64,000 nucleotides of DNA from Kitasatospora herbaricolor (GTDB lineage: Bacteria; Actinomycetota; Actinomycetes; Streptomycetales; Streptomycetaceae), in assembly GCF_030813695.1 (NCBI RefSeq), contig NZ_JAUSVA010000002.1, positions 2,728,001 to 2,792,000 on the forward strand, written 5' to 3'. A program made the translations under genes and the position numbers. This document shows positions 1-64,000 of the stretch, in pieces (position 1 is the stretch's first letter; each line of letters begins with the position of its first letter). The notes below the pieces were generated by a model. That model was not told the DNA's origin. It made no database searches and saw only the letters and a list, made by a program, of their open reading frames with translations.

Positions 1-476
1 TGCTCGCCGGGCAGCGGGGCGACGGCCTGCTCCTCGATCACGAATCCGATCGTGTAGGCGTACGCGGTGAAGAAGGCCTGGACGGCGTCGGGGAGGGCGA
101 ATCCCTCCTCGGTGAAGGCCGCCAGCAGGGCGTTCTGGCCCTCGCTGTGGCCGAGGTCGGTGAGCCGGGTGCCGCTGAAGACCTTGGCGCCGTCCCGGTA
201 GCCGAGCAGGCTCGCGCGCAGGGTGCGGCAGGTCGCGGTGAGCGCCGCCCGCCAGCCCTCCGGAACGCTCCCGCCGCCGGCGCCCATCCGGCGCAGCATC
301 TCGGTGGCCATCTCGTCGAGCAGGGCCTGCTTGCTGGCGAAGTGCCAGTACAACGCCGGTGCCTTGACGTCGAGTTCGGTGGCGATCCGGCGCAGGGTGA
401 GGCCGTCGAGGCCGGTCTCGCCGAGCAGCCGCAGGGCGGTGTCGACCACCTGCGCCCGGTCCAGTTTCTGTGCCAC
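1..476 (-). CDS. TetR-family repressor (C-terminus cut by window edge)
   Basis: The minus strand reads from a GTG start VAQKLDRAQVVDTALRLLGE, followed by the TetR-family N-terminal helix-turn-helix (LTLRRIATELDVKAPALYWHFASK, about residues 25-48). The rest is the ligand-binding region, and the frame is still open at base 1. It faces away from the FAD monooxygenase gene, and the ~100-bp gap carries two near-identical palindromes. By the usual logic of this family it should repress that oxygenase and itself, released by an aromatic or antibiotic ligand. The ligand cannot be told from sequence. Longer ATG-started readings in other frames here lack family character and are shadows. Confidence 0.88.
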   Translation of the reverse strand, partial: MAQKLDRAQVVDTALRLLGETGLDGLTLRRIATELDVKAPALYWHFASKQALLDEMATEMLRRMGAGGGSVPEGWRAALTATCRTLRASLLGYRDGAKVFSGTRLTDLGHSEGQNALLAAFTEEGFALPDAVQAFFTAYAYTIGFVIEEQAVAPLPGE

Positions 477-508
477 GCCCGTCCTTCGTCTGGTCCCGTG
501 AACCCCCC

Positions 509-571
509 TTGACAATTTAACACCGTTAAGTCCATCCTCGGGAACGCCAGCAACTTAACAGCGTTAAGGAG
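509..571 (+). promoter_or_regulatory. Twin palindromic operators and promoter of monooxygenase/TetR pair
   Basis: Two 13-bp palindromes of the form TTAAC-N3-GTTAA lie at 517-529 and 555-567, with centres 38 bp apart. A perfect -35-like TTGACA is at 509-514 and abuts the first palindrome. The second overlaps the Shine-Dalgarno AAGGAG (566-571) of the GTG start at 577. Binding of the adjacent TetR protein would block both transcription and ribosome access. The -10 element is not clear. Confidence 0.72.
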
Positions 572-576
572 ATCTC

Positions 577-2091
577 GTGGACACCCCTCCCCCGGACGGC
601 ACCGCCCTGAACGGCCCCCTGAACGGCGTCCCGGACGACACCGAGGTCCTGATCGTCGGCGCCGGGCCGACCGGCCTCACCCTCGCCTGCGACCTGGCCC
701 GGCACGGCGTTCGGGCCCTGCTGGTCGAGCGGGCCGGCACCCTCTTCCCCGGCTCGCGCGGCAAGGGGCTCCAGCCCCGTACCCAGGAGGTCTTCGAGGA
801 CCTCGGCGTCCTCGACCGGATCCACGCGGGCGGCAGCGCCTACCCGCTGATGATGGCCTGGGAGAACGGCGAGCGACTGGGCACCTGGGACCTCATCGAG
901 CGCGGCACCCCCGGCCCGGCCGCCCCGTACGCCGACGTGTGGATGATCCCGCAGTGGCGCACCCAGGAGATCCTCCACGCGCGGCTGCTGGAGCTGGGCG
1001 GCCGGGTCGCCTTCGGCACCGCGCTGACCGGCCTGGAGCAGCACGCCGACCGGGTCGAGGCCGAGCTGACCGCGGCCGACGGCAGCACCCGCACGGTCGG
1101 CGCCGGCTACCTGGTCGGCGCCGACGGCGGGCGCGGCGCCGTCCGCAGGGCGCTCGGCATCGCCATGCGCGGTGAGGAGGTCGACCCCCGGCCGGCGCTG
1201 GTCGCCGACCTCCGGGTCGAGGGCCTGGACCGCGACCACTGGCACGTCTGGCCGAAGGCCCCCGGCGGCGCCCTGCTGCTCTGCCCGATGCCGGGGACGG
1301 CGGATTTCCAGCTGTTCGCCCAGCTGGAGGAGGGGCCGCCGGACACCTCGGCCGAAGGGGTGCGCGCGCTCGTCGCGGCCGGCACCCACCTGCCGGCGAG
1401 CGCCGTCACCGAGGTGCGCCGGGCCTCGGACTTCCGCCCCCGGGCGGCCGTCGCCGAGCGGTTCCGCGAAGGCCGGGTCTTCCTGGCGGGCGACGCCGCG
1501 CACATCCACTCCCCCGCCGGCGGGCAGGGCCTGAACACCAGCGTGCAGGACGCGTACAACCTGGGCTGGAAGCTCGGCCGGGTGCTGCGCGCGGGCGCCC
1601 CCGAGTCGCTGCTCGACAGCTACCAGGAGGAGCGGTACCCCGTCGCCGCCTCGGTGATCGACCTCAGCACCGGACTGCACCGGGCGGAGCGCGACGGCAC
1701 CGACGACCGGCGGGCGCGCCGGGGCAAGGACACCGACCAGCTGGACGTCGGCTACCGGGGCGGGCCGCTCACCGCGGAGCAGCGGCCGGGACTGGACGAG
1801 GAGGCCCTGCACGCGGGCGACCGGGCGCCCGACTCTCCGTACCGGGCGGCCGACGGCACGGCGCGGCGGCTGTTCGAGCTGTACCGGGGGACGCATCTGA
1901 CGGTACTCGCCGTGGACCGTGAGCTGCCCGCCCTGCCGGCCGGCGTCCGGGGCCTGCGGCTCGACGGCGGGCACGCCGCGGAGGCGTACGGGCCGGGGCT
2001 GTTCGTGATCCGCCCGGACGGGTACGTCGGGCTGGCCACCCACGACGCGGCGGCCCTGCCCGGCTACCTGGCGGCGCTCGGCGCCCGCTGA
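577..2091 (+). CDS. FAD-dependent aromatic monooxygenase (PheA/TfdB type)
   Basis: A 504-residue class A flavin monooxygenase. The N-terminal dinucleotide fold VLIVGAGPTGLTLACDL (about residues 24-40) binds FAD. The second FAD motif GRVFLAGDAAHIHSP (about 299-313) and the following GGQGLNTSVQDAYNLGWKL helix are diagnostic. The last ~100 residues resemble the thioredoxin-like C-terminal domain of phenol hydroxylases. It would hydroxylate an aromatic or polyketide substrate with NAD(P)H and O2; rifampicin and tetracycline oxygenases share this fold, so xenobiotic detoxification is possible. The GTG start is set by AAGGAG 5 bp upstream. The divergent TetR gene and overlapping operators imply inducible expression. 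Confidence 0.9.
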   Translation: MDTPPPDGTALNGPLNGVPDDTEVLIVGAGPTGLTLACDLARHGVRALLVERAGTLFPGSRGKGLQPRTQEVFEDLGVLDRIHAGGSAYPLMMAWENGERLGTWDLIERGTPGPAAPYADVWMIPQWRTQEILHARLLELGGRVAFGTALTGLEQHADRVEAELTAADGSTRTVGAGYLVGADGGRGAVRRALGIAMRGEEVDPRPALVADLRVEGLDRDHWHVWPKAPGGALLLCPMPGTADFQLFAQLEEGPPDTSAEGVRALVAAGTHLPASAVTEVRRASDFRPRAAVAERFREGRVFLAGDAAHIHSPAGGQGLNTSVQDAYNLGWKLGRVLRAGAPESLLDSYQEERYPVAASVIDLSTGLHRAERDGTDDRRARRGKDTDQLDVGYRGGPLTAEQRPGLDEEALHAGDRAPDSPYRAADGTARRLFELYRGTHLTVLAVDRELPALPAGVRGLRLDGGHAAEAYGPGLFVIRPDGYVGLATHDAAALPGYLAALGAR

Positions 2092-2181
2092 CCGCCCGCC
2101 GACCGCGCGAGGGCGGCGGCCTGCGGTGAGGGGCCTGCCGGCGAGGGCCTTGCCGGCGACGGGCGGGTGAGGCCGGGGCGG

Positions 2182-2919
2182 TCAGTCGGTGGCGGGGCCC
2201 CAGAGCGGGTTGGTGCAGCGCTCGTAGGTGGCGCGCCAGTGCGGCCAGTGCCGGGCGGTGGTGTCGTCGCAGTCCGCCAGCAGGCGCTGGACGGTCCACT
2301 CGTCCACGCCGTCCAGCAGCCAGGTCATCGCGTCGGCGGTGCCCGGGCCGTTCGCGGCGCGCAGCAGGTCCAGCAGCTCGGGCAGGGTGCCGACCCGGGA
2401 GGTCTCGGCGAAGACCTTCGCCATCCGGGGCAGCAACTGCCGCTCCTCGATCCGCAGATGGGTCTCCAGCCGGGCGGCCAGGTCCTCGATCGCGTACGCG
2501 ACCGGCCAGGTGCTGCCGGCGTCCCGGGTGGCGATCCGCACCAGGGTGGTGACCCGGGTGAACGAGTGGTCCAGGTTGTGGTGGTCGTCCTCCAGCCAGT
2601 TGAGCAGCAGGCGCAGCTCGGGGGCGAAGCGGCGCAGCAGCGGCCAGAGCCGGGTGTCCTGCTGCTCGTGGTGGCAGGTGAGCATCGCGGTGAGGAAGTC
2701 CCAGTGCCGCTGCAGGGCCTGGCCCTGGGTCTCGTCGCCGGGCTGCAGCAGGCGCAGCGCGTCGGGCAGCCGGCGCAGGTCGCGGCGCAGCGCTGCGTGC
2801 ACCAGGGTCAGGCCGGCGAAGCGCAGGCGGGTGTCCGTGTCGTCGGTGTCCTGCTCGTGCCGGGGGTCCGTCTGAGCGGGGACGTGCGGGGGCTTGACGG
2901 GCAACAGGTGGCTGGGCAT
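2182..2919 (-). CDS. Hemerythrin HHE-domain protein
   Basis: About 245 residues. The central four-helix region carries the spaced histidine/carboxylate set expected of a non-heme di-iron hemerythrin HHE domain: CHHEQQD, a DDHHNLDH segment, and HLRIEERQLLPRM. Such proteins bind O2, NO or iron; the role here is unknown. I chose the internal ATG at 2919 (MPSHLLPV), which has an AGAGAG ribosome site 7 bp upstream, over the GTG at 2952, which has none. It is transcribed alone, convergent with the monooxygenase. The C-terminal third (after about residue 180) has no feature I recognise. Confidence 0.82.
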   Translation of the reverse strand: MPSHLLPVKPPHVPAQTDPRHEQDTDDTDTRLRFAGLTLVHAALRRDLRRLPDALRLLQPGDETQGQALQRHWDFLTAMLTCHHEQQDTRLWPLLRRFAPELRLLLNWLEDDHHNLDHSFTRVTTLVRIATRDAGSTWPVAYAIEDLAARLETHLRIEERQLLPRMAKVFAETSRVGTLPELLDLLRAANGPGTADAMTWLLDGVDEWTVQRLLADCDDTTARHWPHWRATYERCTNPLWGPATD

Positions 2920-3080
2920 GACGCTCTCTTCGCAGGCCGGGTCTGGGATCACCAGGGTGATGACAGTCGATCAGGAGCGAATGAATGTCCGATTGACGCG
3001 CAGGTCAGCGGCCTGGGACCCGGATCTCCGGCCTGCCGGGCGCCCGGTCGCGGCCGCCCGGCGGGGCGGCCGCGGAGCGC

Positions 3081-3100
3081 CGGCCCCACCCGTGGGGCCG
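3081..3100 (-). terminator. Terminator of the lipoprotein esterase gene
   Basis: A 9-bp perfect inverted repeat (CGGCCCCAC / GTGGGGCCG, 2-nt spacer) lies 13 bp downstream of the stop codon of the minus-strand gene. There is no T-tract, as is usual in high-GC actinobacteria. Confidence 0.55.
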
Positions 3101-3112
3101 CCGGCACCCCGG

Positions 3113-4156
3113 TCAGTCCGCCGCCGGCCCCGCCAGGTTCTTGCTGAGCCACTGCAGGGTGTCCGGGATCATCTTCTTGAAGTCCGTGGTCAGATGCTTG
3201 CCCCCGGCCTGCTCGAAGTACTCCACCGTCAGCGGGGCGGCGGCCTTCGCCACCCACTCCTTCACCAGCTTCATCTCGTACCCGTTGGCGCCGCCCGCGG
3301 TGGCGAGCATCCGGACGTCCGCCTTGCCCTGGGCGACCAGCACGTCGGGGCTGTTGGCCAGCCGGTCCGCGTCGTGACCCTTCCAGAGCGGGGAGTCCGG
3401 GTTGAAGTAGCCGTCGATCGGGACGGCCGCCTTGAACTTGTCGGGGTGCTGGAGCGCGAGCTTGGCGCTGCAGAACGCGCCGGTGGAGGCGCCCATCAGG
3501 CCCCAGCCGTCCCGGCCCTTGAGGGTGCGGAAGTTGGCGCGCACGAAGTCGGGGATGTCCTCGGCCATCCAGGTGCCGATCCTGGGCTGGCCGGGGATGT
3601 CGCTGCACTCCAGGGCCTTGGCCTCGTTGGAGTCCAGGTTCTGCACCGGCATGATCATGATGAAGGGGTGCGCCTTGCCCTGCTTGGACAGCTCGGCGTC
3701 GGCCTCCTGGATCGGCAGCTGGTTGTCCGTCCAGGTGTTGTAGCCGGCGCTCTGGCCCCCCGCGTAGAGGGTCAGCACCGGGAACCCGGTCCTGGCGAAC
3801 TTCGGGTCGTTGTACTCCGGCGGCAGCCAGACCCAGACCTTGCCCGACACGCCCGACTTGGGACCGGCCAGCGTGGTCATCAGGATCTGCCCGGCGGCGG
3901 TGTCCCGGGCCTTGCCGAAGGCGGCGGCCGGCCCGGTCGGCATCAGCACCTTGCTGGGCTTGGGCGGAGCCGTGGTGGTGGGCGGAGCGCTGGGGGTGCC
4001 GGCCGCGGCCGCGGACCCGGTGGCCGGCGGGGCGCCCTTGGCCTTGCCGTCCGCCCCGGTGCTGCTGGTACTCCCGCAGGCCGCCAGCGAGACGGCCAGG
4101 GCGACCGCGGCGGCGCCGGTCAGAAGGGCACGGGAACGGATGGACTGCGGCTGCAC
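3113..4156 (-). CDS. Secreted lipoprotein esterase, alpha/beta hydrolase (esterase D / antigen 85 type)
   Basis: 347 residues. The N-terminus is a lipoprotein signal (RSRALLTGAAAVALAVSLAAC) with lipobox LAAC, then a low-complexity Ser/Thr/Pro/Ala linker to about residue 70. The rest is the PF00756-type esterase fold. The nucleophile elbow is GASTGAF (G-x-S-x-G variant) in LMGASTGAFCSAKLALQ, followed by VPIDGYFN, with the catalytic His probably in GGKHLTTDF near the end. It should hydrolyse an ester at the outer face of the membrane; the substrate is unknown. It is a single gene with a hairpin right after its stop. Confidence 0.85.
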   Translation of the reverse strand: MQPQSIRSRALLTGAAAVALAVSLAACGSTSSTGADGKAKGAPPATGSAAAAGTPSAPPTTTAPPKPSKVLMPTGPAAAFGKARDTAAGQILMTTLAGPKSGVSGKVWVWLPPEYNDPKFARTGFPVLTLYAGGQSAGYNTWTDNQLPIQEADAELSKQGKAHPFIMIMPVQNLDSNEAKALECSDIPGQPRIGTWMAEDIPDFVRANFRTLKGRDGWGLMGASTGAFCSAKLALQHPDKFKAAVPIDGYFNPDSPLWKGHDADRLANSPDVLVAQGKADVRMLATAGGANGYEMKLVKEWVAKAAAPLTVEYFEQAGGKHLTTDFKKMIPDTLQWLSKNLAGPAAD

Positions 4157-4692
4157 GGTGAGAACTCTCCGACCGGTGTCACGCCCGCTCCGTCGGGAGC
4201 CGGCGGTGGCCCCCGGGTGGGGCCGTGGCGGGGCCGGGGCGGCGGGTGGCGCGGACCCCGGTACTGCGCGCCGTCCCGGAAGGGGGCGGCGCGCCTCCCC
4301 GCGATCCTATGACGTGCCCCCCGGCGGGCCGGTTGCGCCCGCCGACGTGGCGTCCCGGGGATTTCGCGGGATCCGGCGGGCCGGCGGGCCGCTCCCCTGC
4401 CGTTCGGCGGGGGTGTGCGCGGTCGACCCCCGCCGGACGGCGGGGTGCCCGGCGCGGAGCCCCGGACGGGGCTCCCTGATCGGCCTGGCTCGGGCCCGGC
4501 GGGCGGGCCGGCGGGCGGGCGGGCCGGCTTCGGGACGTCCCGCCAGTCCGGCCCCGGCCCGGCGCGCCCATCTTCGGCACCTCCCACCAGTGACGCGGGG
4601 CGGCCGATCGCCGATGATCAGGAGTACCGCCCCGGTGACCGGCACCGGGAGTCCGCCAGGACCGGACCAGCACCGCCGACGAGGAGCCCGCC
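4157..4692. other. Intergenic region, no gene seen
   Basis: This 536-bp divergent gap lies between the esterase and the SDR gene. It is extremely GC-rich with many short dyads. No open frame here has coding character. Promoters for both flanking genes must lie in it, but none is convincing. GAGGAG precedes the SDR start. Confidence 0.6.
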
Positions 4693-5436
4693 ATGCCCCA
4701 GCAGATCGCCGTCGTCACGGGAGCCGGGACCGGCGTCGGGCGCGCCGTCGCCCTGGAGCTCGCGGCGAACGGGTGGCAGCTGTTCCTGGCCGGGCGGCGC
4801 GCCGAGCCGCTGCGCGAGGCGGCCCGGCTCTGCGGCGGCGACGCCGTGGCCGTCCCCACCGACGTGACCGACCCCGGCGCGGTCGACGCCCTGTTCTCGG
4901 AGACCGCCGAGCGCTTCGGCCGGCTCGACCTGCTCTTCAACAACGCCGGGACCTTCGGCGCCCCCACCCCCGTCGAGGACCTGGGGCACGCCGAGTGGCG
5001 CGCGGTGGTCGACCTCAACCTCACCGGCGCGTTCCTGTGCGCCCAGGCCGCGTTCCGCCTGATGAAGGGGCAGGACCCGCAGGGCGGGCGCATCATCAAC
5101 AACGGCTCGATCTCCGCGCACGTCCCGCGCCCGCACTCGGTCGCGTACACCGCGACCAAGCACGCCGTCACCGGTCTGACCAAGTCGCTCTCGCTGGAGG
5201 GCCGCCCGTACCGGATCGCCTGCGGGCAGATCGACATCGGCAACGCGGCGACGGACATGACGGCGGCGATGAGCAGCGGTGTCCGCCAGGCCGACGGGCG
5301 GATCGCCCCGGAGCCGACCATGGACGTCGCCGACGTCGCCCGCACCGTGCGGCACATGGCGCAGCTGCCGCTGGAGGCGAACGTCCAGTTCGCGACGGTG
5401 ATGGCGACGGCGATGCCCTACATCGGCCGGGGCTGA
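4693..5436 (+). CDS. SDR-family NAD(P)-dependent oxidoreductase
   Basis: 247 residues, the normal size for a classical short-chain dehydrogenase. The cofactor motif [16 protein letters not shown] is at residues 8-23, NNAG at about 91-94, the catalytic Ser in [12 protein letters not shown], and the YTATK active-site Tyr/Lys at about 156-160. The substrate cannot be inferred. The ATG is preceded by a GAGGAG ribosome site. It is transcribed alone; the following small gene is convergent. Confidence 0.93.
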
Positions 5437-5515
5437 CCGGAGGCCCGGCCACTGCCGCCGGCCGCACCGGCCCGCACCCGGCGCGGGGGCGGCGGCCGCC
5501 GTGCCCCGGGGGGGC

Positions 5516-5767
5516 TCACTCGTCGTGTGAGTGGCGGTACCGCCGGTTGCGGCCGTCCTGGTCGAGGCGGTAGACGCTGGTCGTGGGCCAGTACTCGCCC
5601 CTCTCGGTCGCGGGCAGTTCGGCGCGCAGCACCATCCGCAGGGAGGGCGGCGGGGCGAGGGCGTTCACCCGCTTGCGGTGGCCGTCCCAGCGTCCGCCGC
5701 AGAGTTCGACGTCGAGGATGGCAGGACGGCTGGGAGTGGCGGGGCTGTTGGGGGTGGTGGGGGCCAT
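5516..5767 (-). CDS. Small conserved hypothetical protein
   Basis: 83 residues. A proline/threonine-rich start precedes a basic core (ILDVELCGGRWDGHRKRVNALAPPPSLRMVL) and an aromatic/charged tail (YWPTTSVYRLDQDGRNRRYRHSHDE). The composition is balanced, unlike the Arg/Pro-rich shadow frames around it, which argues that it is real. No domain is recognised. It is convergent with the SDR gene. The ribosome site is weak (GGGTGA just before the ATG), so a leaderless transcript is possible. Confidence 0.65.
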   Translation of the reverse strand: MAPTTPNSPATPSRPAILDVELCGGRWDGHRKRVNALAPPPSLRMVLRAELPATERGEYWPTTSVYRLDQDGRNRRYRHSHDE

Positions 5768-5943
5768 TCACCCAATCTGCCAGCCTTCGACCTGTACGGG
5801 TGGTTTGACGGTGCGAAGCCACTCGTCCGGGGCAATCGCCGAGGCGCGAAGCTGACGAACCCCCGGCGGGCCCGGGCTGCGGGCAGGCGCCCACCGCACC
5901 GCGAGGCCGACGGCGCCCCGAGGCCGGCTGCCCCCGAAACCGG

Positions 5944-5985
5944 CGGCCGCCCCGCCTCACCGGTGACCGGGGGGCGGGGCGGCCG
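5944..5985 (-). terminator. Hairpin downstream of the amylase gene
   Basis: A 13-bp perfect stem (CGGCCGCCCCGCC and its complement) with a 16-nt loop lies 140 bp beyond the amylase stop. The rest of the 355-bp gap 5768-6123 shows no gene. Confidence 0.5.
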
Positions 5986-6123
5986 TTCGGGGTCGCGCCC
6001 GGTGTCGGAGCCGGGCGGGCCGAAGGTCGGGCCGGGGTCGGATCCGGCCCGGTACCGGCGCCGGGGGTGGCCGGCGCCGGCGGTCGGGGCCACCGCGCTC
6101 GCGGCGGTGGCGGGAACGACGGG

Positions 6124-8271
6124 TCAGGCGCGCCAGGTGTCGCTCAGCGTCACCTTGCCGGAGGCCGGCACGGTCGCGGTGCGGTTGGCCCCGGACTCCC
6201 AGGTGACGTTCCCCGCCGCGTCCTTGCGGATGTACTTGTACTCGAACGCGGTACCGGCCGGCAGGGCGACGTCCAGCTTCCAGACCGGGTAGGCGGCCGA
6301 GGAGAGCGGCAGCGCCTGGGCCGGGGCCCAGGCGCCGAGCGAGCCGATGCTGCCGACCACGTAGATGTTCTGGCCGACCACGGTGGTGGCGTTCACCGCG
6401 AAGGAGGCGCCGGCGGCGACCGCGGTGGCCGTCGCGCTCGGGCTGGCGGTGGCGGTCGGCGTCGCGGTGGCGGTGGCGGTGGCGGTCGGCGTCGCGGTGG
6501 CGGTGCCGCACGGGTCCCCGCTGCCGACCACGCCGTCCTTGACCGTCACGTTGCCGGTGCCCAGGGCGTAGTTGGCGCTGTTGTTGTTGTCCCAGGTGCC
6601 GGAGCCGTTGTTGAAGGTGGCGGCCAGGCCGGTGGCGCTCCCCAGGCTGACGGTCTTCTTCACCCAGCCGGTGCAGGCCGCGTCCATCGCGACGCCGGGC
6701 GCGGTGGTCCAGGTGCCGCCGGTGGGGGCGTAGTGGATGTCGTAGGCGGACCAGTTCTTGTCGGTGCTGTAGAAGACCGTCGCGCTGTTGGCGCCGGAGG
6801 TCGGCGAGGTGCTGGCCGACGGAGTGGCACTGGGCGAGGCGCCGCTCGCGCCGACGTACAGCGCGACCGCCTCCCCGGCCGCCACCGTGGCGGTGAACTT
6901 CCCGTCGCCGCCCACGGTGTAGGTGGGGCCGCTGCAGCCGCCGCCGGCGGTCGGGTCGCCGTGCTGCACGTCGCAGTAGGTGCCGGCCGGCAGCGAGGTC
7001 TGGAAGGTCTGGGTGACGGCGCCGGACTCGCGGTTGATCGCCACGTAGCCCTTGCTGCCGCGTCCGAAGCCGATGGCGTTGTTGCCGTTGGACCACCAGT
7101 TGGTGATGCCGGTGCCGGCGACCGCGTTGCGGAAGCCGACCATGTTGGCGACCTGGCGCCAGGCGTGGGTGCAGTTCCAGCCGTCGCTGTAGCAGGCGTT
7201 CACGGTGCCGCCGTTCGGCGGGCCGTCGTCGTTGCCCGCGAAGGCGTACCCGGAGTACACGTTCGGCGCGCCGTAGGGGTTGGCCAGCAGGAAGACGTTG
7301 GCCAGCGTGTAGGCGCTGCCGTACTTGTAGTTGAGGGTGGACCCGTTGCGCTCGGTGTCCCAGTTGTCGACGAAGGTCCGGGCCTGCGCGCTGCCGAGCA
7401 GACCGCTGCCCCAGCCGGACAGGTCGGAGATCTTGCCGCCGTTGAAGGCGCTCTTCAGCCAGGTCGCGGAGCGGAACTCGTCGACGTCGCCGGTGCCGGT
7501 GTACTCGGAGGGCTGGATCGGCTCGCCGGCGCCGTAGATGACCTCCTGCACCCAGTAGGCGCTCGGGTTGGCCATCTTGGCCTTGATGGCCGCGAGTTCG
7601 CCTGCCGCGATGTGCTTGGCGGCGTCGATCCGGAACCCGTCGACGCCCATCCCGGCCATGTCGCTCAGGTAGTTGGCGATGGTCTGCTGGACGTACGCGC
7701 TGCCGGTGTCGAGGTCCGAGAGGTTGACCAGTTCGCAGTTCTGGACGTTCGACCGGTCGCCGTAGTTGCTGATCGCGCTGCGGCAGGAGTGGAAGTCCTG
7801 GTCCTGGAAGTACCCGGGGTAGTTGTACTTGGTGTAGTTGGTGCCGCCGGTGCCGGTGCCCGAGCCGGCCGACATGTGGTTGATCACCGAGTCGGCGACC
7901 ACCTTGACGCCCGCCGCGTGGCAGGTGTTGATCATGTTCTGGAAGGACGTCCGGTCGCCGAGGCGCCCGGCGATCCTGTAGCTGACCGGCTGGTAGGAGG
8001 TCCACCACTGGGAGCCCTGGATGTGCTCCTGCGGCGGGGAGACCTCGACGAAGCCGTAGCCCTTGGGGCCGAGGGTGTCGGTGCAGGCCTTGGCGACGGA
8101 GTCGAAGCGCCACTCGAAGAGGGTGGCGGTGACGTCCTTGCTGCCCGGCGGGGTGGCCTGGGCCGAGGGGGCGGCGCCGAGCGCGGCGGTGACCGAGAGC
8201 GCGAGCGCCGCGGAGGCGGTGAGTGCTCCGGCGACGCGGGCACGCCGGCGGACGGGGGTAGCGGTGACCAC
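6124..8271 (-). CDS. Secreted alpha-amylase, GH13 with starch-binding modules
   Basis: 715 residues with a Sec signal ([25 protein letters not shown]...AQA, cleavage near residue 39). The GH13 (subfamily 32-like) barrel spans about 45-400: region I DSVINH (127-132), nucleophile D216 in GFRIDAAKH, acid/base E243 in VQEVIY, region IV FVDNWD (300-305). After about residue 490 comes a CBM25/26-like starch module, a Thr/Ala/Pro repeat linker (about 583-615), and a C-terminal CBM20 starch-binding domain. It releases malto-oligosaccharides from extracellular starch. The GTG start has AGGAGA upstream. An AT-rich operator region at 8352-8391 suggests maltose/LacI-type control shared with the pullulanase. 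Confidence 0.95.
6445..6505 (-). repeat. In-frame tandem repeat encoding the amylase linker
   Basis: Two copies of a 24-bp unit at 6451-6474 and 6481-6504, 30 bp apart, encode the ATATPTA-type linker between the two starch-binding modules. Such tracts can expand or contract by slippage without shifting frame. Confidence 0.8.
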
Positions 8272-8351
8272 GGTGTCTCCTGGGGGCTGAGGTGGCAGCC
8301 TGGGCCGTCCCTGCTTGCGGGGAGCACGGACGGGTGGGGGCAGGAATTCCT

Positions 8352-8391
8352 CTTGCGCAAGTTTCTTGAAAGTTTCAGCAAACTTGCAGCG
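8352..8391 (-). promoter_or_regulatory. MalR/LacI-like operator region of the amylase gene
   Basis: Unusually AT-rich for this genome. It holds the palindrome CTTGCGCAAG (8352-8361), an 11-bp dyad TGAAA-G-TTTCA (8367-8377), then CAGCAAACTTGCAG. The TTTCAGCAA core recurs in the pullulanase promoter at 20,685. LacI-family maltose regulators of Streptomyces amylase genes bind sites of this general kind. Confidence 0.6.
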
Positions 8392-8552
8392 CCGAACCTA
8401 TGACCACTGCGACGGTGCGTCAAGACTCCTGTACGCAACGATTCGGACTTCCGTCCCGCGCCCGTGAGACCTTTCGCCGCGCCGACGCGTGGGGTACCTG
8501 TAGGGACGGAAAGCACGGCACGGGGACGAGCGGGCCACGGGGGGCGGGCGGC

Positions 8553-9074
8553 ATGGACGACACGACCGGCTTCGAGGAGTTCGCCGCCGCCAGGGCCGGC
8601 CGGCTCTTCCAGGTCGCCTACCTGATGTGCGGCGACTGGCACCAGGCGCAGGACCTCGTGCAGACCACCCTGGCCAAGATGTACGCCGTCTGGGGCCGGC
8701 TCCACCGCGACGAGGAGAACCCCTCGCCGGACGCCTACGCCCGCAAGGTGCTGCTCCGCTGCTACCTCTCGCACCGGCGGCTGCGGCGCTCCGACGAGAT
8801 CGCGGTCGCCGACGTCCCCGACTGTCCCACCACCCTGGACGACCTCACCGGGCCCGGCACCGAACTGCGGCTCACCCTGGTCTCCGCGCTGCGCCAGCTG
8901 CCACCGCGCAACCGGGCCGTGGTCGTCCTGCGCTACCTGGAGGACCACAGCATCGAGGCCGTCGCGGAGATGCTCGGCACCAGCCAGAGCGCCGTCAAGG
9001 GCCTCAGCACCCGCTCGCTCTCCCGGCTGCGCGAGATCCTCGCCGAGGACCGCGAGCTGCTGCTGCAGCCCTGA
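8553..9074 (+). CDS. SigE-family ECF RNA polymerase sigma factor
   Basis: 173 residues. Region 2 is FQVAYLMCGDWHQAQDLVQTTLAKMYAVW (about 19-47). Region 4 is LRQLPPRNRAVVVLRYLEDHSIEAVAEMLGTSQSAVKGLSTRSLSRLREIL (about 113-163). This is the layout of the actinobacterial SigE family of ECF factors. I took the ATG at 8553 (MDDTTGFEEF), preceded by a G-rich stretch, since the frame upstream to 8400 is not homologous. The following gene (membrane-anchored, 143 bp downstream) is likely its partner or anti-sigma-like protein. Confidence 0.9.
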   Translation: MDDTTGFEEFAAARAGRLFQVAYLMCGDWHQAQDLVQTTLAKMYAVWGRLHRDEENPSPDAYARKVLLRCYLSHRRLRRSDEIAVADVPDCPTTLDDLTGPGTELRLTLVSALRQLPPRNRAVVVLRYLEDHSIEAVAEMLGTSQSAVKGLSTRSLSRLREILAEDRELLLQP

Positions 9075-9217
9075 CCACCCGCCCGTACCGGCCGGCCGCG
9101 CGCCCCGCCAGTACCGCCGTGCGCCGGGCCCGCCACCGCTCCGCCACGGCACCGACCACCGGGCACCGGCCCCGCGGCCGGCCACCGCCCCCTACCGAAC
9201 CGACCCGAGGACCGGCC

Positions 9218-10048
9218 TTGGACGACCTTGAGCACGAGCTCGCCAGGCTGCTGGCCGAGAGCGTCGAAGACCTGCGCCCCCCGGTCGCCGTGATGGTGGC
9301 CGAGGCCAACCGGCGCGGCCGCCGGCTGCTGCTGCGCCGTCGGCTGAAGATCGCCGGCTCGGTGGCCGCGGTGGCCGCCCTCGCCCTCACCGGGGCCGTC
9401 CTCGGCCTGCCGCAGCGCCCGGCCGGCCCGACCACCGCCGCCACCCGGACCACGGCGCCGGCGACCCCGGCGCCTTCCGCGACCACCGGTGCGACGGACG
9501 CGACCGCGCTGGTGAGCGCGATGCAGAAGGCGCTCGTGGAGCTGCTGGGCCCCCGGGCGGCCGTCACGTCCGACCCCCTCGGGGACGAGATCCGGCCCGA
9601 TCCCCGGCTGGACGCGGCCCTGTGGGTCCGCTACGACGACGGCGACGGCGCGGTGACGGTGGCCGTCGAACTGCACGGCCCGGCCTCCACCGCGACCGGT
9701 CCCTCCTGCGGGGCCAGGGCGAGCGCCGGACCGGAGAGCGGCTACACCTGCCGGACCGAGGCGGCCGGTCCCGGGGCCCTGGTGACCGAGGTCCTCAGCC
9801 CGCCCGCCACCGGCTGGACCACCTACCGGATCTGGTACGCCGGCCCGGACGGCACCCGGGTGGCCGTCTCGGTGCACAACGGCACCCTGCACGAGCCCAC
9901 CGACCCGACCCTGTCCGGCCGCCTCACCCGGGCGAGCCCGCCGCTGGACCTCGCCACCTGGCAGTGGATCGCGCAGAACTACCGCTGGCAGAGCCTGGCC
10001 GAGGGCGCGATGGACCGCCGCCCGGCCGCCGGACGGGACGGCCCCTGA
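9218..10048 (+). CDS. Membrane-anchored hypothetical protein linked to the sigma factor
   Basis: 276 residues from a TTG start (LDDLEHELARLLAESVEDL) with GAGG 7 bp upstream. A basic stretch (NRRGRRLLLRRRLK) precedes one transmembrane helix at about 48-70, then a Pro/Thr/Ala linker and an extracytoplasmic domain with two cysteines (GPSCGA, GYTCRT). This cytosolic-tail, one-helix, outer-domain plan fits an anti-sigma-type sensor, but no ZAS zinc motif is present. Genes of this kind commonly follow SigE-family factors in Streptomyces. The function is unproven. Confidence 0.75.
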   Translation: MDDLEHELARLLAESVEDLRPPVAVMVAEANRRGRRLLLRRRLKIAGSVAAVAALALTGAVLGLPQRPAGPTTAATRTTAPATPAPSATTGATDATALVSAMQKALVELLGPRAAVTSDPLGDEIRPDPRLDAALWVRYDDGDGAVTVAVELHGPASTATGPSCGARASAGPESGYTCRTEAAGPGALVTEVLSPPATGWTTYRIWYAGPDGTRVAVSVHNGTLHEPTDPTLSGRLTRASPPLDLATWQWIAQNYRWQSLAEGAMDRRPAAGRDGP

Positions 10049-10061
10049 CGGCCGGGCGGGT

Positions 10062-10082
10062 GCACCGGGCCGGGCCCGGTGC
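10062..10082. terminator. Bidirectional terminator between sigma-partner gene and glnK
   Basis: Perfect 10-bp arms GCACCGGGCC / GGCCCGGTGC sit in the 42-bp gap between two convergent genes. Confidence 0.6.
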
Positions 10083-10090
10083 CGGCGGTC

Positions 10091-11745
<1,655 letters not shown>

Positions 11746-11880
11746 GCGGATCGGTGCCTTCCCAAGCGGCGGCCCGCGCAGACGGAGGTGCCGTACCCGG
11801 TTGCCGCCGGAGGGGTGGGGAGGGGCGACCGGTGGGCGGGGTTTGCGCGCGAGTCGGATGGGAGAGTGTTGCCCGGCCAA

Positions 11881-11918
11881 ATTTCTTGTTGCAGACACCG
11901 GTGTTTCCGCCGTGTTTC
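11881..11918 (-). promoter_or_regulatory. Candidate GlnR operator of amtB-glnK
   Basis: On the coding strand four 5-mers repeat exactly every 11 bp: GAAAC, GAAAC, GTCTG and GAAAT, separated by 6 nt each (plus-strand starts 11914, 11903, 11892, 11881). The GlnR box of Streptomyces is built from GTNAC/GAAAC 5-mers with 6-nt spacers, so the geometry fits although one half-site is poor. Confidence 0.5.
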
Positions 11919-11993
11919 GTGTTGCCGCCGCATTTCGGTCCGCTCACCGCCGGCGCTCGGCCGACGGGGTCGGGCGACGGCGGAAAGCCGACA

Positions 11994-12029
11994 GGCAGGG
12001 CCCGGCAGCGGTTGCTGCCGGGCCCTGCC
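11994..12029 (-). terminator. Strong terminator after the M4 protease gene
   Basis: A 16-bp perfect stem (GGCAGGGCCCGGCAGC and complement) with a GGTT loop lies 45 bp past the protease stop codon. Confidence 0.75.
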
Positions 12030-12074
12030 GTCATGCGGTGCTCACCTGTCTCCTGGCCGTCACCGGCCCGGGTT

Positions 12075-14399
12075 TCAGCTGGTGGCGATGGAGGTGTCGT
12101 CGATCACGAAGCTCGTCTGCAGCGAGGAGTCCTCGGTGCCGTTGAACTTCAGGGTGACGCTCTGGCCCGCGTAGGCCGAGAGGTCGAAGGTGCGCAGCTG
12201 GTAGCCGGCCGCGGCGTTCACGTTCGAGTAGGTGGTGAGGGCCGTGCCGTTGACGGTCACCGCGAGCTTGTCGTAGGCGGTGCTGCCGGTCTCGGCGGTG
12301 TCGATGTGCAGGTAGAAGCTCAGCGTCGCCTTGCAGCCGGCCGGGATGGTGACGGTCTGCGCGGCGCTGTCGGTGTGGGTGGAGCCGTAGCCGTTCAGCC
12401 ACGCCTTCCAGCTGCCGCCGTGGGCGGCCTGGCCGGAGCTGTTGTCGACGACGCCGCTGGTGGTGGTCCAGGGGGCGGCGGTGCCGGTCTCGAAGCCGGC
12501 GTTGCCGAGCAGCTGGGCCGGGGTGCAGCTGCCGCCGCCCGTGCTCACCGTCCAGGTGAAGGAGGTCGAACCGGTCTTGTTGGCCGCGTCCTTGGCGGTC
12601 ACCGTGACGTTGTAGGTGCCGGCCGTGGTGGCGGTACCGGTGATCTTGCCGGTGGAGCTGATCGACAGCCCGGTCGGCAGCCCGGTCGCGGTGAAGGTCA
12701 GCGGCGCGGTGCCGCCGGAGGCCGCGATCTGCAGGTTGGCGGTGCCGTTCACCGCGGTGCTCTGGTTGCCCGGGTTGGTGACGGTCACGCTGCCGGACGG
12801 CAGCGAACCGACGTTGACGCCGGCCCAGGCGGTGGCGACCGCGTTGTACTCGGCGCTGCTCGCGCCGTACAGCGCGGTGGCGGCGTTGAGGGTGGCGGTG
12901 CGGGCGGCCGCGTAGTTGGTGGTGGAGGTCATGTACGCGGTGAGCGCCTTGTACCAGATCGCGGCGGCCTTGTCCCGGCCGATGCCGGTGACCGCGATGC
13001 TGTTCACCGTCGGGCTGTTGTAGCTGACGCCGTTGATGACCTTCGCGCCGCTGCCCTCGGACAGCAGGTAGAAGAAGTGGTTGGCGACGCCGGACGAGTA
13101 GTGCACGTCCAGGTTGCCGACGCCCGAGTACCAGGAGTCGGCCGAGCTGCCGTCCTTGGAGGGCTTGTCCATGTAGCGCAGCGGGGTGCCGTTGCCGTTG
13201 AGGTCGATGACCTCGCCGATGAGGTAGTCCGGGACGTCGGTGGGCAGGTTGGCGTAGAACTCCACCATCGTGCCGAAGATGTCGGAGGTGGCCTCGTTGA
13301 GGCCGCCGGACTCGCCCGAGTAGTTGAGGTTGGCGGTGGCGGCGGTGACGCCGTGGCTCATCTCGTGGCCGGCCACGTCGATCTCGGTGAGCGGGTGGGT
13401 GTTGCCCGACCCGTCGCCGTAGGTCATGCAGAAGCAGCCGTCGTCCCAGAACGCGTTGGTGTAGTTGTTGTCGTAGTGCACGCGGCTGAAGGCGCCGACA
13501 CCGTCGTTGCGGATGCCGTTGCGGCCGAAGGTGTTCTTGTAGTAGTCCCAGGTCGCGCCCACGCCGTACTGGGCGTCGACGGCGGCGGACTCGGAGTTGC
13601 TGGCCTGCCCGTTGCCCCAGGTGTCGGTCGACTTGGTGTAGAGGGTGCCGTTGCCGGACGTGCCGTGGTTCATGTTGGTGGTGTACATCCCACCGCGCGA
13701 GGCGTCCTTGAGCTGGTACGTGGAGCCGCTCAGCGTGGTGGTCAGCGGCACGTTGCCGACGAAGACGCCGGTGCCGGTGCCGGTCTTGATGCTCTCGGCC
13801 TTGCCGAGCACCGCGCCGGTGGTGGCGTCGGTGATGACGTGCAGGCGGCTCGGGGTGCCGTCGCTCTCCTTGCCGGAGACGATGGTCTCCCAGGCGAGCT
13901 TCGGGGCGCCGTCGGCGGCCCAGACGACCAGCCGCGGGGCGGTGTCGAGGGCGGAGCCGGACTCGGCGGCGAGCGCGGCGGCCTGGGCCTTCGGGGCGGC
14001 CAGCGCGGGCGTGGTGCTGACGCCGGTGAGCACGGCCTCGCTGGCCTTGGTGACGCCCTGGGTGGCGCCGGCCGCGTTCTGGTGCACGATCAGGTCGCCG
14101 CCGAGGACGGGGAGTCCGCCGTAGGTCCGCTCGTAGCGCAGGTGCCGGGAGCCGTCGGCGTCCTGCACGACGTCCTTGGTGACCAGCTTCTCCTGGGTGC
14201 CCAGACCGAGCTGCTGGGCGAGCGAGGCAGTCTGCTGGTTGGCGGAGGCGATCAGCGCGTCCCGGCCGGCCACCGTCTGGGCGGCTGCGGAAGGCGTGGG
14301 GCTGGCCGCCTGCGCGATGACCGGGATGCCGGTCACGAGCAGCGCGGTGGATGCGGCCATGACAACCGCGGCCTTCCGGGCATGGGTGTAGCGGGGCAT
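12075..14399 (-). CDS. Secreted M4-family (thermolysin/griselysin) neutral metalloprotease
   Basis: 774 residues. Signal peptide to about residue 31 (KAAVVMAASTALLVTGIPVIAQAA), then an FTP/PepSY-type inhibitory propeptide to about 205. The M4 catalytic domain has the zinc site HEMSH (345-349) and third ligand E369 in GGLNEATSD. The M4 C-terminal helical domain follows to about 560. Then comes an Ig-like putative domain (about 565-655) and a C-terminal beta-sandwich with jelly-roll character (LLGNAGFETGTAAPW...). It is active outside the cell after propeptide removal. The ATG at 14,399 has AAGGAG; the 89-residue extension upstream is not protein-like. Confidence 0.95.
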   Translation of the reverse strand: MPRYTHARKAAVVMAASTALLVTGIPVIAQAASPTPSAAAQTVAGRDALIASANQQTASLAQQLGLGTQEKLVTKDVVQDADGSRHLRYERTYGGLPVLGGDLIVHQNAAGATQGVTKASEAVLTGVSTTPALAAPKAQAAALAAESGSALDTAPRLVVWAADGAPKLAWETIVSGKESDGTPSRLHVITDATTGAVLGKAESIKTGTGTGVFVGNVPLTTTLSGSTYQLKDASRGGMYTTNMNHGTSGNGTLYTKSTDTWGNGQASNSESAAVDAQYGVGATWDYYKNTFGRNGIRNDGVGAFSRVHYDNNYTNAFWDDGCFCMTYGDGSGNTHPLTEIDVAGHEMSHGVTAATANLNYSGESGGLNEATSDIFGTMVEFYANLPTDVPDYLIGEVIDLNGNGTPLRYMDKPSKDGSSADSWYSGVGNLDVHYSSGVANHFFYLLSEGSGAKVINGVSYNSPTVNSIAVTGIGRDKAAAIWYKALTAYMTSTTNYAAARTATLNAATALYGASSAEYNAVATAWAGVNVGSLPSGSVTVTNPGNQSTAVNGTANLQIAASGGTAPLTFTATGLPTGLSISSTGKITGTATTAGTYNVTVTAKDAANKTGSTSFTWTVSTGGGSCTPAQLLGNAGFETGTAAPWTTTSGVVDNSSGQAAHGGSWKAWLNGYGSTHTDSAAQTVTIPAGCKATLSFYLHIDTAETGSTAYDKLAVTVNGTALTTYSNVNAAAGYQLRTFDLSAYAGQSVTLKFNGTEDSSLQTSFVIDDTSIATS

Positions 14400-15014
14400 A
14401 CGGACTCCTTTTCCGACCGGCCGCGGGTTGGCGGACGGTGGAGAGAACCTGGCCGCGGGGTTGCGGCACAGTGGGGGCGCCCGGCCGCCGGTGCGCGGCG
14501 CGGGTGCGGTGATCCGGAGTGGTGCAGGAAGTGCGATGCGCCTTACCTGACCTGATGCGACCGCATCGGAGGGTGGGGGACCCCCGCGTCTGCAGCCGGA
14601 GGAATCGTGGCAGTAAACGAGCCGTGAATGACAGATGCATGCCAGTGATTGGCCGATTCGTGCCACCCCCCGTGGTCATCGGTGGATGCCAACCGTGTTA
14701 CAGGCAGGGGCACTTCTGGAGATGAGTTTCATTACTGCCGGACGGCCGGGCCACGCGCGGAAAGCACTGACCAGCGCCAGGCCCGTACGCCCCGGCCGGG
14801 CCCTCTCCCCCAGCGCCGACCGCCCCCGGCACGTCACAGCGACCCGCGTGCCACCGACGATTTCCAGCCACCCGAAGCGCCATCCGGACACCCGGCGACG
14901 CCGCCCCGGACACCTCGCCGGACACCGCGGGGCACCGGAACGCCCAGGGAACGGGCCGGCGCACGGGCCACCGGCGCCTCCCCCGCCGCTCCCGCCCCGT
15001 CGGCGGAGCACGAC
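14400..15014. other. Intergenic region, no gene seen
   Basis: 615 bp between the M4 protease start and the pullulanase terminator. The first ~300 bp must hold the protease promoter and are visibly less GC-rich around 14,620-14,740. Open frames here are Arg/Pro-rich shadows. I see no RNA gene. Confidence 0.55.
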
Positions 15015-15058
15015 GAGCGGCCCCGCGTCACACGTGGGGGTGTGACGCGGGGCCGCTC
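15015..15058 (-). terminator. Strong terminator after the pullulanase gene
   Basis: A 19-bp perfect stem starting GAGCGGCCCCGCG with a 6-nt GTGGGG loop lies 14 bp past the stop codon. Confidence 0.8.
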
Positions 15059-15072
15059 CGACAACCGGTCCG

Positions 15073-18000
15073 TCAGCGCTGCACGAACACCGCGACAGTG
15101 CGCGCGGGGACGGTGAACGTGCCCGTACCGGCGTCGAATCCGGAGGCCTTGACCACCTGGTCCGACCCGCCCGCCTGGACGGTGTGCAGGGCCTGCTGAG
15201 TGCCCTTCAGCGCCGCCACGCTCTGCTTCTGGACGGTGGGCGTGGCGTTGAACACCACGGTGATGCCCTTCTCCGCACCCTTCAGGCCGGTGCCGTCCAG
15301 GTGCAGGGTGATCACGCCCGGCGTCTCGCCGGCCGTGCCGGAGAGCGGGTACGACAGGCGCTGCTGCACCTCGGCCGCCGTCGGCAGCGCGAACAGCGGG
15401 GAGGACTGCTTGATCTTCAGCAACTGCTGGTAGATCGCGGTCGCCGAGGCGATGTCGGCGGCGCCCACCTTGAGGTTCGGGTTGGCCAGCAGCGACTTGG
15501 AGACCGGCCACATCGACTTGTTGTCCGCGGCCATCGGCACGCCGCGGCCCCAACCGTTGCCCTGCGCCGGGTTCCACTGGATCGAGTTGAACCAGTCGCC
15601 GGAGTCGAAGGAGTTGGCGTCCAGCGACTTGGAGCGCAGCAGGTCGCTGCCCGCCTGGGCGAAGCCCACCCCCTGGTTCAGGGTGGTCAGGGACAGCGCC
15701 AGCGCCTGCATCCGGGCCCGGTCGGCCGGCGAGGTGGTGACCGGCAGCTTGAACGCGAGGGCGTCGAACAGGTCGGCGTTGTCGTGCGCGTCCACGTACT
15801 CGACGGACTCGCCGGGCTTGGCCGCGTACCCGGTCGGGGAGCCGTTGTAGTCGACCCCCGCGCCGGTGACGGCCTTGCCCGAGCTGTCGGTGAAGGAGTA
15901 GCCGGCCAGGTTGCCGGTCAGCGCCACCTTGATCTGGTCCATCTGGTGCAGCAGCCGGGCCTTCTGCTGCTCGGGCGTGCCGTTGTCGGCCGAGCCGTTC
16001 GGGTCGGTGAACAGGCCCGAGGCGAAGCCCTGCTGGGGGGCGGAGGAGAGCTGGTAGTTGCCGCCGCGCGCCGCGTCCCTGACCCGGTCGTCGAAGGTGG
16101 CGATGCCGGTGCCGCCCATGTTCAGCTGGCTGGCCTGGACGAAGCGGGCGTTGTCGGCGACCACGCCGAAGTTCCAGCCCTCGCCGTAGAGGAAGATGTT
16201 CTTCCCGTCGACGCCGTCCGAGGCCGGCGTCATCCTCCGCAGGGCGGCCTGCACGTCCAGCATGGTGGACTTCGGGTCCAGGCCCATCAGGTCGAAGCGG
16301 AACCCGTCCACCTTGTACTCGCGGGCCCAGGTGGTGACCGAGTCGACGACCAGCCGGTTCATCATGGCGTGCTCCGGCGCGGTGTCCGCGCAGCAGCTGT
16401 CCGTGGTGACCTTGCCGGCGGCGTCGAGGCGCTGGTAGTAGCCGGGCACGATCTTGTCGAGCACCGAGTGCTCGGCCTGGCCGGCGGCGGCGGTGTGGTT
16501 GTAGACGACGTCCAGGACGACCCGCAGGCCGGCCTCGTGCATCGCCTGCACCATCTGGCGGAACTGCACCGTGCGGGCCGTCCCGTTCGGGTCCGTCGCG
16601 TACGAGCCCTCCGGCACGTTGTAGTGCAGCGGGTCGTAGCCCCAGTTGTACGCGTCCTCGGCCTGGACGGCCGCCACGCACTCCTGCTGCTGCTCGCTGT
16701 CGGCCGCCAGCGAGGCCAGGTCGCAGGCCGGCAGCTTCTGGTCGGCCCGGTTCTCCCGGATGGTCGCGATGTCGAAGGTCGGCAGCAGGTGGATGGTGGT
16801 GACGCCCGCCTTGGCGAGGTCCCGCAGGTGCTGCATGCCGGCCGACTGCGACTCGGTGAAGGCCAGGTAGGTGCCGCGCTCGGCGGCCGGCACGGTGGTG
16901 TCGGCGGTCGAGAAGTCCCGGACGTGCAGCTCCTGGATCTGCTGCTGGCCGGCCGGGATCGCCTTCGGCACGGCGTGGTTGTCCCAGCCCTTGGGCTTGA
17001 GCTCCTTGGCGTTCAGGTCGGCGACCAGGCTGCGCCTGGAGTCGGTGGAGAGCGCCACCGAGTACGGGTCGGTGACCAGGTTGGTGACGTTCTGCTGGAC
17101 GCTCGGCGCCCAGACCTTCACCTGGTACACGTAGTACTTGCCGTTCAGCTCCGCCGCGTCGCGGACCAGCTCCCAGACGCCGGTCTCGTCGTCGAGCTTC
17201 AGCGGGACGGTCTTCGGGGTGCCGCCGGTGGGCCCGTCGAAGATCTGGACGGACACCTCGATGGCGGTCGGCGCCCAGAGCGAGAGCGCGACCTTGCCGT
17301 TGTAGTACTGCGGGCCGAAGTCGGCCTTGGCGGCCTTGGCGGCGTACAGGTCGTCCAGCACGCCGGGGATCTGCACGCCGGTGGCGGCCAGGGTGGCGCC
17401 CGTCGGCAGGTGCTCGGTGAAGACCAGCTGGCTGCGGAGCGCGGCGGTGACCCGGCCGGCGTCGCGGGGGTCGACGGTGAAGGCGCGGTAGCCCGCCAGG
17501 TGCGGGAACTTGGCCTTCTGGGCGGCGGTCAGGCCGCCCTTGGCCTGCTCCAGGCGCAGCCAGCGGCCGTCCTTGTTGAGCACGCCCTTGTCGACCTTGA
17601 GGCCCCCCTCGGGGTCGTAGACCAGCTGGGCGCTGGTGCCGCCGGCCAGGGCGCCGTCGGCGGCGCCGAAGTTGGCCGGGACGACGACGGTGGTGGCGTC
17701 GATCCACTGCGCCTTGGCGGAGCCGAGGTCGAGCTGGGCGCTGGTGGTGGCGCTCTGCGGCAGCAGGTGGCCCTCCTGGCCGCCGATCAGCCAGACCTCG
17801 TGGCCGCTGACCGAGAAGTCCAGCGACTGGTCGGAGGGCAGGTCCTTGTCGCCGCCGTTGTGGATGATGTAGCTGAGGCTGGTGGCCCCGGCGGCGAGCG
17901 GCACCTCGAAGACCGCGCCGTAGGCGTCCTTGCGGACGGGCATCAGCGGGTTGCCCCAGTCGGTGGGGGTGGCCGCGCCGGTCCAGTCGTGCAGGCCCCA

Positions 18001-20583
18001 GCCGTCGTAGTTGCCGTCCGCGCGGTGGTAGTGGATCACCGCGGTGTCGGCGGGCTGGGTGTCCGCGGGGCCCGGGTTGGTGGTCCGGACGGTCGGGTCG
18101 CCCTCCTTGATCCAGACCTCGCCGGTGGCGCCGACGTCGATGTGCCGGTCGCCGTCGACGTCCTTGGTGCCGTTGTTCTCGACCACGAACCCGACGTCCG
18201 AGGCACCGCTGTTCAGCTTCACGTAGGCGAAGGCGCCGTAGGCGTCGCGGCCGGTGAAGGCGTGCCCGGCGGGCCAGGTGGTGGACTCCCCGTCGGCTAT
18301 GTCGCCCCAGGCGTAGAGGTTCCAGCCGTCGTAGTTCTTGTCGCCCCGCTGGTAGTGCACGATCGCGTACGGCCGGGCGGTGGCGCTCGGAGCGGGGGTG
18401 GGCGCCGGGGTGCCGGTGGTGAAGCCGCCGGTGGCCGAGCGCAGGTGGCCGCTGGAGTCCTGGACGACGGCCTTGTAGCGCACCACGGTGCCGGGCGCGA
18501 CGGAGCCGAGGTCCTGGGTGACCTTGTTGCTGCCGTTGTCGGAGGTGCCGAGCACCTGCCAGGGGCCGTTGCCGACCTGGGCGGCGAAGGAGACCCGGTT
18601 GAAGCCGCCGCCGTCGAGGTCGGCGCCGACCGTGACGGTGCCGGTGGAGCCGTCGGCCGGGGCGCGCAGGGTGATCTGCGGCGCGGCGGCGACCGGGGCG
18701 AGCTTGCCGGCGGCCTTCCAGACCACCGAGGAGAGCGCCGGGACGACGACGGTGATCTTCTTGTCGGCGCCGCTGACGGTCTGGCCGCCGGCCGCCGGGT
18801 AGAGCCGGTCGAAGGTCTGGCCGGCCGAGAAGGTGTCCAGCGTGACGCTCTTCGGCTCGGTGGAGTTGTTCACCGCGACCACGTACTCGACCTGCTGGCC
18901 GGCGTCGATCCGGGAGAAGGCGTAGACGCCGGCGCCGTCGGCCGCGTACCGCTCGATCTGCGCGCCGTCGGCGAGTGCCGGGTGCGCCTTGCGGAGCGCC
19001 GCGAGGTCGGCGATGCCGGTGTAGAGGGAGCCGTCCTTGCCGTAGCGGTCGGCGGAGCCGGTGGCGCCGCCGATCACCGGGTCGCTGTTGTAGGACGGGG
19101 TCTTCGAGGCGAACATGTCCTGCCGGGCGTCCTTGTCGCCGCCCGCGCCGGTGAAGCCCTGCTCGTCGCCGTAGTAGACGACCGGCTGGCCGCGGGTGAG
19201 GAACTGGAGTTCGCTCGCGAGCCGGTCGCGCCGGAGCAGCGTGGCGTCGTCCGCACCCGGGTTGTCGCTGCGCAGGAAACTGCCGAACCGGCCCATGTCG
19301 TGGTTGCCGAGGAAGGTCGGCAGTTCGTAGGCGTCGGTGTCCGCGGTGGTGTAGCGGTAGTCCTGGCCGTAGACGTCGGAAAGCGCCTTGGCGGAGCCGC
19401 CCTGCGAGACGTAGGCGCGCGCGGCGTTCTGGAACGGGAAGTCCAGGGTGGCCTGCAGCTTGCCCTTGGTGACGTACGGGGAGGTGATGGCCGGGTCGCC
19501 GGAGTAGACCTCGCCGAACATGAAGAACTTCTTGTTGCCCTGCTTCGCGGCGAATTCCTTCAGCGAGGGCGCCCACTGCTGCCAGAAGGCCATGTTGACG
19601 TGCTTGACGGTGTCGATCCGGAATCCGTCGACGCCGGTGTCCTTGACCCAGGTCTGGTAGACCTTCTCGAATCCCTTGACCACCTGCGGATTCTGGGTGT
19701 CGAGGTCGTCCAGGCCGGAGAAGTCGCCCTCGGTGGCCGATTCGCCGACGAAGGTGGAGTCGCCCCGGTTGTGGTAGAGCGAGGGGTCGTTCAGCCAGGA
19801 GGGCGTCTTGGCGTTCGCGTCGGCCGCGCTGCCGAAGGTCGGCGAGTACGGGAACGAGTTCCCGGTGAGCTTGGGGAAGGCCGTGCCGGCGTCGGCGGCG
19901 GCCGTCTCGTCGACCGGGGCGCCGTCCTTGTCGAGCGTCGGGTAGGCGCCCTCCGACCGGTAGGTGTACTGCTTCTGCGCGTAGTCGATGACGTCGGCGG
20001 TGTGGTTGGTGATGACGTCGAAGAAGACCTTGATGCCCTTGGCGTGCGCCTTCGCGATCAGCTCCTTGAGCTGCTCGTTGGTGCCGAAGTGCGGGTCGAC
20101 CTGGGTGAAGTCGGTGATCCAGTAGCCGTGGTAGCCGGCCGAGGCGTTGTCGCCGGTGCCCTGGACGGGCTTGTTCTTGAAGATCGGCGCCATCCAGATC
20201 GCGGTGGTGCCGAGGTCCTGGATGTAGTCGAGCTGCTTGATCAGGCCTTCGAGGTCGCCACCGTGGTAGAAGCCCTTGTCGGCGGGGTCGAGGCCGTTGT
20301 CCAGCCGGGTGCCGGTGATGCCGCCGGTGTCGTTGCCGGTGTTCCCGTTCGCGAACCGGTCGGGCAGGACGAAGTAGAACTGCTCGCGGGTGAGGTCGTG
20401 CCGGGCGGCCGACGCGGCGAGCGAGGCGTCCGACGGCGGGGCCGGCGGGGTGGCGGCGGCGGCGAGCGGCGCGGCGCTGCCGAGGGTGGCCGCGATCAGC
20501 GAGGCGGCGAGCAGGACGGCCGCGCGGCCGGGTCTGCGGTAGGTGGTCGTGCTCCGTTGCGGGCGGGGCTGGACGTCGGCCAC
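15073..20583 (-). CDS. pulA: Secreted bifunctional alpha-amylase / type I pullulanase
   Basis: 1,836 residues from the GTG at 20,583 (AAGGGAG ribosome site). Signal: RRPGRAAVLLAASLIAATLGSAAPLAAAA. First a complete GH13 amylase barrel (about 65-480; GFRIDTVKHVN, EVYSGD, FLGNHD) and its C-terminal sheet. Then two to three pullulanase-associated PUD/CBM41-like modules (each with VIHYHRADGNYDGWGL-type motifs, about 750-1000), an N-terminal pullulanase domain and CBM48. Last is the pullulanase catalytic barrel (YNWGYDP, DVVYNHT, GFRFDLMGLD, YGEGWNFG, YVDAHDN) and its C-terminal domain. One chain thus carries alpha-1,4 and alpha-1,6 activities for starch debranching. It resembles SCO2226 of S. coelicolor. 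Confidence 0.95.
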   Translation of the reverse strand: MADVQPRPQRSTTTYRRPGRAAVLLAASLIAATLGSAAPLAAAATPPAPPSDASLAASAARHDLTREQFYFVLPDRFANGNTGNDTGGITGTRLDNGLDPADKGFYHGGDLEGLIKQLDYIQDLGTTAIWMAPIFKNKPVQGTGDNASAGYHGYWITDFTQVDPHFGTNEQLKELIAKAHAKGIKVFFDVITNHTADVIDYAQKQYTYRSEGAYPTLDKDGAPVDETAAADAGTAFPKLTGNSFPYSPTFGSAADANAKTPSWLNDPSLYHNRGDSTFVGESATEGDFSGLDDLDTQNPQVVKGFEKVYQTWVKDTGVDGFRIDTVKHVNMAFWQQWAPSLKEFAAKQGNKKFFMFGEVYSGDPAITSPYVTKGKLQATLDFPFQNAARAYVSQGGSAKALSDVYGQDYRYTTADTDAYELPTFLGNHDMGRFGSFLRSDNPGADDATLLRRDRLASELQFLTRGQPVVYYGDEQGFTGAGGDKDARQDMFASKTPSYNSDPVIGGATGSADRYGKDGSLYTGIADLAALRKAHPALADGAQIERYAADGAGVYAFSRIDAGQQVEYVVAVNNSTEPKSVTLDTFSAGQTFDRLYPAAGGQTVSGADKKITVVVPALSSVVWKAAGKLAPVAAAPQITLRAPADGSTGTVTVGADLDGGGFNRVSFAAQVGNGPWQVLGTSDNGSNKVTQDLGSVAPGTVVRYKAVVQDSSGHLRSATGGFTTGTPAPTPAPSATARPYAIVHYQRGDKNYDGWNLYAWGDIADGESTTWPAGHAFTGRDAYGAFAYVKLNSGASDVGFVVENNGTKDVDGDRHIDVGATGEVWIKEGDPTVRTTNPGPADTQPADTAVIHYHRADGNYDGWGLHDWTGAATPTDWGNPLMPVRKDAYGAVFEVPLAAGATSLSYIIHNGGDKDLPSDQSLDFSVSGHEVWLIGGQEGHLLPQSATTSAQLDLGSAKAQWIDATTVVVPANFGAADGALAGGTSAQLVYDPEGGLKVDKGVLNKDGRWLRLEQAKGGLTAAQKAKFPHLAGYRAFTVDPRDAGRVTAALRSQLVFTEHLPTGATLAATGVQIPGVLDDLYAAKAAKADFGPQYYNGKVALSLWAPTAIEVSVQIFDGPTGGTPKTVPLKLDDETGVWELVRDAAELNGKYYVYQVKVWAPSVQQNVTNLVTDPYSVALSTDSRRSLVADLNAKELKPKGWDNHAVPKAIPAGQQQIQELHVRDFSTADTTVPAAERGTYLAFTESQSAGMQHLRDLAKAGVTTIHLLPTFDIATIRENRADQKLPACDLASLAADSEQQQECVAAVQAEDAYNWGYDPLHYNVPEGSYATDPNGTARTVQFRQMVQAMHEAGLRVVLDVVYNHTAAAGQAEHSVLDKIVPGYYQRLDAAGKVTTDSCCADTAPEHAMMNRLVVDSVTTWAREYKVDGFRFDLMGLDPKSTMLDVQAALRRMTPASDGVDGKNIFLYGEGWNFGVVADNARFVQASQLNMGGTGIATFDDRVRDAARGGNYQLSSAPQQGFASGLFTDPNGSADNGTPEQQKARLLHQMDQIKVALTGNLAGYSFTDSSGKAVTGAGVDYNGSPTGYAAKPGESVEYVDAHDNADLFDALAFKLPVTTSPADRARMQALALSLTTLNQGVGFAQAGSDLLRSKSLDANSFDSGDWFNSIQWNPAQGNGWGRGVPMAADNKSMWPVSKSLLANPNLKVGAADIASATAIYQQLLKIKQSSPLFALPTAAEVQQRLSYPLSGTAGETPGVITLHLDGTGLKGAEKGITVVFNATPTVQKQSVAALKGTQQALHTVQAGGSDQVVKASGFDAGTGTFTVPARTVAVFVQR

Positions 20584-20674
20584 GAAGGGGCTCCCTTGGG
20601 GCGGGCAGGCGGGATGGGGCACCTCACGGCCGGCAGGCCGTCCGAGCGCCATCGAGTGGCGTGGACGCTAGTGG

Positions 20675-20710
20675 TTGAAAGATGTTTCAGCAAGATGCTG
20701 AAATTGTTTC
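20675..20710 (-). promoter_or_regulatory. MalR/LacI-like operator of the pullulanase gene
   Basis: A perfect LacI-style palindrome, TTTCAGCA-AGA-TGCTGAAA (20685-20703), is flanked by TTGAAA (20675-20680) and TTTC (20707-20710). It lies about 90 bp upstream of the start and shares TTTCAGCAA with the amylase promoter, pointing to one repressor for both genes. Confidence 0.65.
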
Positions 20711-21057
20711 CACCGACCTCTTGACCCGCCCGCCGGAACCCCCCAGAGTCATTACCGCGCGCCCTGCCGTACACACCGCCACCGCCGGTCCTCCCGGAGT
20801 GCCCCGACCCGTCGCACGAGGACGGACGGCCGCCGGTGGAAGCGGGGCCGCACCGCGCGGGGTCCCGGTGAGGGTCGGGACGTCCGTGGGCGGGATTCGC
20901 CGCCCGCCGGGGCCCAACGGGTCTCCGGCGGGCCGCCGGACCGCCGGCCCCGGCCACCGCCGGGGCGAGCGCCCGGCCCGGCACCCGTCGGCATCGCGCT
21001 CCCCCGGAGGCCGCACCCCCTCCCCCGGGCCGCTCCCGTTCACCGGCCACCCCCCGC

Positions 21058-21087
21058 TTAGACTCCTAGATCGCGATCGCGTAACAA
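21058..21087 (+). promoter_or_regulatory. Candidate promoter of the leader ORF and PAP2 gene
   Basis: TTAGAC (21058-21063), an 18-bp spacer, then TAACAA (21082-21087) predict a start near 21,094-21,096, coinciding with the ATG of a 30-codon ORF. The rest of 20,711-21,057 shows no gene. Confidence 0.45.
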
Positions 21088-21095
21088 TGGGACGT

Positions 21096-21188
21096 ATGTC
21101 CGTCCCTCCGGTCTTCGCAGACACCACCAGCACCACCCCCTACCCCGGTGGGACCCACCCCCTCACCCCTTGGGGGGACATCCGGTGA
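21096..21188 (+). CDS. Possible 30-residue leader peptide coupled to the PAP2 gene
   Basis: ATG TCC GTC ... TGA encodes MSVPPVFADTTSTTPYPGGT followed by 10 more residues. There is no Shine-Dalgarno, but the predicted transcription start falls on the ATG, so it may be leaderless. Its TGA overlaps the GTG of the next gene (GTGA), the pattern of translational coupling. It has no homology I recognise. Alternatively it is chance, with the real PAP2 protein starting at the ATG at 21,248. Confidence 0.4.
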   Translation: MSVPPVFADTTSTTPYPGGTHPLTPWGDIR

Positions 21189-22213
21189 AGAATCCACGAC
21201 CGCAGGATGAGCAGACGGCTACGGCACGTCTGGCAGACTTCTCGTCCATGGGGGAACCGACCGAGAACCACGCAGCAGGCGCCGGGCGCCCCGGCGCGGC
21301 ACAGCAGAGCGGTTCCGTCGCAGGCCAGGCCCGAACGGGCCGGGTGCCGGACGGAGCCACCCGCGCCGCCCAGAGCCGCTCGGCGGCGATCCGCAGCAGG
21401 GTCCGCGAGCAGCGCCGCTCGCCCGCGAGACCCCGGCTGTGGTTCGAGCTCGCACTGATCGGCGTCAGCTACTGGCTGTACTCGCTGGTGCGCAACGCCG
21501 TGCCCGAGCACGCGACCACCGCGCAGCTGCACTCCTCGTGGATCTGGCACTTCGAGCGGGCCCTCGGGGCCGGCGTCGAACGCGCGGTGAACCACGGGGT
21601 CAACTCCGTCACGTGGTTGATCGTCGGGATGAACTACTACTACGCGACGCTGCACTTCATCGTCACCATAGGTGTGCTCGTCTGGGTCTACCGACGGCAT
21701 CCGGGCCGCTACGCGGCGGCACGGACGGTGCTGTTCGTGACCACGGGCATCGCCCTGGTCGGCTTCTACTTCTTCCCGCTGGCGCCGCCCCGGCTGATGA
21801 CGGGCGGCGGGTTCGTCGACACCGTCAAGGTCCACGACACCTGGGGCTCGATGGCCTCCGGCCCCGCGGCGCACGTGTCCAACCAGTACGCCGCGATGCC
21901 GTCGATGCACATCGGCTGGTCGCTCTGGTGCGGACTGGCGATCTTCTTCCTGGCCCGCCGGACCTGGGTGCGGGCCCTCGGGGTGCTCTACCCCGTGGCC
22001 ACCCTGGTGGTCATCGTCTCCACCGCCAACCACTTCTGGATGGACGCCGTCGGTGGCGTCGTCTGCCTGTCGGTCGGCTTCCTGGTGGCCCGCCTGGTCT
22101 ACCACGTGTGGGCCTACCAGCTGCCCCGGACACCCGCCCGCGAGGGCGAAGAGCGTCCGGTCACGGTGCCCGAGCAGTGGACCGCCCCCACCGCCGTCGC
22201 CGGGCGCCGCTGA
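21185..22213 (+). CDS. PAP2-family membrane phosphatase/phosphotransferase (Aur1/Ipt1-like)
   Basis: 342 residues. A disordered hydrophilic N-terminus (about 80 residues) precedes about six transmembrane helices. The PAP2 signature is present in its Aur1/inositol-phosphotransferase form: FPLAPPRLM, MPSMHIGWSLW and STANHFWMDAVGG (H-x3-D). These proteins move or remove phosphate on lipid or inositol headgroups in the membrane. The GTG at 21,185 is the first start with a G-rich ribosome site and overlaps a leader ORF. The ATG at 21,248 is an alternative that loses only disordered sequence. It is convergent with glnE. Confidence 0.85.
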   Translation: MKNPRPQDEQTATARLADFSSMGEPTENHAAGAGRPGAAQQSGSVAGQARTGRVPDGATRAAQSRSAAIRSRVREQRRSPARPRLWFELALIGVSYWLYSLVRNAVPEHATTAQLHSSWIWHFERALGAGVERAVNHGVNSVTWLIVGMNYYYATLHFIVTIGVLVWVYRRHPGRYAAARTVLFVTTGIALVGFYFFPLAPPRLMTGGGFVDTVKVHDTWGSMASGPAAHVSNQYAAMPSMHIGWSLWCGLAIFFLARRTWVRALGVLYPVATLVVIVSTANHFWMDAVGGVVCLSVGFLVARLVYHVWAYQLPRTPAREGEERPVTVPEQWTAPTAVAGRR

Positions 22214-22264
22214 GCGGCGCTCCCCCGCCCGCTCCGCCCCTCCGGGCTCCCCCGGCCCCGCTCG

Positions 22265-25200
22265 TCAGCCGTAGAAGAGCTGCTCCACCACCGCCCGGGC
22301 CCGCCGGGTGATCCGCCGGTAGTCGTCCACCAGTTCGCCGCTGTGGCCGGCCCCGTAGCCGAGGTAGCGGGCCACCCCCGCCAGCTCCCGGGCGTCCCCG
22401 GGGAAGCTGTCGCCCGGCCGGCCGCGGACCAGCATCACGGCCGCCCGCACCCGGGAGGCCAGCACCCAGGCCGCGTCCAGCACGGCCGCGTCGCCCTCCT
22501 CCACCAGGCCCGCCCGGGTGGCCGCCGCCAGCGCGGCCCTGGTCCGGGTGGTGCGCAGCTCGGGCAGCCGGTGCCCGTGCTGGAGCTGGAGCAGCTGGAC
22601 GGTCCACTCGACGTCCGCCAGCCCGCCCCGCCCGATCTTGGTGTGGGTGGTCGGGTCGGCCCCGCGCGGCAGCCGCTCGGACTCGATCCGGGCCTTGATC
22701 CGGCGGATCTCCAGCAGGTCCCGCTCGGGGACGCCCGTCCCGGGGTAGCGCATCGGGTCGATCAGCTGCCGGAACCGCTCGCCGAGGCCGGCGTCCCCCG
22801 CCACCGGCTCGGCCCGCAGCAGCGCCTGGCTCTCCCAGACGTGCGACCAGCGCTTGTAGTAGGCGGCGTACGAGGCGAGGGTGCGCACCAGCGGGCCCTG
22901 CCGGCCCTCGGGGCGCAGGTCGGCGTCCACCAGCAGCGGCGGTTCGGTGGACGGCGCGCCGAGCAGCGTACGCAGTTCGTTGCAGACCGCGTGGGCGGCC
23001 CGGGCGGCGTCCTCCTCCAGCGAGCCGAGCACCGGCTCGTGGACGAAGAGCACGTCGGCGTCGGAGCCGTAGCCCAGCTCGCGACCGCCGAAGCGGCCCA
23101 TCGCGATCACCGCGATCCGGGTCGGCAGGGCGCCGTTCCGCGCCTCCCAGCCGGCCACGCAGGCCCGCAGCGCGCCCTGCAGGGTGGCCGCGTTGAGGGC
23201 GGTGAGCGCCTCCCCGGCCACGTCCAGCGCCTCGGCCGGGTCGTCCGCGAGCCGGCCCAGCACGTCGGCGGCCGCCGTCCGGAACAGCTCGCGCCGGCGC
23301 ACCGAGCGGGCCGAGGCGACGGCCGCGGCGGAGGTCGCGGCCCGGCCGACGGCGGCCAGGATCTCCTGCTCCAGGGCGGCCCGCCCGCGCGGCACCAGGC
23401 CTTGCGGGTCGCCCAGCATGGCAACCGCCTCGGGGGCGCGCAGCAGCAGGTCGGGAGCGAGCCGGCCGGCCGACAGGACCCGGGCGAGCTGCTCGGCGGC
23501 GGCGCTCTCGTCCCGCAGCAGGCGCAGGTACCAGGGGGTGCGGCCGAGCGCGTCGGACACCTGGCGGAAGTTGAGCAGCCCGGCGTCCGGGTCGGCGGAC
23601 TCGGCGAACCAGCCCAGCATCACCGGCAGCAGGGTGCGCTGGATGGCGGCCTTGCGGCTGACCCCGGAGGCGAGCGCGGACAGGTGGCGCAGCGCGGCGG
23701 CCGGGTCGGCGTAGCCGAGCGCCTCCAGGCGCTCCCTGGCGGCCTGCGGGCTGAGCCCGGCGGCGCCGGCCGGCAGTTCGGCCACCGCGTCCAGCAGCGG
23801 CCGGTAGAACAGCTTCTCGTGCAGCCGGCGGACCTCGACGGCGTGCCGCTTCCACTCCCGCTGGAGGGCGGCGACCGGGTCGGCCCGGGTGTCGTCGTTG
23901 ATCAGCGGGGCGAGCGAGCGGGCCAGCCGGCGCTGGTCCGCCTCGTCCTTGGGCATCAGGTGGGTGCGGCGCAGCCGGTGCAGCTGGATCCGGTGCTCCA
24001 GGGTGCGCAGGAAGCGGTAGGCGGTGTCCAGCGAGGCGGCGTCGGCGCGGCCGACGTAGCCGCCGGCCGAGAGCGCGCCGAGCGCCTCCAGGGTGTTGCC
24101 GCTGCGCAGGGTGCGGTCGGTGCGGCCGTGCACCAGCTGGAGCAGCTGGACGGAGAACTCGACGTCCCGCAGACCGCCGGGGCCGAGCTTGAGCTGGCGG
24201 TCGATCTCGGTGGCGGGGATGGAGTCGATCACCCGGCGGCGCATCTGCTGCACGTCGGCGACGAAGTTCTCCCGGGCGGCGGCCTGCCAGACCATGGGGG
24301 CCAGCGCCGCGGTGTAGGCGGCGCCGAGTTCGGCGTCCCCGGCGACCGGGCGGGCCTTGAGCAGCGCCTGGAACTCCCAGGTCTTGGCCCAGCGCTGGTA
24401 GTACGCCAGGTGGCTGGCCAGGGTGCGCACCAGCGGGCCGTTGCGGCCCTCGGGCCGCAGGTTGGCGTCGACCGGCCAGATGGTGCCCTCGCCGGTGGTG
24501 TCGGAGCAGAGCCGCATCGCGCGGGCGGCGAGCCGGGTGGCGGCCTGGACGGCGGTGTGCTCCTCGACGCCCTCGCGCGGCTCGGCCACGAAGATCACGT
24601 CCACGTCGGAGACGTAGTTGAGCTCGCGGCCGCCGCACTTGCCCATGCCGATCACGGCGAGCCGGCAGGCGCGGGCGGCCTGCGGGTCCTCCCCGGCGGC
24701 GATGTCCAGGGCGGTCTGCAGGGTGGAGCCGGCCAGGTCGGCGAGTTCGGCGGCGGTCTGCGCGAGGTCGGTGGTGCCGGTGAGGTCGCGGGCGGCGATG
24801 GCGAGCAGGCAGCGCCGGTAGGCGACCCGCAGCAGGTCGCCGCGGTCCCCGCGCGGGGCCGGCACGCCCTCCCGGCCGCCGCCCCAGACGCCGTCGTACA
24901 GCGCCCGCAGGAAGTCCTCGCTGCCGGGGTGCATGTCCTGCTGCTCGAAGGTGACCAGCGCGTGCCAGTCCCGGGGGTGGCGGGCCAGGTGGTCGGCGAG
25001 CGCGGCGGAGGCGCCGAGCACGCCGAGCAGGCGGTCGCGCAGCGGTTTGGAGGTGGTCAGGGTGTCGCGCAGGGTCTGCTGCTCGGCGGCGTCCAGGGCT
25101 TCCAGCAGCCGGGCGAGGCCGAGCAGGGCGAGGTCGGGGTCGGCGGTGGCGCCGAGCGCGTCCAGCAGCACCGGGTCGTCGGCGAGCGAGCCGAGGCCGG

Positions 25201-25306
25201 GCCCCGCCAGCAGTCGCAGGGCCGCGCCGGGGTCGGTGAACCCCCGCCGGACCAGCCTTATCTCCGGCCGGCTGACCCGGCTGCCGGTGCGTTCCTCCAC
25301 TGCCAT
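22265..25306 (-). CDS. glnE: Bifunctional glutamine synthetase adenylyltransferase/deadenylase GlnE
   Basis: 1,013 residues with the two-fold GlnE architecture. Each half carries a nucleotidyltransferase domain with the G-G-x-E-L-x-Y-x-S-D-x-D signature: GKCGGRELNYVSDVDVIFV (about 225) and GRFGGRELGYGSDADVLFV (about 735). Each is followed by a GlnD/PII-uridylyltransferase-like helical domain (PVDANLRPEGRNGPLVRTL and VDADLRPEGRQGPLVRTL). It adenylylates and deadenylylates the conserved Tyr of GlnA-type glutamine synthetase and so tunes nitrogen assimilation. It is the first gene of the glnE ... glnA2 neighbourhood now split by the integrated element. Confidence 0.98.
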   Translation of the reverse strand: MAVEERTGSRVSRPEIRLVRRGFTDPGAALRLLAGPGLGSLADDPVLLDALGATADPDLALLGLARLLEALDAAEQQTLRDTLTTSKPLRDRLLGVLGASAALADHLARHPRDWHALVTFEQQDMHPGSEDFLRALYDGVWGGGREGVPAPRGDRGDLLRVAYRRCLLAIAARDLTGTTDLAQTAAELADLAGSTLQTALDIAAGEDPQAARACRLAVIGMGKCGGRELNYVSDVDVIFVAEPREGVEEHTAVQAATRLAARAMRLCSDTTGEGTIWPVDANLRPEGRNGPLVRTLASHLAYYQRWAKTWEFQALLKARPVAGDAELGAAYTAALAPMVWQAAARENFVADVQQMRRRVIDSIPATEIDRQLKLGPGGLRDVEFSVQLLQLVHGRTDRTLRSGNTLEALGALSAGGYVGRADAASLDTAYRFLRTLEHRIQLHRLRRTHLMPKDEADQRRLARSLAPLINDDTRADPVAALQREWKRHAVEVRRLHEKLFYRPLLDAVAELPAGAAGLSPQAARERLEALGYADPAAALRHLSALASGVSRKAAIQRTLLPVMLGWFAESADPDAGLLNFRQVSDALGRTPWYLRLLRDESAAAEQLARVLSAGRLAPDLLLRAPEAVAMLGDPQGLVPRGRAALEQEILAAVGRAATSAAAVASARSVRRRELFRTAAADVLGRLADDPAEALDVAGEALTALNAATLQGALRACVAGWEARNGALPTRIAVIAMGRFGGRELGYGSDADVLFVHEPVLGSLEEDAARAAHAVCNELRTLLGAPSTEPPLLVDADLRPEGRQGPLVRTLASYAAYYKRWSHVWESQALLRAEPVAGDAGLGERFRQLIDPMRYPGTGVPERDLLEIRRIKARIESERLPRGADPTTHTKIGRGGLADVEWTVQLLQLQHGHRLPELRTTRTRAALAAATRAGLVEEGDAAVLDAAWVLASRVRAAVMLVRGRPGDSFPGDARELAGVARYLGYGAGHSGELVDDYRRITRRARAVVEQLFYG

Positions 25307-25391
25307 CGCCCCTCCGGTACGCGGGTACCCGTGAACATTCGTACGACCTGTCAGCCTACGGCGCCGGTGCGGGGTCTGCTGCTCAGCACGG

Positions 25392-25422
25392 GCCCGCCCG
25401 GCCCCGGTGGGGCCGGGCGGGC
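25392..25422 (-). terminator. Terminator after the glycosyltransferase gene
   Basis: A 14-bp perfect stem (GCCCGCCCGGCCCC and complement) with a GGT loop lies 78 bp past the stop codon. Confidence 0.65.
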
Positions 25423-25499
25423 GGTCGTGCGCGTTGCGCGGCCGGACGCGCGCGGCCCGGGCGGTGCGCGTCCGGGCCGGTGCGCCTGCCGGGCCGGGC

Positions 25500-26864
25500 T
25501 CAGAACTCGATGGCGGTCGGGCCCTCGACCCGCAGCTCCGCGTTGCGGCGGGTCTTGGCCCACTGGCCGCGCCCGGTCACGATCCGGGCCAGCGCCCGCC
25601 AGGCGGTGACGTAGAAGATGTAGATGTAGAAGGCGTAGGCCAGCCCCCAGCCGAGGCTGCTCCAGAACCCGGCCTCCCGCTCGCACCGCCAGCGGTAGAT
25701 CGGCCCCCACATGGCGAACTGGGTGATCCCGAGGGCGGCCCCGATGCACAGCCCCCAGCCGCCGTCCGCGAGGAAGCCGCCGTCGCCGCGGACCATGCCC
25801 CGGGCGAACCAGAACAGCAGCACCGGGAAGACCAGCGAGGCGAACACCTGGAACCACGGGAGCAGCAGGTAGTAGGAGATCTCCATGACCCCTGAGTGGC
25901 TCAGCTTGGGCGAGCGCCAGACCCGGGCCAGGTAGCGGGTGCACTGCATGTTGCCCTGGCCCCAGCGGGTCCGCTGGGTGATCAGCCGCCGCAGGCTCCA
26001 GAGCCCTTCCTGGTCGACCGAGGTGTCGGTGGTGTACGCGGTGCGCCAGCCGTCGAGCATCAGGTCGAGGCCGAGCTCGAAGTCCTCCAGCAGGGCGCCG
26101 CGCCAGGGCCCGGTGCCGCCCTCGGTGATCGCGCGCATCGCGGAGAGCCGGGTGAACTGGCCGTTGCCGCCCATGCCGACCGTCCGGGTGTGCCGGCGGG
26201 CCATCTGGACGGCGGCCGTGGTGGTGCGGAACTCCAGGTCCTGGAGACGGACCAGGGTGCGGGCGGCCAGGTTGCGCAGCCGGCCGCCGTCCGGGACGGG
26301 CCGGCGCTCGTCCCGGTTGCGCATCCGGACCTCGCACTGCACGGCCCCGACCGCCGGGTCGCCGAACAGGTGGCCCGCCGCCATCACGTCGAGCCCGCCG
26401 GGTTCGGGGTGGCCGTCCGCGTCGAAGACGCCGACCACGATCTGATCGAGGACGGCGTCGGCGGGCAGCCAGCCGACCAGGGCCCGGTAGGCCGCGTTCA
26501 GTGCCTCGCTCTTGCCCGTCCTGGCCTCCGGCCGGCGCCGCTGCACCAGGTGCACGTAAGGGTCGGCGGCCTGCCGGGCGGCGGTGATCGCGCCGGTGGC
26601 GTCGTCCGAGTCGTCGTCGACGACCCAGAGGTGGGTCGACGGGAAGTGCCCGCGCAGGTACGCCAGGGTGTCGCCGATGACGGCCTCCTCGTCCCGGCAG
26701 GGGATGAAGAAGTGCCACTGGAAGTCGTCCGCGTCGCCGGACGGGCGGGGCTTGTGCCGGACGAACGGCACCACCAGGAACACGACGTAGCAGACGAACA
26801 TGAGGGAGAAGAGGAGCGACAGCGCCATCGCCAGGTCGATCAGCGCGTACTTGCCGTCAGTCAC
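25500..26864 (-). CDS. Membrane family 2 glycosyltransferase
   Basis: 454 residues. One N-terminal transmembrane helix (LIDLAMALSLLFSLMFVCYVVFLVV), then a GT2 catalytic domain: WVVDDDSDD (metal and nucleotide site), GVFDADGHPEPG (DxD), LLEDFELGLDLM (acceptor ED), and QRTRWGQGN, the QxxRW signature of processive or synthase-type GT2 enzymes. Three to four transmembrane helices close the protein. It should polymerise or export a surface polysaccharide from a nucleotide sugar. It is third in an apparent operon after the UDP-GlcNAc 2-epimerase and the LAATG peptide, which makes a HexNAc/ManNAc-type polymer plausible but unproven. Confidence 0.88.
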   Translation of the reverse strand: MTDGKYALIDLAMALSLLFSLMFVCYVVFLVVPFVRHKPRPSGDADDFQWHFFIPCRDEEAVIGDTLAYLRGHFPSTHLWVVDDDSDDATGAITAARQAADPYVHLVQRRRPEARTGKSEALNAAYRALVGWLPADAVLDQIVVGVFDADGHPEPGGLDVMAAGHLFGDPAVGAVQCEVRMRNRDERRPVPDGGRLRNLAARTLVRLQDLEFRTTTAAVQMARRHTRTVGMGGNGQFTRLSAMRAITEGGTGPWRGALLEDFELGLDLMLDGWRTAYTTDTSVDQEGLWSLRRLITQRTRWGQGNMQCTRYLARVWRSPKLSHSGVMEISYYLLLPWFQVFASLVFPVLLFWFARGMVRGDGGFLADGGWGLCIGAALGITQFAMWGPIYRWRCEREAGFWSSLGWGLAYAFYIYIFYVTAWRALARIVTGRGQWAKTRRNAELRVEGPTAIEF

Positions 26865-26890
26865 GGTCAGTCCTTGATGTCAGCAGAGAT

Positions 26891-26931
26891 GCCGCAGCAC
26901 CGGCCCGCGTCCAGCGGTCCGGTGCTGCGGC
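26891..26931 (-). terminator. Intra-operon hairpin upstream of the glycosyltransferase gene
   Basis: A 13-bp perfect stem (GCCGCAGCACCGG and complement) with a 15-nt loop lies between the stop of the 51-residue gene and the GT2 start. It could end part of the epimerase transcripts or protect the upstream mRNA. Confidence 0.5.
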
Positions 26932-26956
26932 ACGGGGCGGGGCCGTGGAGCCGGGG

Positions 26957-27112
26957 TCAGTCGTTCCTGCGCAGGTGCGACACGCGCAGCAGCAGGACAC
27001 CACCGACGAACAGCAGCAGCGCCACCAGCAGGATCTGGAAGGTCTGGTTGCCGGTCGCGGCGCCGGTGGCGGCGAGGGCCCCGCCGGCGTGGTGGTGGTG
27101 GGGTCGGTACAT
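26957..27112 (-). CDS. 51-residue LAATG-type cell-wall sorting peptide
   Basis: ATG with a GGAGG ribosome site 8 bp upstream. The product starts MYRPHHHHAGGALAATGAATG, then one hydrophobic helix (FQILLVALLLFVGGVLLL) and a basic tail RVSHLRRND. The order LAATG, hydrophobic span, Arg-rich tail is a C-terminal sorting signal of the LAXTG class used by actinobacterial class E sortases. Yet there is no N-terminal export signal or mature domain. It lies 13 bp after the epimerase stop, so it is co-expressed with it. It may instead be a plain small membrane subunit of the glycosyltransferase complex. Confidence 0.75.
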   Translation of the reverse strand: MYRPHHHHAGGALAATGAATGNQTFQILLVALLLFVGGVLLLRVSHLRRND

Positions 27113-27125
27113 GGAATGCCTCCGT

Positions 27126-28340
27126 TTACAGGGATGGGACGGGGGAAGCCACCGGGGGGACGGCGTCCGCCGCCGCGGCTACTGGAGGGGCGGCGGAAGG
27201 GCCGTGGTGGGCCGGCGACGTGTGCGGGGTGGGTGTACGGGCCGGCCGTCCGGCCAGGGCCAGCGCCAGTTCCACGATGCGCTCGCTGGCGCGCCCGTCC
27301 CCGTAGGGCGAGGGACGCGACGCCAGCCGCGCCGCCAGGGTGACGTCGGCGATGTACTCGCGCGCCACCCGGCCGATGTCCGGCCCGGGGCGGAGCAGGG
27401 TCGCGAACCCCGCCTCGACCGCCTCCGGCCGTTCGGTGCTGTTGCGCAGGACGATCAGTGGCTTCTTCAGCACCGTGCACTCCTCCTGCACGCCCCCGGA
27501 GTCGGAGACCAGCAGCCGGGCGTGCCGGGCGAGGCCGAGGAAGGCCCGGTGGTCCACCGGGTCGACCGCGCCGAGGCCGGCCAGCGCGCGGCGCAGGCCG
27601 AAGCCCTCGGCGCGGTGCAGGGTGCGCGGGTGGACGGGGAAGAGCACCGGCAGGCCGAGCCGCTCCAGCTCGTCCAGGATCAGCCGCAGCCGGTGCGGGT
27701 CGTCGGTGTTCTCCGGCCGGTGCAGGGTGACCAGGACGAAGCCGTCGTCGGGGACGCCGTACCGGCGCAGCATCGCCCGGGACTCCTCGGGGCCGGGCAG
27801 CGAGTCGGTGACCGCCTCGACGATGGTGTTGCCGGTGACGCGGATCCGGGACGGGGGCACGCCCTCGGCCCGGAGGTTGGCGGCGGCGGCCTCGGTGGGC
27901 GCGCAGTGCAGTTCGGCCAGCACGCCGACCACCTGCCGGTTGATCTCCTCGGGCATCGCCCGGTCGCGTGAACGCAGTCCGGCCTCGACGTGGATCACCG
28001 GGATGTCGCAGTATTGCGCGGCCTGCGCGCCGGCCGAGGTGGAGTTCGTGTCGCCCTGGACGACGACGGCCCGCGGAGGATCGAGGGTGAACGCGTCGCA
28101 GAGCGCGGAAATCATCGCGCCGATCTGCCGGCCGCGCGGCATTCCGCCGATTCCGTCGAGGCGTAGGTGCGGAGCGGGCAGGTGCATACCCCGGAAGATG
28201 CTCCCGGAGAGTGTGTCGTCGTAGTGCTGCCCGGTGTAGACCAGTCGCCCGTGTTCCCCGAGGCCCCTTACCACGCGGGCCAGTTTGACGATCTCGGGCC
28301 GCGTGCCGAGCACGACGGCCACCGAACCACCGCGATTCAT
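27126..28340 (-). CDS. wecB: Non-hydrolysing UDP-N-acetylglucosamine 2-epimerase
   Basis: 404 residues. Family motifs in order: LGTRPEIVKLARVV (residue ~9), TGQHYDDTLSG, VVQGDTNSTSAGA, HVEAGLRSRDRAMPEEINRQ, VTLHRPENTDD, VSDSGGVQEECTVLKKPLIVLRNSTERPE. It interconverts UDP-GlcNAc and UDP-ManNAc for surface polysaccharide synthesis. The last ~50 residues are a Pro/Ala/Thr-rich tail absent from typical WecB. I chose the ATG at 28,340 (AGGAGG ~11 bp upstream). It heads the epimerase-LAATG peptide-GT2 cluster and is divergent from a GH16 gene. Confidence 0.93.
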   Translation of the reverse strand: MNRGGSVAVVLGTRPEIVKLARVVRGLGEHGRLVYTGQHYDDTLSGSIFRGMHLPAPHLRLDGIGGMPRGRQIGAMISALCDAFTLDPPRAVVVQGDTNSTSAGAQAAQYCDIPVIHVEAGLRSRDRAMPEEINRQVVGVLAELHCAPTEAAAANLRAEGVPPSRIRVTGNTIVEAVTDSLPGPEESRAMLRRYGVPDDGFVLVTLHRPENTDDPHRLRLILDELERLGLPVLFPVHPRTLHRAEGFGLRRALAGLGAVDPVDHRAFLGLARHARLLVSDSGGVQEECTVLKKPLIVLRNSTERPEAVEAGFATLLRPGPDIGRVAREYIADVTLAARLASRPSPYGDGRASERIVELALALAGRPARTPTPHTSPAHHGPSAAPPVAAAADAVPPVASPVPSL

Positions 28341-28740
28341 TGGAGACTCGACCTCCTGGTTGACGGGCCGATCCCGCAAAAGAAGAGTCGCAAATCCCGG
28401 ATCGACTATCCATTTCCGGCGCGGATTTCCACTCCAACGGTTCGCATTATCACTCCGCCGGCCGAGCAGCCCGACCGTGAATACAATAATCACGGTCGCC
28501 GGCCGCACAAAGGAACACCCGTCCGAATTCCGGGAACCGCGCCACCCCATTGCTTACTGATAGCGTGACGCCCGGAAACAGCCGGAGGAACGGGCCCGGC
28601 GGCGGCTTTCCGGGTCCGGTTCGTCCTGTCGGAGCAGCGCGCGGGCGCACCGCCGCGCCGTCATGGATCGTGAGTGGACGGACACCGGCCGCCACCGAGC
28701 CGGACCGACCATGCCGAGCCTCCCCAGGAGGACGACGATC
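28341..28740. other. Divergent promoter region, no gene seen
   Basis: This 400-bp gap is visibly more AT-rich between 28,340 and 28,560 than its surroundings, as expected for promoters of the epimerase operon and of the GH16 gene. I see no conserved operator or RNA gene. Confidence 0.5.
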
Positions 28741-29529
28741 ATGAAGCCCACCCGCCAGCTACTGGCCCTCGCCCTGATCGGCGCGACCGCGGCCACCCAG
28801 GCAGGCACCCTCGCGCACGCCGACCAGCGTGGCCGCAGCGACATCGTCTTCAGCGACACCTTCGAGGACCTGTCCGTCGGCCGCGGCCACGACTGGGGCT
28901 GGCAGACCGCCGCCTACGCGCAGTGCGTCAGCAACTCCAACGACGCCAAACTCGACCACCTCACCACCTCGGCGCTCAGCACCGACAACGGCTACCTCAC
29001 CATCACCGCCACCCGCCGGCCGGACGGGTTCTGGAACACCGGCCTGATCACCACCGGCGACTCCTGCGACTCCGGCGGCAACCTCGCCGAGGTCCGCACC
29101 GGCGACACCATCCTCGCCCACGTCCGGCTGCCCGACACCGGCTCCGGCGCCTGGCCCGCCCTGTGGACCTGGCGCGAGGGCGGCAACGAGCTGGACATCT
29201 TCGAATGGCACAGCGACCGCACCGACAGCCTGGAGTTCGCCAACCACACCGGCCACAGCAACGTCCTCTACACAGCACCCGAGATAGGCCCCGGCCAGTG
29301 GGTCTACGTCGGCGCGGAACTCGGCGCCGACAACGTCACCTGGCTGGTCGGCACCGACCCCGACAACCTCACCGCCGCGTACGAGGACCACGTGGGCGTC
29401 GGCCCCGACTTCGTCTCGTACCCCGTCCTCAGCCTCTCCATCAACAACGGCAACTTCCATGCCGCGCCCGCCACCGACGAACCGGTCACCCTCGGCATCG
29501 ACTCGCTGTCGATCATCAGGCCGAGGTGA
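28741..29529 (+). CDS. Secreted GH16-family glycoside hydrolase
   Basis: 262 residues with a signal peptide (MKPTRQLLALALIGATAATQAGTLAHA, cleavage about 27). The catalytic signature GNELDIFEWHSD fits the GH16 pattern E-[ILV]-D-x-x-E, with nucleophile and acid/base Glu in one strand. Flanking strands (GAWPALWTWREGG before, LEFANHTGHSNVLYTAPE after) fit the beta-jelly-roll. It would cut a beta-1,3 or mixed-linked glucan or galactan outside the cell. The ATG has AGGAGG. Being divergent from a polysaccharide synthesis operon, it may act on the same polymer. Confidence 0.82.
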   Translation: MKPTRQLLALALIGATAATQAGTLAHADQRGRSDIVFSDTFEDLSVGRGHDWGWQTAAYAQCVSNSNDAKLDHLTTSALSTDNGYLTITATRRPDGFWNTGLITTGDSCDSGGNLAEVRTGDTILAHVRLPDTGSGAWPALWTWREGGNELDIFEWHSDRTDSLEFANHTGHSNVLYTAPEIGPGQWVYVGAELGADNVTWLVGTDPDNLTAAYEDHVGVGPDFVSYPVLSLSINNGNFHAAPATDEPVTLGIDSLSIIRPR

Positions 29530-29903
29530 CCCGACCGCCACGCGTGCCCGCCCCGGCGACGAATCACCCGGGGGCGGGCGAGCGGCGGCGGACGACCCGG
29601 CGGCGAACGACCGGCCGCCGGCGCTGAGCCGCTCCGGTCTGCGGGACCTGGTCCCGGAGGCCGGAGCCTCGCGCCGTCCGCTGCGGGAAAGTCCGCACCG
29701 ACGGCAATCCGGTGGCGGCCCGGCTACGAATGGTCACGGTGGCCGGGTCGCGTGCCCGACCGCCGAGGGTTCGTCAGCCGTCCGACGGCACGGGCGATCC
29801 CGGCAGCGGGCGGCCCGACGGCCGTCCACCGGTGGCACGAGAGCAGACCGGGCGGGGCCGCGAGGGCGGCCCGCGACGGTCACGGGACGGGAGTGACGGT
29901 CCG
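29530..29903. other. Intergenic region, no gene seen
   Basis: A 374-bp gap. Open frames are Arg-rich shadows, and no strong hairpin follows the GH16 stop. Confidence 0.5.
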
Positions 29904-30218
29904 ATGATCGGCAGGAGCACGGCGACGGGCGGCACCGGCGGCGGACCCGTGGTGGTCGAGATCGAGGACGTGAGCGGCCCGGCGACCTTCGTCGAGCTGT
30001 CCGAGGCGCTGACCGCGCTCCGGGAGTCCCTCCGGCCGCTGCCGCTGGGCGCGGTGCAGGCCGAAGCCTTCCGGCACTTCCTCACCCGCCCCGACGCGGT
30101 CGAGCTGGTCACCGAGTCCATCCGGCGCGAGGGGCGGCTGAGCCTGTCCTTCCGGATGAACGACCGGCTGCACGCCGTCTGGGTCAGCCCGGCCGGCGCG
30201 GCGCGACCACCGCGCTGA
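29904..30218 (+). CDS. Hypothetical protein, 104 residues
   Basis: From ATG at 29,904 (weak GGAG 12 bp upstream): a Gly/Thr-rich start, then a compact soluble alpha/beta-looking domain (VVVEIEDVSGPATFVELSEALTALRESLRPLPLGAVQAEAFRHFLTRPDAVELVTESI...). No domain is recognised. It is the last intact chromosomal gene before the integrated element, convergent with the displaced glnA2 tail. Confidence 0.6.
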   Translation: MIGRSTATGGTGGGPVVVEIEDVSGPATFVELSEALTALRESLRPLPLGAVQAEAFRHFLTRPDAVELVTESIRREGRLSLSFRMNDRLHAVWVSPAGAARPPR

Positions 30219-30259
30219 GCCCGGCGGGCGGTCCGGCTCGGGGCGTCCCGCAGACGGCC

Positions 30260-30326
30260 CAGGGCGGGTGAACAGACCCCGGGCCGGCGGTGGGGATCCG
30301 CCGGCCCGGGGAGTTCACCCGCCCTG
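30260..30326 (-). terminator. Native glnA2 terminator, displaced to the left of the element
   Basis: A very long hairpin: outer arms CAGGGCGGGTGAAC / GTTCACCCGCCCTG (14 bp each) and inner arms CCCCGGGCCGGCGG / CCGCCGGCCCGGGG (14 bp each), 3-nt and 1-nt bulges between, loop TGGGGAT. It lies 20 bp beyond the TGA of the glnA2 tail fragment in minus orientation. Before integration it terminated glnA2; it now sits 22 kb from that gene. Confidence 0.85.
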
Positions 30327-30346
30327 GAGAGGGTCCTGACCTGCGA

Positions 30347-30433
30347 TCACAGCACCTGGAGGTTCTTGCGCAGCTCGAACGGCGTGACCTCGGAGCGGTA
30401 CTCCTCCCACTCCTGGCGCTTGTTGCGCAGGAA
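30347..30433 (-). pseudogene. Displaced 3' end of glnA2 (last ~28 codons)
   Basis: On the minus strand this reads FLRNKRQEWEEYRSEVTPFE and then LRKNLQVL before a TGA stop, identical in protein to the end of the intact glutamine synthetase-like gene at 52,320-53,681, whose stop is TAA instead. Upstream homology ends abruptly at 30,433. It is the original chromosomal end of glnA2, cut off by the element. Confidence 0.95.
30349..30433. repeat. attL of the integrated element (85-bp direct repeat)
   Basis: 85 bp identical to 52,322-52,406. The match runs from the last base of the stop codon into glnA2; bases just outside differ (TGA against TAA) and the inner side diverges after GCGCAGGAA. It marks the left junction. 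Confidence 0.95.
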
Positions 30434-30538
30434 CTGACACCCCGTACTACTCACCTGCGAGGTTGCACGGAGAACCTTCCTTGACCTGCAACGGAGCCGT
30501 CGGCATCTGGCAGTGCTGGTTGCCCTTGGTCCGCCGCG

Positions 30539-30559
30539 CACGGCCCAGAGACGGCCCAG
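30539..30559 (+). repeat. Left arm-type repeat of the element
   Basis: A 21-bp sequence, CACGGCCCAG-AGA-CGGCCCAG in outline, identical to 52,204-52,224. It lies 106 bp inside attL while its partner lies 98 bp from attR, so in the circle they flank the core in direct orientation, like integrase arm sites. The 8-mer CGGCCCAG occurs twice per copy at 11-bp spacing. Apart from this and the dyad at 30,741, region 30,434-30,975 shows no gene. Confidence 0.7.
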
Positions 30560-30740
30560 CAGCAAGACAAGAAATGGGCGCCCGGCCTGCCAGTCGCCCC
30601 GGTCCGCTGCCGGGCGAAACAGATGAGCACAACTCCCCCCTCAGCCCCACCGCACCACGCACAGGCGGCCCGCACTGGAGAAGCTGGAAGCGCGAGACGG
30701 GACTGCAACACCCCCGTGGCGTTACAGCCCACTCTCAGGC

Positions 30741-30830
30741 CTGGACAGACCGCCATCAGCTGTCCGGGCACTGTCCGGGCCGTTCTTGCAGCTCAGGTCA
30801 GGTAGCAGGACACCCGGACAGGCCGGACAG
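30741..30830. repeat. GGACAG dyad, copy A
   Basis: A cluster of CTGTCC (30760, 30771) and CGGACAG (30815, 30824) words in inverted arrangement, plus one GGACAG at 30,743. First CTGTCC to last CGGACAG spans 71 bp, nearly the same as copies B (35,735-35,806) and C (50,586-50,657). Confidence 0.7.
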
Positions 30831-30975
30831 TAGACCACCCCGTCCGAGTGTCCTGCCGATCGCGCCAACACGCCACGTGCGCAACCGTTGACCATTGCGG
30901 AAGGACTCGGTGTGGCCAAGACCAAAACGGATGACTGACTAGGAGGCGGTAACAGCTCAGGAGCTGAACCGGGCA

Positions 30976-31269
30976 ATGCTGTACGACAGCATCGCCTCGC
31001 GGTTGCGTGCCCTCCGCCGGAAGGGGTCCGGGCAACGCTTCGAGCAGTCGGACGCGGCGGCCTGGGTGCAGTTGGGCCTCCAGAGGCCCCGCTTCAACTC
31101 TGCGGACTCCCCGGCCTTCACGGTCGACGTCTCGGTGATCGATCACCGGGCGGAGGCCTACCGAGCCGACTGGCTCCAAGACCGCATCAACCAGACGGCC
31201 AGCAGCGTAGTCGCCGCGGTGACCGACTCCGTCATGCCCGGAATCCGCCGCCACCTCGACAAGACGTGA
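30976..31269 (+). CDS. DUF4304-like cargo protein, 97 residues
   Basis: MLYDSIASRLRALRRKGSGQ, then LGLQRPRFNSADSPAFTVDVSVI resembles the conserved heart of DUF4304 proteins (long helix, K-G-x-x-F, then Q-x-S-x-x-x-x-x-x-FTV). It is shorter than typical members, lacking the C-terminal half. CAGGAG lies 12 bp before the ATG. It is the first gene of the cargo block; function unknown. A truncated gene copy is possible. Confidence 0.6.
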   Translation: MLYDSIASRLRALRRKGSGQRFEQSDAAAWVQLGLQRPRFNSADSPAFTVDVSVIDHRAEAYRADWLQDRINQTASSVVAAVTDSVMPGIRRHLDKT

Positions 31270-31401
31270 GCAGACCTGCTCATCGGGCGGGTCGGTTCCG
31301 GCGCACCATCCTGATGGCCGATCACAGCGCGCACGGCAAATCAGATCCTGTAAGCGTGGCAATCGGAGGCACAGCGGTTGGGCAGAGTGGAGGCGTCGCC
31401 G

Positions 31402-32007
31402 ATGGCTCAGGATTCAGGAGGGCTCCTCTCCAACCTCGCGGTCCCGCTCTTAGCTGCGGGCATCACCGCACTCGTCGGAGCCGTTGGATCCTCGTTACAG
31501 GACCGGCGTCAACGGAGGCGCGACGATGTCCGTCGCCGACATGCCTTCGACGACGCGCAGGCGCACGTCACCTTCCTCTCCCTGTGGCTTGCGGCCTACC
31601 AGGCCGTTCAGCCTGATACGCAGATCGATGAACCTCGCCGGCGGGCTGCTGACTCCCTCGACGACGTGTTCCGGACCTTGCAGACCGCGCTGTCAGTACC
31701 GCGTCCCAGAGCCGCACGGCCGGGGCTCTGGTCCCGCATCCGGGTGGCTGCCCTCCTGATCCCACTGAGATCTTGGGGGGCGTCATTTGTCCGTGCCGCC
31801 TTCTACCTTGTGATCATCATCGTGGGCGGCGTAGCGCCAAGGATCCTGGCTGACAATACGCACGGGTGGGCCGACCGTGTCGGCTCAACACTCACCTTCG
31901 TTGCGTTCGCGGGTGCTGCCCTATATGGGCTGTGGCGGCTGGTCCGGTTCCTCTCCGCTCGCAGTGAGGCTTCGCGCAACGCGGGCGCCAGCCCTTCCGG
32001 CACCTGA
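31402..32007 (+). CDS. Cargo membrane protein, 201 residues
   Basis: ATG with GGAGG 8 bp upstream. Three likely transmembrane segments: near the N-terminus (NLAVPLLAAGITALVGAVGSS), about 135-155 (AAFYLVIIIVGGVAPRIL) and about 165-185 (LTFVAFAGAALYGLWRLV). Between the first two is a basic, coiled cytosolic stretch (QDRRQRRRDDVRRRHAFDDAQAHV). No family is recognised. Small membrane proteins beside defence genes sometimes act as effectors, but nothing here proves that. Confidence 0.65.
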   Translation: MAQDSGGLLSNLAVPLLAAGITALVGAVGSSLQDRRQRRRDDVRRRHAFDDAQAHVTFLSLWLAAYQAVQPDTQIDEPRRRAADSLDDVFRTLQTALSVPRPRAARPGLWSRIRVAALLIPLRSWGASFVRAAFYLVIIIVGGVAPRILADNTHGWADRVGSTLTFVAFAGAALYGLWRLVRFLSARSEASRNAGASPSGT

Positions 32008-32168
32008 CCCAAGGCCGGGCACGCTCGCGCAATCGATCCCAACAACTAGACCCTGGGGTCCTTAAGCCGTAGGTGGCGGCGCACGCCGGATGCTTCGCGA
32101 TCCATTCTGCGACGCTCGAACCGGCAAGCTCGCAAGGCGAGGACTGGGATGCCAGTCACTTCTTGACT

Positions 32169-32295
32169 CAGGAACTGACGATGCTTCGTTCTCACCTGGT
32201 ACTCGGCCCAGTCGACCGGCTCTGACCTGCTGCGGAACCGTCGGCACCTGCCGGCGATGGTCCGCCTTGCACAGCCCACAGACGACCCAGAACTG
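32169..32295 (+). repeat. Decayed second copy of the element's left terminus
   Basis: CAGGAACTGAC at 32,169 repeats the attL inner junction (30,429). TGACCTGC follows 54 bp later in both places, then a matching CCGTCGGCA block, and finally GCACAGCCCACAGACGACCCAG-like sequence corresponding to the 21-bp arm site with three mismatches. One 9-bp deletion separates the copies. The rest of 32,008-32,420 holds no gene. Confidence 0.65.
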
Positions 32296-32420
32296 GAACC
32301 CGCTCTACAAGGATTGGCGTGCGCCCCTGGCTCTCACCTGCGGCCGCCCAACCTGGCCACCTGGCCGCGTCCGCGCGGGCAGCGACCTCAATTCACCGTC
32401 ATGAAGGACCCACAATCCGT

Positions 32421-33464
32421 CTACCCCAGCGGTGCGTTCAAGATCGCAGTAGCAATGAGACCAAGGCCCTTCGCCATGCGGACCGGGACGGCGTTGCCGA
32501 TCTGCCGCTCGATGGAACCGTAGTTTCCGTAGAACCTGTACGTCACGGGGAACGTCTGGAAGGTCGCGGCCTCACGCAGTGTCAGTCCGCGGTTCTTCGT
32601 TGGGTGGATGAACGTACCGCAGGCCGGCGTCGTGCAACGGGTAGTCATCGTGGGAGCCGGTTCATCGAGCTTGATCCTCCCGTACGAGGAGGCAGCGTTG
32701 CGCGGGTTGGCGAGGCGCCTATGGCAATCCAACTGGTGCTCTACCGGAAGGTCGAAGCGGTTCCCGCCCACTGGGATGGCCGCGATCCTCGCCTCGACAG
32801 CAGCCGAGCTAGTTCGGTGGACATCTAGCGAGTCGTCTGTACGTCGGTGGCGCGCAAGGTGATCCAGCGCGTGTCGAGCGGTCCGGGGGGTTGCCCGGAA
32901 GCTGTCTGGCAGCAGGTCGATCACGTCTCTCTCGAAGAGAAACGGCACGTCAGCACGGAGCGCGAAGCAGATGAACCGCTTCCGCCGCTGCGGCACACCG
33001 AACATGGCCGCGTCCAGGACAGTTGCTTTCAACTTGTATCCGGCACCAGTCAACAGACGATCAAGTTCGGGGCGCCGGCTGTCACGGGCGAGTCCGGGTA
33101 CGTTCTCCAACAGCACGACTTTCGGCCGCAGCGCCTCAACGAATCGGAAGGTATCCAGGACAAGGTCGTTGCGTCGCTCATCAACTGCACCGTTCGCCAA
33201 GCTGGAAAATCCCTGGCACGGCGGGCAGGCCTTGAGCAGGTCAAGTTCGCCCGGGACGAGCCCGGCAGCAGCCAGGATGTCCGCTGGCTCCACAGCCCGG
33301 ATGTCCTTCGCGAAGAGACACACTCTCGGGTGATTCCTGCGGTACGTTTCCGCAGCTTCCGGGTCGTTCTCCACGGCGGCGAGCATCCGAAAGCCGGCGT
33401 CTCTCAGGCCTCGTGTCGCTCCCCCCGCCCCGGCGAACAGGTCGACAGCGCTGTACGTGGGCAT
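32421..33464 (-). CDS. DNA (cytosine-5) methyltransferase of the cargo module
   Basis: 347 residues, complete. Motif I AVDLFAGAGGATRGL (6-20), motif IV PPCQGFS with nucleophile C83, motif VI ENV (120-122), motif VIII QRRKR (159-163), a target-recognition region (about 190-280), motif IX LTLREAATFQTFP, motif X IGNAVP. It methylates C5 of cytosine in a specific site that cannot be predicted. It is divergent from a GHKL-ATPase/nuclease gene across a ~110-bp gap, which suggests it is the protective half of a restriction-like pair. No Vsr gene accompanies it. Its GC content is visibly lower than that of the backbone genes. Confidence 0.95.
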   Translation of the reverse strand: MPTYSAVDLFAGAGGATRGLRDAGFRMLAAVENDPEAAETYRRNHPRVCLFAKDIRAVEPADILAAAGLVPGELDLLKACPPCQGFSSLANGAVDERRNDLVLDTFRFVEALRPKVVLLENVPGLARDSRRPELDRLLTGAGYKLKATVLDAAMFGVPQRRKRFICFALRADVPFLFERDVIDLLPDSFRATPRTARHALDHLARHRRTDDSLDVHRTSSAAVEARIAAIPVGGNRFDLPVEHQLDCHRRLANPRNAASSYGRIKLDEPAPTMTTRCTTPACGTFIHPTKNRGLTLREAATFQTFPVTYRFYGNYGSIERQIGNAVPVRMAKGLGLIATAILNAPLG

Positions 33465-33574
33465 GGCGCGATCTTAGTCGGTCAGGCCACCTGCGCGACA
33501 GGTGAACCCTGGTGACGGTTACTCAGATGTGCTTAGCTCGTGCTCTACGTGACGACACCGGGGTGGGTGGGCAT

Positions 33575-35692
33575 ATGAGGCATGCGAGTGCGGACGAGCC
33601 GGAGACCAACAGCTTGATCCCGGCACTGCCAAGGCAGAGCTCCAAGAGCCGTGGGGAGTCTGAAGCTGGCACGCCCCTTGGGGATGAAGCCTCCGCGCCC
33701 TACCGCATGCGGATCAGCAGGCTCACGGTCGACAAGCTGGGCATCAAGCTGTACGACCGCGTCTCCGCTGTCCTCGCAGAGATCATCGCCAATGCATACG
33801 ACGCGGATGCAACAGAGGTAACAGTGCGCCTGCCGTTCGATACATGGCTGGCTCCAATGGCTGGAAAGCCCATTACCGAGCCGCATGAGATCACGGTCGT
33901 GGACAACGGGCACGGGATGACGTCCGATGAGGTGAATAGCCATTACCTGCTCGTCGGCTCTGATCGGCGTAGGCGTTTCGGAAAGGACACGTCTCGACGC
34001 AGAGAACGGCGCGTAATGGGACGGAAGGGTATCGGGAAGCTAGCGCCATTCGGCATCTGCCGAACAGTGGAAGTCATCACTGCCGGCGGCGAGCCAACGG
34101 AACACGGTTATCGCGTATCCCATATCAAGCTTCACCTCGAAGACATGTTGTTTGACAGCGAGAAGGATTACATCCCTGAGGTCGGACATCGGGACGGCAC
34201 CTTCAGCCCGAAGGCAGGCACAACGATTCACCTTTCGGACTTCAATCGAAAGCTGGTACCCAAGGGAGAGGAACTGCACAGGCAGCTGTGCGCTCGATTT
34301 GGAATCCGCCGTGACGACTGGGACGTCAATGTAGTTAACACAGGGCTGAGCGGAGCACTGCCCGGGTTCACGGAAGATTCGTTTCGTCTCGGAGAGCTAA
34401 AGATCGACCTTCAGGAGGACACGAAGGTCACGTTCGATCGGACCCTGATTCCACACACAGGCGCTGACCCTCTCCCCGTCTCAGGCTGGCTTGCCTACGC
34501 CAAAGATGCCTATAAAGACGAAGTTATGGCCGGGGTCCGGATCTATGTCCGGGGAAAGATCGTCGCCACTACCCGAGACTTCGGAGCCACCAGTGGCTAC
34601 ACAGGAGAATGGGGCGTCCGCTCGTACCTGGCGGGGGAAATCCATGCCGAGTGGCTCGACGAGGAGGAAGACCTGGTTCGCTCTGACCGCCAAGACATCA
34701 TCTGGTCTTCTGAGCTTGGTCAGGTGCTGCAGACTTGGGGCGTAGGACAGATCAAGGCTCTTGCCAAACGAGGACGGTCGTCAGTCCGAAAGCGCACCAG
34801 AGAGGTTTTCGAGCAAGCCGCCGACTTGAACTCACGTCTCCTCGCCGACGCACCAGGCGACTCGCGATATCGGGATTCAGTAAAAGAAGCTTTCCGCGCC
34901 CTCGTATCCGACAGCGACCGCGAGTCAGCTTCGGATCCTGAAAGAGTCGAGCGTTACGTCGAGCTAGCCAAAACCATCGCGCCGCATCGGGATCTCCTGG
35001 ACACTCTACGCAAGGTATCAGAAGAGGTGGACAATCCCCTCGACGTAGTCCTTGCCCTGTTCCAGAAGGCCAGAATCGCAGAATTCTACGCACTTGGCCA
35101 GGTGGCACAGGAACGCGTGGATGTCGTCAATAGGCTCCGCGATCTTATCGCGGACGGAAATACCCTTGAGCGACCTCTTCAGGAGCTAATCGAGAAAGCT
35201 CCCTGGTTGCTGGCCCCCGAGTGGACTCCTCTGGGAATGAACGAAACCCTGGATCGTGTCCGGGACAGCTTCGAGACCTGGTGCTTCACAAACCGGGGGA
35301 GTTTTGTTGCGACCCCAAGCATCCCCAATTCCGAGCGTCGGCCAGATTTCGTACTTCTCAACGGTGCCAGAGGGACACTCTGGGTCGTAGAGATCAAGCG
35401 AGTCAACTACCGACTGACGGATGAAGAGTTCAGCCGGGCAGTGGATTACCTAGGGGCACTAGAAGACTTCCTGGATGACACCCCTGAGCTAGGAAGGGAA
35501 TTTCCTATCAGGCGCCTCACCTTTATTGTCGATCACATTGATCGACTGAGTCGCGCCAATCGCAAGCTTCTTGAGAACAATGAACAGATTGAACGGCGCA
35601 ACTGGCACGACCTTCTTGAGCAGACCGATCGAGCCCATCGAGATTTCCTCGCAAAGGTCAAGAAGATCCGCCATCAGTCTGCAGGCCTGTAG
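33575..35692 (+). CDS. GHKL (Hsp90/MutL/MORC-like) ATPase fused to a PD-(D/E)XK nuclease-like domain
   Basis: 705 residues from ATG 33,575 (GTG at 33,512 possible). The N-terminal GHKL fold has the N-box AVLAEIIANAYDADA (about 66-80), G1 box VDNGHGM (109-115) and G2 box GRKGIGKLAPFGI (149-161). A transducer-like S5 region follows. A helical middle (about 410-535) leads to a Shedu/DUF4263-like C-terminal domain: LQELIEKAPWLLAPEW (535-550), RPDF (589-592) and VVEIKR (604-609), i.e. D...E-x-K of PD-(D/E)XK nucleases. It should couple ATP-driven clamping to DNA cleavage. Bacterial GHKL ATPases of the MORC/MutL group are known beside methylases in restriction systems. Codon use is visibly more AT-rich than in the backbone. 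Confidence 0.88.
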   Translation: MRHASADEPETNSLIPALPRQSSKSRGESEAGTPLGDEASAPYRMRISRLTVDKLGIKLYDRVSAVLAEIIANAYDADATEVTVRLPFDTWLAPMAGKPITEPHEITVVDNGHGMTSDEVNSHYLLVGSDRRRRFGKDTSRRRERRVMGRKGIGKLAPFGICRTVEVITAGGEPTEHGYRVSHIKLHLEDMLFDSEKDYIPEVGHRDGTFSPKAGTTIHLSDFNRKLVPKGEELHRQLCARFGIRRDDWDVNVVNTGLSGALPGFTEDSFRLGELKIDLQEDTKVTFDRTLIPHTGADPLPVSGWLAYAKDAYKDEVMAGVRIYVRGKIVATTRDFGATSGYTGEWGVRSYLAGEIHAEWLDEEEDLVRSDRQDIIWSSELGQVLQTWGVGQIKALAKRGRSSVRKRTREVFEQAADLNSRLLADAPGDSRYRDSVKEAFRALVSDSDRESASDPERVERYVELAKTIAPHRDLLDTLRKVSEEVDNPLDVVLALFQKARIAEFYALGQVAQERVDVVNRLRDLIADGNTLERPLQELIEKAPWLLAPEWTPLGMNETLDRVRDSFETWCFTNRGSFVATPSIPNSERRPDFVLLNGARGTLWVVEIKRVNYRLTDEEFSRAVDYLGALEDFLDDTPELGREFPIRRLTFIVDHIDRLSRANRKLLENNEQIERRNWHDLLEQTDRAHRDFLAKVKKIRHQSAGL

Positions 35693-35713
35693 GATTCAGG
35701 AAGACCCCGTCAC

Positions 35714-35833
35714 CCCGGACAGTCCTGGTGAACGCTGTCCGGGGCGTTGTCCGGCCTGTTACCCCAGTTCAGGGCCCATGCCCGGACAGCCGGACAGCCC
35801 GGACAGTAACCCCCTTGCCGTTGGCTGTCCGGG
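35714..35833. repeat. GGACAG dyad, copy B
   Basis: Fills the gap between the convergent ATPase and XRE genes. CTGTCC at 35,735, TGTCC at 35,748, and CGGACAG at 35,783, 35,791 and 35,800, with outlying words at 35,716 and 35,825. Core span 72 bp. It could also serve as a bidirectional terminator for the two genes. Confidence 0.7.
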
Positions 35834-37069
35834 CTACTGGCCGACTCCGCTCAGGGCGTTCAAGTGGTCGAGGTACACCCTCGTACCGGGCTCATTGCCG
35901 TACTGCATACTGACCAGGCCCGCCAGTTCGCGGCTTACGGCCAGCAGCGATGGGAGCGACTGCCGTTCACCCCTCAGAGCCCATTCACCGTAGTTCAGGG
36001 CACGTTCCAAGTCCCCGTCCCGGGCAGCGACTACGCCCAGCGTCAGCCGCGCTTCCGCGATGCGCATGGGTGAGCGTTCCGTGCCGTCATAGTCGGTGCT
36101 AGCCCGGATGACTTCTTCTGCGAGAGTCGTGGCGAGCTTGTTCTCGCCGAGCATCCGGTAGCAGTCCATGGCGTAGAAGTCGTACTTCGCCGGGTCCACC
36201 ACGAAGTGGTTGTCCAGATTCTCGGGGTAGGGCATGCCTTCGAGCAGGCGGCGCCCGCGGTCGAGCGCCACCTCGGCCTGCCGGCGATCCCCGAGGCGAG
36301 CCCACGCCTTGGCCTCCTGAGCGGCGAGCTGCACCGCAACGCCCTGGTGCGCCGCCACCTCGGCGCCCGCCCTGGACGCGGCGATTACGCCCCGGTAGTC
36401 GCCAGTAGTCAGCGCGAACCAAGCCCGCATCTCGTTCGCCCAACCCTGGATGCCCGCATGCTCGGCCTCGGCCCCGAGCGAGAGCGCTGCCCGCCGGGTG
36501 GACTCGGCCGCCCGCTTGTCACCCATGTCGTACTCAACACAGCCCACGAGCAGGGCCAGCCAGCCAGACATGGCCAGTACTTCCCGGTGCTGCGCCAGCG
36601 TTAGCCGCTGAGCTTGGAGCCCGACCACCCGCTTCAGCCACTGCCGCCCTTCGACGGCGAGCTGCGCGCTCGGGAGCTGGGCATATTCCGAGCAGAGCCG
36701 GTCGGTCGTGATGCGGAGTGCGTCCATCGTCGCGTTGTCCACGTCGGAGGCTTGCAGGCGGCTGATGATGTCGAGCGTCTCCATCCCGCTCGCCGCGGCG
36801 ATTTCGGCATTACCGTCCCGGCGGCCGGCAACCGGGAAGAGCGCGTGCGTGACGGTCCCGAAGGTCGCGGCAATGAGCGGTTGGTAGAACTCGCTCGGCA
36901 CTACTTCACCAGACTCCCAGCGCTTCCACTGCCGGAGCATCGTCGGGTCCTCCGGCAGTCTCTTCGGCGAGTGCGCCCTCAACGCCGCGATGGTGTCAGC
37001 CTGCGACCAGCCGCGAGCGTCCCGCTCTGCGGTCATACGCCGTGCCCATGCGGGCCTGTCCAAGCTCAT
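35834..37069 (-). CDS. XRE-type regulator with TPR domain
   Basis: 411 residues. The N-terminal helix-turn-helix is MTAERDARGWSQADTIAALR...MLRQWKRWESG (about 10-55). The remainder is helical, TPR-like (repeated A-x-x-x-G/A-W and RRAALSLG-type helices), as in the large actinobacterial family of peptide- or signal-sensing XRE-TPR regulators. The ATG is set by GGGAGG 6 bp upstream. Upstream lies an array of (G)TGACAC words that is probably its own operator. Likely role: control of excision or transfer of the element. Confidence 0.85.
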   Translation of the reverse strand: MSLDRPAWARRMTAERDARGWSQADTIAALRAHSPKRLPEDPTMLRQWKRWESGEVVPSEFYQPLIAATFGTVTHALFPVAGRRDGNAEIAAASGMETLDIISRLQASDVDNATMDALRITTDRLCSEYAQLPSAQLAVEGRQWLKRVVGLQAQRLTLAQHREVLAMSGWLALLVGCVEYDMGDKRAAESTRRAALSLGAEAEHAGIQGWANEMRAWFALTTGDYRGVIAASRAGAEVAAHQGVAVQLAAQEAKAWARLGDRRQAEVALDRGRRLLEGMPYPENLDNHFVVDPAKYDFYAMDCYRMLGENKLATTLAEEVIRASTDYDGTERSPMRIAEARLTLGVVAARDGDLERALNYGEWALRGERQSLPSLLAVSRELAGLVSMQYGNEPGTRVYLDHLNALSGVGQ

Positions 37070-37136
37070 GGTGCCCTCCCTGTGGGGGTGGTGCTTGCTC
37101 TGAGTTTGGCACTGCAAAACGCCTGGACAGCAGGGG

Positions 37137-37189
37137 GTGACAGACCAGTGACACCCCCTGTGTCACCCAGTGACACCTGCCCCTGTCAC
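37137..37189. promoter_or_regulatory. Operator array upstream of the XRE-TPR gene
   Basis: Five copies of a TGACA(C) word in 53 bp: direct at 37,137, 37,148 and 37,170, inverted at 37,160 and 37,184. The central pair forms the perfect palindrome GTGTCAC-CCA-GTGACAC (37160-37176). The direct copies are 11 and 22 bp apart, on one helix face. It lies between the XRE gene and the GntR gene's 3' end. Confidence 0.65.
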
Positions 37190-37217
37190 TAGTGGATCAC
37201 TCGCGACTATCCGATGG

Positions 37218-37598
37218 TTAGTCAGGAACGGACGATCCGACTACACGCCGTTCAAGTTCAGCGACCCGTGCCACCAACTGCTCCACCTGGGAGGCGAGAT
37301 TCTCCACCTGGCTACGCACATCGCCGCCCGCAAGCGAGGGCGTGCCTGTTTCAAGTGCCGCCGGGTCCAAGTCACTTCGGACAAAGGTGCCCCGTCCGGG
37401 ACTGGCCGCGATGAGCCCTTCCTCACGGAGCACCCGAAGGCCGTTGTGCACGGTCATCTCGGCGATCCCAAACCGCTCCGCAAGCTTCTTCACGGAGGGC
37501 AGCTTCGCCCCTGGCTGGTGCACCCCTGAAGCGATCTCCGCCCGGAGAATGTCCGCCACCTGCATGTATGGCGCCCGCTCACCCTGCACAAGAGTCAT
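37218..37598 (-). CDS. GntR-family repressor (KorSA-like control of transfer)
   Basis: 126 residues. GntR winged helix YMQVADILRAEIASGVHQPGAKLPSVKKLAERFGIAEMTVHNGLRVLREEGLIAASPGRGTFV (about 11-73). There is no large ligand domain; instead a C-terminal coiled coil (SQVENLASQVEQLVARVAELERRVV) for dimerisation. Small GntR proteins of this kind (KorSA in pSAM2) repress the transfer and replication genes of AICEs. It faces the long rightward backbone operon across a 208-bp gap with strong CTAGA palindromes. Confidence 0.88.
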   Translation of the reverse strand: MTLVQGERAPYMQVADILRAEIASGVHQPGAKLPSVKKLAERFGIAEMTVHNGLRVLREEGLIAASPGRGTFVRSDLDPAALETGTPSLAGGDVRSQVENLASQVEQLVARVAELERRVVGSSVPD

Positions 37599-37647
37599 GC
37601 CCCAAGCCTAAGCCCTGGGGTGCTCTAACACGCCTAGGGCAATAGGC

Positions 37648-37683
37648 TTGACGACCTAGATGCATCTAGAGCACTCTAGATGC
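37648..37683. promoter_or_regulatory. CTAGA palindromes, probable GntR operator and backbone promoter
   Basis: A perfect 14-bp palindrome CTAGATGCATCTAG (37656-37669) overlaps a second inverted repeat with 10-bp arms GCATCTAGAG / CTCTAGATGC (37662-37671, 37674-37683). A -35-like TTGACG sits at 37,648. Position in the divergent gap makes it the natural site for autorepression by the GntR protein. Confidence 0.65.
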
Positions 37684-37806
37684 CAGGAGAAAGGCCGCGC
37701 AGAACTCCAAGTGGCCTGCTTCCCCCTCCATATCCCTGGGCCTTCTTTGGGCTGCTCGGACGCAGAGGAAACGAACACCAGGGGCCCCGGACAGAGAGGT
37801 AGGCCC

Positions 37807-38046
37807 ATGAGATTGATTGTTGCTGGCCAGGAGGCCGCCACGGCTTCCGAGTTCGCCGAGCTGGCGTTCGGCATCGACGTGGAGCTGTTCGCCGGGACGT
37901 TCGGGGAGTCCGCGCTTTCGCGGCGGGCCCGGCTGGCGGTCGCGAACGAGGTGCTGTGGGACCTGGGCCCGGAGGAGGCCAGGTACGCGAAGGCCCTGAT
38001 GCGCACGGCGGCCCGCCGCCGCCTGCTCACCTGGAGGGCCGCCTGA
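37807..38046 (+). CDS. Small hypothetical protein, first gene of the backbone operon
   Basis: 79 residues: MRLIVAGQEAATASEFAELA..., a helical, acidic-then-basic protein ending in RTAARRRLLTWRAA. GAGAGG precedes the ATG. Its TGA shares a base with the ATG of the next gene, so they are coupled. No family is recognised. Confidence 0.75.
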   Translation: MRLIVAGQEAATASEFAELAFGIDVELFAGTFGESALSRRARLAVANEVLWDLGPEEARYAKALMRTAARRRLLTWRAA

Positions 38047-38351
38047 TGGCCCTCCCCCACCGGCGCGCCGCCCGCGTCACGCTCCTCCCGGCCCCCGAGG
38101 CCGAGCCCGACCTGTCGGGCGCCCTGTGCCGCGACGTGCCCGACCCGGACGTGTTCTTCCCGGAGGACGGCGACGAGCTGGGCGTGGCCCGTGCCAAGCG
38201 CATCTGCGTGAAGTGCCCGGTGCGCTCCGCGTGCCTGGCGCTGGCGCTGGAGCGCTCCGAGCCGCACGGCGTCTTCGGCGGCCTCGACCCGGTCGAGCGC
38301 CGCCGACTGCGGCGCTCGACCGCCGGTGGCGAGAGGGCGGGGGCGGCGTGA
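38046..38351 (+). CDS. WhiB-like (Wbl) iron-sulfur regulator
   Basis: 101 residues. Four cysteines C28, C54, C57 and C63 in the Wbl spacing C-xn-C-x2-C-x5-C (GALC ... RICVKCPVRSAC) bind a [4Fe-4S] cluster. The downstream GVFGGLDPVERRRLRR is the G-[VI]-W-G-G turn with Phe for Trp, plus the basic DNA-contact stretch. Wbl proteins act with the housekeeping sigma factor and respond to redox or NO. On an AICE it may tie element genes to host development or stress. Confidence 0.92.
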   Translation: MALPHRRAARVTLLPAPEAEPDLSGALCRDVPDPDVFFPEDGDELGVARAKRICVKCPVRSACLALALERSEPHGVFGGLDPVERRRLRRSTAGGERAGAA

Positions 38352-38632
38352 TAACCGGCAACCTCAAGCGCTTCGGGTGGGCGGCGGCCCTGCTCGCCGT
38401 CGCCTTCCCCTCCGCCGCCGGGACGGTCCTTTCCGCGCTCACCGCGGTGGCGGCGGTCCTGCTGGCCCACCCGACCGTGGCGTGCACCGTCGCCGCCGGG
38501 CTGCTGCTCGCGAGCACGCTGCCCGCCCTGCGCCACCGCATCATTCGAATCCGCCGCCGGTGGCAGCTGCACCGCGCGGCCGGCTTCGGCGGCCTGACCT
38601 CGTCTCGACTGACTTTCGTGGGGGACCGATGA
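38348..38632 (+). CDS. Small membrane protein of the transfer operon
   Basis: 94 residues from GTG, overlapping the Wbl stop by 4 bp. Two hydrophobic spans (WAAALLAVAFPSAAGTVLSAL and VAAVLLAHPTVACTVAAGLLLAST) are followed by a strongly basic tail (RHRIIRIRRRWQLHR). It is coupled at both ends (ATGA with the next gene). The position and form are those of Spd-type spread proteins, but no homology is recognised. Confidence 0.75.
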   Translation: MITGNLKRFGWAAALLAVAFPSAAGTVLSALTAVAAVLLAHPTVACTVAAGLLLASTLPALRHRIIRIRRRWQLHRAAGFGGLTSSRLTFVGDR

Positions 38633-39795
38633 GCATCACCGAGCTGCGGCCCACCGGCCGCACCCGGGCGGCGTCCAAGCCGGCCGGGAAGGAAGCCGCC
38701 GAGGCCGAGGCCCTGCGGGCGAAGACCGCGACCGCCAAGGCCGCGGCGGACATCGCCAACCAGCTGAAGGCGGCCAAGGCCGCCGCCGAGATCGCCGCCG
38801 GCGAGGCCCAGGCCCAGGAGGTCCGCGAGGCCGCCGCCGACAAGCGGCGCGAGGCCGAGCGGCAGCGCACCGAGGCCGCCGCCGCCCGGCAGAAGGCGGA
38901 GCGGTCCGCCGCCCAGTGGCGCACCTACGCCAAGACCATCGCGGTCATCTGCGTGGTCGTCTCCCTGCCGCTGCAGATGATGGCGTTCTGGTCCCCGAAG
39001 GCCTGGTTCCTGCTCGCCGCACCGCTGGTGCTGGAGGGCCTGGCCTGGGCTCTGCTCAAGGGCGCCGAGGCCGCGATCGACGACCACCGGCCGTCCTGGC
39101 ACTACCGGGCGCTGGCCGGAGCCGTGGCCCTGTTCGCCGCCACGGTGAACTTCCTGCACGGCAGCTCGGCGTTCGGCCTCGGCACCGGTCTGGGCGGGGC
39201 GTTCTGCTCGCTGGCCGGACCGCTGGTCTGGGACCTGCACGAGCACGGCCGCATCCGCAAACGCGACGGCAAGGTGAGCCGCCGCCGGCGCCGCGCCGAG
39301 GCCCGCCAGGTCGCCGCCGAGGCGGCCGAGCAGCTGGCCGCCGAGCAGAAGGCGGCCGACGACCGCGAGGCCGTCGAGATCTCCCGCTCCGTTCAGTGGC
39401 CGCAGGCGTGGGAGCGCGCCGTGGCACTCGCCGCCGCGGTCGGCGAGCTGCACCCCAGCGAGACCACGTGGAAGCGCGCGTGGGACGACACCGCCGGCGC
39501 GCCGCTGGGCGACACGGCCGAGTCCATCGCCGCCCGCGTCGCCGCGAAGGCCGCGACCAAGGAAGCCGCCAAGGACCAGACGAACCCGGTCGAAAAGGTG
39601 GAAAAGCCGCAGGTCGAATCCCAAGTGACCGCCCCGCGCGGCACCTCCGCGAACAAGCGTCCGGACGGGCGCCGCAACAACGGCGGGACCCCGCCGCGGC
39701 AGAAGGCCGGCAGCTACCCGAAGTACTCGCCGATCGCCCGCCGCGCGATGTCGCTGGCCGCCAAGAAGCAGCAGCCCGCCCGCACCGCTAGCTGA
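38629..39795 (+). CDS. Spread-type membrane protein, DUF2637-like
   Basis: 388 residues. The N-terminal third is a long Ala/Lys/Glu/Arg coiled coil (about 20-100). Then about four hydrophobic helices: TIAVICVVVSLPLQMMAFWSP, WFLLAAPLVLEGLAWALLKGA, LAGAVALFAATVNFLHGSSAF and GLGGAFCSLAGPLVWDLHEHG, resembling the DUF2637 membrane domain of Streptomyces plasmids and AICEs. A second coiled coil and a basic Lys-rich tail follow. Probably part of intramycelial spread (Spd) beside TraB. Confidence 0.8.
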   Translation: MSITELRPTGRTRAASKPAGKEAAEAEALRAKTATAKAAADIANQLKAAKAAAEIAAGEAQAQEVREAAADKRREAERQRTEAAAARQKAERSAAQWRTYAKTIAVICVVVSLPLQMMAFWSPKAWFLLAAPLVLEGLAWALLKGAEAAIDDHRPSWHYRALAGAVALFAATVNFLHGSSAFGLGTGLGGAFCSLAGPLVWDLHEHGRIRKRDGKVSRRRRRAEARQVAAEAAEQLAAEQKAADDREAVEISRSVQWPQAWERAVALAAAVGELHPSETTWKRAWDDTAGAPLGDTAESIAARVAAKAATKEAAKDQTNPVEKVEKPQVESQVTAPRGTSANKRPDGRRNNGGTPPRQKAGSYPKYSPIARRAMSLAAKKQQPARTAS

Positions 39796-39852
39796 CCCCG
39801 TCCGCCCCCGCGCACGACCCCCTTCGAGACATCCCGAACCAGGAGGTCGACC

Positions 39853-40311
39853 GTGTCCGACGCCCACTCCAGCCGCGCCGCCCGCTTCGCCGCCGCCTAC
39901 GCCCTGCTCCGCGCGGCGGCGGACGTGGCGGACCACTGGGTCCAGACCGACCACCAGGCCCGCGCCAAGGGCCAGCACGACCACACCGACGGGCAGTCCA
40001 GCGCGGCCGGCCGCCGCGCCTGCGCCGCCCACGTCGCCACCTACACCGCCACCCAGGCCGGCGCCCTGCTGCTCGGCTCCCGCGTGCTGGGGGTGCGCCT
40101 GCGGCCCGGCCCGGTGGCCGCCGCCCTCGCCCTGTCGGCCGTCACGCACTACGTCGCTGACCGGCGCGAGCCCCTGCGCCGCCTCGCCGACGCCACCGGC
40201 AAGAGCAACTTCGTCCGGCTCTCCGACTTCGGCATGAACGGCGCCTACTGCCTCGACCGGGCCTGGCACCACGCCTTCGAGACCGCCGCCGCCCTCATCG
40301 CCTCCGCCTGA
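39853..40311 (+). CDS. DUF3307-like small membrane protein
   Basis: 152 residues from GTG with AGGAGG. AADVADHWVQTDHQARAKG resembles the H-x-x-x-D-F-x-x-Q-x-x-x-x-A-x-x-K motif of DUF3307. Two hydrophobic stretches follow (TQAGALLLGSRVLGV, VAAALALSAVTHYVADRR), then a His-rich C-terminus (LDRAWHHAFETAAALI). Common on actinomycete plasmids; function unknown. Confidence 0.75.
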   Translation: MSDAHSSRAARFAAAYALLRAAADVADHWVQTDHQARAKGQHDHTDGQSSAAGRRACAAHVATYTATQAGALLLGSRVLGVRLRPGPVAAALALSAVTHYVADRREPLRRLADATGKSNFVRLSDFGMNGAYCLDRAWHHAFETAAALIASA

Positions 40312-40378
40312 ACCATCCCCGCAACCAAGGAACGGCGCATCCCACCGACCCGCACCGCTCTGTCCGAGGAGAACGGCC

Positions 40379-40567
40379 ATGGCCGAGAACACCCAGCCCA
40401 CCTACGTCGTCACCGCCACCAACGCGGACGGCAGCCCCTACCAGGACCGGCTCAGCAGCGCTCTCAGCGTCCCGGCTTCCGCCGCCGTCCACGGCGAGCA
40501 GGACCTCGCCACCCGCCAGGGAGCCGCCGACCAGGCCGGGGTGACCCTCCACGTCCGCCAGGTCTGA
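40379..40567 (+). CDS. Small hypothetical protein, 62 residues
   Basis: MAENTQPTYVVTATNADGSP... ends VTLHVRQV. GAGGAG precedes the ATG. A soluble, probably beta-rich protein, just before the translocase gene. No family is recognised. Confidence 0.7.
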   Translation: MAENTQPTYVVTATNADGSPYQDRLSSALSVPASAAVHGEQDLATRQGAADQAGVTLHVRQV

Positions 40568-40573
40568 TTTCGC

Positions 40574-40616
40574 CCCGGGGCGGCCGACAGCTTGCCGGCC
40601 AGGCGACCGCCCCGGG
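40574..40616 (+). terminator. Hairpin between the 62-residue gene and traB
   Basis: 10-bp perfect arms CCCGGGGCGG / CCGCCCCGGG with a 23-nt loop that can pair further. It may attenuate read-through into the translocase gene. Confidence 0.45.
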
Positions 40617-40657
40617 CCCCCTTTCCCGCACCACTGAGCAGTGAGGAAGGACCCTCA

Positions 40658-42985
40658 GTGAACCACGAGGACCACGACCCGAACCCCCTGCCCGACCCCG
40701 CCACGAACACCCCGAACGCCGACGGCGGCGACGTGCTGCCGTTCCCCGACCGCTTCGCCAAAACCACCCCCGCCAACGGGTCCACCCCGGCCCCCGTTCC
40801 CGCCCCCGTGGCGGCCGCGGGCCCCGAGGGCGACTCGGTGTACCTGCCGCCGGTGGTGGCGGCAAGCGGACGGGAGGACCCGGCCGGGGACCGGCCGCTG
40901 GTCCCGGCGTGGATCCGCACCCGTGAGGGGCGGCGCACGATGACCCGCGCCCGCGCCAAGCAGCTGCGGCGCTCCGCGCGACGGTGGCTGGCCCGCCAGA
41001 GCACCACCCGCGGGCACGCCGCCCAGGCCTGGCGCGGCATACGGCGATCCCACCAGTGGACGGCCGGGTTCGAGGGCGCCCACGTGCAGGCCGCCGGCCA
41101 CCAGGCCCACATCGCCGCCCGCGAGGCCCGCGACCTGGCCCGCCGCGCCCGCTTCACCCTGCTGCCCGGCGACCGGGCACTGGCCCAGAAGCAGTCCGAG
41201 GCCGCCCTCGCCGTCGCCGTGGCCGCGGTCGCCGCACACAAGAAGGCCAAGTCCAACCGGCGCCGGATCCGCTTCGCCCGCGCCTTGGTCGCCTACGGCA
41301 TCCCCGCCGCCGCCGTCCTCGCCGCCTACGGTGCCCTGGGCACCGCCGGGCTGCTGCTCGGGGCGACCGCCGTCCTCGGCTTCGAGGCGTTCCTCGGCCG
41401 CCGCCCCGACCGGGAGACGGTGTGGGACGCGGACGTGCGGGCGCTGTCCGACGGGGACCCGCTGACCGAGTCGATGCTCGACCGGGCGTTCAAGGCCGCC
41501 AAGGTCATCGGCGAGTCCCAGCGCCTGACCATGGTCACCCCCTGCGCCATCGACCCTGCCGTACCGAACGCCTGGCACGCCGTGATCGACCTGCCCGACA
41601 TCACCGTCAAGAAGGCCCGCGACAAGGCGGACGAGATCGCCGCCGCGATGGGCATCGACCGCACCAACCTCGACATCCGCCAGGTCGGCTCCAACGGCCG
41701 CCGGATGGCGATCTGGGCCTGCGGCCAGGACCCGTTCCTCGCCACCCGCCGCAACCCCCTCGCGGCCGGCCGCACCAAGCAGGTCAACACCTGGCGCGAC
41801 GGCTTCCCCCTCGCCTTCGACAAGCGCGGCAACGTCCTGCGCCCGACCCTGTCCGACTACTCGTTCCTGTTCGCCGGCGCCACCCGCTCCGGCAAGGGCA
41901 TGGGCCTGGCCAACCTGCTCGCCGCCGCCATGCTCGACCCCCGGGTGCGGATCCGGCTCTTCGACGGCAAGGGCGCCGGCGAGTACGTCCCCCACGCCCG
42001 CGCGCTGGCCACGTTCGTGCGCCGCAACCCCGGACGGCTCGTCAAGTTCCTGCGCCTGATGGTCGAGGAGATGAACCGTCGCACCGAGATCCTGGTCGAG
42101 GCCGGGCTCTCGAAGGCGAACGAGAAGCTGATCGACAAGCTCGGCGGGATCGAGCTGGTCATCATCGACGAACTCGCCACCTACACCGCCAAGAACGGCC
42201 CCTCCGGCAAGTACGCCGAGGAGATCACCGAACTTCTCGCGCAGATCGCCGCCGTCGGCGCCGCGGTCGGCATCGTCCTGGCGCTGGCCACCCAGTACCC
42301 CGAGGCCGAGATCGTCACCCCCCGCCTGCGCGGCAACCTCGCCGCCCGCATGGCGATGCGAGTCGAGTCGCCGGGCGCGTCCAACGTCGTCCTCGGGGAC
42401 GGCATGGTCGGCCAAGGCTACGACGCCTCCAAGATCCCGATCGAGAAGACCAGCCGGGGCCGCGCCTGGCTGACCACCCCCGACACCGGCGTCATCGAGG
42501 TCCGCTCCCTGTTCATCGACGAGGCCGCCGGCGAGATCCTGCCGCTGATCGAGACCGGGGTGCAGCTGCGCAAGGCCGCCGGATGCCTGCCCGGCCACGA
42601 CGACGACCCGATCGAGGCCGCCATGCTCCGCCAGACCGGCGTCAGCGCCTCCGCCGGCGGCACCGACGGCCTCGGCTCGGTGATCCGCCGCACCGTCCTC
42701 GACCACATGATCACCGCTGCCGAGCAGGCCGACGGTGGCCTGGTCACCGTCATGGACCTGCTCGCCCGACTCTCCGACATCGACCCGGACCGCTACGCCC
42801 GCACCGAGCGTGAGAGCGCGAACGCCTGGCAGTCCCGCGCCTCCAAGGCCCTGAAGAGCGAACTGGCCGGCCTCGGGGCCGAGGTGGAGCAGATCCGCAT
42901 CACCCAGGCCGACGGCTCCCGGCCGATGGGCTACGCCCTGGCCGACCTGCGCACCGCCGCCGCTGGCGTGGGCACAGCCGCCTGA
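40658..42985 (+). CDS. traB: FtsK/SpoIIIE-type DNA translocase for conjugation (TraB/TraSA)
   Basis: 775 residues from GTG (GAGGAAGG upstream). A Pro/Ala-rich N-terminus, a basic helical stretch, then two transmembrane helices (about 212-245; LVAYGIPAAAVLAAYGALGTAGLLLGATAVLGF). The motor domain has Walker A GATRSGKGMGL (about 406-416) and Walker B ELVIIDELATY (about 498-508). A C-terminal winged-helix-like region (about 680-760) probably reads the clt DNA sequence. A single hexameric translocase of this type moves double-stranded AICE DNA between hyphae. Repeats right after the stop are a candidate clt. Confidence 0.93.
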   Translation: MNHEDHDPNPLPDPATNTPNADGGDVLPFPDRFAKTTPANGSTPAPVPAPVAAAGPEGDSVYLPPVVAASGREDPAGDRPLVPAWIRTREGRRTMTRARAKQLRRSARRWLARQSTTRGHAAQAWRGIRRSHQWTAGFEGAHVQAAGHQAHIAAREARDLARRARFTLLPGDRALAQKQSEAALAVAVAAVAAHKKAKSNRRRIRFARALVAYGIPAAAVLAAYGALGTAGLLLGATAVLGFEAFLGRRPDRETVWDADVRALSDGDPLTESMLDRAFKAAKVIGESQRLTMVTPCAIDPAVPNAWHAVIDLPDITVKKARDKADEIAAAMGIDRTNLDIRQVGSNGRRMAIWACGQDPFLATRRNPLAAGRTKQVNTWRDGFPLAFDKRGNVLRPTLSDYSFLFAGATRSGKGMGLANLLAAAMLDPRVRIRLFDGKGAGEYVPHARALATFVRRNPGRLVKFLRLMVEEMNRRTEILVEAGLSKANEKLIDKLGGIELVIIDELATYTAKNGPSGKYAEEITELLAQIAAVGAAVGIVLALATQYPEAEIVTPRLRGNLAARMAMRVESPGASNVVLGDGMVGQGYDASKIPIEKTSRGRAWLTTPDTGVIEVRSLFIDEAAGEILPLIETGVQLRKAAGCLPGHDDDPIEAAMLRQTGVSASAGGTDGLGSVIRRTVLDHMITAAEQADGGLVTVMDLLARLSDIDPDRYARTERESANAWQSRASKALKSELAGLGAEVEQIRITQADGSRPMGYALADLRTAAAGVGTAA

Positions 42986-43007
42986 ACGCCCGTTCTGTCC
43001 TGGTTTT

Positions 43008-43191
43008 GACCGCCGCCAAGCCGCCGCCACTCGTGGAAAACCGCAGGTCACAGCCCTGCGGACCATGTCGCGACCGCCGCCGACCTTCGCCGCGAACGCC
43101 CTCGTCAGGCATGCCCCGGCACGGGCCTGGCGGCGGTCGGCAGGGCGCTGACCTGCGACGATCCACGTCCGGCCGAGGTCCGGCGGCGGTC
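43008..43191. repeat. Candidate clt locus: four inverted 10-mers downstream of traB
   Basis: GACCGCCGCC occurs in direct orientation at 43,008 and 43,072, and inverted (GGCGGCGGTC) at 43,129 and 43,182. A 7-bp-arm hairpin CCGCAGG / CCTGCGG lies at 43,041-43,061. The 257-bp gap 42,986-43,242 has no gene. Streptomyces TraB proteins bind short repeats near the end of their own gene. Confidence 0.55.
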
Positions 43192-43242
43192 GACGACCAA
43201 CTCAAACCACCCCAAACCGCTCTCCCGGAAGGGAGCCCGTCC

Positions 43243-43434
43243 GTGCTGCTCACCGTCTCCGCGGCCACCTTCTTCGGTGTCCTGCTGGTCGTCATGCTCC
43301 GCCTTCGCGCCGTCAGCGCCGGCGGTGCCGTGGTGGCCGCCCTCTTCGGCTTCTATCTCGCCTCCACCGGCGTCGCGCCCGCCGTCAACCAGGCACTCGC
43401 GGACGTCTTCCGCTCCCTTCCCGGCCTGCACTGA
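43243..43434 (+). CDS. 63-residue membrane protein of the AICE
   Basis: GTG start with AAGGGAG. VLLTVSAATFFGVLLVVMLR-LRAVSAGGAVVAALFGFYLA gives two short hydrophobic spans around a basic turn; the tail VAPAVNQALADVFRSLPGLH is amphipathic. Small two-span proteins next to traB are a constant feature of AICEs; function unknown. Confidence 0.78.
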   Translation: MLLTVSAATFFGVLLVVMLRLRAVSAGGAVVAALFGFYLASTGVAPAVNQALADVFRSLPGLH

Positions 43435-43451
43435 ACGAGAGGACCGAACCG

Positions 43452-44000
43452 ATGACCCGCACCCGCACCGCCGCGCTGCTCGCACTGCCGGACCTCGCGT
43501 TCGTGGCCGACGGCGGCGAACTGGTCCGCGAGATCGAGCGCTACCTCGCCACCCAGCCCAAGCCCCAGCCGACCCGGTACGCCGTCCCCACGGTCTGCCC
43601 GCACGGCCAGGCCCCGGTCACGTGGGACCTGGGCATGACCCGCCCGCAGCCCACCGCCATGGACCGCCTGCGCCGCCGCCCGCCGGCCCCGACCCCGATC
43701 GACACCGCCACCCACCTGCGCCTGCTCTCCCGCTACCTCACCGTCCACGGCTGGTGCCAGGGGCTCCTCTGGGACGAGTCCGGCCGCCGCTGCCTGCTCG
43801 GCGCCCAACTCGCCGTCCTCGCCGCCGGATACGGCACCCAGGCCACCGCCATGGACGCCCGCCGCCACCTGATGGAGCAGTTCACCGCCCAGGACCCCAC
43901 CGTCCGCACCGTCGACCAGTGGAACGACCACCCCGGCCGCACCGCCGCCCAGGTCCACCGCGCCCTGGACATCGCCGCCGCCCGCGCCGCCCGCCACTGA
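43452..44000 (+). CDS. Conserved AICE hypothetical protein (DUF6197-like)
   Basis: 182 residues. The core HLRLLSRYLTVHGWCQGLLWDESGRRCLLGAQLAVLAAG followed by TVRTVDQWNDHPGRTAAQVHRALDIAAA fits a family frequent on Streptomyces plasmids and AICEs; I relate it to DUF6197 only tentatively. Soluble, with a Pro-rich linker at about 65-85. It lies 17 bp after the 63-residue gene, in the same operon. Confidence 0.78.
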   Translation: MTRTRTAALLALPDLAFVADGGELVREIERYLATQPKPQPTRYAVPTVCPHGQAPVTWDLGMTRPQPTAMDRLRRRPPAPTPIDTATHLRLLSRYLTVHGWCQGLLWDESGRRCLLGAQLAVLAAGYGTQATAMDARRHLMEQFTAQDPTVRTVDQWNDHPGRTAAQVHRALDIAAARAARH

Positions 44001-44017
44001 CCCGGAAGGACACCGCC

Positions 44018-44533
44018 ATGAGCGTCACCCTCGAACCGACCGGCCCCTGGCTGCTGCGCCGCACCGTGAACAGCCTGCTGCCCGAGGCCGCCCGGCTGGT
44101 CAGGGACCACATGCGCGAGCCGATGCCCGACACCCTGGTGCGCCTCGCCCGCCCCGGCGACTTCGGTCCCGCCGTCGCCCGCGTCACCGGCGGAAGCCCG
44201 AGCTGGTGGCGCACCGTGATGGAGAACGAGAGCCAGCGCCGAACCGCGCACATCGCCACCGGCATGACCGTCCCCACCGCGGACGGCCGCGTGCTGGTCC
44301 TGCTGCACATCGCCGCGATGCGCCAGGACGGCCAGATCTTCCCCACCCTCGTGCACGAGCTGGTCCACGCCGTGCAGATGAGCCGCCCCCGCACCGCCGC
44401 CGACGCCCTCGCCCGCAACCGCCACCACCTCGGCATCGAGCGCCAATCCCGCCGCTGGCTCACCGACCACAGCGCGTCCATCGGCCGCGACGAGGAAGAG
44501 GCCTACCGCATCGAGCATCTCCTCGCGGGCTGA
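44018..44533 (+). CDS. HExxH metallopeptidase-like protein
   Basis: 171 residues. FPTLVHELVHAVQMSRP (about 107-123) is a zincin HExxH motif in a helix. The distal ligand may be the Glu-rich RDEEEAYRIEH near the C-terminus, giving an HExxH...E arrangement. There is no signal or membrane span, so it acts in the cytosol. It lies 17 bp after the preceding gene with GGAAGGA as ribosome site. Anti-restriction and element-borne regulators sometimes carry such zincin folds, but the target is unknown. Confidence 0.75.
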   Translation: MSVTLEPTGPWLLRRTVNSLLPEAARLVRDHMREPMPDTLVRLARPGDFGPAVARVTGGSPSWWRTVMENESQRRTAHIATGMTVPTADGRVLVLLHIAAMRQDGQIFPTLVHELVHAVQMSRPRTAADALARNRHHLGIERQSRRWLTDHSASIGRDEEEAYRIEHLLAG

Positions 44534-44663
44534 CCCGCGCGCCTGTCTGCCCGACCGGCCGTGCCATCCGGACCGCTCCGCAGCCAGCGGTGCGGCCCGG
44601 GTGGTGCGGGGGACCGGACAGACCGCTCCCGGACCACCACGCGACGCCATTGGAGGCAGCCCC

Positions 44664-45140
44664 GTGTCCGTCGGAGAAACCCCCGTCACCGTCGTCGGCA
44701 ACCTGACCGACGACCCCGAACTGCGCTTCACCCCCGCCGGCGTGGCGATGGCCAAGTTCACCATCGCCTCCACCCCGCGCACCTACGACAAGAACACCGG
44801 CCAGTGGCGCGACGGCACCGCCCTGTTCCTGCGGGTCACCGCCTGGCGCGAGATGGCCGAGCACGTCACCGAGTCCCTCACCAAGGGAATGCGGGTCGTC
44901 GCCACCGGCCGCCTGGTCCAGCACAACTGGCAGACCCCCGAGGGCGAGAACCGCTCCATGCTCGGCCTCGACCTCGACGACATCGGCCCGTCCCTGCGCT
45001 TCGCCACCGCCAAGGTCACCCGCACCCAGCGCCCCGGCCAGCCCACCCAGACCCCCGCCGCCGACCCCTGGTCCACCGCCGCCCCCGCGCCCGCCAGCGC
45101 CCCGGCGGGCGGCGGCTTCGGCCAGGAACCGCCGTTCTAG
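44664..45140 (+). CDS. ssb: Single-stranded DNA-binding protein
   Basis: 158 residues from GTG (GGAGG upstream). OB fold: TPVTVVGNLTDDPELRFTPAGVAMAKFTIAST, then ALFLRVTAWREMAEHVTESLTKGMRVVATGRLVQ. The disordered Pro/Ala/Gly tail ends GGGFGQEPPF, close to the acidic DDIPF-type SSB tip but lacking its Asp residues. It coats ssDNA during element replication; the atypical tip may reduce recruitment of host partners. Confidence 0.95.
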   Translation: MSVGETPVTVVGNLTDDPELRFTPAGVAMAKFTIASTPRTYDKNTGQWRDGTALFLRVTAWREMAEHVTESLTKGMRVVATGRLVQHNWQTPEGENRSMLGLDLDDIGPSLRFATAKVTRTQRPGQPTQTPAADPWSTAAPAPASAPAGGGFGQEPPF

Positions 45141-45163
45141 GCCCTGGCCCGGACAGCACGAAA

Positions 45164-45213
45164 CCCCGCAGCAGCCGGACGACCTTGCCGGGCTCAGGCC
45201 GGCTGCTGCGGGG
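45164..45213 (+). terminator. Terminator after ssb
   Basis: 15-bp perfect arms (CCCCGCAGCAGCCGG and complement) with a 20-nt loop lie 24 bp past the ssb stop. Confidence 0.65.
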
Positions 45214-45253
45214 CCAACCCGATCACGCACAAGACGAGACCGGAGCACCAAGC

Positions 45254-45844
45254 ATGCCCCAGTTCACCGCCCACACGCTCGCCCTCATCGACGACGCCTA
45301 CGACAAGGCCAACGCCTCCGACGGGTCGTCCCGCTTCGGCTCCTACCTGGCCGTCAACGCCGGTCGGCTCCACGACGCCGGTGCCCCGCTCGGGCCGGTC
45401 GACTTCGCCCAGGCCGTCTGGCGGATCGCCACCAGTCCCGTGATGTCCCCCGGATACGTCCGCATCCGCCCCGACCTGGCCGCCCTCGCCCTGGTCACCA
45501 CCGGCGAGGACTACGACCGGATCGCGCTGCGCATCGACGTCCCCCTGCACCACGACGTCCTCACCCACCGGCCCGCCGCCCGCTCCGAGGACTGGCAGCA
45601 CGACCCCTGGCACATCAGCACCGACCGGTGGTTGCGCCACGTGGAGCCGGGCCTCGACCGCCCGGCCCTGCTCCTGACCGCCACCCTCTTCGTGCCCGTC
45701 CCCGAGCACGTCCTCACCGCGCCGTCCGTCGCCCGGCCGGGTCCGGCGATGACCCGCGAGGCCAAGCAGACGGTCCGCAACCTGGTGGAGCACGCCAACG
45801 CCCACGCCCGCCTGGTCTCCGGCCTGGTCGGGGGCGGACGGTGA
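45254..45844 (+). CDS. AICE hypothetical protein, 196 residues
   Basis: MPQFTAHTLALIDDAYDKAN... is a soluble protein with no recognised domain. A long mixed alpha/beta region contains VDFAQAVWRIATSPVMSPGY and a helical C-terminus (REAKQTVRNLVEHANAHARLVSGLV). Its TGA overlaps the GTG of the methyltransferase by 4 bp, so the two are coupled and probably function together. Confidence 0.72.
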   Translation: MPQFTAHTLALIDDAYDKANASDGSSRFGSYLAVNAGRLHDAGAPLGPVDFAQAVWRIATSPVMSPGYVRIRPDLAALALVTTGEDYDRIALRIDVPLHHDVLTHRPAARSEDWQHDPWHISTDRWLRHVEPGLDRPALLLTATLFVPVPEHVLTAPSVARPGPAMTREAKQTVRNLVEHANAHARLVSGLVGGGR

Positions 45845-47400
45845 CGCTGACCTACATCGACTTCTTCTGCGGCGCCGGCGGCAGCAGCACCGGCGCGAAG
45901 GCCGTCCCCGGCGTGAAGCCGGTGCTCGCCGCCAACCACTGGGACAAGGCCATCGCCTCCCACACCGCGAACTTCCCCGACGCCGACCACTTCCTCGGCG
46001 ACCTCCACGACGCGGACGTCGCCAAGTTCCCCGCCGGGGACATCTTCTGGGCCTCCCCCGAATGCCCGAAGTGGTCGAACGCCCGCGGCAAGAAGCGGGA
46101 CTTCGACAAGCAGCCCGACCTGTTCGGCGACACCCTCCCCGACGAGGCCACCGACCGCTCCCGCGCCCTGATGTGGGACGTCCCGCGCTACCTGGAAGCC
46201 ATGGCCGCCCGCGGCCGCCCGGTCCTCGCCGGCGTCGTCGAGAACGTCATCGACGTCCGCGCGTGGGACCTCTGGCAGGCATGGGTGCAGGACATCCGCG
46301 ACCTCGGCTACGCCACCCGCCTGATCGCCCTCAACTCCATGCACGCCCGCCCCCGGATCACGGCCGCCGCCCCTCAGTCCCGCGACCGCCTCTACCTCGC
46401 CTACTGGCGCCGCGACCTGGGCCGCACCCCGGACTGGGACAAGTGGCTGCGCCCTCAGGCGTGGTGCCCCGGCTGCGAGAAAGTCGTCCGGGCGGTGCAG
46501 GTGTTCAAGAAGCGCGGCGCCGACATGGGCCGCTACCGCCAGCAGTACCTCTACCGCTGCCCGCACGTCACCTGCCGCAACACCGTCATCGAGCCGCCCG
46601 TCCTCCCGGCCGCCGCCATCATCGACTGGTCGCTGCCCGGGCGCCGCATCGGCGACGGCAAGCCCAACCGCAAGACGTTCACCCCCTACGCCCCCGCCAC
46701 CCAGGACCGCATCCGGGCGGGCCTGGCCAAGTACGCGGTGCCGATGCTCGCCCCGGCCGGCGGCACCTGGCGCGACGAGGCAACCCCCGTCACCGCCCCG
46801 GCCCCCACCCGCACCACCCGCGAGAACGACGGCCTCGCCGTCCCCCCGCTCCTCATCCCCGCCGAGGGCCGCGACGGCAAGGTCGCCGCCCCCACCACCG
46901 AGCCCCTGCGCACCCAGACCGCCCGCAACGAGACCGGCCTCGCGTGGATGCCGTTCATCGCCGAACTGCGGGGCGGTAGTTCGGACGCCCGGCCCGTGCT
47001 GGAAGCCCTCGCCACCGTCACCGCCTCCGGCAACCACCACGGCCTCGCCACCGCCCCCGGCAACCCCGGGCCCGACTGGGCGTCCCTGCTGCTGCCCTAC
47101 TACGGCCACAGCACCGCCCGCCCCGTCTCCGAGCCCATCGGCGCCCTCACCACCCGCGACCGCTACGCCCTCGTCAAGGGCGACCAGGTCCCGGTGGAGG
47201 AAGTGCTGTTCCGGATGCTGGAGCCCGGCGAGATCGGCGCCGCCATGGCCTTCCCCACCGCCTACACCGTCCTCGGCAACAAGCGGGAGAAGGTCCGCCT
47301 GTTCGGCAACGCCGTCACCCCGCCCGTCGCCGAGGTCATCGTCTCCGCCCTCGTCGAAGCCATCACCGGCCACGACCTGCCCACCGGCAGCGGCTCGTGA
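45841..47400 (+). CDS. Phage-type DNA (cytosine-5) methyltransferase with SPEC motif and zinc insert
   Basis: 519 residues. Motif I TYIDFFCGAGGSSTG (4-18). The motif IV loop is ASPECPKWS with nucleophile C75 (PEC instead of the usual PPC). Motif VI is ENV (VVENVIDVRAW), motif VIII is QSRDRLYLAYWR, and the C-terminal FGNAVTPPVAEVIV is motif X. An insert with two CxxC-like pairs (CPGCEKVV ... YRCPHVTC) looks zinc-binding. This divergent form is usual in actinobacteriophages and AICEs. It may protect the element from host restriction. It is coupled to its neighbours on both sides (GTGA overlaps). Confidence 0.9.
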   Translation: MTLTYIDFFCGAGGSSTGAKAVPGVKPVLAANHWDKAIASHTANFPDADHFLGDLHDADVAKFPAGDIFWASPECPKWSNARGKKRDFDKQPDLFGDTLPDEATDRSRALMWDVPRYLEAMAARGRPVLAGVVENVIDVRAWDLWQAWVQDIRDLGYATRLIALNSMHARPRITAAAPQSRDRLYLAYWRRDLGRTPDWDKWLRPQAWCPGCEKVVRAVQVFKKRGADMGRYRQQYLYRCPHVTCRNTVIEPPVLPAAAIIDWSLPGRRIGDGKPNRKTFTPYAPATQDRIRAGLAKYAVPMLAPAGGTWRDEATPVTAPAPTRTTRENDGLAVPPLLIPAEGRDGKVAAPTTEPLRTQTARNETGLAWMPFIAELRGGSSDARPVLEALATVTASGNHHGLATAPGNPGPDWASLLLPYYGHSTARPVSEPIGALTTRDRYALVKGDQVPVEEVLFRMLEPGEIGAAMAFPTAYTVLGNKREKVRLFGNAVTPPVAEVIVSALVEAITGHDLPTGSGS

Positions 47401-47729
47401 GCACCCGCATCCCGCCGCTCGCCGGCGCCGACCTCTGGCAGGCCGTCATGGCCGCAGCCGCCGGCCGCTGCCAGTGCCGGGGCACCTGCGGCAAGTCCCA
47501 CGCCAAGGACGGCGGACGCTGCCCCCGCGAACACTCCCACCTGGCCCACCACCTCATCGCCGCCCCCGCCGAACCCGCCGACCTCCTGCTCGCCCCGCAC
47601 CAGGCCGCCGCCCTGCCGAAGACCGCCCTCGCCGCCTGGTGCCCGCCCTGCCACGACGCCACCCTCAGCGCCGCCCGCAAGACCCGGCGCACCGCAGCGC
47701 CGGCCGCCGAGCCCGACTCCCTGTTCTGA
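47397..47729 (+). CDS. Small Cys/His-rich zinc-binding protein
   Basis: 110 residues from GTG, overlapping the methyltransferase stop by 4 bp. Cysteine/histidine clusters GRCQCRGTCGKSH, GRCPREHSHLAHH and WCPPCHDAT suggest a zinc ribbon or a degenerate HNH-like fold; the full H-N-H triad is not evident. Coupling to the methyltransferase suggests a shared role in DNA modification. Confidence 0.72.
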   Translation: MSTRIPPLAGADLWQAVMAAAAGRCQCRGTCGKSHAKDGGRCPREHSHLAHHLIAAPAEPADLLLAPHQAAALPKTALAAWCPPCHDATLSAARKTRRTAAPAAEPDSLF

Positions 47730-47749
47730 CCGCACCCGCTGGAGGAACC

Positions 47750-48457
47750 GTGTCCCTGACCCTGACCGACCTGCCGACCCTCGTCAGCCAGCTCACCCCG
47801 CACATCAGCCCCGACACCACCCTGCCCGTCCTGCACGGCATCTACCTGGAGGCCACCGGCACCCACCTGTTCGCCTGCGCCACCGACCGCTACACCTTCG
47901 CCCTCACCCGCCGCGAAGCCACCGACACCGCCCCGTGGAAGGCGGTGCTCACCCGCGCCGACCTCATCGCCCTGCGCGCCCTGTTCCCCACCCGGCGCCG
48001 ACCCGCCGACCTCACCCTCACCTTCGAGCCCCCGGCCGGCGACCACGCCCCGGACGGGCACCTCACCATCGGCGACGGCCACCGCGACCTGCGACTGTCC
48101 GCGAACGCCCCGCTCGCCGGCCTCTTCCCCAAGTGGCGCCCGCTGTTCGCCGCAGCCCTCGCCGCCGAGCCGCAGCTCACCGCCGAAGCGCACCTCAACG
48201 CCGCCTACCTCGCCCGCTGGGCCAAGGCCCCCGCCGAGCGCTACGAGCCGCTCACCGTCTGGTCCGCCGGACCCGACAAGCCGTTGCTCATCGCCGCCGG
48301 ACACGGCTTCCTCGGCCTCCAGATGCCCGTCAAGGCCGATGGCCGCCCCGGTACCACCGCCACCGACCGCCGCGACCGCACCGCCCTGCGCACCACCTGG
48401 ACCGACGCCCTCAACGCCCCCGCCGCCGTCTCCGAGCGCCACCTCAAGGCCGCCTAG
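47750..48457 (+). CDS. Short beta-clamp (DnaN)-like protein
   Basis: 235 residues from GTG (GGAGGAACC). The segment TTLPVLHGIYLEATGTHLFACATDRYTFALTRRE (about 24-57) matches the start of DnaN domain I (LPVL-x-G-x-x-L-E ... TD), and PDKPLLIAAGHGFLGLQMPVK near the end matches the DnaN C-terminus (P-L-x-I ... L-M-P-V). Host DnaN is ~370 residues in three domains; this has room for about two. It may be an element-specific sliding clamp or a decoy that rewires host polymerase. It stands directly before the primase-polymerase gene. Confidence 0.6.
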   Translation: MSLTLTDLPTLVSQLTPHISPDTTLPVLHGIYLEATGTHLFACATDRYTFALTRREATDTAPWKAVLTRADLIALRALFPTRRRPADLTLTFEPPAGDHAPDGHLTIGDGHRDLRLSANAPLAGLFPKWRPLFAAALAAEPQLTAEAHLNAAYLARWAKAPAERYEPLTVWSAGPDKPLLIAAGHGFLGLQMPVKADGRPGTTATDRRDRTALRTTWTDALNAPAAVSERHLKAA

Positions 48458-48468
48458 GCCGCTCTCCC

Positions 48469-48499
48469 GGCCGGTGGCCGCCCACAGCGGCCACCGGCC
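48469..48499 (+). terminator. Terminator after the clamp-like gene
   Basis: 13-bp perfect arms (GGCCGGTGGCCGC and complement) with a CCACA loop, 12 bp past the stop. Confidence 0.6.
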
Positions 48500-48548
48500 C
48501 ACCCCGGCCACCACAGCGCCTCACCGGCCCCACGAAAGGCACCGCCCC

Positions 48549-49466
48549 ATGACCACACACCCGCAGCTCGGCGCCGCCCAGGCAGTCGCCCGGCGCGGTC
48601 GGCACCTCCTGCTGCTCGCCATCGGGCTCGCGCAAGCCCGCCTGCCCGTGCTGCCGCTGCGCGCCGGGAAGCTCCCGGTCGGGAACTGCCCCGCATGCGC
48701 CAAGAGCCGCTGCGGCGACCGGCCGCACATGAAGGCAGCCGGACCGTGCGCGTGCCCGGCGCCGTGCCACGGTTGGGCCGCCGCGACCACCAACCCCACC
48801 GTCCTCACCGGCCCGCACTGGGCCACGGCGTGGAGGGAGGCCACCGCCGTGGCCTACCACCCGGCCGGCGCCGGAGTGAGCGTCCTCGACCTCGACACCC
48901 CCGAGGCCGTCGTATGGGCCCGCGCCACCCTCCCGCCCACGCGGACCGTGGCCACCGACCGGGGAGAGCACTGGATCTACCGGGGCGTCATGCGCTCGGC
49001 CAACTCCGTGCGCCCGGGCGTCGACATCAAGTCCCATGGCAGCTACGTCCGATGGCTCGGCCCCGGCGCCGGAACCATGGCCCCGCTGCCGACCGACGTG
49101 CAGAACCTGGCGGGCAAGGAAGAGACCACCCCCGCCCCCTCGGGGGGAGGGGTGGCCTCTTCTCCCACCGCGCCACGGTGGTCCCGCAGCGCCAGCGGCC
49201 GGTGCCGCCACACGGTCACGTACCTGGCCACCGGCCTGCACCGCGGCGTCGCCAAAATCCGGGCACACGAGACGTCCGGCGCCAGCTCCCAGACGTTTGG
49301 CGTCGCCCGCTTCCTGGCCGCCCAGCACGCCCACTGCCCCGGCCCCTGCGACCTGAACACCGTCGCCCGGACCCTCATGGACGCCGCCATGTCCGTCGGC
49401 GTTCCCGCCGACTCCGCCGCCCGCGCCGTCACCAACGGCTTCGCCGCCGCCGGCCACGCCGCATGA
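48549..49466 (+). CDS. Bifunctional DNA primase/polymerase (prim-pol) replication protein
   Basis: 305 residues. The prim-pol core: LAQARLPVLPLRAGKLPV, acidic site SVLDLDTPEA, TDRGEHWIYRG and PGVDIKSHGSYVRWLGPG (the D-x-D...H...D/H-x-x-G set). A Cys cluster (CPACAKSRCGDRPH...CACPAPCHG) early in the domain probably binds zinc, as in other AICE prim-pols. The C-terminal helical part is basic. It primes, and perhaps initiates, element replication together with the RepA-like ATPase whose start overlaps its stop (ATGA). Confidence 0.9.
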   Translation: MTTHPQLGAAQAVARRGRHLLLLAIGLAQARLPVLPLRAGKLPVGNCPACAKSRCGDRPHMKAAGPCACPAPCHGWAAATTNPTVLTGPHWATAWREATAVAYHPAGAGVSVLDLDTPEAVVWARATLPPTRTVATDRGEHWIYRGVMRSANSVRPGVDIKSHGSYVRWLGPGAGTMAPLPTDVQNLAGKEETTPAPSGGGVASSPTAPRWSRSASGRCRHTVTYLATGLHRGVAKIRAHETSGASSQTFGVARFLAAQHAHCPGPCDLNTVARTLMDAAMSVGVPADSAARAVTNGFAAAGHAA

Positions 49467-50584
49467 CCCGCCCCGTCGACACCCAGGAAGCCCGGCCCGC
49501 ACCGCACCTGCGGATCGTCGGCGACGACGACCCGCACGCCCCCTGGCCGGACGAACCGGACCCCTGGTCCGACCCCTGGGCCCCGCCCACCCCGGCGCCC
49601 CACACGTCCCCGGCAACGCCGCCCCAGGCACCTGCGCGGCCCCGCACCACCTGGACCGCCGCCGAGCTGATGGCCACCACCTTCCCCGAACCCAAATGGG
49701 CCGTCCCAGGGTTCTTCGCCGAAGGCGTCAGCCTGCTCGCCGGACCGCCCAAGGTCGGCAAGTCCTGGCTCTCCCTCGGGCTCGGCCTCGACGTCGCCGC
49801 CGGACGCCCCGCCTTCGGCACCGTCCCCGTCACCGCCGGCCCCGTCCTCTACCTCGCCCTGGAGGACACCGGACGCCGACTCCAGAACCGCATGACCAAG
49901 CTCCTCGACGGCCGCCCCGCACCGCACGGCCTCACCTTGGAGACCGAGTGCCCGCCGATGCCGCAGGGCGGCGCCCAGATGCTCGCCAACTGGCTCACCG
50001 CCAACCCCACCGCGCGCCTGGTCGTCATCGACGTCTTCGCCAAGGTCCGCGGCACCTCCGCCCCCGGCGCATCCGCCTACGACGCCGACTACGCCGCCAT
50101 CGGCCACATCAAGGCCATCGCCGACCACTTCGCCGTCGCCGTCATCCTCGTCCACCACGTCCGCAAGATGGCCTCCGACGACTTCCTCGCCGAAGTCTCA
50201 GGCACCAACGGCCTCGCGGGCGCCGCCGACGCCACCCTCGTCCTCAAACGCGCACGCGGCAAAGCCGACGGCGTCCTGCACATCACCGGCCGCGACGTCG
50301 ACGAAGCCGAACACGCCCTCGCCTTCCAGCCCGACACCGGCAGCTGGCTCCTCCTCGACGGACCCGTCAGCGACCACACCATCGGCGACACCCGCGCCAC
50401 CATCCTCAGCCACGTCCGCACCCACCCCGGTGCCCGCCCCAAGGACATCGCCACCGCCACCGGCCTCGACATCGACCTGGCCCGCCGCACCTGCTCCCGC
50501 ATGGCCGAAGCCGGCCAGCTCCACCGCGACGCCAGCGGCGCCTACACCGCCCCCGACTCCCCGGACACCCTCCCCCTCACCTGA
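49463..50584 (+). CDS. RepA-like replicative helicase/AAA ATPase
   Basis: 373 residues. An acidic Pro-rich N-terminus, then a RecA/DnaB-like ATPase: Walker A LLAGPPKVGKSWLSLGL (about 92-108), Walker B ARLVVIDVFAKV (about 187-198), sensor VAVILVHHVRK, and the C-terminal RSF1010-RepA-like strand. The last ~70 residues form a winged helix (ILSHVRTHPGARPKDIATATGLDIDLARRTCSRMAEAGQL). Paired with prim-pol in one transcript, it should unwind the element's origin. Confidence 0.9.
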   Translation: MTRPVDTQEARPAPHLRIVGDDDPHAPWPDEPDPWSDPWAPPTPAPHTSPATPPQAPARPRTTWTAAELMATTFPEPKWAVPGFFAEGVSLLAGPPKVGKSWLSLGLGLDVAAGRPAFGTVPVTAGPVLYLALEDTGRRLQNRMTKLLDGRPAPHGLTLETECPPMPQGGAQMLANWLTANPTARLVVIDVFAKVRGTSAPGASAYDADYAAIGHIKAIADHFAVAVILVHHVRKMASDDFLAEVSGTNGLAGAADATLVLKRARGKADGVLHITGRDVDEAEHALAFQPDTGSWLLLDGPVSDHTIGDTRATILSHVRTHPGARPKDIATATGLDIDLARRTCSRMAEAGQLHRDASGAYTAPDSPDTLPLT

Positions 50585-50585
50585 A

Positions 50586-50657
50586 CTGTCCGGCCTGTCC
50601 TGCTGTCCTGCCAGCCCGCCTGATCAGCACAAACAGGCCGGACAGCACCCCGGACAG
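50586..50657. repeat. GGACAG dyad, copy C
   Basis: CTGTCC at 50,586, 50,595 and 50,603 facing CGGACAG at 50,639 and 50,651. Core span 72 bp. It begins next to the RepA stop codon and lies upstream of xis, with one further CTGTCC at 50,670. Position next to the replication genes would suit an origin or terminator. Confidence 0.7.
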
Positions 50658-50703
50658 CGCTTCGCCGACTGTCCTGCCCCAGCCCAGCAAGGAGAGGATC
50701 GCC

Positions 50704-50952
50704 ATGGCCAACCGCCAGACCCGCCGTACGGAGTCGATCGCATCGATCGACGCTCGGCCCGCAAGAACGCTGCCCGCCCGCTACCTGGAGCCCGAGGAGG
50801 TCGCAGAACTCTTCGGTGTGCCCCTGGAGACCGTCTACCAGTGGCGTCGAAAGCGCACCGGCCCTCCCGGATTCCGAGTTGGCAGGCACCTGCGGTACGA
50901 CCCCGCTGAAGTCGCCCAGTGGGTCGCCGATCAGAGTCGAGAGGTGGCCTGA
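50704..50952 (+). CDS. xis: Excisionase (Xis), MerR-like helix-turn-helix
   Basis: 82 residues. RYLEPEEVAELFGVPLETVYQWRRKRTGPPGFRVGRHLRYDPAEVAQWV (about 26-74) is the classical excisionase-type winged helix. AAGGAG precedes the ATG. It ends 3 bp before the int start codon, so int and xis are co-translated. It directs integrase toward excision at attL/attR. Confidence 0.92.
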   Translation: MANRQTRRTESIASIDARPARTLPARYLEPEEVAELFGVPLETVYQWRRKRTGPPGFRVGRHLRYDPAEVAQWVADQSREVA

Positions 50953-50955
50953 TAC

Positions 50956-52230
50956 ATGGCCGGACACATCCAAGACCGCTGGTACAAGACCGAACCGGGC
51001 CCAGACGGCAAGCCCCGGAGGGTCAAGACAGAGCGGCACGGAGCCGGTTCGCGGTATCGGGCCCGGTACATCGGCCCGGACGGCGCCGAGAAGAGCATGG
51101 CCTTCCCCGACCGGCAGAAGCGGCAGGCCGAGCAGTGGCTGGCCAACATCGAGGCCGACATGTCGCGCGGACAGTACATCGACCCGCAGGCGGCTCGGGT
51201 GACGTTCCGGCAGTTCGCGGAGCGGTGGCTGGAGTCACAGACCACCGATCTGAATACGCGATCGTCGGTCGAGGCACAGGTCCGGCGGCACGCGATCCCG
51301 TACCTCGGTATCCGCCCGATGGACTCGTTCCAGCCGTCGCACATCCGGGAGTGGCTGAGCGAGCTGGAGAAGGTGATCCCCGCGTCCTCGTATCGCCGGG
51401 TCATCTTCGGGAACGTCTCCAGCATCTTCATGGCTGCGATGGAGGATCGGCTCCGGACCACGAATCCGTGCCGCTCTCGGGCCGTGACGCCGCCCGGGCG
51501 GGCCCCGGGTCGTGTCCGCCCTTGGACGGCGGATCGGGTCTCGGCCGTACGGGCCGGGCTGCCAGCCCGCTACAGAGCGATGGTGGACGCCGCCGGCGCC
51601 TGCGGTCTCAGGCAGGGCGAGGTGTTCGGTCTGCCGATTGACGAGATCCGCTCCGACACTGGCTGGCTGCACGTGGGTTACCAGGTCAAGGACATCGGCG
51701 GGCGGGTGGTGTTCGCGCCCCCGAAGCGCGGGAAGGTCCGCGATGTACCGCTGCCGGAGCGGGTCGCCGACATCTTCGCGGCGCACCTGGAGGTGTTCCC
51801 GCCAGAAGAAGTGACCCTGCCCTGGCTGACACCCGACGGGCCCCTGGTCACCAAGCAGCTGCTGTTCTCGCGCGAGCAGGGCGGCCCGGTTCGGCGGAGC
51901 GACTTCAACACCTATGCGTGGAAGCCCGCGCTCGTGAGTGCGGGTGTGATCCCTCCCCCGGAGAAGTGGGCGCGTTTCCAGGCCTCCCGAGAGGACGGGA
52001 TGCATGCCCTGCGGCACTTCTACGCCTCGGTACTGCTCGACGCCGGCGAGAGCGTCAAGGCGCTCAGCGGGTACCTCGGGCACACCGATCCGGGGTTCAC
52101 GCTCCGGGTCTACACGCACCTGATGCCGAGCAGCGACGGACGGACACGACGGGCCGTGGACGCGCTCTACGACTCCCTCGGTTGGGCCGCCGCTTCACGG
52201 TCCCACGGCCCAGAGACGGCCCAGGAGTGA
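50956..52230 (+). CDS. int: Tyrosine recombinase integrase of the AICE
   Basis: 424 residues. N-terminal arm-binding AP2-like region (RYRARYIGPDGAEKSMAFPDRQKRQAEQWLANIEADMSRGQYIDP), SAM-like core-binding domain (VTFRQFAERWLES...), then the catalytic domain: Arg in GACGLRQGEVFGLP (about 219), H-x-x-R in GMHALRHFY (about 350-353), His in GYLGHTDPG, nucleophile Tyr in RVYTHLM (about 388). Its 3' end holds one copy of the 21-bp arm repeat, and its stop lies 92 bp from attR. The target is the 3' end of glnA2, rather than the tRNA genes usual for this family. Confidence 0.97.
   Translation: MAGHIQDRWYKTEPGPDGKPRRVKTERHGAGSRYRARYIGPDGAEKSMAFPDRQKRQAEQWLANIEADMSRGQYIDPQAARVTFRQFAERWLESQTTDLNTRSSVEAQVRRHAIPYLGIRPMDSFQPSHIREWLSELEKVIPASSYRRVIFGNVSSIFMAAMEDRLRTTNPCRSRAVTPPGRAPGRVRPWTADRVSAVRAGLPARYRAMVDAAGACGLRQGEVFGLPIDEIRSDTGWLHVGYQVKDIGGRVVFAPPKRGKVRDVPLPERVADIFAAHLEVFPPEEVTLPWLTPDGPLVTKQLLFSREQGGPVRRSDFNTYAWKPALVSAGVIPPPEKWARFQASREDGMHALRHFYASVLLDAGESVKALSGYLGHTDPGFTLRVYTHLMPSSDGRTRRAVDALYDSLGWAAASRSHGPETAQE
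52204..52224 (+). repeat. Right arm-type repeat inside the int 3' end
   Basis: 21 bp identical to 30,539-30,559, here coding for the last residues of integrase. It lies 98 bp from the attR core. Confidence 0.7.
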
Positions 52231-52247
52231 CAAAAGCACCGAAAACG

Positions 52248-52286
52248 CCCCACGGGCCGACGGAACCCGTCCGTCGGCCCGTGGGG
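52248..52286 (-). terminator. Element-supplied terminator for glnA2 (and int)
   Basis: 16-bp perfect arms (CCCCACGGGCCGACGG and complement) with an AACCCGT loop, flanked by AAAAGCAC / GTGCTTTT that extend the stem and give T- and A-rich edges in both directions. It lies between the int stop and the glnA2 stop, inside the element, and replaces the native glnA2 terminator left at 30,260. Confidence 0.85.
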
Positions 52287-52319
52287 CTTCGTGCTTTTCA
52301 GACCTGCTCCGACCTGCGG

Positions 52320-53681
52320 TTACAGCACCTGGAGGTTCTTGCGCAGCTCGAACGGCGTGACCTCGGAGCGGTACTCCTCCCACTCCTGGCGCTTGTTGCG
52401 CAGGAAGAAGTCGAAGACGTGCTCGCCGAGGGTCTCGGCCACCAGCTCGCTGCGCTGCATCAGGTCGATGGCCTCGCCGAGGTTCTGCGGCATCGGCTGG
52501 ATGCCCATCGCGCGGCGCTCGGAGTCCGAGAGCGCCCACACGTCGTCGTCGGCGCCGGCCGGGAGTTCGTAGCCCTCCTCGATGCCCTTCAGGCCCGCGG
52601 CCAGCGTGACGGCGTAGGCGAGGTAGGGGTTGCAGCCGGTGTCCAGCGAGCGGACCTCGACCCGGGTGGAGCCCTGCTTGCCGGGCTTGTACATCGGGAC
52701 GCGGATCAGCGCGGAGCGGTTGTTGTGGCCCCAGCAGATGTACGAGGGGGCCTCGCCGCCGGCGCCGGCCGTGCGCTGCGAGCCGCCCCAGATCCGCTTG
52801 TAGGAGTTCACCCACTGGTTGGTGACGGCGGCCGTCTCGGCGGCGTGCCGCAGCAGGCCGGCGATGAACGAGCGGCCGGTCTTGGAGAGCTGGTACTCGG
52901 CGCCGGACTCGTGGAAGGCGTTCCGGTCGCCCTCGAAGAGCGAGAGGTGGGTGTGCATGCCCGAGCCGGGGTACTCGGAGAACGGCTTGGGCATGAAGCT
53001 GGCGTGCACGCCCTGCTCCAGTGCGACCTCCTTCATGACCAGACGGAAGGTCATGATGTTGTCGGCGGTGGAGAGTGCGTCCGCGTAGCGCAGGTCGATC
53101 TCCTGCTGGCCGGGGGCGCCCTCGTGGTGGGAGAACTCCACCGAGATGCCCATCGACTCCAGCATGGTGATGGCCTGGCGGCGGAAGTCGTGGCCGACGC
53201 CGCGCGGCGTGTGGTCGAAGTAGCCGGACTGGTCGGCCGGGATCGGCGCGGTGCCGTCGCCCGGGAGGTTCTTCAGCAGGAAGAACTCGATCTCGGGGTG
53301 GGTGTAGAAGGTGAAGCCGAGGCTGGAGGCCTTCTCCAGGGTGCGCTTCAGCACGAACCGCGGGTCCGCGTAGGAGGGCGAGCCGTCCGGCATCATGATG
53401 TCGCAGAACATCCGCGCGGTGCCCGGGGTCTCGGAGCGCCAGGGCAGGATCTGGAAGGTGGTCGGGTCCGGCTTGGCGATCATGTCGGACTCGTAGACCC
53501 GGGCGAAGCCCTCGATCGCCGAGCCGTCGAAGCCGATGCCCTCCTCGAAGGCCTGTTCCAGCTCCGCAGGAGCCACGGCGACCGACTTCAGGAACCCGAG
53601 CACATCGGTGAACCACAGCCGGACAAAACGGATGTCACGCTCTTCGAGCGTACGAAGCACGAACTCCTGCTGCTTGCCCAT
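52320..53681 (-). CDS. glnA2: Glutamine synthetase-like gamma-glutamylpolyamine synthetase GlnA2
   Basis: 453 residues, full GSI-type length. N-terminal beta-grasp (DIRFVRLWFTDVLGFLKSVAVAP); catalytic landmarks FDGSAIEGF, EIEFFLLK, PGSGMHTHLS, RVEVRSLDTGCNPYLAYAVTLAAGL. The GlnE target region reads DDDVWALSDSE, with Trp where adenylylated GlnA has Tyr, so it should escape GlnE control. It resembles S. coelicolor GlnA2 (SCO2241), shown to glutamylate polyamines. GAGGTGAG precedes the ATG. The last ~28 codons and the TAA stop were supplied by, or exchanged with, the integrated element. Confidence 0.95.
   Translation of the reverse strand: MGKQQEFVLRTLEERDIRFVRLWFTDVLGFLKSVAVAPAELEQAFEEGIGFDGSAIEGFARVYESDMIAKPDPTTFQILPWRSETPGTARMFCDIMMPDGSPSYADPRFVLKRTLEKASSLGFTFYTHPEIEFFLLKNLPGDGTAPIPADQSGYFDHTPRGVGHDFRRQAITMLESMGISVEFSHHEGAPGQQEIDLRYADALSTADNIMTFRLVMKEVALEQGVHASFMPKPFSEYPGSGMHTHLSLFEGDRNAFHESGAEYQLSKTGRSFIAGLLRHAAETAAVTNQWVNSYKRIWGGSQRTAGAGGEAPSYICWGHNNRSALIRVPMYKPGKQGSTRVEVRSLDTGCNPYLAYAVTLAAGLKGIEEGYELPAGADDDVWALSDSERRAMGIQPMPQNLGEAIDLMQRSELVAETLGEHVFDFFLRNKRQEWEEYRSEVTPFELRKNLQVL
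52322..52406. repeat. attR of the integrated element (85-bp direct repeat)
   Basis: Identical to 30,349-30,433. It forms the last ~28 codons of the functional glnA2. Confidence 0.95.
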
Positions 53682-53851
53682 GGGGACAGTCTCACCTCTG
53701 CTCTTTACGTTCGTGTTACGCCGGAAGCGGCTCGAAAGCGGCTGCCCCCATCATGGCGGATCACCACCGGAAATCCGACACCTGGTCGGGTGCTGCCATC
53801 ACCGGGGCGCGTCGTGCGGCGCCGTTGCGGGCCGCACCCCGCCCACGACAT

Positions 53852-53868
53852 ATCGTCAGGTAGACGAT
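53852..53868. promoter_or_regulatory. Palindrome at the nadE promoter
   Basis: ATCGTC-AGGTA-GACGAT, perfect 6-bp arms, 12 bp before the nadE ATG in an AT-richer patch. There is no Shine-Dalgarno for nadE, so the transcript may be short or leaderless and the palindrome would cover the promoter. Confidence 0.45.
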
Positions 53869-53880
53869 TACACTCGGGCC

Positions 53881-55632
53881 ATGCCCCGTCTACGTCTCGC
53901 CCTGTGCCAGACCGACCCCTCCGTCGGTGACCTCGTGAGCAACGCCGAGGCGGTGGTGCGCTGGACCGGGCGGGCCGCCGCGGCCGGCGCCCAGCTGGTC
54001 GCGCTCCCCGAAATGGCCCTCACCGGATACCCGGTCGAGGACCTCGCGCTGCGCGGGTCCTTCGTGGAGGCCTCCCGGGCCGCGCTGGTCGGGCTGGCCG
54101 CGCGGCTGGAGCGGGAGGGGCTCGGTGAGGTCCCCGTGGTGGTCGGCTACCTCGGGCGCTCCGAGACCGCGTACCACGCGACCGACCGGCCGGCCGGATC
54201 GCCGCAGAACTGCGCCGCGGTGCTGCACCGCGGCCGGGTGGTCAGCCGCTTCGCCAAGCACTACCTGCCCAACTACGGCGTCTTCGACGAGTACCGCTGG
54301 TTCTCCCCCGGCAACCAGCTGCCGGTGGTCAACCTGCACGGCGTGGACGTGGCGCTGGCGATCTGCCAGGACATCTGGCAGGACGGCGGACGGGTCGCCG
54401 CCGCCGGCGAGGCGGGCGCGGGGCTGCTCCTGGTGATCAACGGCTCACCGTACGAGCGCGGCCGCGGCGAGGTCCGGCTGGAGCTGGTGCGGCGCCGGGC
54501 CGCCGAGGCGGGCTGCCCGCTGGCCTACGTCAACCTGGTGGGCGGGCAGGACGAACTGGTCTTCGACGGGCAGTCGATCGTGGTCTCGGCCGAGGGCGAG
54601 GTGCTGGCCAGGGCGCCGCAGTTCGAGGAGGCGCTGCTGCTGGTCGACCTGGAGCTGCCGGAGGCCTCCGACCGCACGGACGGCCTGGTGCTGGGCGGCG
54701 GCCTGCAGCTGGTCCGCACCGAACTGGGCGGCGGGGCCACCGGCCGCCCCGCCGAGCCGCTCGCGCCGCAGATCGCCGAACCGCTGACGGACGAGGCCGA
54801 GGTCTGGGCCGCTCTGGTCGAGGGGACCCGCGCCTACGTGCGCAAGAACGGCTTCGAATCGGTGCTGATCGGCCTCTCCGGCGGCATCGACTCCGCCCTG
54901 GTCGCCGCGATCGCGGTGGACGCGATCGGCGCCGGGAACGTCCACTGCGTCTCGATGCCCAGCCGGTACTCCTCGCAGCACTCCCGCGACGACGCGGCCG
55001 AACTGGCCCGCCGGACCGGGCTGCACTTCCGTACCGTGCCGATCGCCCCGATGTTCGACGCCTACATGGGCGCGCTCGGGCTGACCGGCCTGGCCGAGGA
55101 GAACCTGCAGTCCCGGCTGCGCGGCACGCTGCTGATGGCGATCTCCAACCAGGAGGGGCACATCGTGCTCGCGCCGGGCAACAAGAGCGAGCTGGCGGTC
55201 GGCTACTCCACCCTCTACGGCGACTCGGTGGGCGCGTACGGTCCCATCAAGGACGTCTACAAGTCGCTGGTCTTCCGCCTCGCCCGGTGGCGCAACGAGG
55301 TGGCCGAGGAGCGCGGCGAGCTGCCGCCGATCCCGGCGAACACCCTCGACAAGCCGCCCTCCGCCGAGCTGCGGCCCGACCAGGCCGACACCGACTCGCT
55401 GCCGGACTACGACCTGCTGGACACCGTGCTGGACGCCTACGTCGAGGGCGACCAGGGCCGGGACGCGATCGTGGCGGCCGGCTTCGACCCCGCCGTGGTG
55501 GACCGGGTGGTGCGGCTGGTCGACACCGCCGAGTACAAGCGCCGGCAGTACCCGCCGGGCCCGAAGATCTCCCGCAAGGGCTTCGGCCGGGACCGCCGGC
55601 TGCCGATCACCAACGGCTGGCGCCGGGGCTGA
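53881..55632 (+). CDS. nadE: Glutamine-dependent NAD+ synthetase
   Basis: 583 residues, two domains. The N-terminal nitrilase-type glutaminase has the Glu-Lys-Cys triad in LVALPEMALTGYP, FAKHYLPNYGVFDE and LAICQDIWQDGG. The C-terminal ATP-pyrophosphatase has VLIGLSGGIDSALVAAIAVD (SGGxDS loop) and GNKSELAVGYSTLYGDSVGAYGPIKDVYK. It makes NAD+ from nicotinate adenine dinucleotide using glutamine nitrogen. Divergent from glnA2 as in S. coelicolor. I chose the ATG at 53,881 (MPRLRLALCQTDPSVGD), the conserved start. Confidence 0.97.
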   Translation: MPRLRLALCQTDPSVGDLVSNAEAVVRWTGRAAAAGAQLVALPEMALTGYPVEDLALRGSFVEASRAALVGLAARLEREGLGEVPVVVGYLGRSETAYHATDRPAGSPQNCAAVLHRGRVVSRFAKHYLPNYGVFDEYRWFSPGNQLPVVNLHGVDVALAICQDIWQDGGRVAAAGEAGAGLLLVINGSPYERGRGEVRLELVRRRAAEAGCPLAYVNLVGGQDELVFDGQSIVVSAEGEVLARAPQFEEALLLVDLELPEASDRTDGLVLGGGLQLVRTELGGGATGRPAEPLAPQIAEPLTDEAEVWAALVEGTRAYVRKNGFESVLIGLSGGIDSALVAAIAVDAIGAGNVHCVSMPSRYSSQHSRDDAAELARRTGLHFRTVPIAPMFDAYMGALGLTGLAEENLQSRLRGTLLMAISNQEGHIVLAPGNKSELAVGYSTLYGDSVGAYGPIKDVYKSLVFRLARWRNEVAEERGELPPIPANTLDKPPSAELRPDQADTDSLPDYDLLDTVLDAYVEGDQGRDAIVAAGFDPAVVDRVVRLVDTAEYKRRQYPPGPKISRKGFGRDRRLPITNGWRRG

Positions 55633-55633
55633 A

Positions 55634-55676
55634 CGGTGGGCCCGGCGCCGCGGGAGCACCGGCGCCGGGCCCACCG
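55634..55676. terminator. Bidirectional terminator between nadE and the EEP gene
   Basis: 16-bp perfect arms (CGGTGGGCCCGGCGCC and complement), 11-nt loop, 1 bp after the nadE stop and facing a convergent gene. Confidence 0.75.
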
Positions 55677-55713
55677 GTGGCGGCGACGGGGGCTGCCGGT
55701 GGCGGTGGGCGGC

Positions 55714-56772
55714 CTACTGGTAGCGGTACGCGGCCGCGACCGCGCGGTGGTCGCTGCCGTCCGCACCCAGCACCCAGGAGTCGGTCGGCTTCAGGCCGCC
55801 CTTGCTCAGGATCTGGTCGATCCGGGCCATCGGCAGCGAGGCCGGCCAGCTGAAGCCGAACCCGTCGCCGGCCGCGCCCTGCGCGGAGCGCATCTGGGAG
55901 GTGACGGGGGCCAGGCTCCGGTCGTTCATGGTGCCGTTGAGGTCGCCCAGCAGCAGCACCTTCTTCAGCGGCTCGGCCTGCACCGCGTCACCGAGCGCCT
56001 GGGCGCTGACGTCCCGGCGCTCGGCCGTGAATCCGCCCTCGGACTTCACCCGTACGGAGGGCAGGTGCGCCACGTACACCGCGACCGGGCCCTGCGGGGT
56101 GGTCACCTGGGCGCGGAAGGCCCTGGTCCACCCCATCCTGATGTCCACCACGGAGACCCCGCTGATCGGGAACTTCGACCAGAGGCCGACGGTGTTCTGC
56201 ACCACGTGGAACGGGTACGTCTCGGCCAGCCCGCTCTCGTAGCCGCGCAGCGGCTTGCCGGCCAGCTCCTGCAGCGCGACGATCTGCGCGCCGGAGTCGT
56301 TCAGCAGCTTCACCGTGCCCTGGACGTCGCTGTTGGCGGCCGCCACGTTGTGAGTGAGGACGGTGAAGTCGCCCTTGCCGCCGCTCTTGTCGGTGAGCAG
56401 GCCGCCGAAGAGGTTCAGCCAGACCAGGGTCGGCAGCAGCAGGGCGACCAGCGCCGACGCCGAACGCCGCCACAGCGCGAGCAGCAGCAGCACCGGGACG
56501 GCCAGGCCGATCCACGGCAGGAAGGTCTCCAGCAGGCTGCCGAGGTTGCCGACGCTGTTGGGCACCTGGGAGTGGAAGGCCAGCAGGGCCGCGGTGAGCA
56601 CGGCGAGCACGGCGAGGATCCAGCCGCGCCGCCAGCCGGAGCGGCCCCGGTCGTCCCGGCCGAGGCTCCAGCCGCGGCCGCGCCGGACGCCCGCGCCCGC
56701 GCCCCCGCCCGGGGCGTCGGCGCCCCCCACGGCGCCGTCCGCCGGTGCCGCTGCCCTGTCCGCCTGCGCCAT
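55714..56772 (-). CDS. Membrane endonuclease/exonuclease/phosphatase-family protein
   Basis: 352 residues. A Gly/Arg-rich cytosolic start (~48 residues), then two to three transmembrane helices (GWILAVLAVLTAALLAFHSQ, FLPWIGLAVPVLLLLALW, ASALVALLLPTLVWLNLFGG). The outer-facing EEP domain has THNVAAANS (Asn), IVALQELAG (metal Glu), LLLGDLNGTMNDRS (D-x-N) and the final GSDHRAVAAAY (catalytic His). It hydrolyses phosphodiesters or phosphate esters outside the membrane; substrate unknown. GAGGGG precedes the ATG. Confidence 0.88.
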   Translation of the reverse strand: MAQADRAAAPADGAVGGADAPGGGAGAGVRRGRGWSLGRDDRGRSGWRRGWILAVLAVLTAALLAFHSQVPNSVGNLGSLLETFLPWIGLAVPVLLLLALWRRSASALVALLLPTLVWLNLFGGLLTDKSGGKGDFTVLTHNVAAANSDVQGTVKLLNDSGAQIVALQELAGKPLRGYESGLAETYPFHVVQNTVGLWSKFPISGVSVVDIRMGWTRAFRAQVTTPQGPVAVYVAHLPSVRVKSEGGFTAERRDVSAQALGDAVQAEPLKKVLLLGDLNGTMNDRSLAPVTSQMRSAQGAAGDGFGFSWPASLPMARIDQILSKGGLKPTDSWVLGADGSDHRAVAAAYRYQ

Positions 56773-56941
56773 GCCTGGCCCCTCGTTCGTTCGTCGCCGT
56801 ACCGGCCGTGCTGCCGGTCGCCGTGCGGGCCGATGCCGTTTTTGTCGGATTCTCGGCTCAGCCTATGACGGGTCAGACGCGAGGGCGCCGCGCCGGGGTT
56901 CCGGCGCGGCACGGTTTCGTGAGACTGGCCACTGCCGCAGG

Positions 56942-57610
56942 CTACGCCGCGGCGGGCCCGGGGGCCGCGACCCCGGCGAGCAGCACGTCGACCATGGTCT
57001 CGGCCAGCCGCGGGTCGCTGAGGTCGGAGTCGTCCCAGAGCACGGTGCGCACCAGGATCGGGCCGAGCAGGATCTCGGCGAGCAGGTCCTCGTCCAGGTC
57101 GGCGCGCAGTTCACCCTGCGCCACCCCCCGGCGGATGATCGAGCGCAGCAGCTCGCGGCGGGGCTGCAGCACCCGCTTCTTGTAGGCGGCGTGCAGCTCC
57201 GGCCAGCTGCTCATCTGGCCCAGCGCCGCCTTGAGCACCCAGCGCGAGCGCTTGGCCAGCCCGCGCCGGCGCATGTAGTCGATCATCTCGACCAGGTCGG
57301 CGCGGACGCTGCCGCCGGTCAGCTGCGGCTCGGGCGCCTCCAGCCGGGCGACCACGTCGACCAGCAGCGCCTCCTTGTTGGGCCAGCGCCGGTAGATGGT
57401 GGCCTTGCCGACCCCGGCGGCCGCGGCGATGCCCTCGACGGACAGCTGGGACAGGCTCGCCCCGCCCTCCATCAGCTTCTCGACCGCGGCGAAGATGGCC
57501 TGCTCGGCGGCCTCGCTGCGCGGGCGGCCCCGGCGCGGGGCGTCGCAGGACTCCCCCGGGGAGTAGGCGCATGCGTGCTCCGCCGTGGCCGCCCTGGTGT
57601 CCGTCTCCAT
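56942..57610 (-). CDS. TetR-family repressor of the MFS pump
   Basis: 222 residues. Basic start RRGRPRSEAAEQAIFAAVEKLMEGG, helix-turn-helix LSVEGIAAAAGVGKATIYRRWPNKEALLVDVV (about 57-88), and the TetR_C_11-like ligand domain. It sits downstream of the MFS gene in the same orientation, separated by a terminator. The two inverted repeats upstream of the pump gene are its probable operators. Confidence 0.9.
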   Translation of the reverse strand: METDTRAATAEHACAYSPGESCDAPRRGRPRSEAAEQAIFAAVEKLMEGGASLSQLSVEGIAAAAGVGKATIYRRWPNKEALLVDVVARLEAPEPQLTGGSVRADLVEMIDYMRRRGLAKRSRWVLKAALGQMSSWPELHAAYKKRVLQPRRELLRSIIRRGVAQGELRADLDEDLLAEILLGPILVRTVLWDDSDLSDPRLAETMVDVLLAGVAAPGPAAA

Positions 57611-57690
57611 CCCCGCTCTTCCTTCTTCCTCGGTACGCGGCGGCCCCCGGTGCGCCGGGCCCCTCCGGTGGCCGCGGCCCGCACGGGTGC

Positions 57691-57723
57691 GGGCCCTGTC
57701 CCCCCGCCGGGGGGACAGGGCCC
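57691..57723 (-). terminator. Terminator after the MFS gene
   Basis: 15-bp perfect arms (GGGCCCTGTCCCCCC and complement) with a GCC loop lie 60 bp past the MFS stop, before the tetR gene. Confidence 0.75.
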
Positions 57724-57783
57724 ATTCTCCACCTCCTGGCTAAAGCCCCGGCAGGCCACGGCCGGGGCGGCCGCTCAGGACGA

Positions 57784-59382
57784 TCAGGCGTCGGCCGACT
57801 CGGGGGCGAGCGGGCGGACCGGCTGCGGCGCGGCGGCCGGGCCGCCGGGAACCTTGGCCGGCAGCAGGAACCAGGCCAGCAGGACACCGGCCGCGGTGAC
57901 GCCGGCCGACAGTCCGGCGACCACGTGCATGGCGTGGATGAAGGAGTCCTTGGCGGGCTCGATCAGTCCGGCGCCGTCGGGGCCGAGCTTGCCGGCCACC
58001 GCGAAGGTGGCCTCCAGCGACTCGCCGGCCCGGTCCCGCAGGCCGGCCGGCAGCTGGTCCAGCCGGTCCGAGATGCCGGTGCGGTAGACGGTGGAGAGCA
58101 CCGCGCCGAGCACCGCGACCCCGAGCGAGCCGCCGACCTGGCGGAAGGTGTTGTTCAGCGCCGAACCGGCGCCGGCCTTCTCCCGGGGCAGCGAGGACAT
58201 GATCGCCACGGTGACCGGCGGCATCACGTGCGCCATGCCGGTGCCCATCACGAAGCCGATGACCACCAGCACCCAGATCGGCGTGCCGGCGTCGAGCGCC
58301 AGGTAGCCGAGGAAGGCGGCGGTGATCAGCGCCATGCCGGCCGCGCAGGTGGCCCGGATCCCGAACCGGTCCACCACCAGGCGGGCCCTGGGGGCGAACA
58401 GCAGCTGGGCGACGGCCAGCGGCAGCATCAGCACGCCGGCCATCAGGGCGCTGTAGCCGCGCACGCTCTGGATGTAGAAGACGCCGAAGAAGGAGACGCC
58501 CATCAGCGCGAAGAAGACCAGGCCGACGACCGTGACGGAGGCGCTGAACACCTTGTTGCGGAACCACGCGACGTCCAGCGCGGGGTGGTCGGTGCGCTTC
58601 TCGTGCAGGACGAAGGCGGCCAGGGCGAGCAGGCCGACCAGCAGCGGCACCCAGGCGTCGGGGGCGGTGAAGTCCGCCAGCTCGCCGCCCTTGATGATGC
58701 CGTAGATCAGCGCGACCAGGCCGACGATCGACAGCAGCACGCCCACCGGGTCGAGCCGGCCGGGCCTCGGGTCCTTGGAGTCGGGGACGAGCAGCGTCAT
58801 CGCCACCAGGGCGACCAGCACGATCGGGACGTTGATCAGGAAGACCGAGCCCCACCAGAAGTGCTCGATCAGCAGGCCTCCGGTGATCGGGCCGATCGCG
58901 ATGGCCAGGCCGACCGCGCCGGCCCAGATGCCGATCGCCTTGGGCTGCTCGGAGCGCTCGAAGACGTTCATGATGATGGCCAGCGTGGCCGGCATCACGA
59001 AGGCGCCGCCGAAGCCCATCACGGCGCGGTAGGCGATCAGTTCACCGGGCGAGGAGGCCAGTGCCGACAGCAGGGAGCCGATGCCGAACACCACCATGCC
59101 GGCGAGCAGCGACTTCTTGCGGCCGAAGCGGTCGCCGAGCAGTCCGGCGGTGAACAGCAGGCCCGCGAAGACCAGGGTGTAGGAGTTGATCGACCACTCC
59201 AGGTCGCTCTGGCTGGCGCCGAGGCCGGTCGGAGCGGGGGTGGCGATGGTCTTCATCGCCACGTTGAGGATCGAGTTGTCGAGCACCACGACGAGCAGGG
59301 CGAGCACGAGGGTGCCCAGGATCGCCCAGCGGCGGCGGTGGATGGCTTCCGGCACTCGGGGTGGCGCGGTTGCGGTGGTCAT
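57784..59382 (-). CDS. MFS drug efflux transporter, DHA2 (EmrB/QacA) family
   Basis: 532 residues, about 14 transmembrane helices. [22 protein letters not shown] in helix 1 (motif D1), [17 protein letters not shown] (motif A), [34 protein letters not shown] (motif C) are DHA2 signatures. A proton-drug antiporter in the cytoplasmic membrane. Start ATG with GGGAAG. Operators upstream and the tetR downstream indicate induction by its own substrate. Confidence 0.95.
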
Positions 59383-59424
59383 TGGTCTTCCCGTCCCTAC
59401 GTGTACGACAGCGGCGGGACTTTA

Positions 59425-59494
59425 CGAGACGAAGACGTCTCGCAACCCCTCGGACAGCGTAGCGCCCGTTTCGATACGAGACGAGTCCGTATCG
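59425..59494. promoter_or_regulatory. Two TetR-type operators upstream of the MFS gene
   Basis: Inverted repeat 1: CGAGACG-AAGA-CGTCTCG (59425-59442). Inverted repeat 2: CGATACG / CGTATCG, 9-nt spacer (59472-59494). Both are bordered by TTTACG / CGTAAAG-like edges. No gene lies in 59,495-59,749. Confidence 0.65.
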
Positions 59495-59749
59495 TAAAGT
59501 CATGGCAAACATCCGGGCGGCACGACCCGCCCGGGCCCCAGCCCCCGCCCGGCCCCGGACACCCCGCCCGGCCGGGCCGCCGCGAACCCGGGGGCGGTAT
59601 CCGCGCACCGGACCGGGCCCGGTGTGCCGGAGATCGCACACCACGGGACGCACGCCTCTTTGCGCTCGCGTCGAGCCGTGCAAGCATGGAGGGGATCCGG
59701 GGACGCCGTACGGCGCCACGAGACGACAACCCTTCCAGGAGCCTGTTCG

Positions 59750-60619
59750 ATGAACGCTTCTTCGCCCACGCCTGCCCCGACCCAGGCGTCCACCGCCACC
59801 CTGTACGGGGGCGTCACCAACCGCCGCGTCACCGTCCGCGACCTCGCCGCCGCCAAGCAGCGCGGCGAGAAGTGGTCCATGCTCACCGCCTACGACGCGC
59901 TGACCGGCGGCGTCTTCGACGAGGCCGGCATCCCGGTGCTGCTGGTCGGCGACTCCGCCGGCAACTGCCACCTCGGCTACGAGACCACCGTGCCGGTGAC
60001 CATGGATCAGATGGTGATGCTCTCCGCCGCCGTCGTCCGGGGCACCAAGCGCGCCATGGTCGTCGCCGACATGCCGTTCGGCTCGTACCAGGAGTCCCCC
60101 GCGCAGGCCATGCACAACGCCGCCCGGCTGATGAAGGAGGCCGGCGTCGGCGCCGTCAAGCTGGAGGGCGGCGAGCGCAGCGCCCGCTCGATCGAGCTGC
60201 TGGTCGAGGCCGGCATCCCGGTGATGGCGCACATCGGCCTGACCCCGCAGTCGGTGCACGCCTTCGGCGGCTACCCCGTGCAGGGGCGCGGCGACGAGGC
60301 GGCGCACCAACTGCTGCGCGACGCCAAGGCCGTGCAGCAGGCCGGCGCGTTCTCGGTGGTGCTGGAGGCCGTACCGGCCGAACTCGCCAAGCAGGTCACC
60401 GAGGAGCTGGCGATCGCCACCGTCGGCATCGGCGCGGGCGTGGACACCGACGCCCAGGTCCTGGTCTGGACGGACATGGCCGGCATGACGGCGGGCCGCG
60501 TGCCCAAGTTCGTCAAGCAGTACGCCAACCTGCGGGCCGTGCTCGGCGACGCCGCCCGCGAGTTCGCCGCCGAGGTCTCGGCCGGCAGCTTCCCCGCGCC
60601 GGAGCACACCTTCAAGTGA
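59750..60619 (+). CDS. panB: 3-methyl-2-oxobutanoate hydroxymethyltransferase
   Basis: 289 residues. [45 protein letters not shown] (metal Asp in GDSAG), [50 protein letters not shown]: the complete PanB barrel. It makes ketopantoate from ketoisovalerate and methylene-THF, the first step to pantothenate and CoA. ATG at 59,750 with AGGAG. A single gene closed by a 19-bp-stem terminator. Confidence 0.97.
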
Positions 60620-60643
60620 CGACGGCGGGCTGACGGCGCTCCC

Positions 60644-60686
60644 GGAGGGAGGTGGCAGGTCCTGACCGGACCTGCCACCTCCCTCC
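60644..60686 (+). terminator. Very strong terminator after panB
   Basis: 19-bp perfect arms beginning GGAGGGAGGTGGCAGG with a TGACC loop, 25 bp past the panB stop. Confidence 0.85.
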
Positions 60687-60750
60687 GTGCGTTCCCGGCA
60701 GTGCGCTGCCGGCGGGACGACAGCGCGGCCGGCGGCCGGGCACGGCGGAT

Positions 60751-60799
60751 GACAGCGAGCTGTCGGTGGCGACGGCCCGCTGTCAGCGGCCTGACAGCG
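60751..60799 (+). promoter_or_regulatory. Operator pair upstream of the DrrAB-type exporter
   Basis: Palindrome 1: GACAGC-GA-GCTGTC (60751-60764). Palindrome 2: arms CGCTGTCAG / CTGACAGCG with CGGC between (60778-60799), ending 20 bp before the ATG. Both share the CTGTC/GACAG half-site, suggesting one dimeric repressor; no repressor gene is adjacent. Confidence 0.6.
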
Positions 60800-60819
60800 G
60801 GACCGGGCAGTCTCAAGGC

Positions 60820-61838
<1,019 letters not shown>

Positions 61839-61842
<4 letters not shown>

Positions 61843-62666
61843 GCACCGCGACCCTCGCCCCGGCCCCGGCCCGCCCGGCCCCCGCCGGCGCCGAACAGCG
61901 GATCGGCCTGCGCTCGACCGTCCGCCACATCGGCGCCCTGACCCGCCGCAACCTGATGCGGATCAAGGCCGACCCGGAGTCGATGTTCGACGCCGTGCTG
62001 ATGCCGATCATCTTCACCGTGCTGTTCGTCTACGTCTTCGGCGGCGCGATCTCCGGCAACCAGGACGCCTACAAGCAGTACATGATCCCCGGGCTGCTCG
62101 GCCAGACCGGCATCACCCTGGCGATGGCCGTCGGCACCGGCCTCAACAGCGACTTCCAGACCGGGGTGATGGACCGCTTCCGGACCCTGCCGATCGGCCG
62201 CTCGGCCGTGCTGGTCTCCAAGATCGTGGCGGAGACCTGCCGGGCGCTGCTCTCCTTCACCATCCTGATCGTCTTCGCGCTGATCCTCGGCTTCGAGGTG
62301 AAGACCGGCCCGCTGGAGCTGCTGGCGGCCGTCGGCCTGTCGTTGCTGTTCGGCATGTCGATGGTGTGGATCTCGATGCTGCTGGGGATGGCGCTGCGCA
62401 GCGCGCAGGCCGTCCAGGGGGTCGCGATGCTGGTGATCATGCCGCTGCAGTTCGGCAGCTCGATCTTCGCGCCGACCGACTCGATGCCCGGCTGGCTGCA
62501 GTCCTTCACCGACTACAACCCGCTGTCCGCGCTCGCCGACGCCTGCCGCAACCTGCTCAACGGCGGCCCGCTGACGCACTCCGTACTGATCGTCGTCGGC
62601 TGGTCGGTCGGCGTCACCGCGATCTTCGCGCCGCTGGCCGTGGCCCGGTTCCGCAAGCGGACCTGA
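61839..62666 (+). CDS. ABC-2 type permease, DrrB family
   Basis: 275 residues, six transmembrane helices. RHIGALTRRNLMRIKADPESMFDAVLMPIIFTVLFVYVFGGAI is the DrrB N-terminal signature. The region SDFQTGVMDRFRTLPIGRSAVL is the cytosolic EAA-like coupling loop. It forms the membrane part of the exporter with the overlapping upstream ATPase. Substrate unknown. Confidence 0.94.
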
Positions 62667-62678
62667 CCCGGTCCCGAT

Positions 62679-62695
62679 CCGGCACCCTGTGCCGG
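62679..62695. terminator. Short hairpin between the exporter and the TPR regulator
   Basis: 7-bp perfect arms CCGGCAC / GTGCCGG with a CCT loop in the 48-bp gap of two convergent genes. Confidence 0.5.
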
Positions 62696-62714
62696 CCCCG
62701 GGGTCCGCGGGGCC

Positions 62715-64000
62715 TCACGGATTCGGCTCCAGCCCCCGCTCCCGCGCCCAGTCGCCGAGCGAGTCCAGAACGGCGGTGGTCCCTCCCAAGGAGAGGCCAC
62801 CGCCCTGGGCGATCGCGGCCTCGTACCCGTCGTCGCCCAGCAGCCGGCGCAGGCTCCGGTCCGCCGTCCGCACCTCCACCTGGTCCAGGAAGCCCCCCTT
62901 GGGGCCGTTCAGCCCGGCGTGCGAGCCGATCAGCCGGGCGGCCAGCCGGGCGCAGTCGAGGTCCTGGTCGCGCTCGGCGAAGACCCGCAGCACACCCGCG
63001 GCGGCGGGCACCAGCAGCACCGTCATCTGCTCGGCGAAGGCCCCCGCCTCGCTCTTCATCCCGCGCAGCAGCGACCAGCCGCCGATCAGCAGGTGCAGGC
63101 CGCGCTCGGGCTCCCCGGCGCGGGCGGTCACCCAGCCCCGGATGCAGGACAGCAGCGAGGGCACCAGGGCGGGCACCAGCGGGCCGTACTCGCCCTGGGC
63201 CTGCTCCAGTGCGTCCAGCTCCTGCAGGGCCTCGGCGAACTCCTCGCGCAGGGTGTGCAGTCCGGTGAGGACCAGCCGCCCGAAGAGCACCGCGCCGTTG
63301 CTGCCGTGAGTCCCGTCCCCGACCTGCTCCAAGGCCTCCCGGACGATCCGCTCCCCCTCCGCCGGATCGCTGCCCATCAAGGCGTTGCCGAGCTGCACCA
63401 TCAGCATCGGCACCTCCTGCGGGGCCCCGACCTCCTCGGTCAGCCCGATGGCCTGCCGGTAGGCGACGACGGCCTGTTCCGTCTCCCCCGCCGTGGTCAG
63501 CGACTCGGCCCGGGCCGCCAGCGCCTGCGACATCCCCCAGCGGTCGCCGGCCCGGGTGAACAGGGCCAGCGACTCGTCGCCGTCCCGGATGCCGGCCTCC
63601 AGGCCGCCCGGCCAGTCGTTCATCATCTTCGCCCGGATCTGCAGGATGAAGGCCAGGTCGCTGTCGCTGCCGTGCACCCGGCAGCCCGCCACCGCGTCGT
63701 CCAGCATCTCCCGCATCTGGTCCAGCTTGCCCGCGAGGAAGGCCGCGAAGACCCGCATCAGGGCCGGGAACCTGTACGACTGCGGCAGATCGGGGGTGTA
63801 CGTCCGGATGATCCGGCGGGCCAGGTCGGCGGCCTCGGCGTTGCCCAGCACCTCCATGTCGCCTTCGAACCGGCTCACCAGGCGGGACAGCCGGAGCTGC
63901 CGGCGGGCCTCGGCCAGGACGTCCGGCGTCATCGGCAGCGGGCAGTGCAGGATGTCCGCGGCGAGCGGTTCCGCCGGGGGCGCGTCGTCGGCGAACGGGT
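62715..64000 (-). CDS. C-terminal part of a large TPR regulator (AfsR/SARP- or LuxR-like; runs off the window)
   Basis: The frame is open to base 64,000 and reads PFADDAPPAEPLAADILHCP before the internal MTPDVLAEARRQ, so the ATG at 63,932 is not the start. The visible ~428 residues are helical TPR-type repeats (DDAVAGCRVHGSDSDLAFILQIRAKMM; DESLALFTRAGDRWGMSQALAARAESLTTAGETEQAVVAYRQAIGL). Such tails end actinobacterial signal-transduction ATPases of the AfsR, NB-ARC/STAND and LAL LuxR groups. The DNA-binding and ATPase parts would lie outside the window. Confidence 0.75.
   Translation of the reverse strand, partial: PFADDAPPAEPLAADILHCPLPMTPDVLAEARRQLRLSRLVSRFEGDMEVLGNAEAADLARRIIRTYTPDLPQSYRFPALMRVFAAFLAGKLDQMREMLDDAVAGCRVHGSDSDLAFILQIRAKMMNDWPGGLEAGIRDGDESLALFTRAGDRWGMSQALAARAESLTTAGETEQAVVAYRQAIGLTEEVGAPQEVPMLMVQLGNALMGSDPAEGERIVREALEQVGDGTHGSNGAVLFGRLVLTGLHTLREEFAEALQELDALEQAQGEYGPLVPALVPSLLSCIRGWVTARAGEPERGLHLLIGGWSLLRGMKSEAGAFAEQMTVLLVPAAAGVLRVFAERDQDLDCARLAARLIGSHAGLNGPKGGFLDQVEVRTADRSLRRLLGDDGYEAAIAQGGGLSLGGTTAVLDSLGDWARERGLEPNP

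Follow-up and report, generated by a model that had tools for sequence, protein, structure and literature searches.

Two adjacent genes in the analysed stretch of 64,000 nucleotides of Kitasatospora herbaricolor DNA (the window) probably form a two-gene, Type II-like, ATP-gated restriction-modification system. One encodes a C5-cytosine DNA methyltransferase (M) and the other a fusion of a GHKL ATPase with a PD-(D/E)XK nuclease (R). It is proposed that M would mark one cytosine-containing site in resident DNA. R would bind ATP and work as a GHKL dimer, its arms closing on DNA in the manner of MutL, MORC and Hsp90, and this nucleotide-driven closure would unite two C-terminal PD-(D/E)XK domains and lead to double-strand cutting where the site is unmarked. 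Counted for a restriction-modification system were the span of the BbrUII/HgiDII profile on R, the pairing with a methyltransferase, the nuclease residues, the folds, the VcSduA mutants, the PADLOC model for R and a leaderless-type block at the start of M. Counted against it were a score below the NF050001 cut-off, an M that does not follow the phylogeny of R, a close relative of R that lacks a methyltransferase (locus L004), the neighbour of the methylase G123, the DruM match of M and the counts of GTCGAC.

M (32421 to 33464, minus strand, 347 aa) matches PF00145 (E 1.1e-57) and TIGR00675 (156.2 bits, above the cut-off of 100.65). By eye it contains FAGAGG, PPC, ENV, QRR and GN, which we take to be motifs of C5 methyltransferases, and it is complete, with its catalytic residues kept. 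The best PADLOC model for M is DruM from Druantia (E 1.6e-79), with MTase_II just behind (4e-79). Another Druantia gene is the large helicase-type DruE, and no helicase family was found in the 18 window proteins, a subset of the ORFs, that were scanned with Pfam. The start of M at 33464 and that of R at 33575 are separated by 110 nt. In a pairwise intergenic alignment with locus L006, from the genus relative G055, an 18-nt block at the start of M (33460 to 33477, minus strand) is identical. Within this block a TAAGAT hexamer, which resembles a -10 element, lies 6 nt upstream of the M start codon, a geometry that suggests a leaderless promoter. M would then probably be the first product made in a new host, and the element carrying the genes would therefore protect the recipient before R accumulates. 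An inverted repeat, CACCTG-N5-CAGGTG at about 33488 to 33504, had been picked by eye as a candidate operator and was dropped because L006 does not have it.

R is encoded on the plus strand at 33575 to 35692 (705 aa from the ATG at 33575). The longest ORF starts from a GTG at 33512 and runs to 35692 (726 aa), and the homologous core starts from the ATG at 33707 (661 aa), from which residues are numbered here. The GHKL ATPase and S5-like module occupies 33707 to 34675 (residues 1 to about 323, the end being estimated by eye from the model) and matches HATPase_c_3 of Pfam with E 7.4e-18. The GHKL boxes are an N-box (E25-N29-D32), DNGHGM (66-71) and GRKGIGK (105-111). Conservation was examined in an alignment of 48 R proteins, namely that of the window, that of L004 and 46 of 51 viral representatives (L122, L123, L126, L149 and L152 were omitted). 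E25, N29, D32, D66, G68, M71, K107, G108, G110 and K111 are invariant (48/48) and G70 is present in 47/48. This invariance is partly due to selection, because 46 of the 48 proteins were picked by a scan with two patterns that contained the N-box and GRKGIGK motifs. The AlphaFold2 model of the R core has a pLDDT of 86.8. When the full-length model was searched with Foldseek, the best 50 of 589 matches were all GHKL ATPases, mostly Hsp90; they comprised the ATPase modules of Hsp90/TRAP1, MORC and SMCHD1 (E 3e-13 to 2e-10), aligned over 386-494 columns, and none was a full-length structural relative of R. MORC and Hsp90 are described as GHKL plus S5 (PMC2292703), and the model of R likewise places a putative S5-type domain behind the GHKL domain.

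The C-terminal PD-(D/E)XK nuclease domain (35060 to 35692, plus strand) carries E488, D547 and E562-x-K564. E488, D547, E562 and Y581 are invariant in the 48 aligned proteins; K564 is present in 42 and is replaced by Met in the other 6. These nuclease residues were absent from the two patterns used for picking the relatives. R retains intact GHKL boxes as well as an intact E-D-ExK active site. The model of the nuclease domain has a pLDDT of 94.1, and its top Foldseek match is a Shedu nuclease (E 6.3e-4). The FokI nuclease domain is among the matched structures too. VIA-align places Shedu 8ti9 first (Z 10.6), with BspD6I and EndoMS/NucS within 1 Z unit and so counted as tied; MspJI (Z 6.4) and AspBHI (Z 6.8) are lower in the list. 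MspJI is a modification-dependent enzyme, and AspBHI is modification-dependent by the title of its structure entry. The original prediction, of a complete C5 methyltransferase facing a 705-residue protein with all GHKL boxes and a C-terminal Shedu/DUF4263-like domain, was right in its coordinates and features, and in the model the domain indeed adopts a PD-(D/E)XK fold.

The fold matches bear on two other readings of R. It could be a Type IV-like, modification-dependent nuclease directed at DNA that a competing system has methylated, with a methylase of its own next to it by coincidence, as the presence of MspJI and AspBHI in the fold list might suggest. However, several other PD-(D/E)XK enzymes score higher, and an adjoining C5 methylase would presumably be harmful unless its mark went unrecognised, which leaves this reading very improbable. 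R could also be a defence nuclease of Shedu type I-D, able to detect phage DNA unaided through ends, structure or a phage protein, with the adjacent methylase an independent gene of the element or one that just tempers self-damage. We consider this possible but unlikely. The Shedu nuclease domain shares first place in the fold comparison, but the SduA_C match of R is below the gathering score (15.7 bits against 27, E 0.017). SduA_C is matched by 9/19 members of the R-relative alignment A1 (E up to 0.1, best 2.5e-6).

Family profiles favour the preferred reading as a restriction enzyme. PADLOC ranks a Type II restriction enzyme model first for R (E 3.7e-34). The match to NF050001 (BbrUII/HgiDII; E 2.2e-72) spans residues 64-720 of the 726-aa ORF and positions 1-649 of the 659 in the profile, at 244.6 bits against an equivalog cut-off of 550. 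All 19 members of alignment A1 match the BbrUII/HgiDII family, and of 20 relatives scored one by one, 11 have 729-830 bits. Matches below the cut-off were also found in 11 of 14 control genomes, so weak matches to NF050001 mean little. By the span of the match, R is related over its full length, though distantly, to the Type II restriction enzymes BbrUII and HgiDII; since it scores 244.6 bits against 550, with relatives at 729-830, the function and site of HgiDII are not transferable to it. The adjacent, intact methylase and nuclease genes are what is expected of a Type II restriction-modification system, and M and R are putatively cognate.

A 22-kb integrative element (30338 to 52406) carries the two genes as cargo, in agreement with the mobile setting first proposed for them. 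The element is bounded by 96-nt direct repeats (30338-30433 and 52311-52406), is inserted at the 3' end of a glutamine synthetase gene, has empty sites in relatives and encodes an integrase (50956-52230) and an FtsK/SpoIIIE-type protein (40592-42985). It also has a second C5 methyltransferase-like ORF (45628-47400), which may serve anti-restriction. A solitary methylase kept for element stability or counter-restriction, beside a decayed or regulatory GHKL protein and with no restriction, could fit such a setting. This is improbable, as both genes are intact with their catalytic residues kept and L006 has the two genes in the same divergent order, its R being 60% and its M 66% identical to those of the window. 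This preservation suggests that both genes are under selection.

ATPase-nuclease fusions with a methylase also occur on viral contigs and plasmids. A single R or M protein as query found no relative on viral contigs; an alignment query, unlike the single proteins, found R relatives there, and two records in the phages collection match R. Among the best 80 of 163 confirmed viral-contig loci, searched with 24 methyltransferase queries, 75 have a C5 methyltransferase near R, and the pairing is therefore more than chance. In 73 of these 75 the two genes overlap or are at most 108 nt apart; the gaps in the remaining two are 358 and 959 nt. The five loci without a methyltransferase include L149, which has no sequence upstream of R, and two that extend downstream by only about 1.5 kb (L113) and 2.2 kb (L154). 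A C5 methyltransferase is also beside R in 9 of the 12 plasmid loci examined, of 30 matching records, with the window M alone as query. The expectation that the two genes would be neighbours elsewhere thus held. Their divergent form, part of the arrangement that the original prediction could not name, is one among several gene orders in the relatives; pairs in every order occur among the best 80 viral loci, and the order of the window recurs in a single genus relative and a single viral locus.

The closest relatives of R are less uniform in their partners. The R of L004, from Nocardia, is 56% identical to that of the window, and no C5 methyltransferase was found near it in 13,971 bp with 64 methyltransferase queries; the matches in that genome are distant and on contigs C20 and C1, with R on C13. 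R may therefore not always need a C5 methyltransferase, as the Shedu alternative would have it. On the other hand, L006 and L025, which together with L004 hold the closest R genes, do have one, as do 46 of 51 representative viral loci. The grouping in the R tree was rejected for M (AU p 0.0025). An exchange of partners within the R clade is therefore probable, and such swapping would also suit a Shedu nuclease. The group tested was taken from the R tree when the M tree had already been seen; that tree has long branches for L095 and L062, and L070, L074, L062, L095, L067 and R rows without M were omitted from the careful R tree before testing. In a wider search the nearest methylase to M outside L006 was G123 (44%), which lies beside an AAA_15/AAA_21 ATPase and no GHKL-nuclease. 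A claim that the nearest methylases of M are partners of other GHKL-nucleases was dropped, as the compared set held only such partners by construction.

Closely related R proteins thus occur with one C5 methylase lineage (L025 and a viral group), another (the window and L006) or none nearby (L004). The methylase may be an exchangeable add-on in this nuclease lineage. R would then read no fixed short site; its ATP-driven clamp would sense some other state of the DNA, and methylation would be a removable safety catch. This is rather doubtful. If it were true, stand-alone Shedu and true restriction enzymes would lie on one continuum. The clade, in which related nucleases have two different methylases or none nearby, offers a direct test of whether the nuclease itself reads the methylated site.

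A target site was sought for the proposed restriction-modification system. M.HgiDII is reported to be a 5mC methyltransferase acting on GTCGAC (PMC5867850). Counts of GTCGAC and of the full set of 64 six-base palindromes were made for the window, the element, the host (G000; 400 kb), the other carrier of the pair, G055 (400 kb), and, for comparison, four genus relatives with only partial GHKL matches (100 kb each). None of the 64 palindromes in 400 kb of each carrier had a ratio in both carriers below 0.7 of the lowest in the four relatives at an expected count above 15. The 400 kb of host sequence contain GTCGAC 326 times where 418 are expected; the relatives are similar, and the site is not specially depleted. 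CTCGAG stands at 0.13 of expectation in both carriers, but it is avoided in G027 (0.11) and G050 (0.21) too, and was rejected as a marker of this system.

Fusions of this type bear three names, being called Shedu in one source, Type II restriction enzymes in a curated family and paraMORC3 in a third. The original reading as a restriction or defence pair stands, but the view that the pair could not be named does not, given the paraMORC3 layout of 2008, NF050001 and the VcSduA study of 2025. A literature search found no single paper that joined GHKL, restriction endonuclease, cytosine methyltransferase and phage, and a search on MZA/MzaB gave nothing of use besides PMC12137116; nothing in the available portions of the literature found explains the control of cleavage by the ATPase. 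In PMC12137116, VcSduA (Shedu type I-D) is described as an N-terminal GHKL ATPase with a C-terminal DUF4263 PD-(D/E)xK nuclease, and its ATPase mutants and nuclease mutants both lose phage defence. By description, the window R shares this fusion, which favours the Shedu alternative, as does the text of that paper, in which the word methyltransferase does not occur. The window R differs in its adjacent C5 methylase and in an SduA_C match below the gathering score. The BbrUII/HgiDII systems share with the window a GHKL-nuclease R over nearly the whole profile and a C5 methyltransferase partner. They differ in score, the window genes are divergent, and by eye the target-recognition region of M is unlike those of methylases paired with members above the cut-off. 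In PhiR44_1 (PV340563) a ParaMORC3 is annotated beside Dcm. Its R is 27% identical to that of the window, belongs to another clade and scores 751 bits on NF050001, above the HgiDII cut-off that the window R does not reach; its genes are convergent, in a phage with P2-style gene names. The layout of the pair is that of paraMORC3, described as GHKL and S5 with a C-terminal RE-fold nuclease bearing E-D-ExK in a restriction-modification context (Iyer, Abhiman and Aravind 2008, PMC2292703). ParaMORC3 is called prevalent in proteobacteria and Bacteroidetes in that paper, whereas the window R is actinobacterial, and the comparison is by description. A DNA methylase neighbour is typical of paraMORC3, not universal. 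The window R has the GHKL motifs, the predicted S5 domain, the RE-fold nuclease with E-D-ExK and the methylase neighbour, and the pair is most likely a new instance of an already known type of system.

The C5-cytosine methyltransferase gene and the ATPase-nuclease gene are both found where the original prediction placed them. The first (M, 32421-33464, minus strand) encodes a full C5-cytosine methyltransferase (PF00145 E 1.1e-57, TIGR00675 above cut-off). The second (R) has its longest open reading frame at 33512-35692 on the plus strand, and the predicted length of 705 residues corresponds to a start at ATG 33575. The homologous core of R starts at ATG 33707, and a start upstream of it is plausible because L006, the R protein of a relative from the same genus (G055), likewise carries an N-terminal extension. 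Residues 64-720 of R match the NCBIfam family of BbrUII/HgiDII restriction enzymes (NF050001, E 2.2e-72) and cover profile positions 1-649 of 659, with a score of 244.6 bits, under the curated cut-off of 550. The top PADLOC model is a Type II restriction enzyme for R (3.7e-34) and DruM for M (1.6e-79), with a Type II methyltransferase model a close second for M (4e-79). Elsewhere in the same genome the R family search gives two weak, partial matches; below-cut-off matches occur in 11 of 14 control genomes too. The most likely reading, and a probable one, is that R and M form a predicted ATP-gated Type II-like restriction-modification system.

The GHKL ATPase that had been claimed for R is present (HATPase_c_3 E 7.4e-18). 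Its ATP-binding residues are invariant or almost so in 48 aligned proteins, window included, partly because 46 of the 48 were retrieved by patterns of those motifs. The nuclease residues were absent from the retrieval patterns. Counted from ATG 33707, E488, D547 and E562 are found in all 48 proteins and K564 in 42, with Met in the other six. The AlphaFold2 model of the R core (mean pLDDT 86.8, pTM 0.66) resembles the ATPase modules of Hsp90, MORC and SMCHD1 among the matches listed (best 50 of 589), and the C-terminal 210 residues were modelled with pLDDT 94.1 and pTM 0.87. For this C-terminal model Foldseek places Bacillus cereus Shedu first (E 6.3e-4, the sole match below 0.001), and in VIA-align Shedu (Z 10.6) is tied with BspD6I nickase (10.4) and EndoMS/NucS (10.1), closely followed by FokI (9.1). 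These matches support the PD-(D/E)XK fold predicted for the domain. The more specific Shedu/DUF4263-like assignment held in part: Shedu is the top fold match, but the SduA_C profile gives 15.7 bits and does not reach the gathering score of 27. Shedu is therefore favoured but not proven as the identity of the nuclease domain.

The main rival reading, which we regard as unlikely, is that R is a Shedu-type sensor that works independently of a methylase. The fold match to Shedu speaks for it, as does the Nocardia jinanensis locus L004, where 64 methylase queries found no C5 methylase in 13,971 bp around R; a 395-aa frame partly matched by methylase and a set of fragmentary matches lie on other contigs of that genome. 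Against it stands the company in which R is usually found. An alignment search of viral contigs confirmed 163 R relatives, and among the best 80 the flanking sequence available contains a C5 methylase gene in 75: methylase-first tandem in 35, convergent in 24, nuclease-first in 15 and divergent in 1, with none in 5 (20, 15, 10, 1 and 5 of the 51 that remain after 90%-identity clustering). In a plasmid collection 30 records match R and a C5 methylase adjoins the gene in 9 of 12 examined, while phage PhiR44_1 carries the same pair, annotated ParaMORC3 and Dcm. The two neighbours thus do occur together elsewhere, as the original prediction of a restriction-modification pair implied. A second, distant GHKL-nuclease gene of G055 (L065, 5711-7720) is followed, some 1.1 kb downstream and in the same orientation, by a C5 methylase gene (8822-10090).

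Close copies of R are rare. The closest proteins found are L006 (60%), L004 (56%) and L025 (about 50%, from G125 of the same phylum). Full-length close matches occur in 2 of 70 genomes of the genus and 2 of 396 of the phylum, own genome counted in both. Some match occurs in 24 of the 396 and in 47 of the 70, where outside the own genome and G055 it is confined to residues 2-204. In a careful R tree (59 rows) the window protein, L006, L025 and six viral representatives are set off from the rest by a branch supported at 100/100, and in a quick tree (73 rows) L004 is also inside that group, beside window and L006 (99 starred). In the M tree, L025 and viral-group methylases cluster with other viral-contig methylases, and those of the window and L006 stand apart. 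A constraint keeping all nine methylases together was rejected (log-likelihood 47.8 lower, AU p 0.0025), in a test run after the M tree had been seen. Gene order differs as well: L025 and the viral group have the nuclease gene first in a tandem pair, the window and L006 a divergent pair. We read these comparisons as suggesting that the methylase partner has been exchanged, and occasionally lost, within one nuclease lineage; alternatively, a single site may be common to both methylase lineages.

In a wider search with M, the next match after L006 is a methylase of G123 (44% identity) that adjoins an AAA_15/AAA_21 ATPase gene (L165, 6822-7865 then 7876-9702). No R homologue was found in 14 kb around it, and the two genes are perhaps another two-gene defence pair. 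Plasmid matches to M (40% or less) stand among other partners, e.g. an NgoMIV-type endonuclease. At L170 (134-6119) and L171 (4893-10961), methylases about 38-40% identical to M have two neighbours, a protein termed 'response regulator receiver' and one that binds ATP, which resembles the HEF_HK/Response_reg_2 layout outlined in PMC8011034.

The pair was claimed to be mobile-element cargo, and it does lie within an integrative element, close to its left end. Direct repeats of 96 nt, 98% identical (30338-30433 and 52311-52406), bound the element at 30338-52406. A glutamine synthetase gene (52320-53681, minus strand) carries the insertion at its 3' end, which falls within the right repeat; a tyrosine integrase gene (50956-52230) adjoins it, and ARAGORN finds no tRNA genes in the window. 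In G005, G050 and G028, left-flank matches run 97, 41 and 90 nt past the repeat, and they overlap the glutamine synthetase-end matches there in one contiguous stretch; these three relatives therefore show the empty site. The element also encodes FtsK/SpoIIIE-type, SSB and AAA_25 proteins, a content that would fit an AICE. Streptomyces plasmids lead the DNA matches of the neighbouring regulator, with 29 of 32 records. Away from the pair, the element holds a second C5 methyltransferase-like frame of 590 aa (45628-47400, plus strand; PF00145 E 5.6e-21 in two stretches). A 33-nt stretch just inside the left repeat (30539-30571) is an 85% match to the integrase gene 3' end (52204-52236), and may be what an earlier or adjacent element left behind.

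Between ATG 33464 of M and ATG 33575 of R there are 110 nt. An 18-nt block (33460-33477) is identical in the window and L006, and the rest of the region is far less alike. Read in the direction of M, the block carries TAAGAT 6 nt ahead of the start codon, a putative leaderless promoter of the kind known from actinobacteria. Leaderless expression of M, suggested by these two sequences, would allow its prompt synthesis after transfer and would fit a mobile pair.

The 64 kb of the window contain no CTCGAG, vs 26.6 occurrences expected, and 400 kb of the host contain 23, vs 180 expected. Avoidance of this hexamer is likewise strong in G055, G027 and G050 and weaker in G005 and G002. It may be the mark of restriction pressure that is old, or that members of the genus share.

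The original prediction held that the arrangement could not be named, and this did not stand. Iyer and colleagues describe paraMORC3 as a GHKL and S5 protein with a C-terminal RE-fold nuclease bearing E-D-ExK, its genes found in restriction-modification contexts and sometimes alone (PMC2292703). VcSduA of Vibrio cholerae, reported in 2025, has the same fusion of GHKL ATPase and nuclease as window R; its phage defence is lost in ATPase mutants and in nuclease mutants, and similar proteins were annotated earlier as paraMORC3 (PMC12137116). The target reported for M.HgiDII is GTCGAC (PMC5867850). As these reports outline them, the ATPase-nuclease fusion with a methylase is therefore of a kind already known. 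Among 20 relatives scored singly against the BbrUII/HgiDII family, 11 reach 729-830 bits and 9 lie at 175.6-315; window R, at 244.6 bits, is, by sequence, a distant branch.
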